DNA of 64,000 bases from Apostichopus japonicus (Eukaryota > Echinodermata > Holothuroidea > Aspidochirotida > Stichopodidae). Of the stretch, positions 1 through 64,000 are shown piece by piece (position 1 is the stretch's first letter; each line of letters starts with the position of its first letter). The stretch is taken from contig NC_092561.1 of NCBI RefSeq assembly GCF_037975245.1, positions 18,831,008-18,895,007 on the forward strand, read 5' to 3'. The notes beneath the pieces were generated by a model. The model ran no database searches. It worked only from the letters and a program-made list of their open reading frames with translations, and was not told where the DNA came from. A program made the position numbers and the translations under genes.

Positions 1-270
1 TTAATTCTTGGACAAAGTGAACTAACTTGCTCTACATTTTGTGAGATGTGCATGTGGTTATGTGGAAAATGAGCATATTATATGACAAGTAATCACAAAG
101 CTACCTAGCTTGCTGGTTTGAATTTGTTTTCAATCACAGTTGAATTTGTTGTCAATTGCAGACAATTAATACAACTTACTTGTAGCTGCTGGTGTACTGA
201 GTGGAATATGATAATATATAACAATGAACAATCAGTACTAACAGTATTTGTGCATGTTGCTTTCCTTCAG

Positions 271-537
271 GATTTGGGCTTTTTAAACTATATGTAGCTG
301 ATCAACTGACCAATCCTGATATCAAAAAACTTACAACTTACTTTAATTTTCCGCCGGCATTGAGTGGAAAATTGGAAGGTGATGGACTGGGATTTGTCAA
401 CAAACTTGTCGATAGAGGTATTATAAAAGAAACTGACATTTCAAGGCTTCTTAAAGCCTTGAACCAATTGAAGCTATGTGGAATACAGGAGGACGTTCGG
501 AGTGAATTCAAGAGACGTATGGAAGTTGCCCCTCAGG
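271..537 (+). CDS. Death effector domain (DED) exon of a DED-TRIM gene
   Basis: The exon follows the acceptor tttccttcag and ends at the donor G|GTAAGT. It starts with two bases of a split codon, has 88 open codons, and ends in phase 1, so an earlier coding exon lies before the window. The peptide reads as most of a six-helix DED: FKLYVADQL (helix 1), KKLTTYFNFP (helix 2), FVNKLVDRGIIKETDISRLL (helices 4-5) and KLCGIQEDVRSEF (last helix). DEDs are homotypic interaction modules of FADD, caspase-8/10 and PEA15. This assignment rests on residue pattern, not a profile search. The exon joins in frame to 3026-3110 and then to the RING exon at 3338, which makes the DED the N-terminal part of a TRIM-like protein. 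The alternative is an independent DED gene that happens to sit upstream. Confidence 0.72.
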
Positions 538-879
538 GTAAGTGATACAATCATAATTCAGTGTTTATTTAAACAGTGCACAATAGAACAAAGGAATGTG
601 TAAACGCTGGGACAACACATCGATTTGGGCTGTCAATGGTCATCTCTTATATAAGTTCAATTCTGCCAATAGAGCTTGGTAGAAACAATACCTGTCTCGT
701 AAACATGAACTCACTCACCAGTATATGGTGCATGAACTTGGGAAGTAGATTACACTTAGTAAGTCACTGGCTGATTTTTTTATTGGCTAGCTATAAGTCA
801 ATGGTCACTTTAGCTCGCTAAAAAAGACCCGTAAATAATCTTACCGAACATATGTAGTATTAGTGGACATGTCATACTT

Positions 880-1640
880 GGGTAGTAGGTGAATGCCTCT
901 TAAAGGGTCGGCTACTATCCTTCGAGCAGTTGCGGTTGGGGTTCAGTGTCATTTGAGGACAAAAGGAGTCAAACCTGAAATCATGAACAAGTTAATTCAA
1001 TAATTATTCTTAAATTGATGAATCATAGACGTCGTAGGTGGGTGCCTCTTATTAAGTTTTTACATGTGTTTGTTCTTGGGAAATGTCAAAGGATATTTGA
1101 GGTCAATAGATGTCAAAATCTGAACTTCGTGTAAACTTGATAAAAGTAAAGCCACAATGAATATGATACTCATTATGTACTTAAAGCTTAGTGAATTTAA
1201 GAACTTTGATGTTCTTTGTAGGGTTCAAGAGTCACTGAAGGAAGTTAACGTCAATATAGGTCAAAGTCTGAAAACCTTGTTCACATAATGACTCAAAAAT
1301 TTTTAGGGTAAGTTGTCAAACTATTTTAGAGGGAATAAGCACAATTTCTGTTTCCTTCATTAGTAACAATTGTTAAAAGGGGTTGGTGGCAGAGCTGTGC
1401 GTTTAGCTCAGTTAGGTAAACGAGAATGTCCATGTGTTTGTAGAGCATTTATGTGACTGTATTCAACATATGAAGACATATTTCTGGATATTGACAACAA
1501 TTTTGCATAAAACTGATATAATGTAAAATTATAATCAGTGAAATACCTGGTTGCTGCCCACAAGTGAGTAATTTCAAGTATAGGTAATAATCTTCCGGTT
1601 CCATTGTATACTTGGACAAATTTAACTCACTTGTTCAACA
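880..1640. repeat. Diverged dispersed repeat, copy 1
   Basis: It resembles 6790-7630: both have spaced GGTCA-rich phrases (for example atgtcaaaatctgaa here, catcaaatctgaaaac there). Both end near a shared phrase, cttggacaaatttaactc (1614-1631 and 7614-7631). No coding capacity or terminal repeats are visible, and the class is unknown. Boundaries are approximate. Confidence 0.4.
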
Positions 1641-1709
1641 TCAGTCCGGTAGTTGAATGGCAAAGTAGCACATGGTAGCTCTTTCTATCATTTGATGGTA
1701 TGGTGGATG

Positions 1710-2590
1710 TTAATTACCAGCTGATTCCACCCTTTTATGCCAGAAAATACAAATGTATAATATATACACTACTGTGTTACAAACAACATTAATGTGAGGA
1801 ATCCATGAGAGTGCAGTAACTAAAATTACACCAAGGCATTTTGTAGAATGGGGAACAGGTATTAAGCAATTCTGAAAAGCGATGCCTATATCGTTAAGAT
1901 TGATTATTGTTTTTGTTATGATGATGAAAAAATTCACAGACAGATTTCTTAGCATTAAGATGAAGCTTGTTAGCAGTAAACCGTGTTATTACTTTACGAA
2001 TTTCAGTGTTAATAATATTTATAAGTGTGTTCAAATATTTTCCTTTGGATAATATATTCGTGTGGTCGGCATACATGGTAAAGTCCAAATTGGTAGTGCA
2101 GTTAGGAAGATTATTAATGTAAATAATAAATAGTAGTGGCCCTAGGATCAAGCCTTGAGGCGCACAACATTTCATTTCATCCAATGGAAAATGGTAGTTA
2201 GACATATAGATACAAACTGAGAACGACCAAATAAGTAGCTTTTAACCAGATTAGGGCAGTTCTACGAGTACCATAGTGAGAAAGCTAGATGTAAGAATAG
2301 AGTGATCTAAGGTATCAAAAGCTTTTGAGAGATTGAGGAAAATACCACACGCTTATTTTTGTTCTCAAAACATTCAATTTATTTGTAAGATGTGTGATGG
2401 CATGTACGGTAGATCAAACTGGTGTTGAAAAATTATGTTGTGTTTGTTTAGGATAGTGTTTTAAAATAGGGTAATATCGTACGTAATAATACCAAACAAT
2501 AAAGCTTTATTTGGCACATTAATAAAGATATTGTCAAGAAGAGTTTCGCTGTCGGGCGTTAAAAGAGTGGGCTTATTTATGAAACCTTGA
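1710..2590 (-). pseudogene. Degenerate LINE reverse transcriptase fragment
   Basis: On the minus strand, pieces of a non-LTR reverse transcriptase can be read in order. LSKAFDTLDHSIL lies near 2300, followed by APQGLILGPLLFIIYINNL and then MYADHTNIL, where the usual YADD catalytic motif has become YADH. A downstream stretch, KCLGVIL plus LSWIPHINVV, matches the region after the palm. Stops and frameshifts interrupt it. The motif set is typical of CR1/L2/Jockey-type LINEs; I cannot choose between these. It is a dead copy in the first visible intron of the DED-TRIM gene. Confidence 0.75.
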
Positions 2591-3025
2591 AAAAAGTAGA
2601 GCTAAGAGTATTAATGAAGTGTTTTAACATCAAAATTGTTAACCGTATACTAATGTACAAATTTATGAGATACAAATTCGTAGCCTATACCAAACAATTA
2701 GTTTTTTAATGTTACTATCCTACTTGGAAGTTGACTAAAACTGTTGTCAGACTTGCATGTGATTTTGTAGCTGTAGGAGTTACATTGATTTGAAGTTATT
2801 TGGGGGTTTGTACGGTGACTGCCTTTTTCAATGATCCTATTCACAAAATCGTTAAAATGACGCATATTATATAAGTGACCAAAACGCTAAAAATTGATTC
2901 ATCATAAACTCTTTTAAGAATTCGACGCTTAAAGTTGTAACCAGTTGTACTGATGTTAAATGAATTTCGTAAATATTTCATTTATATTTAAAAGCTTATT
3001 AATACGTCGATATCTGCTTTCACAG

Positions 3026-3110
3026 ATAGTTGTTATACTCCCAACGTTGCCAACATCAGTTGTGAAGAGAGTCTTTTAGAAGACGGTTTAGAAGAAAGTA
3101 ACTCCATCGC
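3026..3110 (+). CDS. Linker exon of the DED-TRIM gene
   Basis: An 85-bp stretch bounded by a pyrimidine-rich acceptor (ctgctttcacag) and a strong donor (ATCGC|gtaagt). With the single base left by the DED exon it reads 28 codons without a stop, rich in Ser and Glu (for example SCEESLLEDGLEESNSI), and leaves two bases. Those two bases plus the first G of the exon at 3338 form a codon that puts the RING exon in frame, reading on through Thr-Ile-Met. So the phase matches on both sides. The acidic, serine-rich composition fits a flexible linker between the DED and RING. It has no recognised domain, and transcript support cannot be judged from sequence. Confidence 0.62.
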
Positions 3111-3337
3111 GTAAGTTGCGTACATGAATTCATGCCATCGCATTTGAGTAGAATGTCAAGCATTTCATAGTATTTTAATAGTTGTATTGTAATGTACATT
3201 TGTCATTTATTATGTTAAACAAATTCCTACTTGCAAACTGAACTATTTGCATGACATTGACAAACTTCACATAGACCCATTTTACATTTAAGAAGATCGT
3301 TCAATGTTTTGTATTTTTCTTCGGTTTTCATTTACAG

Positions 3338-5462
3338 GACAATTATGGATCTTTCATCGAATTCACAGAATATTGAAGTCCGTTGTTCATACTGTAAAGA
3401 TTATTTTACAGAACCCAAGCGTTTACCATGTTTTCATCGATTTTGTAAGGGATGCTTGGCAAAAGTAGTACAAGTGCACCATGAAAAGCATTTGGAATGT
3501 CCTACATGCTCACACACGTGTAACATACCAGATAAAGGATTGGATGGCTTCAAAACAGACTATCACATGGAAAAGATAGTAGAATTTCAAAAGTTTAAGT
3601 CTTTGTTCATCGCAAAAGCTATCAATGACTGTTTTGGCTGTTCCGAAGAATCTATACCTATGGTTGCTTACTGTTTTAAATGTAAAAACTTTCTATGTGA
3701 CCGATGTTACCAACTTCATCTTACAAACAAGATCATAGATGATCATAAAGAGAAAGTGATATCCGCCAAGGATTGCGCATCAGACGGTTTCGATTTGCAA
3801 AAATATTTATGTCTAAAGGAACCTGAGAAGTGTGATGTACACGTTGAGTTAACAGTCGATCTTTGCTGCTCGACTTGCAATAACATCCCAGTGTGTTTGA
3901 CATGCGCTACTGTTGGTCATGCAGAACATGATACTTGTGGTATGAAGTCTCTCGCTGCAAAAGAGGAGAAAAAGTTCATTTCAGTGAAAGAAGATCTGGA
4001 CAAATGTAAAGAAACGTACGGAGAATTGATTGAACGAATTGAAAAAGCCAATTCCAGTATACAGAAAATTGATAATCCAGCTGCTCAAAATGTTAAGGAC
4101 CAGAACGAAAGAGAAAGGATTGCAATAATAGATAAGACTAAGGAAATGAAAGACTGCCTAAAGAAAAGTAAAGATAAGTTGGATCAAAATTTGCAAAAGC
4201 AAGAGGCGTCGAATACAGAAAACAGGGATAAAGAAATTCGACAAATCAATGAAAAATACACAAACACACTAGTTGAGATTCGCAAAGACGACAAAGAAGA
4301 AAGAGACAAGTTGGACAAAAATCACGACTTTGCCCTACAAAAATTATCAAACGAGCAAAAACAAATAGAGAGGAAGATGGAGAAACAAAAGAACGATGCA
4401 AAGCAGGAACAGGAAGAGAAAGTAGCCAAAGTTTCGAAAATATCGGAAGCTGTTAATCAATTAGCAGTCAGAATGAATAATTATAACGCAACAAGGGAAA
4501 GCATTCGTCACGCTGACGATGACAGGATTACCATACAATGCCTGCCTGAGTTACATATCGCCTGCAGGCGTTTGACTGATGATTTTGAAAAGAAATCCGA
4601 AGAACTTGCCACGATACTGAGCACCAAATTTGTCATCACAATTGATAAAATGAAAGGTACCAAGCAAAAGATTCAAAGTATAACTAGTTGCGGAGAAAAC
4701 CGAATAGCGATCACGGGTATTGAATCAAAAAATACCTCATTTCTTGCTCTTATAGATTCCGAAGGAAAGCAAAGAAAATTCATCAAAACAACGGAACAAA
4801 ATGCCCAACCAAGATGTTCCATAGCCATTGTTTCAGATTCAAAGGTCGTTACTGTTTCAAAGTTTAATTTGATAAACATTTTTAATACTCAGGATTGGTC
4901 AAGATTGTTACATCAGGACATTTCGAAAATCATTTCATTTTGGTCAAACAACTGGCGTTTATCGTGTGTAGCCACAGATCGAGCCACTAAGAAAATATAT
5001 GTGGGTGCAAGCAACTTGAACATCTATGTTTTTAACGAGAAACTCGGCCACGTGCAAACTCTAGATTTGGCAAAGATCGTAAAATCCATTGCAGAAATTC
5101 TTATTCTTGAAAGCGATCTCCTGGTCTGTGATGAAAGTGAAAAAAGTGCCTACATAGTAACGAGGCAAGACAAAATATGGGTTCGCAAACATGAAATGGA
5201 AAAGATTGGAAGTATCGAGTATTGTCCAATAAGTGCCTGCACTGACAAAGATGGGTTTATTTTCATGTTGTGGTCCGCCAAGAAACAAAGAAAAGTTGTT
5301 GATTGCCGGTTTGCAAAATATAGTCCAGATGGCCGAACTGTAATCACAACAGGACCTCTGGACAAACGGTCAGAGTGTGTAACTATAATGAAGCAATCTG
5401 AAGGAAAAGAATGTCTGGTAGCTGCAACAACAAAAATCAACAATATGTTTTGTTATACACTA
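3338..5462 (+). CDS. TRIM-like RING/B-box/coiled-coil/beta-propeller exon
   Basis: Predicted RING E3 ubiquitin ligase of the TRIM-like class. The acceptor is tttacag|GACAATT, just before ATG at 3345. Counting from that Met, a C3HC4 RING uses C14, C17, C29, H31, C34, C37, C52 and C55. B-box 1 starts near C96 (CFGC...YCFKC...LCDRC). B-box 2 is CDVHVEL...CCSTCNNIPVCLTC near 163-200. A highly charged Lys/Glu coiled coil covers about 205-395. The last 270 residues contain repeated beta-strand phrases such as CTDKDGFIFML and KYSPDGRT, resembling NHL/WD-type propellers of invertebrate TRIMs. The donor CTA|GTAAGT at 5462 sits at the same YTL position as in the paralog at 28995. If the intron is retained, translation stops at 5489 (706-715 aa). 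The upstream frame continues into the DED exons. An internal start at 3345 would give a plain TRIM protein. Confidence 0.85.
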
Positions 5463-5702
5463 GTAAGTATGCTACAACATTTCTTTTAAATACATTGTCA
5501 TTTTCGGATTGATAGTTTTTTAATTACAAACTTATTTCCAGAAGGCCACATACACGGCACATCAAAGTGTTTGGCCAAGGGAATTTTTATTCTGCATAAC
5601 TTGATCAGAAGTGTATCTGTGGCATTCATTAACATGTTCATTTCGGCAATCATATGACTCATTATGAATACCACCCTTATCTCTACAGTTTGTTGGCCGA
5701 CA

Positions 5703-5712
5703 AATAAATAAA
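5703..5712 (+). terminator. Possible proximal polyadenylation signal
   Basis: Two overlapping AATAAA hexamers lie about 215 bp after the in-frame stop at 5489. They could end a short transcript that retains the intron after 5462. If the tail exons are used, this site is skipped. Confidence 0.4.
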
Positions 5713-5790
5713 CTTGTGTGCAATATAATTTCAAACTTTAATGGACAAAGGCAATTACTAATCTTAGTTTATGTTTTCATGTCTCGCTAG

Positions 5791-5901
5791 CCTCGGTCAA
5801 CTAATCCTCACACCAAGGATGCCCGCAGCAAAAACCCAGTGGAGAAGGCCATCTATCAATCAAAGTACAACAGACCAGATAACAAAGCCACTTCTGCATT
5901 G
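5791..5901 (+). CDS. Candidate tail exon of the DED-TRIM gene
   Basis: A 111-bp open segment between the acceptor ctcgctag and the donor TTG|gtaaac, phase 0 at both ends. It is therefore compatible with the donor at 5462 (phase 0) and the next candidate at 16793 (phase 0). It reads 37 polar residues with phrases such as KDARSKNPVEKAIYQSKYN and no known domain. Its composition looks coding, unlike the flanks. Its place in this gene is inferred from phase and order only. Confidence 0.45.
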
Positions 5902-7670
5902 GTAAACACAAAATCGATTTATATTTTCCGTTGATTGCGCCGCCTTAGAAGAACATTTTCTTGATTCAGTTGATCCTCTCAACCAACTCATTGGCGTTTT
6001 ATAAACTTTATCGGTTCGGTTATTTGTCAAATATCTTTTTATCCCTAAAAACGTCAACTGACATTACCTTTTCATTTAATTAATTTCAAGATCTAGGTGA
6101 AAGGATACACGTTTACTGTGGTAGGAGGATGTATGTTAAACCTGACTATATATGTTAGGTAGGATATCCATCAAAAGAGAAAACTATAAAGAAGATAGCT
6201 CTATCGACAGCTCTTTTGAAATTTAAATGAAATTTATATTCAATCATTTACTGTTCGTTGATTGTTGAATAACGTATTGTTGTCTTTTTGTTGCAAAATA
6301 GCGAATATCGGACTTAGGTGCTTCAACGTCTGGTTATTCCTCTACCACAAAAACTATGCAGCTCGGTACAACACAGACAGGTTTTGTAGTTATTTCAATC
6401 TCTTCAATAAGTACAGGGCAATGTATCATCCTGATTCTGCTGTCTCCTCCAACATAGATAGATTGATAGATAGATAGAAAACTTTATTGTCCATTTCAGA
6501 AAAAAACAATACGTTAAGTTCAATATGCAATGTAGCATGTTATAGTTCTTTTCTGATCATGTCTTTTTATGATTCTTTCACCTTTGGTCAATACCTCAAA
6601 TATCTCCTTTAGTACACAACAGAGGCTTCTGGGTATGAATTCTATGGCTTGGCTTGTAGTACTCTTTTATTCCTCGCCAGAGGCAAAATGAATCTATCAT
6701 ATGCGATGGTGTGTGTGTGTGTGCGTGCGCGCATGTGTGCGTATGTGACGCTTGTTAACACGGTAACTAAAAAAGTTAATGGTGGGTTAACTTCATATTT
6801 GTTATGTGCATCTCTCTCATTAAATACAAGGAGCAGTTTGTTTGCTGCGAAGTTCAATGGTCATGTTGGGTCACAGATGTCAAAGTATGAACACTTTGCG
6901 AACACGATCAATGAAAAGGTTCATCTTTGTTGAACTTCATATATGGTATATAGATTCAGCTTGTTTAGTACAAGAACCCTATTGAAATTGGTGGAGATCG
7001 AAGGTCATTTCGGTCAACATTTAAGTGAAAATCTTTCTTTATTTTGATACGTAGTATGTACATCCAGCTTGGTGAGTGCAAAATCATATTATAATTGGTA
7101 GAGGTGAAAGGTCACATGATGTCAACAGGCATCAAATCTGAAAACTTGTTAAACATGATAACTCCAAGTTAAAGCTACAATTAATCTAGTTGGGTCAAAT
7201 TCAGTTCAGTTAAGTTCTGTGAGGGGGCTCTATAGGTCTTCAACGAAACATACCTGGCATCCAGGTGAATAGAATCTGCTTCAGAATTCATACTCTTGCT
7301 TTAAAAATTCTCTTAAACCTTCTATCATGCCCCCCCCCCCCCTCTCTGAGCCTCAATTAAGGTGTCAACAGGTTATCTCAAAGAAGCACAACCTGGCTCT
7401 CGGGTTCAAAAGGTGAAAAACATGACAAATTTCTCAAAACTATTCCACAACAATGTTATGTAAGTCTCAACAAGTATTAAAGCGATTGCTAGCTTAAAAT
7501 TAGGAAAATGTTCTTGGTTTAGACATCTATCCTTAAAAAATCATTTTCAGTGAATGATTTGTTTCATGCCTGCAAGTGATTGCTACAAACCTTTACTGGT
7601 TCTCACTTCATTCTTGGACAAATTTAACTCTAAATTAGTCAGATAGATATTTTGTATTTTGAGGAAAAAA
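5902..7670 (+). other. Intron sequence left of the LTR element
   Basis: AT-rich sequence with a GT/GC microsatellite (6710-6750), a (GATA)n run (6460-6477), a C-run (7330-7342) and the second copy of the dispersed repeat (6790-7630). I see no gene in it. Confidence 0.4.
6790..7630. repeat. Diverged dispersed repeat, copy 2
   Basis: A counterpart of 880-1640 with similar GGTCA-spaced phrases and the same end phrase (cttggacaaatttaactc). It lies immediately left of the LTR retrotransposon insertion. No ORF or terminal repeat is seen. Confidence 0.4.
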
Positions 7671-8436
7671 TGTAATATTGTGACAAGCCCGGCTCCTCCG
7701 ATAGTAAAACTATATCGGGACTCGCGATAGAAAGGTACTGGGATATCTTGATGCCGTATTTACGCTTCTTCAGGAGATGTCTCGAACGAAAGAAAACAAT
7801 GACTTCACACAAAAAACAATTTGACAAGATAGGATTTGATTATTGATTCGGTATAATTTCTTCTCTGTCGATTCTCTTTACAAATAAAACTAAATTACAA
7901 TGATTTGACTTGACTTGACTCCGTCAATTAAACAATTAGGAGTGATGAAATAGTAACGAAGCAATGACGAACTGATCACGGAGCGCTGACGGAGTGATAA
8001 ATTTTCTGATCAAGTGATAAACTTTGCTGACGGAGTGCCCAAACTTTCGGCCTCCTTTTACTTTTAAACCTTACTTCCATAAAATCTCACTGCGCATAAT
8101 CAGAAGGCAGCCAATAACCTGACCATCCTGTATTAACTTAATGATATAAAAATAAGTGCACTGGCACTGATCTGCCCTGATTGGTTGGGAGTTTGGAAGT
8201 CCATCCCCTTTTCTATGGAAACTTCCATACCACGTGAGAGAAGCTTCTCGAATGTTCCACAGACATAATGGAATCTATTTTGGGAAAAGGCCCTGTACCA
8301 AGATTCAATAAGATAGTTAAAAACTTCTCGTGGGAAAACTGAATCCATGACCTAGATAAATACATAAGAGGCCTGTAAGGTGTCTCGATGGAGTGTTTCG
8401 GTAACATCAAAGAGATGGTATCACTATTTCATAACA
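7671..8436 (-). repeat. 3' LTR of the Gypsy-like element
   Basis: 766 bp, offset exactly 7,199 bp from the other LTR, with TG...CA ends. Short ORFs in it are chance frames repeated in both LTRs. Confidence 0.93.
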
Positions 8437-8447
8437 TCCCCCTCAAT
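8437..8447 (-). other. Polypurine tract
   Basis: On the minus strand TTGAGGGGGA directly precedes the LTR start TGTTATG. This is the expected place and composition for plus-strand priming in LTR elements. Confidence 0.7.
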
Positions 8448-9691
8448 CTTTTAAAATTTTTGGTTACTCCAAAATTTTAACATCATACTGCTTTAACTTA
8501 TCATTATCTCAAGAAGGTAGAGTACTGTAAGCACATTCACTAATATTCATTGACTTCAATAAATGGTCTTCATATATCTCAAAGGTTAACATCTTGGTTA
8601 CGAATTGTTAAAATGATCATATGGTATATACATTGACACTATCTCCATGAAAATTGAAATTGAAGTGTACCTCTTCAATATTGATGACATCATATGATGT
8701 AATCTAAAAAAAAAAATATCATTAAGATATCTTAAAGTTACATGACACAGCAAAATATGCAGTATCTCTTACAAAATACATTTATGCTTTTCATACATCA
8801 ATAATACATTTATATCAAAAGTGAAATCATGCCGTGATTGGGGAGAGATCAGAGAATACTAGACTTAGTTATCCTTTAACTGAACAGAAGAACACCTTAG
8901 CGTTCCATAAAAAATTCGTACATTAAAAAGAACCTTAAAATATTACAAACTCATTTACAAAACCTCCTCTTTAATGAAGGCATAGTTTCAAAACTGCTTT
9001 GAAACCTTGTAAATCATATACATTCACTTCAAGAAAATCAACAAAATGTGACTCGATAGCATGGTGACCCTAGGTATGCACTCCGAATTGAAAGTCTAGT
9101 AAAGTACCAAAGTACTAGATATTCGATACCATAAAAGAGACCCCATAGACTATGACATCAACAAATCTTTCTTCAAATTAACATATTACTTAACATCTTG
9201 TCTTTTCAACTTCATGATGAAATTTACTTTTGCATGAATAATTGAGGAAAAGAAAATATATACATAATTTCCTCAAAAGATCTATACTTTTATTTGCTTC
9301 GATAACTGTTGCTGTAAGCAAAAGTTGCACATCTTCAATGCTGTCTCTGAATAGCCTTCAATATAACATAAATGATGCAATGTAAATATCCCTAAAATAT
9401 TTCTCAATATATGAAAACCCATGTTGCTAATATTCCGGATATGTTCTAATTGCCGGGTAAACGTTTGAACGAATTCATAAGGAGAAATAAGGTATACTCA
9501 TTACACATTTGTCATAAAAGATGAAACTAGGTCACTTGGTGGCGTTTTTAACAATAAAGCTTATATTGTTACACCATATAGTACAATGACTTCCACTTAA
9601 TAGGTATGCAGGTAATTGCAATGACGCATTCCATTCATACAATTGTGGGCAAAACACCTGTTCATCTGAAGGTAATATGCAGTTCTACATA
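8448..9691 (-). other. Non-coding 3' internal region of the LTR element
   Basis: About 1.25 kb of AT-rich sequence between the end of the pol frame and the polypurine tract. I see no ORF of note, and no envelope-like frame. Confidence 0.6.
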
Positions 9692-12600
9692 TTAACCATA
9701 TAATGTTTGCAACATCCTGCCTGGATTGCCTGTAATGTTCAATCCCTTTTCATGGAGAAAATTCATTATTTCCTCTGTGTTGGAATATTTTCCTACATTC
9801 CACCAAAAATCATGACTCTTAAAGCCTGTTGGAAAACATGGTGTCTGATAAGTGACCAGAACCTGTAATTCACCCAATTTGTATCGAGCACGTTGGACTT
9901 TCATGTCTCCTTGTGGAGCATTTGCAAAAACTTTCTTTTGCCTTAATATGCTATCTTTCATGGAAGGATATGGAAGTGCTAATCCTTCATTATGTGCTCT
10001 ATTCTCTAGAAAGGATGCAACATTCATTGGCTTAGTGGTCATAAGACACATGACGTGATCTGAAGTTACCCCTGGCAAAATGTTACCAAACTCATCATGA
10101 AACTCAATATGTGCATCTTGCATGACATTAACATTTTCTGCATTAGAAGTGTTACTACTCAAAACATTTCTCATTCGAGCAACCTTTTCACTTGATGAAC
10201 CCTTTGTTTTCAAGACATTCCGCAATTTCTGAATGTTGGTGATATTCTTAGTTTCAGAAGATGCTCTTACAAAACATGGTTTAAGCCTGTTATAATTGAA
10301 TACATCACTAAGAATTTCTCCTTTGAGAGTGGCCAACAAATAATGAGTCCTATCCAAAACTTGATGGATCACTAGTGGTCCACACCATTCTGCAGCAATT
10401 TTGCGAGAGTTCGCAGTCAAGGAGGAAGACGTTGGCTTATATAGATACACTAATTGACCCGTTGAATAAATTGCACCTTTGTCCAGTTTTGCACTTATCT
10501 TAACATTTTGTGCATCTTGTTGCTTCTTTTGTAAGACTAACATTACCCTAGACAAATGATCAAATCGTTTCTTTAACAATGCGGCATATTCTCCATGAGA
10601 TTGTGATAATCCTGCCATTGGATTGAATGATAAATTTGTAAGATTTGGCGGCTTACGTCCAAATGCAAGTTCAAATGGGCTATAGCTACCTAACTGAGGA
10701 GAGGAAAATGTGTTATGCATAGGCTGATGTTGGGACAAATCGTACCCAATCCGTACCAAACTGATTTAAGTTCACTTTGAGGAAATTTGAAAGAGTTTGA
10801 ATGTGTCTTTCAACCTGTAAGCTTCCATGATTGCTTACACTGATGAACTTTTGTTCAATGCCTAAAGCTTTACTTAAGAGCTCCACTAATTTTCCTGTAA
10901 GAGAAGCTGCCGCATCACTTATAATACAAGACGGTGGACCAAAGGTTGTGACTACCCTCTGCAATAATGCTTCACATATTGTTTCAGCATCAAGAGTCTT
11001 AAGAGAAACACATACAACAAATCTAGTGATCTCATCACAAACAACCATCAAATGTTTAAATCCTGTAGCCGTTATGGGCATAGTCTTGAAATCCAGACTA
11101 AGTCTGTCAAAAGGACGATAAGAATCAGGAATGCGAGCATGATATTGTCTCAATTTGTCCGGTTTCTTACGGAATTCTTGACAACGGAGACATGCCTGAA
11201 TATAATTACTGATGCGTTGAAACATATTGCGCAGATAGAAATGCTGTCTAATGGTCAAATATGTACGCATTACACCCTGATGATTACTTAACAAGTCATC
11301 ATGATATCGAGATATTATCTGTTCTACCATAGTCTCAGGTACGACTAACTGAAGAGTCATCTTAGCATCATTAGTCTCATGCAAAAATATCCTGAATAAC
11401 AAACTATTACATAACAAATAATCCTCTGCTTGAGAACGAACAGTTCTAGCATGCTTAGCATTACTTGGAATAATGTCATGTGCAAGAAAATCATAAATTG
11501 GTTTGTAGTAAGGACAAGTTTGTTGTTGAATTTGCAACTCTTTTACATTAAATGGCAGATCATAGTTCTTGATCAGCTTTCCTTGAATTGCCTTCATGAC
11601 TTTATTCAATTCCTTTTGTTTTGGAATGTGTCCTGTAACCAAATGATCAATGTTTGTTATGACTGGCTTTGGCTGAGAAAATAATTCTGGTGGTGGTTCT
11701 CTGATTACCTCTGGCACTCTATGTCTACTCTGATCCACTAATCTTGGCTCTGTAGGTTGAGAAACACTTGTAAAATTTGGCACAACTAACATGTCAGGAC
11801 TATATGTATGTCTATTTTCACTCGGCATAGAAATAGTAGGCCTTTGAATATATGTTTCTCTCTTATCAGTAGAAATTACTGGTGTAGTCGTCTTTTGTGA
11901 CTCAGATTGTGGTCTCTGCGTAACATGATCACTAGAATGTGTTGCCTTGGGAACGGATGTCCTTTCAACTCTATTTGTCGATACTTTGGCTGGGGAATCC
12001 TGCTTGGACTCCTTAGTGACTTTATTTGGAAATAAATCTGGAACTTTGACTCCCATTGACCTTGCCATTGACCTTGTCATGATTGGATTAAATGTCTCCT
12101 TAGGTGGAGTTGAAAAATCCTCATAAGAACTGACCTCTTGAGCAACCTGATCTATTTCAGAGTGAAATTCCTGTGGTGCTCTAGACAAATAATCTGCCAA
12201 AACCAATTCTGAGCCTTTCTTATAACCAACCTGAAATGTATATTCTGACAACTTGAAGAGAAGCTTACGTAAGCGTGAAGTTGCTGGTTCTTGTTTCGAT
12301 TTAAACAATTCAACAATGGCCGAGTGATCAACATATGCCTCAAATTCTACATTTTGCAATAAATGTTTGAATGCTGTCACATTAATAAATAGACCCATCA
12401 TTTCTAATTCAGTTACACTATACCTCTGACATGCTGGTGGTAATATCTTAGAGTAATATGCAATAATATTCTCTTTGCCATTAACTCTTTGTGTCAAGTA
12501 TGATCCTGTTGCTACTGTGCGAGAAGGATGCAGACAAAATTTTTGGTTACCTATGTTCCTTAGTAGAATCTTTGTTCTACCTTTATGCATTTTCACTAAC

Positions 12601-13232
12601 ATTCGTGAAGGACACATACGAGATATTAGAGGAAACGGTTTAATAACCACATCTGCATTTCGTGCATATAGTGGAAGACGTCCCTGTACAGTAATGTATC
12701 TTTGCTGACCTGGGTAAATAACAAATCTCTGCACTGGCCTAAGGAAAACTTTGGCTTGTTTAATTCTAAAACAATTTGTGGTAAAGTCCAAAGATCCATT
12801 CAATTCCTTCAGAGTTTGACTACCTAATATTAAATCAATACCTGTCAGGTTTGCAGCAATTAAAGCAGAAAGCTGAAATTCATGACCTTGAATTTTGACC
12901 TGAAATGTTATCGTGCTATACGCATGAATAAACTGACCATTACCCAACCTTAGGTTTACTACATCAACTGAGACTGGTTGTATAGAGGATAAATACTTTG
13001 AATTTTGCACTGTAGAAGAAGAAATGATAGAGCGTGTCGCTCCACTATCAAACAACAATGAAATTCCTTTACCATCATGTAAAGTACCTCTTACAAAATT
13101 ACGTGTGTCCAGTTGAATATCCACATTACGGTCGTTCCCTGTATATCTAGAACTAGGAATATTACTATTCTTCCAAATATTATTTGCTTTACGTTTCGAT
13201 CTTCCCTTACTTGGTACTTTGTCTGGAGTCAC
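9692..13232 (-). pseudogene. pol remnant: protease, RNase H, integrase (no RT)
   Basis: A long frame (10713-13232, up to 839 codons; its first codon is GTG and the frame is open upstream into gag) is followed by a second frame (9692-10759). The aspartic protease active site LLFDSGATRSIIS is near the start. A short pre-RT linker leads directly into RNase H (GSYLTQ...ENIIAYYSK...VDHSAIVEL...LADYLSR). The fingers, palm and catalytic YxDD of reverse transcriptase are missing without a break in frame, at about 12510. Integrase follows, with an HHCC zinc finger (H..NHQGV...CLRCQ), catalytic Asp in LSLDFKT and IISDAA, and Glu in QVERHIQTL. A frameshift at about 10720 moves the integrase C-terminus (SYSPFELAFGRKPP and a later GPLVIHQVLDRTHYLL) into the second frame. 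The order PR-RH-INT fits Ty3/Gypsy. Confidence 0.88.
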
Positions 13233-13261
13233 TGTATGATGAGTGCAATCATAAGTGCTCC

Positions 13262-14211
13262 CTAATGAAAATTCTGTGTTGGTACTTTCTTTACATTAGC
13301 CTCTATTTCATGGCTTAGGCGAATTTGGCAATATTGTGCAAAATGACCTCGATTTTGACAGTAGTAACATGTGACTGAAGGATTAAAATACGGTAACCTT
13401 CTCCTGTTATTATTCTGACCTGTCCTAGGACCACGAGAATCACGAGAACTATATCTTTGCCTCATATCTTTTGGATTGTCTTGCGATTCTGACCTACGTG
13501 ACTGATCAAACTTGGTCTCTAATTCCTGAATTTTGGTACACAACTCGTGTATCTCAGAAGATGCAGAAATAGTAGGAGTCTGAACAGAAGACGCTTTGTC
13601 GTGCATTGCCTTAAATAGTTCGGAAGAAGCTGTGGGTTGACTTTGGATTTGTAAGTCAAAATAGCATTGCACTTTCATGACCAAATCTGCAATTGTTGCT
13701 TGTGGTGATGCAGACATTAACACTGCTGAGCGGCATTGCAAAGGCAGGGTCGAGATGAATTTATCTCTAATTTGGTCCTCGCCATAGCTTAATTGTGCTG
13801 CAGCTTTTGAAATTTTGGCCAATGAGCTTGAGCTGTTTCACCTGGCGTATAGCTTAATGCTTGAAATGCCTGTGATTTAGCGTAGGAAGAAGTCCCTGGA
13901 CTGAAACGAGCAAGGAATTGCTTGCGCATATCAGCAATAGTTGAAAAACTTTTGTTTTCAATCCAGAGTCTGGCTTGGCCTTTAAGTGTTCGCTTAAATA
14001 TGCGACATATTTCATTAAATTCTTCCGCTACAGCCTCAGGGGTGGTTTGGGACGGCAATTTATGCAACTCTAAATAATCTTCAAATCCCAAATAATGAGC
14101 TTCGGCTAAATCTGCATCAATTACATCGCCCTGAAATCGTGATGGCAAAAAATCAGTGGGCCTATGTTTCTGCATAACAGAGGTCGAAGTTTCCTGTTTA
14201 CTGACGGACAT
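13262..14211 (-). pseudogene. gag with zinc knuckle, split by a frameshift
   Basis: Two overlapping frames make one gag. The first, 13789-14211, starts with ATG at 14211 and reads a capsid-like region (RLWIENKSFSTIADMRKQFL). The second, 13262-13822, continues it and ends in a CCHC zinc knuckle, CYYCQNRGHFAQYC, after an Arg-rich stretch. The switch lies near 13800-13820 and looks like a one-base indel. The gag end overlaps the pol frame by about 35 nt, with pol in the -1 frame, the layout used for programmed -1 frameshifting. I did not find a textbook slippery heptamer. Confidence 0.85.
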
Positions 14212-14851
14212 TATGCCGCATACAATCCTAGGCTAGTTATGAGTATACAACATGAGCCTATACTTAATTGAACACACTATCGACCGTTATTAAATACAAA
14301 TCACAAATATGCAATACATGGACACGATTAAAATAACTTATCGTTACACTCTGATCTCAAATAGGGGTTGGGATACAAATTGGCATGATTTCACTCACCC
14401 TTAAGTTTAACTAAGAACTGGTAGTGGAACTGCAAACGATGATTGAAGTCCCTCGGCTAGTAGTAATAGTAGCGGCAGGTAGTAGCAGGTAGGCCTACAT
14501 CTCGTAAGAACTTCAGATTCGTTCGCCGTTAACATCGGGTAGAGTCTAGGCTTAGATCGCGAAAATGTTCAGTTCTGATGTTTAGAGCTGTAGTATTCTA
14601 CGTACTAGTTGCGCGAATGTTCAAACGCGAACTGCATGCTGGGTTGATTAACGTTGGTGTACAGATCAGTGGTTCCGGTGTACAGACTTAGGCTAGTATA
14701 GGCCGTCTTCCCTCGTAGAGTGTTTCCGTTAGGCTAGGTCGTGAACATACGTTGTGTTCGTCGTTAGGTCTTCGGGCCAAAAAAAAATCTCTGTTCGTTA
14801 TTGATCGTAACGAACGAAAGTTGTGAAAAGTTCCGTTTTGTTCCTGAAGAA
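14212..14851 (-). other. 5' leader of the LTR element
   Basis: About 640 bp between the primer-binding site and the gag start. It is non-coding, somewhat richer in GC than the flanks, and likely holds packaging sequence. No other feature is visible. Confidence 0.5.
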
Positions 14852-14869
14852 AGCACCCGCTCTCCACCA
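14852..14869 (-). other. Primer-binding site
   Basis: On the minus strand TGGTGGAGAGCGGGTGC follows the LTR end ACA without spacing. The opening TGG pairs with the CCA end of a tRNA. I do not assign the tRNA species. Confidence 0.6.
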
Positions 14870-15635
14870 TGTAATATTGTGACGAGCCCGGCTCCTCCGA
14901 TAGTAAAACTATATCGGGACTCGCGATAGAAAGGTACTGGGATATCTTGATGCCGTATTTACGCTTCTTCAGGAGATGTCTCGAACGAAAGAAAACAATG
15001 ACTTCACACAAAAAACAATTTGACAAGATAGGATTTGATTATTGATTCGGTATAATTTCTTCTCTGTCGATTCTCTTTACAAATAAAACTAAATTACAAT
15101 GATTTGACTTGACTTGACTCCGTCAATTAAACAATTAGGAGTGATGAAATAGTAACGAAGCAATGACGAACTGATCACGGAGCGCTGACGGAGTGATAAA
15201 TTTTCTGATCAAGTGATAAACTTTGCTGACGGAGTGCCCAAACTTTCGGCCTCCTTTTACTTTTAAACCTTACTTCCATAAAATCTCACTGCGCATAATC
15301 AGAAGGCAGCCAATAACCTGACCATCCTGTATTAACTTAATGATATAAAAATAAGTGCACTGGCACTGATCTGCCCTGATTGGTTGGGAGTTTGGAAGTC
15401 CATCCCCTTTTCTATGGAAACTTCCATACCACGTGAGAGAAGCTTCTCGAATGTTCCACAGACATAATGGAATCTATTTTGGGAAAAGGCCCTGTACCAA
15501 GATTCAATAAGATAGTTAAAAACTTCTCGTGGGAAAACTGAATCCATGACCTAGATAAATACATAAGAGGCCTGTAAGGTGTCTCGATGGAGTGTTTCGG
15601 TAACATCAAAGAGATGGTATCACTATTTCATAACA
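14870..15635 (-). repeat. 5' LTR of the Gypsy-like element
   Basis: 766 bp, matching the 3' LTR except for one base that I could see. It carries the presumed promoter of the element. Confidence 0.93.
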
Positions 15636-15671
15636 AAAAGTCACTAAGGTATATGGCTTTCTGGTTCTGTT

Positions 15672-15953
15672 TCAATTTTTAGTTACTTCAGGAGCAAAGG
15701 TATCAAGATTCTTGCCTCCAAAGCAACAACAAGTGTTGCAAGATTCTGACATTCCTATTGCAAATAGGGACATTGGTACCACATACATCAGGTCAGGGGT
15801 AAGTGTATGGACAGCGAAGGTTAGTCTATGAATCAGGTAGTTTTTCCTAATTCTATTAATGTCAGTGAAGTGGTCTGACAAACGTTGTGCTGGTCTAGTG
15901 GACCCATACTCTTTGCTTTCGTAATCTGTCATTGTTAAGGGGTCCTCGACCAC
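15672..15953 (-). CDS. Unrecognised open frame beside the LTR element
   Basis: A 93-codon minus-strand frame with protein-like composition (RLSDHFTDINRIRKNYLIHR, then CCCFGGKNLDTFAPEVTKN). I do not recognise a family. It lies 37 bp beyond the LTR element, within the proposed intron of the DED-TRIM gene and antisense to it. It could be a transposon relic, an exon of another gene, or chance. Only the reading frame and composition support it. Confidence 0.25.
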   Translation of the reverse strand: MVEDPLTMTDYESKEYGSTRPAQRLSDHFTDINRIRKNYLIHRLTFAVHTLTPDLMYVVPMSLFAIGMSESCNTCCCFGGKNLDTFAPEVTKN

Positions 15954-16792
15954 GACATTAAAAGATGATGAAGATTGCGATAACGATGATCATTTGTAAA
16001 TAACTTTCAAAATAAAGCAACCCATAGGAATTGGCTTTGCCAGACATTTCAATCTTGGGGGCACCGCACTTAATTAGGTGGGCAGAATGTTTATATGTGA
16101 ATGCTACCCTGGGGGGGGGATTAATGGGATGGGAGTCCCCATTTGAGAAAGTTTTGATTAACTAAGGGTCCTTAGATATAATCTGGTACTATATTTTGCA
16201 ACTTGAAGCATTTTCATGTTCACGAATTTTCGGGTTTAGTCTGTCCGATATTTATGTGTTTAATTGAAGCAGATAAAGTTTTTGTTTGAGTATATTTCTT
16301 AACCCTACAAATCGCATCTGGGGACACATTTTTGGGGAGGACTGCACGTGCCCTGCACCCCCCCCCCCCCACAGGCTATCACCTGGCAACGCCACTGCCC
16401 ATTGGAATGAAAAATATTGTTAAAAATAATAATATTATGATGCAGCTGCAACTGACTATTGAACCAGGATTGTATAACCTAATTCAACTTACTATGGACT
16501 TGAAACTGTATTTGGACACGACATTTTTGGAACTCTGGATCAGTTTGGAATGGGGGGTGCGGTGAGCGACTGAACTCAAGTTGAATCCGACATCAGGCCC
16601 GTCTATCAATATGGTATATCCTCTCCTCTGAAATATGACATGACATTGCTACCGGACTTACAGTTTGAGAATCGACCTGTAAATGATACGATTATTTTCT
16701 TTGCGTGTGTTGCTGAACTTGACTTCAAACCTGGTTTGAGCTATAAAATAAATAAGAATTTATAATAAAAGTATGCACCTTTTTTATCACAG
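15954..16792 (+). other. Intron sequence with G- and C-runs
   Basis: AT-rich sequence with a G-run (16112-16120) and a C-run (16359-16371) followed by caacgccactgccc. This resembles the ends of short inverted-repeat elements such as 32377-32750. I see no supported gene. Confidence 0.35.
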
Positions 16793-16907
16793 GACATAAA
16801 GCAACAAGGAAACAGAGAAAACTCTATGGATGGTGGAAAATCTTTACAAGCAATTAAAAGACCTTTTCCTACGTCATCAAATCGCAGTTCACTTACCTCA
16901 AGCTCTG
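16793..16907 (+). CDS. Candidate tail exon of the DED-TRIM gene
   Basis: A 115-bp open segment with the acceptor ttttttatcacag and the donor TCTG|GTTAGT. It starts in phase 0 and ends in phase 1. It reads a low-complexity polar stretch (DIKQQGNRENSMDGGKS ... SSNRSSLTSSS). Its phases fit 5791-5901 before it and 18735-18844 after it. No domain is recognised. An additional independent gene is possible. Confidence 0.5.
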
Positions 16908-18734
16908 GTTAGTGAATTAATAAAACAGAGGTTATGATAGTCTATATGTGACATTTGATACTTTGACTTATTTTATGAATATTAATAGTTTCAGTTATAA
17001 ATATATAAAGCGGCGCCGGTTGAAGCTTAAAAGGCACAGGTGTTAGTCGATTCATGCCAATTGATTACTTCCTGCTTTATCTATCTATTAGTGACACTTC
17101 ATTTATGAAGCAAAATAAAACAGTCAAAGGCGATACAAACCCAACCATCATAACTGGTTCATGTGATGGAAGTAAATGTCATGCACAACTTACCAAAACA
17201 GCTATATGAATTTTATTCCATTTGGGAGATATCACAGATGTAATATCCCTTCACGCAGCATGTTGAAGACTTGGGGCAAGTCCAAATATTACATGATCCA
17301 GCAACATGTGCCATTAATTTAAATGGGGATTTCTACGTATTAGAAAATGCTTATGTTCCGTGACGAAGATTGATTTTGCAAATGCTGAAACTAACATGTT
17401 GGACCTGTTAACATGACAATCCTCTCAATGGTTTTGATTGCAAAGCTGGTAAAATTCTACCTTGAAAATATGAAATGCCATATAAATGACATATTATCTA
17501 TTTATTTATTTATTTAATTATTTATGTATCTATCTATTTATCTATCGCCTATTTCACAATAGCTTAGTTCACAGGTATAAAGTATAAATATAGAATACAA
17601 TGAGAGGGTACCTTTCTATCACAAGCTCCAATAAGAACAAATCACTGAATATCAAATACGATGTACCAAGATGGTAATGCCTTGACAAGAACAGAAAAAG
17701 GTATAGTGAGTTCCACGACCCAATAGCGTCAATAACGATACGACTTCGTCTGTTTTGCTGGTATTCGGTTTCAAACAAATACCATTAATGCTTTTTATAG
17801 TTAATCTGTGTAATGTTCAGGTTTAAAAAAAATTATATAAAACGGTTAAAAAGAATACCAGACAGAAAATGTTCTAATTTCTGACGGGCAACAAATTTCT
17901 TGAGTTTGTATCCATATCCTACCAAATATATGCATCTTAACTTGTAGAATACATTTTATTTTGTAAGAGAAGACATTAAAGGCTGGTTTTTCTTTTATCT
18001 GTTTACAGCAGAAAATGAAATATTTCATATGTAGGATAAGGAATTTATAAGGATGCAAAAGTGTATTTTGATACCCGGAAAACTATCCTGCTTTGTAAAA
18101 CACAAACTGCTTGTTAAGTAATTTCATATCAACGTCGAAAATAAGAATAGACGTGTAGGTGCAATTTCAAAATAGATGTTTATAGTATTACAAATTGAAC
18201 AGAGAGGTGATTAATGTTTTCCCATCAAACTTAAAGTTCTATTGGTCGGTAAAATCATGTGTAAAATCTAAAACTGAAAATAACGGATCTTCACTTCATT
18301 TACTGGCAACCATTGCATCTTAAAAATCCGGTTCCAACATCGGGGTTTTATCGTTAAACAGAGCATTCCACTTTCTAAATGTAGTGAGAGTTTTGGTTTC
18401 TTTTTCCAGATAATAAAGATAAACAGCTTGAGAAAGTGATCTATCCTTCAGAGCTTTATTAAAATACGAGTTGTCTAAATAGGTGTCACGGTTTTCTATA
18501 AGGCCACCGTGTTTTATATCTGAAACTTTATTGCAACTAATTTCCAACATCAAGGTCCTGTTCCTTTCCCTCTTGCCTTAAATAAATGAAATAATCTATA
18601 GGCACTCTTCATTATATTTATCATATTCAAATCTAAGTCAGCAATATATTTCAGCAGATTGCCAGCAAATAACTCACGTTTCACTGATCATATGGCTTAA
18701 ATGTGGATTGATAACGTATCATTTCTCAACTCAG
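16908..18734 (+). other. Intron without recognised genes
   Basis: AT-rich sequence with a (TTTA)n/(TATC)n microsatellite at 17497-17550. A minus-strand 77-codon frame at 18320-18553 has protein-like composition but no recognised match. Confidence 0.4.
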
Positions 18735-18844
18735 CTCGCAACACCGATGTCAAGAAGAACAAAAAGGAAGATGCAACCAGTGCGATATCCAACATGCCAG
18801 CGCAAAGGCTATTCGGTGAACCAGGCAATCTCTTTTTCACTGAG
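18735..18844 (+). CDS. Candidate tail exon of the DED-TRIM gene
   Basis: A 110-bp open segment between the acceptor ctcaactcag and the donor GAG|gtataa. With one base carried from 16907 it reads ARNTDVKKNKKEDATSAISN, then MPAQRLFGEPGNLFFTE, ending in phase 0. The consistent phase with the preceding exon supports the pair. The sequence is basic and then hydrophobic, with no recognised domain. Confidence 0.5.
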
Positions 18845-21536
18845 GTATAATAGTTAAATAGTAAAGAGCTGGTCGCACAATATGCTACACGGTTCTGAGT
18901 AGTAACTGATATGGCCTAGTCTAGTTTTCTTTTCTTAAAGAGGATAGTTCTGAGGAAAGTTTATTTTTGATTGATGAAAGAGAATGTGTTCTATGCATCC
19001 AAGTGAAATTTGTATCTCTTTCCTACATGCCGTTTTCAAGATATTGATAATTTAACTTTGTATGGGACCAGACTAGAAAGTGATCTTACTTCTGGTCCCG
19101 CTGCCTCATTGCTATAACTATATATTAAGAAATGTACTTTATTGTGATTTAATGGCAGCAAAATAAATAAACGAAATAATTAAAATTGTCACAAATTGTA
19201 CCATAAGTGATGTAGGATCAGACAGGAGTGATGTCAGGGTGGCACACCATCTACATACTTACAAAATACTTTCACATATTTAAAAACCATCATTCATAGT
19301 TAATTTTGCAAGTAACACATGTATATTGTAAAGAAATAATATAGAAAATATGTAAGTTTGCGTGATTCAGAACATTCCATAGTTAATATCGAGCTCAACA
19401 TCTGCAGACTAATCTGAAATACGAATGGCACAGTGAAATTATTTTTGTCACATTTGTTCATTCTTCATCTTCTCGTTACGATAAACATTTTACTTTCTTT
19501 TGCCCCTATCATTTCTTCTCTCTATTTAGCAAATCAGAACGTTTCTGTCGAAGAAATGATCACAAAATATGTCAGACTGTTGTTATACCGACCTTCTCCG
19601 ACATCGGTGGGAACTGAATTGAGAGTAATAGTGTGTATTTCATTTTTTGGGTTACATAATAACTATGTTTTCGTGTCCTAACAGATTTACGGAAATGTAA
19701 TAGTCATTAATTAGACCCGAGTTACATGTCGTCGCTCTATTCCATACCATTATTTGTAAATACTTCGCCATTAACCGCATACTCCGGATTTGTATAGCGA
19801 CACATTCAGTAGCTTTAGTCTGTAGCCTGGTCACCCAGATACCTTTTTTAGTTATAAAAAAACTGCGAACATAATGAAACGAACCACAATAGCGCCGCCA
19901 GTTGTAGCAGATTTAGTGGGATATCAATAGCATCATCAATACCTAGTGCACACTGAGTGATTCTTACACGATATAAACTGATACAGCATGGGATCAATAA
20001 ATAAATGTGTTTGTTGAAGTGAAGGGGCGCAATGAAGGACCAGTTGTTATCGGCTACTTGTGGTAAAGAAGCGTTTGAAATTGACTAACCTCAGATTGAG
20101 GGTTGGATCAAACGTGCGACATGTATCAGAATATATTTAAAGGTCAAAGCTTCCTATCATTTTATTAGTTATAATTAGTGATAGCACTGTATATATGAAA
20201 TAAAGATATTCAATTAAGCTAATAATTTGTATTACATGTTAAGAGCTATTATTTAGCGTTAGTTTGTTTGCAACTTTTAATACTGTAACTACTTGTGATA
20301 AGTAAGTGGAACTTTGGAGATAACATTTCATTTCATTTTCCATTCTTGTCATGCTTTCAAATTAAAGAGCAAAGTTAAAACATAAAGTCATTACTTATCT
20401 GCCTTTTTATTAGTATTTCTGAATAAAATATGTTAACATCTCGTATCAATGCATCGAACGCTATATGGCATAATTTCAGGTATTACAAAATCGAATGAGA
20501 ATATAAACCCCTACAGGACTAGATAACAGTTGAATATTCTACATATCGATTTGTTTCAAATGGTATATTTGGTTATAAATAAGCAACTTCATTGTTACAA
20601 AAAGTTATCTCAAATCCAAGGGGAACACGGCACCCTCTCATGGGAAAAGTGTCGGCATTGTTCCAATATTTTCAAAATACAACACCATTTTGCATTTAGG
20701 GGCACCATCTATTTTACAGAATTATTCATAACATCTAAATCTCCTTCCCCCACCTTCCCCCGTTTTTTCCCCTCAGGTCAAAAACATTTACTAACGTTAA
20801 TTGTTGACAACCAGATAAAAAAGTAGGACTTTCTGTCTATCTATTGTTGATGTGAAAGTCAAAAGTAGGTCAGAACCAGAAAACTGTAGAGAGTAAACAA
20901 CAAAGTTAAAGACACGACGAACGTTTCCCTTCATCGCGTGAAAAACAAAAAATAATAATGCTTAGTCACTTTACTTTATGTTGCATAACAATACCCTGTA
21001 TAGCCGTTAGGATATATCGTTTCGTTCAATGATATCGCGACAATTGATGTACCCAAGTATTACTTCCTTTTTTGGGGGTTTCCACATTGTTTATTCTGTG
21101 TCAAAGGTAGCAGTGTATGCTACGGGAAAGAACGAGGTACTATATCACATTGAGTGTCCCAGTAGTGTTGGCAACACAATAGACTAAGCATACTTTACAT
21201 ACTTTGGTTGCAATAAACCTGAACTCGGTAAAAACCTATTATATTAGTCAGAACGCTGCAGTCTTACTAGAAGCTAATACTGGGTAGCTCACACTAGTAG
21301 ATTATACTATTAGCTAATACTAAGATCAGAAGTTGCCGTCGTATTGATGAAACGACTGACCTGCAGTCCAAGAAAACGTACGTGAAGTCGGTAAGTTGAT
21401 TATGTTTGATCATTTGTTACTTTTTAGAGAGGTCTGGGTTGCTGTAAGACTTAAGAGTCATGCTTAGCAGGTATTTTTAATTGTTTCTTTATAAACATGT
21501 TCTTTCTATAGCTTATATATATATATATATATATAT
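18845..21536 (+). other. AT-rich stretch, no recognised gene
   Basis: No convincing exon. One 24-bp phase-0 segment (21367-21390) sits between ctgcag and gtaagt, but its pyrimidine tract is poor and I do not call it. Confidence 0.35.
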
Positions 21537-21610
21537 ACCGGGTTCGAATCCCGGTGGAGGCTGGAAGTTTTTTTCACTGTTCTTGATTTCCAACTCATTA
21601 CGATTTTCAT
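21537..21610 (+). repeat. tRNA-derived SINE fragment with TA tracts
   Basis: Starts inside a TA microsatellite with gggttcgaatcccggtgg, a B-box/T-arm-like motif. It continues into a body (ggctggaag, ttttttcactgtt) that is found inverted in 21640-21800. Confidence 0.5.
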
Positions 21611-21639
21611 ATATATATATATATATATATAAATATATA

Positions 21640-21800
21640 TATAATTGAAATTGTAGTGATTTGGAAAATCCGGAACGGTAAAAAAAAATTCCAGCTCCAC
21701 CGGGAAACCCTTACCACTAGGTTATGGACGCTGATTGTATGTCCAGAAGTTCGAAACCTGTAAGGAAGGTCGTAATTCCACTGTAGGCGCTTGTCACCTG
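21640..21800 (-). repeat. tRNA-derived SINE, inverted second copy
   Basis: On the minus strand an A-box-like ATAACCTAGTGGTAAGGG precedes a T-arm-like GGTTTCCCGGTGGAGCTGG, and then the same body as 21537-21610. The two copies flank TA repeats head to head. Confidence 0.5.
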
Positions 21801-22214
21801 TTTCGAACAATACTACTTCTGTTTTGGTGACATATTTGCCTTACTCTAGGGATCTAACATGATGCACATATATCGCTCTGTCTATATCCATTGTGAGTCG
21901 TTAATTCACATCAATTAAAAATAAATTCACCTTTCGGTTTCAACAAATTATGCTGAGCTAGAATCAAAGTGTATACAATGTACAAAACAAATTGTTGTAA
22001 ACCCTATAAGCAGAAAATGCTATAAATATATATGTAGACCATTAGCTTTTTAATTGCTGCTGTCCTGAACAATTAATGACAGAAAGGAAGGGACACGGGG
22101 AGAGCGATTAACGTGGTGCGGCGATGTTGCATTACGGATGGGACCGGTTTATCTTTTTCAGAAGTTTTACCTACCTACCTATTATACATTGTAAACAAAA
22201 TGAGATCATAACGT

Positions 22215-23160
22215 ATAAACAAACACATTTGTTTGTGTTTCAAATATAAATGGTGTAAAAGTAAGTTGGCCTGACGTTTCGATCCTAGCAGGATCTTCTT
22301 CAAAGGCTAAATGACAAGTTACAGTAACAGAAGGGACAAAAACACACATAGAATACAGACAGGTTAATGAGCGTGGTGAACACAAAGAGATAGATGTAAG
22401 GGGATTAGTAGACAAGAGATGGAGAGAAGGAAGAAAGAAACCAACAGGGGAAGAGCAGTGGGAGGAGATAAACAATGGAGGGACAAAGAGAGGACTAAGG
22501 GAAGGGAATAAACTGGAGAAGGACAAAGACAGAAAGATGAGGAGAAAAAGGGGTGGAAGAGAGCTTTGAGAAGCGGAGTGATGGGGGGAACTAGAGCTAG
22601 AAGGAGGGGGAAACAGAGGAAAAGTTAGTCATGTCCTTCCTGAATGTTGAGCCCATGAGGTTGAATGGTGCGAAGGCGTTTCATCTACAACCTCTCTCTG
22701 CTGATTCGTATTAGGTCAGGACGGCTACCTTGATTCAATCCCCTGTAGGGACATGTCATTAATTGTATGGTTGGGAAGGTTTAAGTGTTCTCCAACTGGG
22801 GTCTGTCTTCATGGTGTTGACTGTGGATCTCTGACCATAGTATCGCTTCTTGAGGGTGGTTTTGGTTTCGCCAACATACTGGATGCCGCAACTCTACAAG
22901 AGATCAGATAGATGACATTAGTGGTTGTGCAAGTGATGTGACCCTTAGTCTTGTGTGTGAGTTGCATGCTGTGGCTGGTGATGGAATTGGATTCAACAAT
23001 GTGGTGGCTGCAGATGATGCATCTCGAAGTACGATCACATTTGAAAGTACCATGCTGAATGGGTGTAGGGTTAGAAGTTAGAGGTGGAACAGCAGCATGC
23101 ACCATAGGCTATCGTAGCTTTCGTGGTCGTCTGTAGGCGATGTGGATAAATGGATAACTG
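22215..23160 (-). mobile_element. Penelope-like element 3' end (GIY-YIG domain)
   Basis: The minus strand reads a cysteine-rich stretch (FKCDRTSRCIICSHHI), then TTTNVIYLISC, and after a one-base frameshift near 22895 an IQYVGETKTTLKKR segment. This is the GIY-YIG endonuclease region of Penelope-like retroelements. Further frames give LNLPNHTINDMSLQGIE and ISRERLWMKRL. A CT-rich 3' region follows and ends in GATCCTGCTAGGATCGAAACGTC, a hairpin plus GAAAC that resembles a hammerhead ribozyme core. The copy is 5'-truncated and broken. Confidence 0.75.
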
Positions 23161-23606
23161 GATAAATGGTCTTAGAAAAGGTTAACCATAGTTTGGAATT
23201 CAACCCAAGAAAGTAGTACTTTGTTCAACGTTATAGAGTAGATTATGTGTCCAATTCAAGCAGTTACTTTTCGGATAGCCAAGTCCCTAGTAGATTGCAC
23301 GAAATTGTTAGTGGGTTGCTTACAGAAAAGCTGAAGGGCCATCATCATTTAACTGAGAAAATTTATAGAAATGAATAATAAAACAAATTCTTGTCCCACG
23401 TCTGCAGCGATTCTTGTCATCACGTCATTTGCCGGCCGTTTTTACAGAAAGTATTTCATCTTATTTTAACTTTTCTTCAAACATATTTTATTCGAGAACG
23501 AATGTGAAACGACATATCTCAGTTGAGTGACGTCATTCTGTTTCACTGTTTTGTTGCATCGGCAGAATTGAACCACAAATTTAAAGTTCAATTCGCGAAG
23601 AAGAAG

Positions 23607-23633
23607 GAGTTTTTTTTTTGGGGGGGGGGGGGG
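23607..23633. repeat. Poly-T/poly-G junction tract
   Basis: A run of T followed by a long G-run. It is simple sequence prone to assembly error. Confidence 0.6.
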
Positions 23634-24054
23634 AAATTCGGTCATTTTGATCGCATTAGCAACGTTTGAGTTTGGATAAAGCTGGATTAAATTACACAAT
23701 AATCCAGCAAGTGTTTAACTCAATAAGAGGAGACCAATGTTGGGAAAGTCAACATCAGGAGATCACTCAAAAATGTCATGGAAAATTTCGGTCAGTCTGA
23801 AAAATCGTGCTAGTCTATGTTCTATTTGCAAAACACCATTTTGGCCAAACACCAAACACCACACACCAAACACCAGGCTGAATGGAGGAGACAGAATGTA
23901 TTTGAATAAGGTTTGCGAAAGAAGGAATCCACCCCCCCCTCCCACCCCTCCCCTGCAAAATACAATTTCACCCTTTTATAACTCTGTCTATAATCGTTTG
24001 GAAGTGTGTTTTTCTATTAATAACTTGACTGTTTACTTGTTTATAAATTTACAG

Positions 24055-24102
24055 AATGTGAGGGAGAAGGTTTGCAAAAGATGCCAAGTTACCCATCAAT
24101 AG
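24055..24102 (+). CDS. Possible terminal exon of the DED-TRIM gene
   Basis: After the acceptor ataaatttacag a phase-0 frame reads NVREKVCKRCQVTHQ and stops at TAG (24102). An AATAAA follows at 24216-24221. Phase agrees with the donor at 18844. The exon is short and the link spans 5.2 kb, so this is weak. Confidence 0.3.
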   Translation, partial: NVREKVCKRCQVTHQ

Positions 24103-24215
24103 GCCCAAAGAATTAAACTTCAATGGAATACAATTCTTCTGTTGAGTCCAAAGATCAGCATTATCATTAAATGTCCGTGTATTTTCGACGTGCATTGTGT
24201 GCTAAACATGCAGGA

Positions 24216-24221
24216 AATAAA
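24216..24221 (+). terminator. Candidate polyadenylation signal
   Basis: AATAAA 114 bp after the possible terminal stop at 24102. Confidence 0.3.
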
Positions 24222-24794
24222 GTATGCTTAAAGATTCGTAAAACAGAGATAAATGGAGAAATTCTGTAGAAACTTACAAATATTGTAAGTATAATAACTA
24301 CGATGAATTATCTTATTTGCGAGATAACCATGATAAAAGTTCACATATTAAGATTATAATTTACAAGGGCAACATTACAATATGGCCAATGTCTACACCA
24401 ACCTTCGATAAGCTACTTCATTATGACATGAAAAGTTTCCAATTGTACTTCAATTTGCATTTACATCGTCCTCATACAATTCGTTCAATAACAACAACAA
24501 AAACCCTAGGAGGCATATGATTAAACCTCACCCCGACAACAACAACAACAAAAAACAGTTCCTCATTCTCTCATTTTAATGCTGACTAAACTTCACTCGA
24601 TATAAATGCAATGAACTAATTTCCTCCACTTTTGCAATCATACGCCAAATGACGTGGTCATACCGATGTCAAGGTTAACTGTTTGGACCGGTCGGTCCCC
24701 TCACATCCGGTAGAAACTGACCTATAACTTCCTGTCGATTCTCATTACTACCATGTGTAATATGAGACTGAACCGTGCATAAAACTGTCCTCAT

Positions 24795-26760
<1,966 letters not shown>

Positions 26761-26769
26761 CTCAACAAG

Positions 26770-28995
26770 ATGGACACAACCGGCTTTCTGCGAGATATTC
26801 AGCCAAGTTTCTTCCAGTGTCCAATTTGTATGCAACACTACCAGAAACCAAAACTATTACCATGTCTACATCGATATTGCGGCAATTGTTTGCAAAAAGT
26901 TCTGCATGATCAGCGAGAACGGTTTAGCTGCCGTTTGTGTAATTACGTTTGTCTAATACCTAGCAACGGTGTGGAAGGGTTTAAGACAGACACTCATATG
27001 GAGTTGATGGTTATTTTTGCCGACATACAAAACGCCTTTAGCAGCGGAGAAACAAGAGAGTGCGTTAGTTGCTCGTACGATTTCAAAGTAGCTGCGTACT
27101 GCTTCAAATGTCATGGGTACTTGTGCTTCAAGTGTTCCACTGCTCACCCCAGTGGAGACACGACCGCCGACCATCTTCATCACATGTTGGCGCGAAACAC
27201 GGTTGACCCAGAGAACCTCACCCTGGATGAATTAGCTTCCCTTACGGAGGCCCCAAGATGCCATGTGCTGAATCACGGCAACAGATTCGCACAGCAATGT
27301 TGTTCTACGTGTGCCAATCTTCCTGTGTGCGTAGATTGCATTCACAATGACCATCAGACCCACAGCCTTGACAGCGTCACGTTGGTATCCAAGTCGGAAA
27401 GAGAACGGATGAACAACAAAATTGAAGTTCTAAGAAGGGAAATGAGGTATTTGGATAACCTAAAGGGAAGGATTAATAACGTGCAAAGACAATTGGATGC
27501 AAATGTTACCGAAAAGAGAAGTAAAATACGCTCGTTGTATGACAGGGAGTCAAGCGAAATCGAGATACGGTTGAGGGAGAACAGCGAAGAGTTAGACCGC
27601 TCTCTTGACCTCATAAACAACGAAGAGAATGAGGTACTTCGCGGTGTACACCAGGAGAGAAATGAAGAGATGTTTGCTATATCAGAGAAGTATCAACGTA
27701 TCATTGACTCGATCCTGATAGAAAACGAAAACAAAAGACAAAGGTTAAAGGTCAAGCATCTCAAAAGAGAAACCAATATCACCTCTAAAGAGCAAACATT
27801 AGATAAAGTCTATCAAAGCTTGAACTATACCATAGCAAAGGAACAGAGTGAAAATCTTGAAGAAATTGAAAGGATCTTGGAACATTCTAACAATACTCTC
27901 AGCCGATTACAGAATCTCGATACGACAGTGTTCAGTATCATGGGTATGAGAGACGAATGGAAAGATGTTTTGTATCTTCCTGATATCAGTGTGGCAAGCG
28001 AACCGTTGGTAAAGGACGTCATTAAAGAATTCCCACAGTTGGAAGAGCTTTCTGATTTTCCGGTCGGGGAGCTAAAGCCAGTTTATATTGATCATGGAAC
28101 GATCACTGAAGACTCTGTGGTCGATATCGAGGGCATTGATGCAAGAGGATGGCAGATCAACGGGATGACAAGTGTCGGTGAAGGCAGTATCGTTGTTACT
28201 GGTAGGGTTTCGGACGAGGCTTCACATATTACTGTAATCAACGCAAAAGGTAAAATGTTACGGCAACCGGAAAGGAAAAAGAAAACTCGACGCTCAATGT
28301 ACTCGCCATTTCGTTACTGCGCATCGTTGACGGAATCAAAGATTGCAACAACTTGCCAATGTTCATCGAACATATTAGCATTGTTTGATGCTCGCAACGG
28401 TTCGTCCAGCAGGAAGGATATCACTGAAGTAACAACTAAGGAAGGATCATCGACGTCATGGCACGTCTCCTGCATGGCAACCAGTTCCGCGAAGAAACAG
28501 ATCTTGGTCGGTAGTTTTGACAGGCGAGATGTCCATGTATTTACTGATCAGTTAAAACACAGCCATACATTATTATTACCAGACGTGGTACGGTGGCCAA
28601 GAGACATGGCGGTTTACCACGGTAATCTTCTCGTGTGCGACGACGAAGGTGGTAGAGCATGCCTCGTCACCATGGCAACACCTCAGGCTGACGAGGACGC
28701 GGTAGTGGAATGTAGCCTTGTCTGTGAGCTACCTAAACCAGGGCTTCAGAATAGTGACTGTAGACCCATATGCATTTGTACAGACACAAGTGGGTTTATA
28801 TATATGTTATGGGATGTGACAATTGCTGGACAGTTAAAGTCTGTACTTGTACAGTACAGCCAAGATGGCCGCCAACTGTTAACAAAAAGACCAGTCGATG
28901 GCAACGCGAGATCACTAGCGACTATGGAGACTAAAAAGGGAGAAAAACTTCTGATTGCTACGGAGAGGACAGGGAAATTGTACTCCTACGGTTTG
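26770..28995 (+). CDS. TRIM-like RING/B-box protein, paralog
   Basis: Predicted RING E3 ubiquitin ligase. The acceptor tgttctcttcccag ends at 26760, nine bases before ATG at 26770, so an upstream exon exists. A C3HC4 RING uses C17, C20, C32, H34, C37, C40, C54 and C57. B-box 1 is CVSCSYDF...YCFKCHGYLCFKC. B-box 2 is CHVLNHG...CCSTCANLPVCVDC. A charged coiled coil runs from about 205 to 395, then a beta-propeller-like C-terminus with CTDTSGFIYMLWD and QYSQDGRQLLT. Domain order and many residues match 3338-5462, so the two are tandem paralogs 23 kb apart. A donor TTG|GTTAGT at 28995 lies at the same YGL/YTL position. With retention the frame would stop at 29025. The frame is intact (742 aa to the donor). 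Confidence 0.88.
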
Positions 28996-29021
28996 GTTAG
29001 TATATACACATCATTCATAAC

Positions 29022-29388
29022 TTAAAGGCATTGAACACTCGCCCCAATCCGCGAGCCGCCCTCAAAAAAAGTTAAGTTTCCGTTGCTTGCAAGTGAAGTT
29101 TTCTTCTTGTCGCTACAAAATGCAGACAGTAATAAAACGTGATACCTTGTTATCTTTTATCTGAACCTGAGATGTCCATTGCTGCTATGTACACTGTGTT
29201 ATGGGTATTGACCGTAGCTACATGTATTGACTGTATAATAGTGTCTCATTACCGACGGTATCAAGCTGTGTGTGTATTTTCTGGGATCGATGGTGGTGTT
29301 CATCACACGTTTGTTACACCTCATTCGAAACTAGATCAGAATGCCGGCATCAGACGTTTCTTTGTACGCGAGTCTTCACTCCCTTTAA
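29022..29388 (+). mobile_element. TTAA-flanked MITE, copy A
   Basis: A 367-bp element bounded by TTAA. The left end is TTAAAGGCATTGAACACTCG, and the right end is its approximate inverse (GCGAGTCTTCACTCCCTTTAA). It shares the interior with 33674-34045, 37968-38523 and 39941-40314. It inserted 27 bp after the splice donor of the second TRIM gene. The TTAA target suggests a piggyBac-like mobiliser; no transposase is present. Confidence 0.8.
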
Positions 29389-29714
29389 GGCACAAAATCA
29401 AATGTTGATATATTGTAGACCGAAAAAGAATATCTCTATCTTCCCAGTTTGTAATGGACCATGTTTTGTTGTATACCATTTTCAACTTTCAGAGAAATGT
29501 TCCTTAAATCTAACTTATAAAATTTGCAACTTATGTTACATATTTTTAACGGTTTCATATTTTGTTCAGTGTTATTGGGGGTTTTGTTGTATATGTTGTT
29601 ACAAATCACATATGACGTCATAAAGGTTGACATAGAAGCATCCTGTCAGTGGAAAGTTGCATTTAAAGTCATATCATGCAGTCAGAGAATATGTTTTTCT
29701 TTTCATCTCTGCAG

Positions 29715-29738
29715 GTCAAGGGATCATATGACGAATAA
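29715..29738 (+). CDS. Possible terminal exon of the second TRIM gene
   Basis: After tttcatctctgcag a phase-0 frame reads VKGSYDE and stops (TAA). It pairs with the donor at 28995 and would remove an intron holding MITE copy A. It is short, and supported only by splice consensus and phase. Confidence 0.4.
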   Translation, partial: VKGSYDE

Positions 29739-30029
29739 CCTGAAATGAACTTCTGCAATCAGTGAAATGTCTTCCACCGCCTGTATAATGAAAAGACGTC
29801 GAGAACATTACTTAAAACCAAACCTCGAATTGACTTACTTGAAGTTATAGTGACGAGATGATACCATGTGTGCAATACGTACTGTCGAGAACTTTAAGCC
29901 TGCGATCAACTTAGCAATTGCGTTCCTCTGAGATGAAGATAAAAGATGTCATTAAGACTTTAACATAGCGACGATTACATTAGATGATAGGCGACATCTG
30001 CCACAGACTCAATGTTTCTCCTCTCAATA

Positions 30030-30402
30030 GAGGGCGTTGTGGTCAAGTGGTTAAAGCAGTGGACTTGTGATCTAACAGGTTCGAGCCCTGGCCAGATCAT
30101 TGCGTTGAGTCCTTGGGCAAGGCGCCTTATCCCCATTGCCTCTCTTCACCCAGGTGTATAAATGGGGACTTGCGAGGTGACTTGTAAATATAGTTGTGTG
30201 TGCCGGTTTGTGGCTGCATCCTATGGGAAGTCCCCAGGGGGACACGTGGTTGTGGTGCACTGTGGTTCCCCAGGAGAGATTGATTGAATTGTGAACACTT
30301 TGGTTTGTAGGTGTGTCAAGTTACCAATGACCAGGGTACTAAAGTCGTGTGAGAGGGCTTTGGCCCTGAACAAGACTGTAAACCTAAATAAATAAATAAA
30401 AT
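30030..30402 (+). repeat. tRNA-derived SINE with AAATA tail
   Basis: The head has a Ser/Leu-tRNA-like A box (ttgtggtcaagtggttaaag) and B box (aggttcgagccctgg). A body with gtccttgggcaaggc and cttcacccaggtgtataaat follows, ending in (AAAT)n. The body matches the SINE at 46115-46423. Confidence 0.7.
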
Positions 30403-31056
30403 ATAACTTTGAATTTTCTTAACATTAGAAAATTATCATCTCGGTAAAAACGGTAAAAGACTTCCCATATAATCCCATATTGTTAGGGTTTGAAACCCAA
30501 ATATGGAATATTCTGGAAGAATTCAGAGATAATTTCGTAACTCATTGATCTCTTATCTCCTCAAGTTACATGAAAAAATGTCGATTAGCATCTTATACTG
30601 CAGGTTGGTCCGTTTTGGAAGTCAAAAACAAAATTGGTAACTTCAGTCACAATTCGGCCAGTTCAATACCAGACATTTCATGGTTTAATATTTGTAATGA
30701 ACCTTGTGGTGCTATACTATTTATTAATCGTTCCAATGTTACACTCAATTCTGTTATAAAACCAAAGAAGTGTATAACATTTCAACAGAAATATCAGCAG
30801 GAAAATGTTCATCGATCTGGTTTAGCTGCTCTAAGATGGTATATGATGGTTTATACAACACCTAATCGTATTCTGGTCATTTGATTGGTCAATTGCTCGT
30901 TGATTGCATGCAAAATCCGCTCTATTCCACTCTATGAAATAGAACCATGGGTTATACTTTTTTGGTAGCACTTTTTCAATGGTAAGAGAGCAGAGAAACC
31001 TGTCTGTTCAAAGCAATATGTTGCATGAGTGCATTTTACCCATCTTACTATAATAA
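30403..31056. other. Intergenic, nothing recognised
   Basis: A 104-codon plus frame (30570-30884) has no recognisable family and no splice or promoter context, so I do not call a gene. Confidence 0.3.
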
Positions 31057-31208
31057 AACAAATAATGAATGGTTTCCATTCAAGGAATAGTTCGTTGAAA
31101 GATGTAATTTGTTCCATTCAACTCGGCTGCGCCTCGTTGAATGGAACATTCCATCTTTCAACTCGGGAAATATTTGCACTATTGCACTCATAACCATTCA
31201 TTATTTGT
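31057..31208. repeat. Palindromic foldback repeat
   Basis: Long imperfect inverted arms (caaataatgaatggtt...ttccattcaac, and gttgaatggaac...aaccattcattatttg) flank a short GC-rich centre, ctcggctgcgcctc. Confidence 0.65.
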
Positions 31209-31489
31209 ATAATATTTGTATGAATGTAATGAAACAACACTTATATAAAATACGTCGTTTCGTTTTAATTTACAAACTATTAAACCATCAAGCATTTGCG
31301 TCTCATCATGTAGTGTTAACGTGTTACACGTCGAGTCAATATATAGCTGAAAGGTGTCCATATACCATTACTGTTAATGAGTTCTATCTGAATGACTCTC
31401 TAAATGCGGCTGATAACTAGCCTATATATTATATACATGATGATATTAGCATGACCTCAGACCACCACCATGACCTCAGACCATCAGAC

Positions 31490-31705
31490 ATGCCTTTCAA
31501 TCATACCGGTCCCCGGTTCGAATCACTCCCAGATTAATGTATGTCGTCCAGTTGCAGAGTTGTTGACAATGAACAATTCATAATCATGGACGTTAAATAT
31601 GAATGTAAGAGACTGACTTCGGTCAGTTGCGGTTTTGATAAGCCAATGAGGCTTCTTCGCGAGTTCCTGCTTGCAGGAGGATCTAATATACATAAATTAT
31701 ATGAA
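31490..31705 (+). repeat. tRNA-derived SINE, second family, copy 1
   Basis: 5'-truncated head with a T-arm-like cggttcgaatcactccca, then a body matching the inverse of 38745-38980 (gattaatgtatgtcgtccag, then aagccaatgaggcttcttcg). Confidence 0.65.
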
Positions 31706-31979
31706 AAAAATGGATATGCAAGATATGATATGATATGATATGTATTTTTACGTTTAAATGACTTTTAATGGTGCATGAAAAATAATATGGTTGACAAATT
31801 GAACGAAATGATTTCTCAGGGTATTAGAAATAAACATATATATGCTTTTAAGGCCAACAATTATCAACTGCTAATTTCGGTTCATGATCAGGTCTGACAT
31901 GATTATTAATATTGATCCACTGTCTTATAAACAATTGCACAGAACAATGTTAACGTCAGATAAACATCAGAGCTCTGTT

Positions 31980-32368
31980 TCAAGTTTCAAGTTTATTTTT
32001 CCACTTTCCATATATATCAACAGTAACAGAGTCAATGAGTAATTTACTCATATTATGATGAAATAACAATCAACAAAGTTCAAAATATGCTATAATGGAA
32101 TTGAAGGAACCAGAAGTAAGTAGAGACTTTTCGAATCTGGACCCTTAACAAACAAAAGAGAATTTCAAAAATCACATAAGTACAGAGAGAGTAAAGAGAT
32201 AAGGAAATACAGAGAACAAAAATAAAGAGGAAGCGAAGAAAGGTAAAAGCAAATCCTTACAAAGAGACAATGTAACAACTCAGCATGGGTGGTTTGTACT
32301 ATTATATAAAAGGTAATGCTTGAGTTTTCTTTTAAATGAGTTAAGAGTATTTGAGTTGAGATTATTAA
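31980..32368 (-). mobile_element. LINE 3' end fragment
   Basis: The minus strand reads LNSNTLNSFKRKLKHYLLYN, typical of the C-terminus of LINE ORF2, followed by an A-rich 3' region toward 31980. Only the tail of the element is present. Confidence 0.6.
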
Positions 32369-32376
32369 AAAAAATC

Positions 32377-32750
32377 AAGGGCGTAGGAACCGGGGGGGCT
32401 GGGGGGCCCCAGCCCCCCCCCCAGTGAAAAATGTGGAGGGGCGGAAGTATCATTCCGCCCCCCCGGTTCGCAAGTCAGAAAACCCCTTTTTCATTTCCAA
32501 ATGAGAAAAAAAATCTCATTTGGAGCACCAAATTGCATCTAAGGCCAGGTGAAAATACAAAATTAAGTTTACAAAATGGAGTGCGTGTTGAAGTGTGCTA
32601 TATTGCACCAAATTGCATCTGAGGCCACCTGGAAATGCAAAAAATTCCAAAGGGGAGGGGGCAACCCCTCCCCTTAGACCCCTCCCCAGGCCGGCCATCA
32701 GTCTTCAGCCCCCCCCCCCCCCCCACTCAAAAGTACCTTCCTACGCCACT
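32377..32750. mobile_element. Short inverted-repeat element with C/G tracts
   Basis: The left end, aagggcgtaggaaccgg, is nearly the inverse of the right end, taccttcctacgccactg. The interior has two related phrases (gcaccaaattgcatctaagg and caccaaattgcatctgagg) and long C-runs. It is a non-autonomous, MITE-like element flanked by A-runs. Confidence 0.55.
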
Positions 32751-33388
32751 GAAAAAAATATACTGTAAATAAGACACTAAAAGCGCCTCCCCCCCCACCC
32801 ACCCACCCCCATCCCTTCCTTCCCTTTCCCTCCGACCAGCCCGCAATGTCTATATTCATATGTGGGCTTCTCCTAATAACAACCTTTCTGGATAAATAAC
32901 GCAGTTGCAGACTAAGTATGAGTCACGTACGGTGTAAAGTAGAAAACGAAACCATGCCATGGTAGTAAGATATCTTATCATATTGAGCGTATAACGGGAT
33001 GCCAAGCAGACACAAGGACAATTCTAAAACGCGGAAATAAAACTAAACCCTTTTCCTGTATGGATTGTGTTACACAAACTATCATGTGATAAAGTACGTG
33101 GTCAGCAAATCTCGTCAAGATTATGCTTGCGTTTGTTTACATAAGAAATGTTTCGCATGATGTGGAAGACTAACTCATTGCCATATCATGTATTATTATT
33201 ATTACAGGATATAGAAATAATATACCGTACATCAACGTCACAAAGAAATAACTATACAGTCGGCAGCCATGCATGTGTTTTCTAATGTACTTACTATACC
33301 GAGGTATAATTTGTTGAAATTCCATATAGACCTCGTCGGTAAAGGTACAAGTTCGTGTTATACTATCTGTATAAGCCTATATGTCAAC

Positions 33389-33518
<130 letters not shown>

Positions 33519-33673
33519 AAGTGCGGAGCCAATATAAGTCATGATCTGTACTTAAGAATAAATCCGCGATTTCTTCAATCAATTCAGATTGAAATGCTAC
33601 AGGACTTTGTTCCCCTTAACTAGCACTTCATCTACAAGCTCTATGCACTTTTAGGTTATGCATATCAAGTAGC

Positions 33674-34045
33674 TTAAAGGGTGTGAAGAATCAGCTCACA
33701 AAGAAACGTCTCATGCCGGTAATCTGACCTAGTTTTGAATGAGGTGTAACAAAAGTGTTAGACACCACCATCGATCCCAGAAAATACACACACAGCTTGC
33801 TACTGTCGGTAATTAGACACTAGTGTACAGTCAGTACATACAGCTGCGGTCAATACCCACAGCACAGTGTATAAACGATACAGAGATGCACATTTCAGGT
33901 CCAGCTAAAGATAACAATTAAGGTATCACGTTTCATTATTGTCTGATTTAAAGCGACACAAACAAAACGTCACTTGCAAGCAACAGAAAGTTAACTTTAT
34001 TCAGATGGCCGCACGCGGTCTGGGGCGAGTCTTCAATGACTTTAA
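33674..34045 (-). mobile_element. TTAA-flanked MITE, copy D (inverted)
   Basis: The same family as 29022-29388, in reverse orientation, with TTAA at both ends and recognisable terminal inverted repeats. It lies about 0.9 kb before the PSMD13 start codon. Confidence 0.8.
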
Positions 34046-34944
34046 TTCTGTCGTGACCGACCCGGGCGCCTAATTTTTATTCCTAGGACGAATAAGGGTT
34101 TCAGGTTTTTCAGGAATTTACAGATTCGTTTGAAATCAGAGTCAGGATTTAGGAAGTGGGTTAGGGATTCAGATTCTGTGAAAATGAAGGATTGTCGTTC
34201 ATAATCTGAGGTCAAAACTAGGAAAAATGATTCAGAACATGTTTTTTGAAAAAGCGTCACATGTTTGGAATCCAGGGATTTGATTGGCCGATGCCCACGT
34301 TCGTCACCTGGGGAAAAAAATACGCGACCCGGGCTTCTGTGACGCTTATGCTGTTCCATCTCTTACGAAAGTAGAGGGCGTTGTTGAAAATACAGTTAGC
34401 TCTTTAAACAGTTGCAAAAAATGCCGAAGGGCAGATCCTTTTGATATGCCGAATATAAAAAATTAGAAGAGCTGCTAATCTTTCTGAACTCTCTGAACTG
34501 TCAGTATCTCGTTTTTTTTTTAGATTATTTTGTGTTTAATTAGAAGCTATAAACTACCCCCCCCCCCCCATCTATTTCCTCACAATGAGGAAAGAAATAA
34601 TACTGAAGTCAAAAAAGGGAAATAAACACAGAAAGAATAAAACTGAAAAAAACCGAAAGGAAAGAAACCAACAAAGTCAGTAGTAGACGAAAATAACCTA
34701 CCAGAATAAAGCAAGGAAGGAGCGAGCGTATTAAAATTAAAATCAAAAGTGACGTAATCTTTCAACTCTCAAAAAAAGGAGTAAAAATTTAAACGGCTGT
34801 CCATACGACCACACTGGGATATTTTTCAGGAACCAAGTTGAATCTAGTTACGAAATTCCAAACAACATATCTGCGCTCTTCAACTCTACCAGAAGCAGAT
34901 TAGCTCCAATTTCACGAAATACGTTCCAGGGAAAATCATCCAAA
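34046..34944 (+). other. Upstream region of PSMD13
   Basis: Contains a C-run (34558-34569) and no recognised gene. The PSMD13 promoter should lie in its right part; I see no TATA box that I would commit to. Confidence 0.4.
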
Positions 34945-37900
34945 ATGATAGATGTTCAAGGTTATTTGGCCACACAGAAGAGTGAAAGTAGTCCAAACAT
35001 AGCAACGGAATGGACAGACATCGAAGAAATGTACAACAAAAAGTATGTGTTGATTTCAATCGCTTTTAACTTGAAGAGTAGTTTTCGAACGTACAGTGAT
35101 TCAGCATGCTTTTGTTGTATGTTAGTAGGCTAGTTCTAATGCTATATAGAAGCGTACAGATGAATGTAACATTAGGCCTAGCTTTCCCGTGTTCATTTAC
35201 TGTAGTAATACTGCAGACTCCCAATACCATGTTACTGTAAACATTACTCCCAACGTTATGCTATGAAGTATGAGTATGTAGAATTTTTGTATGGTACAGT
35301 AGCATCACAGTTCCTAGGCCAGCAAAGGCTATGCAATTTATTAAAGTTGATAGGCAAGGACTAACATCGGCTATGCAAATGCAGAGTTGTAACTTACAAA
35401 GTTACAGTAAGTTAGAAATTGTAGTCTTACTTTTAGGGCGAGTTCGCCATGTCTTAGCTTTGCTAAATTAATATAGAAAATATTAACAATAGTTTAAAAT
35501 TTTCCGACACCGCCTGGTCCAAATTCGCTTACCAGTCAAAACGTCCCTTTACCAAAACGTCCCCGTACCAAACGTCCCCGTACCAAAACGTCCCCGCTTT
35601 TGGTCAAAACGTCCCCGTTGGTCAAAACGTCCCCGTAAGTCAAAACGTCCCCGTAAGTCAAAACGTCCCCGTCTATCAGATTCATTCACAGTTGTGAATA
35701 TATATCAATTTTAAGTTATAATTTTGCTAAGTTATCGGCATGCAAGTTGAATTGCAGGCGCTAAATAAATCATGGACTATATCGTAGAAAAAAGTATAGG
35801 CCTACGCAGTATTAGTGAATTAACGAATTAAGGAAAACAAAAAATATTATACAAGAGGAATGAAAAAAGATTTTGGATGCGTATACTATACAATAGAAAT
35901 ATATCTCTATAATATTTTAAATTGAGTGAAATCACTTATCGTTTATTTTTACGAAGTAAAATTTACGGTACGTGCCCCTGTTGATATTTGACATTTTGAA
36001 GTATGGAATTTATCGTTCGATTACCTTTAGTGTTGTAACGTTACATGTTTTGCTTGTCGGTGAACAAGTTCTACAACAAGAATGTAGTTTATTTAATATT
36101 CTAATGTATAACTTAAATTCAGTAGAGATGCTAAGGTATGTTGTTGATTTGTTGCTTGTCGGCGTTTCTTTATCTGTATATTTAATAAGGGAGGGTAAAG
36201 TAGAATTAAACAGGGTATGATTTGTATAGCGGGCTAGGCTACTATAGTACTACTATGGTGGGGGTTGTTTACATGTGGTTCTGCTTGCTTAGGCCTGTGA
36301 CTGTGAGCTCGTTCTTAGTTATGAACTGATACCTCATTTCATTTCATTTATTTCGTCTATACATAAGGTAAAAGTGGTATAGTATAAACGGGACACTAGA
36401 AAAACAATAGTAGTTAATCGAGCTAGCGACCAAAAATAACAAAAAACAAAAGAAAGAAGGTAACAATTAAGAGTAGAGATAAATAAACATGAGATAATCA
36501 ATACTCAGTCAGCGTAGTTTTCAATTAGGTGGGCTTTAAGTTTTCGCTTCAACGTTACATAAGATTTTACAGTTTTTATATCATTTGGAAGCACTTTCCA
36601 GGTTTTATAGCAGTACGTAGTTGTTCAAGAGTAATTTACCGTGTTTTGTGTGATGTCTGCTAACAGAAAGATGGGTATTATTCCTCGTACTGTTACGAAT
36701 ATACTCGGAATTACAGGGATTAACAAAACATACCCTTTATCCTTTGTATTCCCTTCCCTGCAGGTCCGTCGCCAGAAATGGCTGACGGGGCGGGGGGGGG
36801 GTTAAAAATGCACAATTTTGCAAAGAGAAAAAAAAGGTCACCGCGTCAAATTTTCATACCTTTTCGAAAGCGAATTTTCAGCGGGGAGAAAAAATCACGA
36901 CATTTAACTAGGGGATTTTCATATTTTACGAAAGCAAATATTCGGGGGAAAAAATGGTCACCGAATCAAACCGGGGGAACATCGTGTATATGTTCATTCC
37001 AAAATTTAAAAAAAAAAACTCATAACCTCTTGTATTCCTTCCCTTTTATTATCTTACTTTGTTGTTTTCAAATAATATAACAAAGTAACACTGTTAAATA
37101 TTATTATAATTAGGGAGGGCAGAGACGGGAGAGGGGGCTTGGGGCTTTAGCCGTAGTCTCCCTTCTAGACCATTAAACATTAAGAAGGCAGAACGAATTC
37201 TGGAAACGGGTAGAAAATAGGAAAAGAATCACGAAAATCAAAAATATAAAGTGTCTTCAGAGAGAAAAATAAACGTATGTGTTGTAGGAAAAGCCTGTCT
37301 CGTATAATCCAAGAGTAACTTGTATGTTAACAAACAAAAATTTTTCTTTTTTTCCCCTTCTCTCAAAATATGGTATAGCCTATATTCATTCCGAAACCAA
37401 CCCGTGTTTAAAGAAATCTATTAACCTACAGCCCTCTTGAATCACCCTTTTCTATTTGTATTATCTTACGTGATATCCTCTTTTCCTGTGAAAACCGGAC
37501 AACAGCAAATTCTACTGTAGCAATTTATTTAGGTATCTTAGCTGCTACAATATCATTCATTACATGTGTTGATCTTTTACGGTTTTACCGCTGAACATTA
37601 ATGTTCGATAGAATAGACTTCACTTTTATAAATAGCTATTGGGTGCTTTATGTTTTATATGCAGAAGTTATTGAGCTGTAATTGTAAGGGCTCTTAAACT
37701 TAACCTTGATTACTAATCTTTTTCCATTATTTTGTTGTTTGGTTTATAGGTTATGGCATCAGTTGACAGAAAAGCTGCTTGTATTTGTCAAAAATCCTGT
37801 CTTTGCCAAAGGTGACAGCCTTTACAAGGTAAGAGTGTACTCTTCCCTAGACAGTAATGAATATTTCTTGCCAAGTCCTGCAAAGCCCTTCCAAACTCAT

Positions 37901-40900
37901 TGGATTTGGCACATCGTGGAATATTTTTGTTATAAGCCATGTGATGAACGGAGTCACCCAAGCCCCCTTAAAGGCATTGAAGACTCGCCCCAGACCGCGT
38001 GCGGCCATCTGAAAAAGTTAACTTTCTGTTGCTTGCAAGTGACTTTTTGTTTGTGTCGCTACAAAATGCAGACAGTAACGAAACGTGATACCTTAATTGT
38101 TATCTTTAGCTGGACCTGAGATGTCCAGCGCTGTATCGTTTGTATACGGTGCTGTGGGTATTGACTGCAGCTGTATGTACTGACTGTACACTAGTGTCTA
38201 ATTACCGACGGTAGCAAGCTGTGTGTGCATTTTCTGGGATGGATGGTAGTGTTTAACACTTCTGTTACACCTCATTTGAAACTACCTGTAGGTCAAATTA
38301 CCGGCATTAGATGAACATTTATTTTTTGTGGGTATTGACTGCAGCTGTATGTACTGACTGTACACTAGTGTCTAATTACCGACGGTAGCAAGCTGTGTGT
38401 GCATTTTCTGGGATGGATGGTAGTGTTTAACACTTCTGTTACACCTCATTTGAAACTACCTGTAGGTCAAATTACCGGCATTAGATGAACATTTATTTTT
38501 GTGCAAGTCTTCAAACCCTTTAAATGTTTTCCTCTCTGCTCCATTTGGCAGCTTTATGAGAACCTTATCGTAGATATCGAGCATAGAATCAACCCGCTGT
38601 CGTTAGCAGAAATAGCCGTGGTCATCGTAGAACAAATCAAAGGTGAGATCACTTTAAATACTCAATTCGTATTTTCCTTGAAAGTTAATCGACTGAAACG
38701 TTAGGGTACACACTATAGATTCTTCTCTGGATAATTTGTATGTATGTATGTATATTAGATCCTCTTGCAAGCAGGAACTCGTGAAGAAGCCTCATTGGCT
38801 TATCAAAGCCGCAAGCTGACAGAAGTCAGTCTCTTACGTTCATATTTAATGTCCATGATTATGAATTGTTAACAACTCTGCAACTGGACGACATACATTA
38901 ATCTTGGAGTGACTAGAACTGGGGACCTCATGATTGAAAGGTACCGGCGATAACCACTGAGCTAACACTCCCAAGGCCCTAGTATTTTTTTTTTTTTATA
39001 TATATTTTTATATCTATTTAAGGCTCTGGTATTTTAAATCCTGAGACACTGTGGAGGAATCAGCCTGTTGTTGTCACAGTGTCGTTGAGAAAATGAGAAA
39101 GGAAACAAAAACATGAATCTTATTAAAATTACGTTTCATAAGTTATATACATATAATTTAAACCTGAACTAATTTTTAATTTATAACTGTACGGACTGCC
39201 TGATTTATAGACAAAGAGATTGTGTTATATAGGTTACAGCACTGCAGCTAATTATGCAAATCACTTACTATTTAGTAAACAATTAGGAATTGCTTTAACT
39301 GGATACAGTAGCTGCAGTATTGAAAAGGGATAGTTAGTCTTTTATGCATCTTTTGTGTTTCTATACCTTTGAAGAAAAAGCTTTATACAGGGGTGTGCCC
39401 AGGATTTCAGGAGTGCCGGTTATACTGACCGATTTTTGAAGGTGCTCAGATGCCAAATGCTTGCACTTGTGTACAGTAGCTTTTTAAGCACATGTACAAG
39501 TACTAGTTTTGCTAACAATTTACATTTTTTTTTTTTTTTTCAATTTATGTTGAATATATATTGTTAGGAATGTCACGATTTTAGATGAAAATAGTGCTGG
39601 GCGGGATTTTCGATTTTTAAGACAGTGCTGGGCAGTAATTTTTAGTGCTGGGCGGGGCCGCCCAGCGTGGGCACATCCCTGTATATATGTACATTTTAAT
39701 ATTCACTTCTTTGTGCTAAAAAACCCAAACAAAACCAAACATACAAATCAAAGTCTCCCATGTTTTAACTCCACCCATCCCCTATCCTCCCTTCTCCAGC
39801 CTTTCAAGATTTTCAATGATCTTCTGTGTTGTTTAATTCTCACAGATTATGATGCGGCTCTTGCATTTATGGACAAAATCCGAGAAAAGGTAATCCTCTC
39901 TTCATCTTTCTAATATCACCTGAGTTTAGTAACTTGTTTTTTGAAAGGCATTGAAGACATGTCCCAAACCGTGTGTGGCCATCTGAAAAAGTTAACTTTC
40001 TGTTGCTAGCAAGTGACGTTTTGTTTGTGTCGCTACAAAATGCAGACAGTAATGAAATGTGATACCTTAATTGTTATCTTTATCTAGACCTGAGATGTCC
40101 ATCGCTGCTACTGTATGTAGTACACTGTGTGTTGTGGGTATTGACTGCAGAGCGTACTGACTGTACACTAGTGTCTAATTATCAAAGGTAGCAAGCTGTG
40201 TGTATTTTCTGGAATTAATGGTGGTGTTTTACACTTCTGTTACACCTCATTCAAAACTAGGTCAGATTACCGGCATGAGACGTTTCTTTGTGCCCCAGTC
40301 TTCACACCCTTTAACTGTAAAGTTTTTTAGGTTTATGTCAAAAATAATTCCACTTAAGAGGAACAAGGATGTAAGTGTACTAAGGGATTGTCATCTGTTC
40401 GTACTCAGCTTCTTTCCCCGGTTGACTTCTTACCAAATCGTCCGAGATAATACCATTTCGATGGAGCATAATGCCTAAAGGCAGCATTTGGCCAAAGCTG
40501 CGAGTCTTTGCATACTATGTTTCTAGTTCCCAACATCATTATTTACAGCTTTTACGAGTAAAATTCACATCAGCAATTCTATGAGGACCTTCAAATTGTA
40601 AAGAGCACAGCCTACTTTTAGTTTCATATTCGATTTTCCATTTGAAGATCTTCAAAGAAGAAGAAGATGTTTCAATGAATCTGTTTCAAGTTTGTAAGAA
40701 TGGACTGGTGGAATTGTCATAAATTTAGACCAAATTGGACATTTGAACAAATTTGAAATTGATGACAATGTTGAAAATGGATAAAATCATTTCAGAATTG
40801 GTAGGGGTAGCTTACTTCATATAGGGGAGAAGTTACAGTAAATGGTACATGGTATCATAAACCAAACGCACGAAACAAACAAACCATTGTGAGTCTCACA

Positions 40901-43900
40901 AGAAGGTAAATGTGTTAATATTCCATTCCTCATTTCCTTCAGCTTTTAGTACCTTTACCATAAATAAATGTTGTTTTTATTTTCTTTTTTTTGTATTTTC
41001 CCTTTTACTTTTTTAAAAGGCTAAAGCCAATGAGGAAGCAGTAGTCCTTTGTCTGACCAGAGCAGCAGTAATGAAGCTCGTTAAAAATGACCTTGATGGA
41101 ACAAAGGTAAGATTAATTTATCATTCAACCCAATGTCCAGTCACTTCATAGGGAGAGTTGGTCAGTAGATTGAACTCACACTGGTCCATCTACTCCTGAT
41201 TTTTGCCCTCCCCTCTCTCCCCTTCTCTTCCCCCTCCCTCCCCTCCTGTTGAGGAACATAAACAAGAATATATATAAAAAATTGAACTTTATTTTGATAG
41301 ATTCGAAAAATTGGCCTGATTTGGTTGACATCTACTCAGTTTTAGTAGATTAGTCTGTAACTGTACTGTGTCCTTTTCTTCATTGCAGAATTTATGAATG
41401 TAAATTGGAGCTACTCTTTGATATGTTTTTGTTTTTCTTGTCTCTTTTCTGTTCCTCTATGGATTCAGAAATTGATAGAAGAAGCCCAAGCCAAATTGGA
41501 TGACATGGATGGGGTTTCTACGGTGCACAGTAGGTTCTACGACGTGTCAAGCAGCTACTTCAAGGTCATGGGGGACCATGCATCGTACTACAGGGACGCA
41601 CTGAGATTCCTTGGCTGTGTCAAACTGGAAGACATCGCAGGTATGTGTATTAAACATTATGAACCTGAGATGTTACCTATATACATTGTTACTGTACCTA
41701 TATAGATATCCCAGGTATGTGTATTAAACCTTATGAACCTGAGATGTTACCTATATACGTTGTTACTGTACCTATATAGATAACCCAGGTATGTGTAGTA
41801 AACCTTATGAACCTGAGATGTTACCTATGTACATTGTTACTGTACCTATATAGATATCCCAGGTATGTGTATTAAACCTTATGAACCTGAGATGTTACCT
41901 ATGTACATTGTTACTGTACCTATATAGATAACCCAGGTATGTGTATTAAACCTGGGGGGCTCTGTTAGGTAATAAAACATGAACTGGAGATGTTACCAGG
42001 GATGTGCCCGCACTGGGCGGTCCAGCTCAGCACTAAAAGTTAACCTACCGCCCAGTGCTGTCTTAAAAATAGTGAATCCCGCATTTTCATCTAAAATCCC
42101 GACATTCCTAACAAAATATTCAACATAAATTGGGCCTAGCCTATGCCAAAATCAGTCACGCATGCAAGAAACATTACTTACGGCTCTCAATCGGTCCCTT
42201 GTAAAATCTCTTTGAAACAAACTAATAACTTTTATCAGGTACGTAATATATTTCACTAAAAAAATTTTTAAAAAAATGTAAATTGTTAGCAAAACTAGTG
42301 TATGTGCTTAAAAAGCTACACAAGTGCCAGCATTTGACATCTGAGCACCTTCAAAAATTTGAAAAATTTCTCAAAGGGGAGGGGGACACTTTAGACCCCT
42401 TCCCCAGGACGGAAATCAGTATACCCGGCACTCAGGAAATCCTGGACACATCCCTGTGTTACCTATATCGTTACCTATGTAATTGATTAGTTATATTACC
42501 TATATTAGTGGAATGGTACCTATGTTTGTACAATACAGAGAAACATCCATACAGTTTAATACCAGATTATCATAGAAATCTTACCCTTTTTTTTCTTCTT
42601 TTTTTTTCGATGCAGAACAGAAAGAAAGAGCTTTTAATCTTTCTCTGGCAGCTCTCTTAGGTGAAGGAGTGTATAACTTTGGAGAATTAGTAAGTAGCTC
42701 CATTTACCTTGTGATTCATTCCTCGGTTGCCTTAAGCCATTGTCGTGTTGTCCGAGAGGTGGTCAAGACGGTGGGCAGGGGAAGTGGGGTGGGGAGGGGC
42801 AGGGAGAAGGGGTGGTCAGAGGCACTTCGGTTAGTATACGGTAGTGGATTAATATTATCTTGAAAGCACCTTTTTGTATGTTTGGAAAAGTTGTGGTACT
42901 ACTTGGCTAAGAACTCATGACAAACTCTCATTAAAAGAGAATGTTTTCATGATTTTGTTCCAGAAAGATCATTAATTTGGAAACTTACTGGTATCTTTGT
43001 TTTTTTTAATGTTTTCTTCATTTCTTTCTTTCTTTCTTGTGTTTGATAGAAATTTCAAGAGAAACGTTCCTACCTAACAAACTTGTTAGAATTGTCTTGA
43101 ATTATGGTGACTTCCTTTATACAGAATATTATGAAGTTCGCCGGTGCAGTTTTGGCTTATTATTGTTGATAATATTTACATATTTCTTTTATGAAATAAA
43201 AAGAAGGTGACATATGTTGGAGAATCAAATGAAATTCATACTTGCTTCATTAAACCTTCACTTAGTGGAAATATCAATGAAGGTTTCTTACTTTGGCCAT
43301 CATGGGCTTACTTTCAGTAAAACTCGGTACATTTGGTCAAATCGTGAACAAAGTTTCCTCCCCCCCCCCCCAATTGCTGATTGCAAAGAATCGATCACTG
43401 ACCTCTGACAATTAGTGGACCTGTGTCATTATCATATATATATTATCATTTGAATACATTTTTGGGGTAATTTTTTGTTTTCCACCTTCAAACAGCTTGC
43501 CCATCCAATTCTCTCTTCGCTCAAAGAGACCGATAACAGTTGGCTGGTGGAGCTCCTCTTCGCTTTTAACAGCGGCAACCTCGACCAGTTTGAGAAGATG
43601 ATGACAACTTGGAAACAACAGGTAAGAAAAAAGGTTTAAAGCCTCTGTCATATTGAATAAGGTTTTTGAAGAAAAAAAGAGGGAAAAAGTACCCTTTGTG
43701 AATCTTGGATATAAGTAAGAGTGAGTTTGAAATGATTTCTGACAGAGATCTGCAAATTCTCATTGGGTGTGTACAGTCGGTAGCCAACAGTAAGCACTGT
43801 AGAAATTATAACAAACCTCAGCACCAATTTGAAATCGATGCCATTCTTGTCAACTGCCTGATCCAGCTTCTTCTTCTCACCCTCCAGTCTTACCCTCCCC

Positions 43901-46900
43901 CTCCGCTCCCCCCCCCCCCTCCTTTCCTTCCTCCTTGCCTCTTCTCTTCTGGCCGACCAATAATGGTGTGAGCCAGTAGGAAAGAAACATTGACAGTTAG
44001 CTGTGTTATAATTAATAATAACTGCACTCCCTATTGAGTCTAGGGAAGGTCGGTGCCTAATGAGCATCTGGTTGCCCTGACAACAATCAAAACACTTTCT
44101 TCACTCCTTCGTGACAAGAAACCTTCTTCAGGAATTTGTCAGTTGAATAATAAAAGTAACCATGAGGTCATAACTTTTATGGGACGCTAAGAAATAGTGT
44201 TAGCGACGTGAGATAAAAAAAAGAAAAAACAGCCACTTTTTATAGCCACTATAAAAACCCTTTAATCAAGTTAAGATTGTGTTAATGCCATAAGGTGCAA
44301 ACTAATGTTTACCCTAGCTTGTCCCTGTTCTATTGGGTTGTCTAGTTTTTTGGGGGTTTTTTTTATTGTGCAAATGTTCAAGAAAATTTCACAAAAATGT
44401 TGCTGTTGACAAGCTGTTGCTATTCTAAAGATTTTAACATATATCAGCTATCTGTGGTGATAGCTTATTGACTGATTTAACTAATGAATGAATTATTAAT
44501 AATTTAATAAATAAATATGTTGATTCTGGTTTCTGTCTCACAGCCTGATCTAGCGGTCAACGAGTTACCTCTACGTCAGAAGATCTCCCTGCTCTGTTTA
44601 ATGGAAATGACATTTTCGAGACCGGCCAACAATCGGACGCTAACATTCCAGGAGATTGCCGATGCCGCTAAGCTCCCCGTTCATGAGGTAACCCGAAATT
44701 GTCTGGAGAGACCTTGATACTTTCCCCCCTTCCCCCCCCCCACTTCCCTACCACCTTTTCTCTTCCTTTATGCCACAGGTACTTGGTTTTTTTCCTAAGT
44801 GAACTTTCATTAATACTGAAACCCTCTTCATAATTTTCAGAAGTCAGTCTTCCCCTCTCTCCCTACCCTCCCACCACCCCCCCCCCAATCACCCAGTCAT
44901 CTCTGCATACCTGTTTCCTGATATTACCCAAATGGGATGGAAATTATACTTCTTATGTAAGCACATGGTTTGTAGTGTATGATCCCACCCCCCCCACCCC
45001 CTACCAAACAGAAAAAAACTGTTGGAGTTGCCATTGCATCCTGCTCGAACAGGACAGAACACGGTTTTACTTTTTCGAATTTAGAACAAAGGATCCATTG
45101 TGTACTTGATATTCCCTCCTCTCGACCGTCTCCTCCCCAAACCATCTAAATATGTTATTGTTAATACAGGGAGTGCCGGGTATACTGATCGCCGTGGTCT
45201 GAGGGGGAGGGGGTGTCCCCCTCTCTTTTGAGAAATATTTCAATTTTTGAAGGTGCTCAGTTCGAAAGGTGCTCAGATGCCAAGTGCTGGCACTTGTGTA
45301 GCTTTATAAGCACATACACAAGTACTACTTCTGCTAACAATTTACATTTTTTAATTTTTTTTTTTTTAGTGAAATATATTACGTACCTGGTAAAATGTAT
45401 TAGTTTGTTTCAAAGAGATTTTACAAGGGGACCGATTGAGAGCCGTAAGTAATGTTTCTCGCATGCGTAACTGATTCATTATTAGTCTGTATGATTTTGG
45501 CATACGCTAGGCCCAATTTATGTTGAATATATTGTTAGGAATGTCAAGATTTTAGATGAAAATAGTGCTGGGCAGGATTCACGATTTTTAAGATTTCCCC
45601 ACCCCTTTTCAATTTATGTTGAATATATTGTTAGGAATGTCGAGATTTTAGATGAAAATAGTGCTGGGCAGGATTCACGATTTTTAAACGGTGCTTGGGC
45701 ACATCCATGTTAATAGCTACATTCCTTTCCATCCTGTTGATATTCCTGTTATTTCATACACAGGTTGAGATACTGGTGATGAAGGCGTTGTCCCTGGGGT
45801 TGGTCAGAGGATCCCTGGACCAAGTAGAGCAGAAGGTCATCATGTCGTGGGTACAACCGAGGGTGTTGGATAATCAACAGGTAAGAAGAATGCTTCAAAT
45901 CTTTTGAAGGTTTGATAATTTGTGAACCGTCGTAAAAGATTCATATCTCAAACATGGGGTCATATTCACCGTTTCATATTTTTATGAAGTTCACCAAACT
46001 GTGCACTGAGCTTATAGTCCATATCAATCACGAAGGTAGTCAGTAGAACCATGGCAGGAAGTTTGAGAAATGCTACCTCCTGTAGGGCATGTTTTTTTCA
46101 ATGAATTTGAGAGCATGGTGGCCAATTGTCTAAGGCGTTAGACTCGTGATCCAAGGATTGCTGGTTCGATTCCTGCCTAGTTCATTACGTTCTGTCCTTG
46201 GGCAAGATGCTCTATGTCACTTGCCTCTCTCCACCCAGGGGATAAATGGGTACCTTTGAGGTAACTTGTCATTTGGGCGCAGTATATAACTGCTGCTGAC
46301 AGGAGGGATTGTCTCTGGGACAGGTTATCATTGACCAGGGATAATATAACGTCTGTAAAGCACTTTGAGACCAATCCCTGGTATAAAGCGCTTTATAAAA
46401 AGCAAATATTATTATTATTATTAGTAAAGGCCAGAAAAGAAGACATTAGCCGGACCAGCGAGCCAGACGGAATAAATAATTAACTATGTTCCTAGATTGA
46501 ACAACATGCAGCATAGGCTGTTAGAGTGCTGAAGGCCGAAGAGCCTGCAGCATGGGCTGTTAGTGTGCTGAAGGCCGAAGCGCCTGCAGCATGGGCTGTT
46601 AGTGTGCTGAAGGCCGAAGAGCCTGCAGCATAGGCTGTTAGAGTGCTGAAGGCCGAAGAGCCTGCATCACACTGGTTAGTTCGGGATCGATCGTCGCATT
46701 TGTTTTCAATGGGTGGGATTGACAAACACCATGCTGGCAGGATTTGGCCCTGTGGTTCATCCTTCTGGTGACCCCTACTGTAGGCCTTACGAGAAATTAA
46801 AAGAAAACAAAACAAAATGAAAAATAGCTAGATTTGCACAATTTCCTGAAAACTAATTACATTTCAAATCAATTGGGAGATACCAATGATGCTCTAAACA

Positions 46901-47190
46901 ACCAATTAGAAAATTGAGAATCAGACTTTAAATTTGGCTTCAACCTCCGTGTGCAAAACAGGGAATGGTAGCTTTTAGAGTATGCTGGAGGAAGCAAGTC
47001 AATATCTTCATATTGTTGAACATTTTTTAAATATCAGTCTATAAACTCCTCAAGAAACTGACTGTATTTGATATTTTCATGCGCACAGATCAGTAAAATG
47101 CAGACCCATTTACAAGACTGGTGCGGTTACATCAAGAATATGCAAGTCATCGTCGAGGACAAGGCTCACGACATCTTGGACAGAGTATGA
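34945..47190 (+). CDS. PSMD13: 26S proteasome regulatory subunit Rpn9/PSMD13
   Basis: Scaffold subunit of the proteasome lid (19S regulatory particle); not itself catalytic. Eleven exons splice in one frame: 34945-35042, 37750-37828, 38552-38642, 39846-39889, 41020-41106, 41469-41640, 42616-42689, 43496-43621, 44544-44687, 45764-45880 and 47089-47190. All have GT-AG borders, giving 377 aa, close to the 376 aa of the human protein. Family landmarks include [71 protein letters not shown] and [13 protein letters not shown]. The PCI winged-helix domain occupies the C-terminal part (exons 8-11). The start codon gives MIDVQGYL, matching the family N-terminus. No disruption is seen. Introns carry MITEs, a SINE and several minisatellites. 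Confidence 0.97.
35535..35673. repeat. AACGTCCCC minisatellite
   Basis: Eight copies of a 14-20 bp unit (gtcaaaacgtccccg or taccaaaacgtccccg) in PSMD13 intron 1. The CpG in every unit is conserved although the host sequence is AT-rich. Confidence 0.85.
36340..36720 (-). mobile_element. Probable LINE 3' end with AAATG tail
   Basis: On the minus strand, [20 protein letters not shown] resembles a LINE ORF2 C-terminus. The fragment ends in a short (AAATG)n tail (plus-strand catttcatttcattt at 36342). It is antisense in PSMD13 intron 1. Confidence 0.45.
37968..38523 (+). mobile_element. TTAA-flanked MITE, copy B with internal duplication
   Basis: TTAA-bounded, with the same ends and interior as copies A, C and D, but longer because a 174-bp interior segment is tandemly duplicated (about 38153-38326 and 38327-38500). 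I read the two halves as identical apart from one T in a run. It ends 28 bp before the start of PSMD13 exon 3 (38552). Confidence 0.82.
38745..38980 (-). repeat. tRNA-derived SINE, second family, copy 2
   Basis: On the minus strand the head reads gggagtgttagctcagtggt, an acceptor stem plus A box. A T-arm-like segment and cactccaaga close a tRNA-like shape, and the body is shared with 31490-31705. It lies in PSMD13 intron 3. Confidence 0.7.
39388..39681 (+). mobile_element. CAGGG-ended MITE, copy 1
   Basis: The ends CAGGGGTGTGCCC and GGGCACATCCCTG are inverted repeats. The interior (gtgctgggcgg; aggtgctcagatgcc) is shared with 41997-42456 and 45167-45709. The flanks are TA-rich, so the target duplication is unclear. 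It lies in PSMD13 intron 3. Confidence 0.75.
39941..40314 (+). mobile_element. TTAA-flanked MITE, copy C
   Basis: 374 bp, with the left target mutated to TTGA and the right TTAA intact. Same interior as copies A, B and D. In PSMD13 intron 4. Confidence 0.8.
41638..41960 (+). repeat. 74-bp minisatellite containing the exon 6 splice donor
   Basis: Starts at the 3' end of PSMD13 exon 6. CAG|GTATGTG recurs exactly every 74 bp: the native site at 41638, then 41712, 41786, 41860 and 41934. The unit body is attaaacc, ttatgaacctgagatgttac, then ctgtacctatatagat. Each copy therefore carries a replica of the donor consensus. Confidence 0.92.
41997..42456 (-). mobile_element. CAGGG-ended MITE, copy 2
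   Basis: The ends are CAGGGATGTGCCC and GGACACATCCCTG, in opposite orientation to copies 1 and 3. The flanking 6 bp are TGTTAC on both sides, a perfect target duplication. The insertion lies in a stretch derived from the 74-bp minisatellite in PSMD13 intron 6. Confidence 0.8.
45167..45709 (+). mobile_element. CAGGG-ended MITE, copy 3 (partly duplicated)
   Basis: Same family, with a perfect 6-bp target duplication TTAATA (45161-45166 and 45710-45715). A segment with tttatgttgaatatattgtt is present twice. It ends 54 bp before PSMD13 exon 10 (45764). Confidence 0.8.
46115..46423 (+). repeat. tRNA-derived SINE in PSMD13 intron 10
   Basis: Leu/Ser-tRNA-like head (ggtggccaattgtctaagg) with B box ctggttcgattcctg, then gtccttgggcaagatgc and the end phrase ataaagcgctttataaa with an (ATT)n tail. 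Same family as 30030-30402. Confidence 0.78.
46503..46670. repeat. 39-bp minisatellite
   Basis: Four copies of a 39-bp unit (gcagcatgggctgttagtg, then tgctgaaggccgaag). Because 39 is a multiple of 3, the minus strand stays open as a 13-residue repeat ([13 protein letters not shown]). This is likely chance, since no gene context is present. Confidence 0.9.
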
Positions 47191-47799
47191 GCAGGTGCAG
47201 CCGATTGAAAAAACCTCTCGTTTTGTCGTACCCCGGCTAAAAAATAGAATCGGTATTCAAGCGAAGGAACGGTCCTGCTCCTCAAGGATTTTCTGTCCGT
47301 TCCTCAAACGTTTCTCTTTTTACAAGGATGGAAGATTGATAGCTCCAGCCTCTTGTGTGACCGGTTTATTTTTATGACAGACTTTAGATACCAGAAAGGG
47401 ATAACGTATTCCTCATCTTCTTCCAGAGAGATTTTTTTTTTCTATTGGCAGTGGGGGGGGGGGAGGGGGGACCATTACTGAGGCTTCGTATTGCTAGAGA
47501 TGGCCCTTACTTACAATTATAACGTTTTTGAAAAAGCGGGACAGTTTTTACTGATGAAAATTGAAGGCAATGTCCTTTTCTGAAAGAAAACCATTTTGTG
47601 GTGTAAAGTTGTGGGACAGAACCATGAATGATTTAGGCCAAATGCCCTTGTGGACCAGGAAAGTGTGGATACTGATCATAAATTTGATATCGCTTTTGAT
47701 GGCACCAGTGATATTTTAGCAATGCAGTGCTTTTAGTGAACATGGTGTATAGTAATATCAGTTATCTGTATTTTTTGAAAAAGTCTCATATTATGTGGA

Positions 47800-47805
47800 A
47801 ATAAA
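47800..47805 (+). terminator. Candidate PSMD13 polyadenylation signal
   Basis: AATAAA 610 bp after the stop at 47190, followed by a TG/T-rich stretch. Another AATAAA lies at about 48331; choosing between them needs transcripts. Confidence 0.45.
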
Positions 47806-47829
47806 CTTGTGAAAAACTAAAATGGACAT

Positions 47830-50800
47830 TTTTTTAACTTCAGTCTAGGACTTGGTTAATACAGAAAAGCAAGTGATGAGCTTGAGTCAAAAAGTGGTCG
47901 TGGAAATCTTAATGTCGCCCCGGGACCACGACTCATTTGCATACAACGGTTTCTAAGAAGCACCGGAATAGCTTCTTGTTTGCGAAATGTAATGTTTACG
48001 GAGCGGTTTTGTCGGACCGTGTTTCTACAGTGTAAGACAAAAACTTCCGCTCATCAAATATTGTAATATTAAATGTCACTTGCTCTTTTAGGTTAGAAGT
48101 ATTTTCTGCTGATATCATTAAAATAATCTAAATAAGGCCTAACTGTGGAGAGATAAATGTCTTTTGGTAACTATACACCCACCCGAGTTGTAGTGAGGGT
48201 TTTTGGTTATAGATTTAATGCCACTCTCGGTTGTAATGTGACCAAACTTGTGCAGAAATGTTTAGGATTAAGTAAATTACATGAGATTCTGTTACTTTAG
48301 GGATATTTAATTTTGTGTAAACAAAAAAAACAATAAAGATTTTGTAATGATGTTTAAAAATCGGCTTGAATTCATTATTGTAACCATTTATTTTCCAGTA
48401 AAATTTACGAAGGTGGTTGTACGTACTGGTTTCTGTTATTGGTACCCTGAACAAGTTTACCATTTCCTCGCAAGCCTTGGTAGGTATTTGGATTCCCTTC
48501 CAACCACCCCACCCCCCTCCCCACCCCCCCCCCCCAAAAAAAAACACCTGTTAAAAGGTTCTGTAGATTTTTGAGCTATTTGTAACTTTTTGGTTTTAAA
48601 CACATGCAGAATCAACTTACACATGTTCAGATACAGAAATAGATACAAGACTGGTTGGTTTCCACTTATCAAAGAAAATGCTTTTATTATTCATACTGTG
48701 TGTAAACATTTTAACATACACGACATTGATACTAACATACAACCGATGCATGACATTAATGCAAAGGCATTTATTTAGCCGAATTATTGCAAATTTGACA
48801 CCAAGTTGTAAAATTACAGCTTTGTACCTTTTTTATAAATTGCCATAGATTAAAATTATTCTCACTTTGAACGATGGGCAAAATGTCAGTTTTTGTTACG
48901 TTTTACTATAATAATGCTAATAGCCGCATATCACTGCTGCTGTAAATAATTTATTTATTTCCCAATAAAGACATATTTATCTGACATCTCCAAGGGATCA
49001 GAAACTAAATTAATACAAACCTTGAGAACGGGATTCTTATCAACAAACCTTTACGATTTTGAATCAGAAAAACTGTACATGAGATGCCATTAAAACTAAG
49101 AGTTCTCTCTCATTTTCTATGGATATTTCCTAAGTGAGGGTGCAGCTCTATGAATATTCATAAATAAATCGTATATTTACCCATCATGAATAAATAAATA
49201 AAGCCCACTTCTTGGGACTGTCCAGTTTGAAATTTGGTGTTCTTTTGGCTAACACATGATATTCACACTGCTCGTACTGCCAGTACGAGTGCTATGAAGC
49301 ATGACGAGTACAGTACAGAAACAATGGTCCCAAATTGGTGTATTTAGGCTATGAATATGCACACAGGTTATGAATATTTATGAATAAATAACTAATTAGT
49401 CCAATGCTTGCAGCAGAGTAAATTAATCTTGGAGGTTGCATTAGATACAGTGCAAACTTTAGACTATGAATTGATTTTACAATTTCAATTCTCTCTGATA
49501 GAGACTTGCATTAATTAAAGGTCATCATATATGAATAATTCATCACTTTCTCATGAATACCCATAACGGCAATTAACCATCGGTTATAAGGAAATTGTAT
49601 TGCACAATGAAATACACCAACATTTACTTGCAAATGTTTCCCAATTTGATTGGCACCATCTTCCAGCTGCTACAGCCAAAAAGCTTCTGGTTTGTTTAGT
49701 TGCAGGAACTTTTTCTTGAATAAGATTTGACATAAATTTGTTTAACGAAACAAAGGTAAAGTTGCAAGCCATCACTTACTTATAGCTTTAATACTATACA
49801 TAGGTGTAAACTCATGATTGAAAAACATGGTTATAGCATATGCAGTTTTTCATGACTATTCGGGCATAGCTTATGAACTGACTAATGGTTAGAGGGATGG
49901 CTGTACCAATTTAGCAAACCGAAGCTGTGATAACTTCTTCAAAATTAAGACAATAACATCAATTGTATTCTGTAACATACTGTCAATTGTCTACTGGAAC
50001 AATACTAACAATTGTATTTTGAACAAAAGAAAACTGCTTGGACTGTTCCATTGTTACAAGAGTCCATTGTTAACATGGTCCATTGTTACAAGAGTCCATT
50101 GTTTCATGGTCCATTGTTACAAGGGAAGCAATAAGTAATGTTTACAATGACTGTCCGTGTTAATGAATTAACAAATAAACAAATAAAAATAACCCTTTTA
50201 TTCAGAATCCCCAAATAGTCTGCCTGTTGTGGTTTCTGCCCATCACCCTTTTCTTCTTATGCTTGCTTCTTATGTTTGCTAAGTTACTTGAACGATCTTT
50301 CTTCGACCCGCTGATGATTAGACTTAAATTGGGTCAACGCAGCGGTTTGTTTATCTCTCCATGCCAAAACTAAAACAATAAACCAATATAAAATAATGGC
50401 ATTAATACTTTTCTGATACTTTATCAAATGTTCAGCTACTCGATTCCTTTCATCGCCACTTTAAAAACCAAAACTGATCAAAGCTTAGAAGTAAATATCA
50501 CTCTGATACAAGATCATAAAATGTTGGTCCCTATAAAGTTTACTGCTATATTTATATTTGTCCACATTTTTCAAGACACAAATAATATCATAATTAATAA
50601 CTGGATGGCTCTTCTGTCATGAGGTTTTCATGAGGAAGTTTATGATTTTCATTAAAAAGAATTTAATGTATTCAAAGCCTATAAATTTAGATTAAAAAAA
50701 AAAAAATTATTGACATGGAGCAAATGTGATATTTGCAAGAAGTGTTTTAACATTATTTAGTAATTGAATCGTAAACATTTGTCATTGGTTAGAATACAAA

Positions 50801-53800
50801 GCCTTGCAATGGTCAGTGATTTCTCTCAAGGAAAAAACCAGCCAGCAACTGCTTCAAACTAAGTAATTTGGATGGATTAAACAACACTGCAGTAGGTTCT
50901 AAACCATATTATAACTCATAGAATGGTCCTCATACCATGGTCAAAAAAGATGATGGCCAGATGATAAAATGTCCTCAACGAGGTGTTTCCTGGCATCAAA
51001 TTAACTTCAAAACAAACTTTGTGAAACTGTGATGAAGATTGCACCAAAAAAAAAAAAATTATACCAATTCAGAAACGTTTTTTTTCTCAAAAAAACGAAT
51101 TTTGAGAAAATGAAACAACATTACAAACTGTAGAAAATGAGTGAAGACAAATATAATGATGATTGAAACCTGCAGGTTGCAGTTTTGGTGTATATTAAAG
51201 TTTTCAGCGGAAATTGTTCACGTATTATTAATCATAAAAGATCAGACAAACACGCCACTCACTGTTTTTGCAGTGAGAGAAAATGGCATGTGTCTTCATA
51301 TCTACTGATTAGCATCGATTTAAAATAGTTAACATTCTGTATATATAAATATTAACAGTCTACATTACTGGCCCCAAATTTTTAGCATTCTCAATAATTG
51401 CTAAAACCTTTCTAGAGTACTCTCATGGTGGTTTTTAATAATAATCTCCGAATGATTTCCCCAGACATCGGCGCAAGTTCAATTATACAGCCCAATGTCT
51501 GATGAAGTTGCAGCATGTGTGACCATTATTTGACTTTGTAGCATATTTGGGGCTTATGACCCAACAAACTTTTATACCTATATAAGGCCAAAATGAACAA
51601 ATTTACATGAACCCCCCCCCCTTTTTAAGTAACACACAGGAGACGACATTTCCTCAGGGTAGAATCTGCTGCGCAAAATGACCAAAGGTTCGTCCGCTCT
51701 CAGTGTCCAGTAAATGTCTTTCTTGATTTGCCTTATTCTTCATTGTTTACCTCTTCTTTTATTTTAGTGCTCTTCTACTGTATTTGATTATTACTATTTT
51801 TGTTTTTTTTAAATACACAGAAAACATTTCCAAATTTTGCTCGTAGATTGTCAAATGGCACATTTTTCGAAAAATTTGAGCAAGTATTGATCTTTGAGCA
51901 ACGGTTATTCGAAAATGAAAGAAAAAGAAAATATAAAAAAGGATCTGAACGTTAAAAGGATCAAATGCCTCAATGAAATAGAGAATGATTAAAAAAATAA
52001 TAATTATAATAAACAAAACATGATTCAGAAGATACAACTGCCAAAAATCGATGAAAGATAATTAATATGATAATATCAGTTACAATACACAAAAATTGTC
52101 AGCTTTGACAAAATTTACGATCAGCATTTCTATCGGACCAAATTTTTAAATTGTGACTTGGACTGTAGAATTCAAACCTAGCAACCTTTACAACATTGGT
52201 TTTATAGACACTTAAGATCACAAAATGAACTTAGACAAGTTTATATAAGGGACAAAACTGTACAAAATTGACATTAAAAGAAAAATGGAAAAAAAGGGGG
52301 ATGCGGTTTGCCAGTACAAACTGAAAGTCTGAAACCAAACTTCCACAAAAAGTGAGGAATTGACCTGACGACAGGTCATAGTTCAAGTTCACCCACAATG
52401 CATCACACCTTGCCAAGTATCAAAGTGCAACAATTTTCCATCATCAACCATGGGATTCGTATTTTGACCAAGATTAAATTCATTTGGAATGTTGCATTTT
52501 TTTTTTTTCATTTTTTTTTTAACTTTACTAAGTGATGCAAAATGTTCCCCCTAATTACTGATGAAAAACGGAACAATTTTTATGTAATGATTTGACGGGA
52601 AAAAAAAGTTCAAATATATAATCAGAGTGAAAACTCTTGTAGAAATTTGTTGACTGCTACAAGAATGTTCAATTTACTGGCCGTATCTGTACTCCATCCC
52701 TCTTTACATTGGAGCGAACCACACGACTGAGACGGATCCTTGGATTATTCAACTAACACTAAACAGGTACATCACTTGGCCTCTGCAGCCTACCTCAACA
52801 ACTCTGTAACGAGTACTTGACTAAACAAGCTCTCTCACCCAAAAGAATCACCTTTATCCCTCATCAAATTGTCACTTCTGTATGAAATATAAATGCCCAA
52901 AAGTAAAATATTTAAGGTAACTTTTAACTGATCTCCTTAGTCGGGGACTGGTTCACCACATTACATAATAAATATATCAAGTCTATGGAGTCACTGGTAT
53001 CAAGTCTATGAAGTCAATGATAAGTACATCCAGTCTTCCAAGGTACTGATATCAAGTCAAACAGGTCATTGTTCAAAAGCTTGTCAATTCTATGAAGGAA
53101 ATGATATCAACTCTATCAAGTCACTGGTATCAAGTCACCGGAACAGAGACATCGAGTCACTGGTGTCGTATCACTGGTGTCGTGTCACTGATATTTAGTC
53201 CATAAAGTCACTGAAAATACATGCATCCAGTCTGTCACGTCATTGATATCAATTCTTCCAAGTCCCTTAAAAATCAATTCCATAAGGTCACTGATATCAA
53301 GTCAACGATATTAAGTCACTGATATTAAGTCCACCGAGTCACTGATGAAACATCCACATCTGATTTATCAAGTCATCATTGACAAAAATCATATTCACCT
53401 TAAGAACACAAAGTTTAAATTGGTATTTTCAAATTATAATTGAATTGTTTGCCTGAATCCATACATTAACATGAAAATCAGGCCACACATAAAGAGCCTG
53501 CGCAATACCCTGTTTCCCCACATAACTTTGTTTTGATTTATAGATATGATATTACTTTTGTAAGAACTTTTCACTCTCAAACTAAACAGAGTTTCTAAAC
53601 ATTTTATAGCCCCTAGAAGTAATCGCTGGCTTGGATTGGTTATTTTTTGACAAGTTTGGGTGCTTTTGATGCACTTCGATGGAAGTTTGCATCACCAGAT
53701 TCACATTTTAAAATCCAACTCCAAATTGTAAAGGAGTCAAGGAGCATTGCCATCCTCCCCCTCCTCCCCCCTCTCCTGTTTCCCCTCTGCATAAATAATG

Positions 53801-54180
53801 GCATGCCCTGGTACATCTGCTTAATAAGTGAAGTAGGGTTTAGGGTATCCATCCATACTAACATGGTAGTTTGGTGATTTTCGTATCAATTTGGTCCACT
53901 TCTTCCCATCTTGATTGGCATTCATTATATAATAACAATAATAATAAATAGAACACAGTCTTACATACCGCAGAAACATCAAAGTCATCTCAATGCACTT
54001 TAAATGTATGCTAGTGTAAAGTTTTACATACACGGAATGTGACTGGGAATTCTTAAATGGAAGAATTATATTTTGGTTAAGATAACGTGACTGTTCATCG
54101 ATATGATCTTGGTGCTAGCTAAGACATGAAATTTCCTCATTCATTAGCCATTACAGATTTGCCTATACAGTTTTTAAATC
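47830..54180. other. Convergent intergenic region, no recognised gene
   Basis: AT-rich, with homopolymer runs and a C-run (48508-48534). There is a short tandem stretch of gtccattgttacaag (50045-50130) and a degenerate repeat at 52975-53345. I find no exon with coding signature on either strand. Long 3' untranslated regions of PSMD13 or SMPD2 could extend into it. Confidence 0.5.
52975..53345. repeat. Degenerate short-period tandem repeat
   Basis: Irregular recurrences of phrases such as caagtctatgaagtca and cactgatatcaagtc over about 370 bp. The unit and copy number are blurred. Confidence 0.65.
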
Positions 54181-54186
54181 AAACCT

Positions 54187-54192
54187 TTTATT
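54187..54192 (-). terminator. Candidate SMPD2 polyadenylation signal
   Basis: AATAAA on the minus strand, about 150 bp after the SMPD2 stop codon. Confidence 0.5.
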
Positions 54193-54239
54193 ATTCTCCC
54201 CTCGGCCTTTTGTTCTCAAAAGCATTTTCAAACCATCCC

Positions 54240-54345
54240 AACCGCCACTATGGTTCATTATAACAGGTCCCTCACACGCCACTACGGATCATTATAACAG
54301 GTCCCTCACACGCCACTTTGGATCATTACAACAGGTCCCTCACAC
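54240..54345 (-). repeat. 34-bp tandem repeat spanning the SMPD2 stop codon
   Basis: On the minus strand GTGTGAGGGACCTGTT recurs every 34 bp: the TGA is at 54340-54342 (the true stop), 54306-54308 and 54272-54274. Three units cover the stop codon and the first part of the 3' untranslated region. Confidence 0.88.
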
Positions 54346-57300
54346 ATCTTCTGCGATGATCGGCTCTGTCTTTAAATCGTACGTAGGGAACCGGCTTTTG
54401 GCTTTCAATTCTTCTGCCCGCCTGAGGAAATGTTCCCGTCGCAAGTAGATGCTGTCCTCCACGTTCCGCAGCGTGTTGACCGTGCCAAAGACGAAGATGA
54501 GCCTGTAGGCCGAATAGAACCAGCCCATGGACACTAGAATGCTGGCCATCACACCTCGGAGGGTACTGGTATCCCAGAAGGCACTGATGAAAATCATCAG
54601 GAGAAGAAAGAAGCCCACCAAAAACGCTGCAATGTTAAACTTCTTGGACGCGTGGCCCTGGATGCGAGCCGTATGTATCTTCTGATAGAGGTCGTTGAGC
54701 ACATTGATTTTACTCTCTAAATCTTCATCTTTGGATAGCTCTGTTGTTAAAGAAGAAATATAACGTTTTGAGAAATGAGAATTGTGATAAACAATGAAAA
54801 TCGAGAAATGAGAATTGTGATAAACAATGAAAATCGTATAAAAAGAATTTTTTGTTAAAAATGGAAACAAATGTACAGTAAATAGATGATGTCAAACTTA
54901 AGATACTCGATCATGTCTTCAGCCTTGTATGTGATAGAACAATACATCTGTGATATCTCTCAAATGGAATAAGGCTTTTCATAGCTGTTGATAGCTGTTG
55001 ATAGTTGTTGATCGTTGTTGATCGTTGTTGATTGTTGTTGATGACAGTTATCTCTATCACACAATGACATGTTGGGGCTTTCTCTCGTTGAAAGCCGATT
55101 TGATAAAAATCTTCCATTTACTTCTCTCAATTGGAATGACTTTACATAGTTGATGATAATTGTTGATAGTTGTTGATTGTTGTTGATAGTTGTTGATGGT
55201 TGTTGATCATTTCCTTTACAATGCAATACAGCCAGTTAATGATAAATATGTGAAAACAACATTTTTTGATATTTATTGAAATATTTGGAAAGCAGATGTC
55301 ATACGGAACCCTGGGGCCGATCTAGGATTTCAAAAGGAGACATGTGTGGCCCCAGGTCTGTTTCTTGGAATAAATTAAAAATTTCAGAGTGTAACAATTT
55401 TTTGCATAATGATGGTCGGGATTTTTGTCTACGTTAATTTCCGTACCAACCGGCCAAAGAAAGTAGCTGTCGACAGTGGTCCGAGCCAGACTCATAAAGG
55501 ACATCAAAAATTCATTGTGGTTCTATAAAGACCATTCGCAATGAGTGCCGAAAACCTTTACAGATCAAGGGATCCATGCACTTTTTACTATAAAGGCCAG
55601 GTCTTCAAAATCTGGCTACTTACTGGCTCAAATGCAATGGATTTCGTTGTTCGCCAGTAGCAAAAAAATAGGAGGGGGGGGGAAGGGGGTGCCTTCATTC
55701 CGTCAGTAGAAGCATATTGCTTAATTGTATGAATTTATGAAATTCAGAGAAAATGACAGTAGGAAATTTGATATTTTTAGAAAGTAGATTTCTTTTATAC
55801 AGGCACAGGGCACTTTTCAGCAGCCTTGGAGAAGGCTAACATTTTATTAAATTAAGGCTCGAAGTTAATATCTCTTTGGAAATTCACCGACAGCAATCAT
55901 CAATAAGAGATCATCAATAAGAGTGTTTCACAGACATCTCACCTTCCAATCTCTCTTTCTCCGTCTGTTCTCTGAGCTCAAAGAACGCTTCGTAACCGTT
56001 GTGGTCCGAGTAATTCATGTCCGTCCCCGGGATCTTCCTACTCAGCGCGACCCTGGCCTCCGTACAGTTCACCGTCCTGTTCCTGCCGGCTTTGTACAAT
56101 ATGAAATCGATCCGGATGCCGTTCGGGAAGATAGGATAGTGGAGATGGCCCAGGTCCGTGTGAGAGTTCTCTCTGGTCTCTATCGTGTTGCCCATCGCCT
56201 CCTGTCGAGAGAAACGGACAGAAATACTCGTTTAAATGCAATTTTGTCGTTATTGAGATCACCCCTCGGCTCTATATCGTGTTAGAGGTGTGCATGTGGG
56301 TTGTCGACTTTGAATGAATAACAAGTTTCGGTTTCGGATAGTATTAGCAGGGACATAAGTATTACAATGTTGTGTAAAAGTAAGTTGGCCTGACGTTTCG
56401 ATCCTAGCAGGATCTTCTTTGAACAAAGGCTTTTTTTTTTTTTTTTTTTTTTTTTTAGGATCAAAACGTCAGGCCAACTTACTTTTACACATTCTCCTAC
56501 ACAGGCTCTCTAGTGGATAAGCAGTTTGCTATCACTTTTATTTTATTTTGATTTTACTACAATGTTGACGGAAATAGGGAAGGGCAAAAGGGGAGAGATT
56601 GAATGGGAAATTACAGTGGTCTTATCAGATGTCAATTCCCGCCCACAACCCCCCTCCCCCCTAAACACCTGCCACCGAAATACTGCAGACCTCTTAAATA
56701 CATGCAGGATTAAAAAACACATGTAAGCAAAATGGAGGAAAGCTTACAGATAAGATGTCAAACTTTTCGTCTTTGTTAAGCCTCGTCTCCCAGGAATCGA
56801 GAACGTCGCTGTTCTTGTGGATGACTTTGAAGGACAAGGAATGCGGCTCGGAGTTGAGGTCGCCCATCACCAGGACCAGGTCAGCATCTGCCGACGTCTG
56901 GCGGGCGTATTCGCTGAGCTCGTAGCTCTGTGTGATTCGGTGACTAGAATACTGGTCTTTGGCTGGTTGATGGGATGGTGCGTACATAGCGTGCATCTAC
57001 AGGGAAAGGAGAGGAATTGATTCAGAAAGATGGCTATGGTATATAGGAATATATCCCACTTAGTGGATATAGCCAAATCCATGGATATATTCTACTTACT
57101 GTAGTTGGTATTCTTATTGCTTACTCTAGCTTCCACACAAAGAATATATCCGAATTGGTGGTTACTGTATATTCAAATTCATGGATATATTCTATTTAGT
57201 TGTTATTCTTATTGCTTAAACTCTAGCTTCCACACATTGAATATATCCGAATTGGTGGTTATATTCAAATTCATGGATATATTCTATTTAGTTGGTATTC

Positions 57301-60300
57301 TTATTGCTTAAACTCTAGCTTCCACACAAAGAATATATCCGAATTGGTGGTTATATTCAAATTCATGGATATATTCTATTTAGTTGTTATTCTTATTGCT
57401 TAAACTCTAGCTTCCACACAAAGAATATATCCGAATTGGTGGTTATATTCAAATTCATGGATATATTCTATTTAGTTGTTATTCTTATTGCTTACTCTAG
57501 CTTCCACACAAAGAATATATCCGAATTGGTGGATATACAGTAGCCAAATTCATGGATGTATTCTACTTAGTTGGTATTCTTATTGCTTACTCTAGCTTCC
57601 ACACATTGAATATATCCGAATTGGTGGTTATATTCAAATTCATGGATATATTCTATTTAGTTGGTATTCTTATTGCTTACTCTTCTACACAAAGAATATA
57701 TTCGACTTGGTATATAACCAGAGTCATGTATATACAGTATTCTACTAGATTGATATTCTTATTGCCTTCTCTCTCACACAAATGGACATTTCCAATGTAA
57801 GATTAAACAATTAGGTCTGTACTTCGAAAGTGTTTGAAACTACTGTACTATTAAATTGTAAAACTGCTTGCTAAGCATGGTCTATCATGCGGCAAAGGTT
57901 CCTTCCTGTCCAATGCATGAATCTACCATTGTTGTGGTCTCCATGGTAATAAGTATCAATACTGTACGCCTCCCTTATTTACACTGACATAACCATGGCT
58001 AGCTGTGTAATAGTTGTGCTATGGACTATATAACTACATGGTTAGTGCACAATATTGTCATGTACAGACGATCTAACCATACTGCATAACCCAAACTTAT
58101 CTACTTAATAAATAATACATTCCAAGTTCCAACACCACCAGTGTTCCTTAAACTTCCTTTTAATTACATACATATTGAACAGTATTAACATGTAGTGTAC
58201 ACTTGCTGATAGTTGCCTAAACTGTACATATATATTGTACAGTACATACATGTGTATATTTGCTGATAGCTACCTATACATACATTGTACAGTACATACA
58301 TGTGTTTATTTGCTGATAGCTACAGTATATTTTTATATATTGTACAGTACATACACAGTGTATATTTGCTGATAGCTACAGAATATTTTTTATATATATT
58401 GTACAGTATACATACAGTATTGTATATTTGTTGATACTGTAGCTGCCTATATATATTGTACAGTATACTGTATACATACTGCATATTTGCTGATAGCTGC
58501 CTATACTGTACACAGACTAGTACTTACATGTGTAGTGTATATTTGCTGATAGCTACAGGTCTATATATTGTACAGTACATACATACTGCATATTTGCTGA
58601 TAGCTGTCTATATTGTTCAGTACATACATAGTACATATTTGCTGATAGATGTATACTGTACACATTACTTACATGTGTAGTGTATATTTGCTGATAGCTA
58701 CCTATATATTGTACAGTACATACATAGTGCATATTTGCTGATAGCTGTCTATTTTGTACAGTACATACATAGTACATATTTGCTGATAGATACATATACT
58801 GTGTACACATTACTTACATGCGTAGTGTATATTTGCTGATAGCTACCTATACATATTTTACAGTACATACATACTGCATTTTTGCTGATAGCTGCCTATA
58901 CATATACTGAACACAGTACTTACATGTGTAGTGTATATTTGTATCCTGTACTCATCCTTCTGTATAACACACATGCCAACGAGTTTACCGCCGTACCAAT
59001 CGCAGTGATCTAACCGGTGGGGGAATCCATTTAGCGTAAATTTAGAGTAACCTACGTCGACGATCGGCCAACGAGAGAAGACGCAACATCCACTTCCAAT
59101 CATTCCCCTGTGAAACCAAAAAAATACAAATTAATAACATCAGGGATGAGCCTGGGGTAAAAATAATCACGGAGCCTATACCGCAAAAATTGCGGTAAAG
59201 GCTCCAGTTTGCGTATGCTACAGTGTGTTAGGATAATAGCTTTTTGTGCCCGAGGTAGAAAAGAAATCACAGATATTCCGCAAATTCGCATAAAAAGGTC
59301 ATGCCTGTAACATGAACAGATCGACTGCGGAAAATAGTTGTTCCGTGCATGAGTACAGTACCTATATTCCAGGATCTGAAAAACTTTATAGCTCTACATG
59401 GAGCCCTTCTATTCACAAACCCTTGAGTGAGATGGACGTTTTAAACCAGCCTATACTGTATAAGGGCCAAATGTCATGTAGGTTTCAGGTAGGATAGGGG
59501 CCGGGGAGGGTGGGGGGATGGGGTGTACTAAAGAAATGAGAACATGTTTAGTGTGCACATTAAAACATGCTGCCTGTATGGTGCATGTGCAGTATGCTGA
59601 GTTAATTTTTGTACTGAGAAACTCAGAAATTGATATTTAGCTATGATATGTACGTCATTTTTATTAAAACCTTAAATAATTACTGGGTTTGGCTTTACGA
59701 GCAAAGAGCTTACCTGTCTCCATACAAAATAAGCACTCTTGCTATATGTATCATACCTAGAGAGAACATTACCAAGCTTAATATTGTAACAGGTTAAGTA
59801 GATGATGCAAGTGGATTTAGTTAGACTGACTGATACAAGGGGAAGCAAAAAATTAAATTAATTGGTACCCCCGGTGGTAACCGTAAAAAGTTTTGATCAA
59901 TGTACTGTACAACCTTAATGCCCGGACCACCCTCATCAATTGACCTCTCAAACTTCGTTCATTCTACCAAAAGAGTCTGTGAGAATTTTTCTATTGTTCT
60001 CAATTGGTAGACTTCCCTTATATCTTTACTCTACAGGAAACAATTTATCCAGTATCACAAACAGGAACGAGGACGTAGCAAAATAATATGAATCATCCGC
60101 AAATTGAAACTAATTTAGATGCAAAAATGGGCAAATTGCCAAATAATTGCAAAGATGTATAAAGATTGCAGTTTACTTAAATATAATGGAACCATAGTAT
60201 TCCATAATTTTTAGATAAGTTCTGAGTTCCAAAACTGCTAAATTGCAATAGTTTGAGTAAAGTCTATTTATAACTTAAATACCCAGGTGTTCTAGACATG

Positions 60301-62949
60301 CACTGTATGGTAACGTACTGTAGATAAGAAGAGTGCTTATATTGTGAGGATAGATTGAGACAGGTACTGTAGTCACAGAATTTTAAGTAAATCCAAACAA
60401 TCTGGAAAAACTTAAGCACTTATAATGAACACATACTGTACTGCAGCTGGACATAGCGTTATTTAGCTTTACATCAAGTTCCTTCAGTGTATATGAAAAG
60501 TTTTCAACAAATTAAGACATGAAAAACTACTTGTGACAAGTCTGATATGACTTGCACCACCAGTAATGTTCAGTAAGCTCCAAACATAGCCTACTCAGAA
60601 GTGAAGATTGTCCACTTAAAAGTTCTGCAGACAAACCAAAAGCCATTTATAATGTCTTTTGTTGCAGATATTCCAACCCCCTGCCTGGCCGCGAATATTT
60701 TTTTCCCAAACTGAACTGACACTGAAATTATTTCCTCGATTCTGATTGGCTGATCAAAACCGGAATGGTAGTCGGCGTTTATGAATGAATGTATGTGACA
60801 CTGTTAGTGTTGATCATACCAATCCTCATACCAATCCCGCCATATACAGGCTAAGTTAAAGTATGTAGGCCTAAGTGTGCCTACATGTAGATACAATGTG
60901 AGGCTTCCAGTTATCAAGAGCTACTGCAAGGGCGGTAGGGCCTATATTAGTGAATTTGAGATCTCGAACTAGTACGAATACGTATATACGGTTAATGCAG
61001 GCCTACTATGTCACCATGTATAAGAACTTCTAATTGTGCAGGTAAACATATGTGTTTCCGTACGTATAGGTTATAATGCTATATACAACTAGTTAACAAG
61101 TCAAAAGACACAGACATATCGTCAAATGCCATGTTTGTGTACACTCACTGGCTGACACACACTCGCTCGCGCGTCTTCATGGCCACTACATATTCGACTA
61201 GGCCTATCATGATTCATTGACTGAATACATTTTGAATTTATGATTATAAAACTAAAAGTATGGCAACCAAACACCACGGTACATATGTACATCGGCTACA
61301 TGTATACAATTACAAACGCACTGTGTTTTATTGTGTTGTATACTATACACAATACAATAGGCTACATTACATGTATGTGCTGTGTAGAGCGGAGTCAAGC
61401 GAGTAAACAAACGATCGAGGACTGCCTATAATGGGCGCAGTAGTTGGGAATAGTTGCTTCACTCTATACTTTCGTTCAAATATACCTACTAAAAGTTCTG
61501 GAAGGTTGCTAATGTTAATATCTTGAATTTGATTGTGTTGATCATACTGATATCGACAGATTATGGAGGATCCATGTTGAAAACTAAAGTATATCACGTG
61601 CTCGCTGATAACCAATCAGAATCGAGGAAATAATTTCAGTGTCAGTTCAGTTTGGGAAAAAAATATTCGCTGCCTGGCCTTCCTCAAACTAATCTCCAGG
61701 AAATCCAACCTCAATGAATTGACATGATTGCACAATGGGAGCGGAGAAGGGGGGGCCTCATTTTAGTGAACTACTGCAAAGTTAGAGAAACAAGGAACCA
61801 GGGATGAGCCTGGGGTAAAAAATAGATCACGGAATTTTTCCAAAAAATGCGGTAGAGGCTCCAGTTTGTGTATGTTTCAGTGTGTTAGGATAATAGTTTT
61901 TGTCCCGAGGTAGAAAAGAAATCACGGATATTCCGCGAATTCGCGGAAAAAACCTCATGCCTGAGGAACAATACCAAAAGCTATTGTAATAGACAGCTGG
62001 TAGGACGAACCAAAACAGGAAACTATTCCACAAAGGCTTTCACAAAGTACCACAGTGCAAAATGCAACAACTAACCAAGCTTAGGTACCAGCAAATTTAT
62101 GAAACCTTCCCTGAGTGTATACTTACTTCAGGGTACTGTTACCTCCATTCATCAGTTACAGGTACACCTGCAGCTCAGCATTACATACTTGCAAGCAGCA
62201 TTGCCAGTTATATTTAAATGCTAGATGTGACACCTTTTTTTTTGCTTCAAATTTCACTGGCCGAAGGAAAATGAAATGTCTAGTCTTGAAACAGCATTTT
62301 GGCTTCTATGTATGGGGGGGGGGGGATTTTTGAATGGCCTGCACAATTGAGTGAAATAGTAGCTGAGAATTCTTAAATTCTCCCAAAAAAACATTGATTT
62401 CAGCAACATTGGATTGGTTTTTTTTTTTTTTAAACCAAGTTTGACTCCTTAAAAGACTTCCCAACTACAACAAATTGCAAACCCACACAATTCCCAGCCC
62501 TATATAAAGCCCTCTGGTCAATTTGTCATAAAATAACAGGTACTTCATATCTGGCATAAATCTCTTCACCCAATCTGGCCTCTAAATTCTACCAGAAAAG
62601 ATGGCGACCCTGCTTAAGACACAAAATTCCCTGTGGACGCATTTTAACCGTATAAATGTCCACATGGCCCATCGAAGGTCGCTTGATAAACCTTGATTGG
62701 TTATTGGTTAATATCGGTAATATTTTAATTAGAGTGAATGTCTATGGACAGCATATACTATTTAATGATCTTTAAAAATATAATTTATAAATTAATGAAT
62801 GCATCTACTGTATTTACCTTACTATGACCACTCTGCTTTATGATAAACAAAGATTACCAAAAAAAAACTCACCCAGCGAAGTCGTGGGCGTACGGAAGCA
62901 CATCTTCGCACGCTTGTTTTATGTGTTCAAAGTCGTCCCGAACCCAAAG
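54340..62949 (-). CDS. SMPD2: Neutral sphingomyelinase (SMPD2), 5' end off window
   Basis: Membrane-bound, Mg-dependent phosphodiesterase that cleaves sphingomyelin to ceramide and phosphocholine. Five minus-strand exons are seen in order: 62873-62949, 58924-59107, 56748-56996, 55943-56201 and 54340-54740. Splice phases agree throughout, giving 389 codons plus the stop. Landmarks of the endonuclease/exonuclease/phosphatase fold are GMIGSGCCVFSRWPI, LNGFPHRLDHCDWYGGKLVG, YTTHMHAMY, VMGDLNSEPH (metal-site D and N), FPNGIRIDFILYKA and YSDHNGYEAFF (catalytic D-H). The last exon has two membrane segments (FNIAAFLVGFFLLLMIFISA and MASILVSMGWFYSAYRLIF), as in SMPD2. The first visible residues LWVRDDF align just after the catalytic Glu loop, so about 45-50 N-terminal residues are encoded upstream. 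I found no such exon before 64000. The reading frame is intact. Confidence 0.95.
54981..55210. repeat. TTGTTGAT-type minisatellite, duplicated block
   Basis: Two blocks of tgttgatag/tgttgatcg units (54981-55045 and 55141-55210). Each is preceded by a related phrase (tctctcaaatggaataaggc and tctctcaattggaatgac), so the block itself was duplicated. In an SMPD2 intron. Confidence 0.85.
56372..56545. mobile_element. Penelope-derived palindrome, copy 1
   Basis: gtgtaaaagtaagttggcct, then gacgtttcgatcctagcagg (56372-56420), is followed by a T-run and the inverse arm (56457-56490). The arms match the 3' end of the Penelope-like element at 22250-22310. A shared downstream phrase, agtggataagcagtttgcta, ties it to 63077-63262. 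In an SMPD2 intron. Confidence 0.7.
57050..57730. repeat. About 93-bp satellite-like tandem array
   Basis: The phrase gaatatatccgaattggtgg recurs at 57142, 57239, 57331, 57423, 57513 and 57608 (spacing 90-97 bp). Each unit continues with ttatattcaaattcatggat and ctagcttccacaca. It lies in the SMPD2 intron beside exon 56748-56996. Confidence 0.92.
58180..58917 (-). repeat. About 50-bp/145-bp array with copies of the SMPD2 donor
   Basis: Units of 47-60 bp share tgtacagtacatacatg and atatttgctgatagct. A higher-order unit of 145 bp is visible at the right end: acttacatg(t/c)gtagtgtata at 58522, 58667 and 58812. The same phrase at 58918 is the true exon end and donor of SMPD2. On the minus strand it reads ACTACACAT|GTAAGT. 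Confidence 0.9.
59141..59307. mobile_element. CAGGGATGAG MITE, copy 1
   Basis: 167 bp with inverted ends CAGGGATGAG and CATGCCTG, and a 6-bp target duplication TAACAT on both sides. It lies 33 bp from the acceptor of SMPD2 exon 58924-59107. Same family as 61799-61963. Confidence 0.82.
59308..60681 (-). other. SMPD2 intron, nothing recognised
   Basis: AT-rich intron sequence without exon signature or clear repeat. Confidence 0.5.
60691..61670. mobile_element. 980-bp element with 59-bp perfect TIRs and 9-bp TSD
   Basis: Terminal inverted repeats 60691-60749 and 61612-61670 are identical over 59 bp by eye (GCGAATATTTTTTTCCCAAA start). The element is flanked by the direct repeat TGCCTGGCC (60682-60690 and 61671-61679). 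Long TIRs and a 9-bp duplication fit Mutator-like or Merlin-type DNA transposons. No transposase is recognised in the 860-bp interior, so it is non-autonomous. It lies in an SMPD2 intron. Confidence 0.9.
61799..61963. mobile_element. CAGGGATGAG MITE, copy 2
   Basis: 165 bp, with the same ends and interior (gtgttaggataatag; cgaggtagaaaagaaatcac) as 59141-59307. A perfect 6-bp target duplication AGGAAC flanks it. Confidence 0.82.
61970..62872 (-). other. SMPD2 intron, nothing recognised
   Basis: AT-rich, with a G-run (62316-62326) and a T-run. No exon was identified. Confidence 0.45.
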
Positions 62950-64000
62950 CTAGGAGGAAGAGGAATGAGGAAGACAAAATCTGATTAGAAAACATTCGTT
63001 AAACGGGTTTGATAAAGGAACAGGCAAAATCAGAGAGACAAAATTCAACCACAGAAAAATTGTGAACATGAAATATGTGTAAAAGTGGGAGGGGCCTGAC
63101 GTTTCGATCCAAGCAGGATCTTCTTTGACAGAGGCTGAATGACAAGTCGATCCTGCTAGGATGGAAACGTCAGGCCCACTTACTTTTACACATTTACTTT
63201 AATACATGTAGGTTCTTTAGTGGATTTAAAAGCAGTTTGCTAACAGTTTTGGTTTTATTTTGAACATGAAATATATTAATTTAAGCAACTTGTAACACCC
63301 CACGGGTCCGTACGAAACACAAAGCAAACCGCATCCCCGAACCAGGTCATTGAAATTGAAGCGGAAATTAAGTTTGAAATCTGTTCTAATTTGTTTGGTG
63401 CACTGTACCATCTCTATGAATGAACTATGAATGAACTTCACGTCCGCTCCCATTGTCCAGACAAATTTACACATACTGAACATTAGTCAAGTTTCATTTC
63501 TGAGAAAGTTTTAATCCTCCAATCTTCTGATCTTGTTTTTTCCCCTAGGTCTTTTTTTTTTTGCTTCTTTCATTGTATACCCTGACATGTGACAATGAGT
63601 CATGGAAATGTGAAGTCAAATTCCATGCCAAATATTAGAGCCTTCATATAGCAGTATTTACTGTAGAGAGTGAGCTCACAACCTTGTCACCTTAACAACC
63701 ACATAATGAATTCATGCGTGGATAAAACATAATACACTCAATTTAAACATAGGTAGAAAACCACATTAGCTACAACAATCCTATCTAGTTTGAATATTTA
63801 AAATTATACATAAAATTTACCAGACATTATGACTCATAAAAATTGTCTGCACTTCATGTCAAAGAATTCTATTATTTAAACCACGTGGGGGGGGGGGGCA
63901 GGGGGGGGCATGGGCACAATGACAATTCATCATAACACACAAAGAAAGTAAATTGAGGTCAGCTATTATCTTGTATAGTACTATTGGTATGGTAGACCAC
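62950..64000 (-). other. SMPD2 upstream intron
   Basis: Contains the second Penelope-derived palindrome and G-runs near 63888-63908. I looked for the N-terminal SMPD2 exon (expected to encode an NCWG-type motif and the catalytic Glu) and did not find it, so it should lie beyond the window. Confidence 0.5.
63077..63262. mobile_element. Penelope-derived palindrome, copy 2
   Basis: Left arm 63077-63125 (cctgacgtttcgatccaagc) and right arm about 63152-63191 (gatcctgctaggatggaaac) are inverted and end in gtgtaaaag/cttttacac. The flank agtggatttaaaagcagttt matches copy 1, so this is a dispersed short element rather than chance. Confidence 0.7.

Follow-up and report, generated by a model that had tools for sequence, protein, structure and literature searches.

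A predicted sea cucumber gene joining a DED-like death-fold domain to a TRIM-NHL E3 ligase

The TRIM-NHL proteins (TRIM2, TRIM3, TRIM71, Brat and Thin) make up class C-VII of the TRIM proteins. Pyrin (MEFV, TRIM20), which is tied to inflammasome-type assemblies, carries an N-terminal PYD and a B30.2 domain but no RING, and the pairing of a death-fold domain with TRIM is thus already known. Pyrin is also listed among the domains in the figure legends of one study (PMC3137616), and another describes TRADD-N domains as fused to TRIM, usually beside a Death-like domain (DEDD2-type; PMC8195603), so that TRADD-N plus TRIM is a known pairing as well. The combination of a DED-like domain, a complete RING TRIM and an NHL-like propeller was not found in the open-licence PMC literature searched for this layout, for sea cucumber TRIM and death-domain proteins and for echinoderm TRIM-NHL proteins, which is no proof of absence. 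The original prediction, that no standard TRIM class is known to have this layout, had omitted the pyrin precedent.

The gene described here (T1) lies at 271-5462 of a 64,000-nucleotide window of the Apostichopus japonicus genome (contig C1:18831008-18895007; genome searched, 671,581,487 bases in 35 contigs), and its features are collected in Table 1. T1 is read as one gene, with a probability of roughly 0.8, in which a short acidic linker connects a DED-like death-fold domain to a TRIM-NHL E3 ligase, and which belongs to a small A. japonicus family.

Table 1. Features of T1 and of a control TRIM gene in the window (positions are those of the window)
Feature	Position	Strand	Remarks
Death-fold (DED-like) domain exon	271..537	+	symmetric phase 1-1, 267 nt
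Intron 1	538..3025	+	contains a non-LTR reverse-transcriptase fossil on the minus strand
Linker exon	3026..3110	+	Ser/Glu-rich, phase 1 to 2
Main TRIM exon	3338..5462	+	
RING (C3HC4)	3384..3509	+	aa 14-55 of the frame from ATG 3345; Pfam and PDB
B-box1-like zinc pattern	3630..3746	+	aa 96-134; pattern only
B-box2-like zinc pattern	3831..3929	+	aa 163-195; pattern only
Charged region, presumed coiled coil	3942..4610	+	read by eye from the sequence
NHL-type beta-propeller	4626..5462	+	model: 24 strands, enough for six blades
Likely next coding exon	5818..5901	+	28 codons, phase 0; 64-86% identity in 4/4 paralogs
Candidate last exon with stop	6302..6457	+	phase 0
Control paralogous TRIM	26770..29022	+	27% identity; acceptor just before ATG; no matching DED exon for it within the window

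All GT-AG borders and phases of the three exons were re-read and are as originally claimed, with acceptors TTTCCTTCAG before 271, CTTTCACAG before 3026 and CATTTACAG before 3338, and with GTAAGT as the donor after 537, 3110 and 5462; the plus strand of positions 1-5600 contains five GTAAGT, three of which are these donors. The predicted splicing yields a frame that stays open from exon 1 to a stop at 5487-5489, as had been anticipated for the passage from the first domain via the linker into the TRIM part, and the only one of the three frames of the linker exon that is open is the one that joins its neighbours. The exons, their order and their phases therefore stand, but the set originally given is incomplete. 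Exon 1 begins in phase 1, and no ATG in its frame precedes the domain, so that one or more 5' exons must be missing, probably outside the window; a candidate, MLIHI, lies some 1.1 kb upstream, and a GTAAGT at about -2419 was considered as the end of a first exon and rejected, its phase being wrong. Exon 3 terminates at a donor, and more 3' exons are likely; the second of the two candidates in Table 1 has no match in the paralog DNA compared, which ends early.

Other elements of the window were read by eye: the fossil in intron 1 (2000-2700, minus strand) contains stops, long frames at 9692-14232 (minus strand) resemble a gag-pol LTR retroelement, and exons at ~41000-41700 (plus strand) and 54300-57000 (minus strand) resemble PSMD13 and a neutral sphingomyelinase (SMPD2-like), respectively.

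The main exon has the TRIM order of RING, B-boxes and presumed coiled coil. Of the parts that had been predicted, the RING, whose C3HC4 zinc pattern is complete, is recovered by Pfam (its sole call in the T1 exons) and by PDB (best matches TRIM2, TRIM56 and TRIM3), the two B-boxes by Cys/His zinc pattern, the coiled coil by eye, and the propeller by a structural model. This model, built from a two-sequence alignment of T1 and the control TRIM, has a pLDDT of 80.5 and a pTM of 0.83, and among its best matches are the Thin, Brat, TRIM3, TRIM2 and TRIM71 NHL domains, although WD40 propellers score high too. Pfam gives no NHL match at E up to 1; the region models as an NHL-type propeller, which would place the protein in TRIM class C-VII. 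The encoded protein is a putative ligase.

A RING/B-box search of the genome (150 matches scored of 358 candidates) returned T1, four relatives at 78-81% and 145 matches at 46% or less. Three of the four relatives (A, B and C) lie on C1, the chromosome of T1, and the fourth (D) lies on C13. The domain exon shares the strand of the RING part and precedes it by 1.5 kb in A, 1.6 kb in B, 2.9 kb in C and 2.8 kb in T1, and order, strand, splice signals and phases in A, B and C are as in T1. The linker is matched at five places in the genome, which are the five subfamily loci (the match in D is weak, E 0.05); in T1, A, B and C its joining frame is open, and in D alone it is broken by a stop. No domain match occurs within 5.6 kb upstream of the linker of D. 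A retrocopy origin of D was rejected, as an interval with splice signals still separates the linker from the RING exon there. The TRIM frame of B is shifted after 259 codons, and the family consists of three open-frame loci (T1, A and C), one frameshifted locus (B) and one domain-less relative on another contig (D). Chance neighbourhood of a domain exon and a TRIM gene is ruled out by the recurrence of layout and linker in the paralogs. The dN/dS values indicate no strong purifying selection and are near relaxed or diversifying values in domain and main exon alike.

Comparison of T1 with C (C1:19008601-19016129) gives identities of 72.7% for the domain exon, 80% upstream of it, 56.5% in mid intron 1, 93-95% in the intron stretches beside exons, and 83-85% in the coiled-coil and propeller parts, a mosaic divergence suggesting exon-level conversion or exchange.

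The start codon of the RING frame differs among the loci. It is ATG in T1, C and D and ATA in A and B, where a Met next occurs at residue 75, past the RING. Since the RING frame of A is nevertheless open for 749 codons, translation of its RING has to come from an exon further upstream, and in A no in-frame exons other than the linker and the domain were found there. These observations bear on the possibility of two transcription units, in which the domain exon would end an upstream gene or be spliced elsewhere and the TRIM would start at ATG 3345, with 3026-3110 as a 5'UTR exon. The good context of that ATG is consistent with such an arrangement, as are the ATGs that the control TRIM and D retain behind a near-ATG acceptor and the stop that unspliced exon 1 reaches two codons past its end (543-545). 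On the other hand, AATAAA and ATTAAA are absent between 545 and 2124, all four loci with the domain keep an open linker in the frame that joins, A has an open RING frame although neither A nor B has the ATG, and the one broken linker belongs to the one locus where no domain was found; two units are accordingly judged quite improbable. The contrast between A (no ATG, intact linker) and D (ATG, stop in the linker) is the best evidence for a single fused gene short of RNA. Weighing against the start-codon argument are the good ATG of T1, the near-ATG acceptor of the control TRIM, the mutual duplication of A-C, and the dN/dS values. Within the single-gene reading, a shorter DED-less TRIM may also come from T1 and C, because the RING ATG is there in good context; A cannot make it.

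The first domain is here called a DED-like death-fold domain. It had been named a DED outright, of which the death fold remains likely and the profile likeness of its own clade is greatest to DEDs; the proposed confirmation by Pfam failed, as the 271-537 translation scanned alone gives no match to DED (PF01335). A sequence search of the PDB at E up to 10 likewise finds nothing for it, and neither an NCBIfam scan nor a search of the PDB with the domain family profile had a useful result. Against a home-made DED profile T1 scores 7.2 bits, a value reached by 4 shuffles (2834 of 3000 scored), compared with 46 for the DD profile (2592 of 3000 scored), 416 for PYD and 1231 for CARD (2592 to 2834 of 3000 scored). 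In a single-sequence model of the domain (pLDDT 64) DED chains rank first structurally, with weak scores, the top matches being the DEDs of PEA-15, FADD, caspase-8 and FLIPs.

When the genome was searched with the domain exon, 150 of 198 candidates were scored, and 87 matches (T1 included) had E under 0.001; 30 family members were aligned. Pfam at E up to 1 matches DED in 16 of these (best 2e-4; T1 is not among them), Death in 10 (best 6.5e-5) and DUF2095 in 11. In an unrooted tree T1, A, B and C group with four exons on C16, and this T1 clade stands apart from the rest with support of 100/96, although the branch of C is long and the program warned of long branches meeting. Profile-profile comparison with context, against typed reference sets (of whose sequences only PEA-15 was checked) and eight Pfam-positive DEDs of the genome, gives this eight-member clade 57-89 for DED, 2.4 for DD, 0.6 for CARD and 0.3 for PYD. 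Alternatively, the domain could be a Death domain or form a death-fold class of its own: in the other 22 members DD (92.6) is about level with the DEDs taken from the genome itself (94.0) and exceeds the typed DEDs (25.5), the whole 30-member alignment without context gives DD 89 and typed DEDs 18, and Pfam Death matches some members, as given above. This reading is considered somewhat unlikely, given the clade values and the numbers of shuffles above; the T1 clade and the blind model favour DED, and the wider family does not decide.

The DED-like exon appears to be an immune-gene cassette with phases 1-1. All 30 aligned exons start in phase 1, and a clear phase-1 donor is present at the expected end in 19. 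Downstream of the domain exon a NACHT-type P-loop was seen by eye in 7 of 27 loci read around it, and 3 of 6 frames tested there passed the Pfam NACHT cut-off; to the domain exons of those seven loci the T1 domain has identities of 38-47%. The genome NACHT matches (106 scored of 487 candidates) include none on C1. When 73 of the 150 domain matches were paired with 26 of the 106 NACHT matches, seven domain exons on C12 were found to have a same-strand NACHT match 2.1-6.6 kb downstream, the exons themselves being weak matches (E 0.13 to 0.54). Two close relatives of the domain exon, C16:1185616 (72%) and C16:1141165 (68%), have TIR exons ~6.4 and 4.3 kb downstream (Pfam TIR_2, E 3.1e-7 and 1.6e-11, respectively); a PDB search with the C16 TIR exon was without useful result. 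A phase-1 acceptor lies just before each TIR exon, picked among 4 and 3 acceptor-like sites, and the two loci, which are the two of four C16 relatives that were read far enough, are likely DED-TIR genes with matching phases. Elsewhere on C16 (10.2-11.1 Mb) there is a dense array of Pfam-positive DED exons, distinct from the exon family of T1.

A mechanism can be proposed in which the phase 1-1 death-fold cassette is shared with NACHT and TIR genes, and like-with-like death-fold contacts would recruit the ligase, dimerised by its coiled coil, to assemblies that NACHT or TIR proteins nucleate; the NHL propeller would select substrate or RNA, and ubiquitin would be laid on the NLR/TIR signal or would end it. 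Taken on its own, this combination of cassette and recruitment is tentative, with somewhat less than an even chance. The original prediction was that the domain joins FADD/caspase-8-type assemblies directly. A real fusion that recruits the TRIM to DED chains of that kind would agree with the DED-like scores of the T1 clade and with the PEA-15, FADD, caspase-8 and FLIP DEDs as top structural matches. The E/D-RxDL charge triad is a DED motif that some DEDs lack, and T1 lacks RxDL, having LKLCGI at the sixth helix where it would be; the nearest non-TRIM relatives precede TIR (in the two of four loci read far enough) and the distant ones NACHT. Together with the lack of PDB matches noted above, this tells against the FADD/caspase-8 proposal, which is held to be unlikely. 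NLR/TIR proteins appear the likelier partners, because TIR and NACHT genes carry sequence relatives of the domain.

A broader and still more tentative proposal is that one pool of phase 1-1 exons placed before NACHT, TIR and TRIM-NHL alike would constitute a shared assembly code, with DED-TRIMs as built-in ligases of NLR/TIR signalosomes and exon exchange re-tuning the choice of sensor. The NACHT repertoire of this genome is large, and one domain exon common to sensor, TIR and ligase genes would be a clear case. If true, a RING-bearing TRIM would be targeted to immune assemblies by its own death-fold domain, and the coupling of ubiquitin to NLR signalling in the sea cucumber lineage would become testable.

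T1 resembles the TRIM-NHL proteins in its RING and in the matches of its propeller, and differs from them in the death-fold domain before the RING, in the single exon that runs from RING to propeller, and in that Pfam shows no filamin in it. With the TRADD-N-TRIM fusions described in PMC8195603 it shares the joining of a death-related adaptor domain to an animal TRIM E3, but Pfam scans of its domain exon and main exon give no TRADD-N. The NLR genes of the same genome contain a homologue of the death-fold exon that begins in the same phase; it is followed there by NACHT and in T1 by linker and RING. T1 shares with pyrin/TRIM20 an N-terminal death-fold domain joined to a TRIM; it does not have the N-terminal PYD and C-terminal B30.2 of RING-less pyrin, combining instead a DED-like domain, a RING and an NHL-like propeller, and a DED-TRIM of this kind would be a RING-containing invertebrate counterpart to pyrin.
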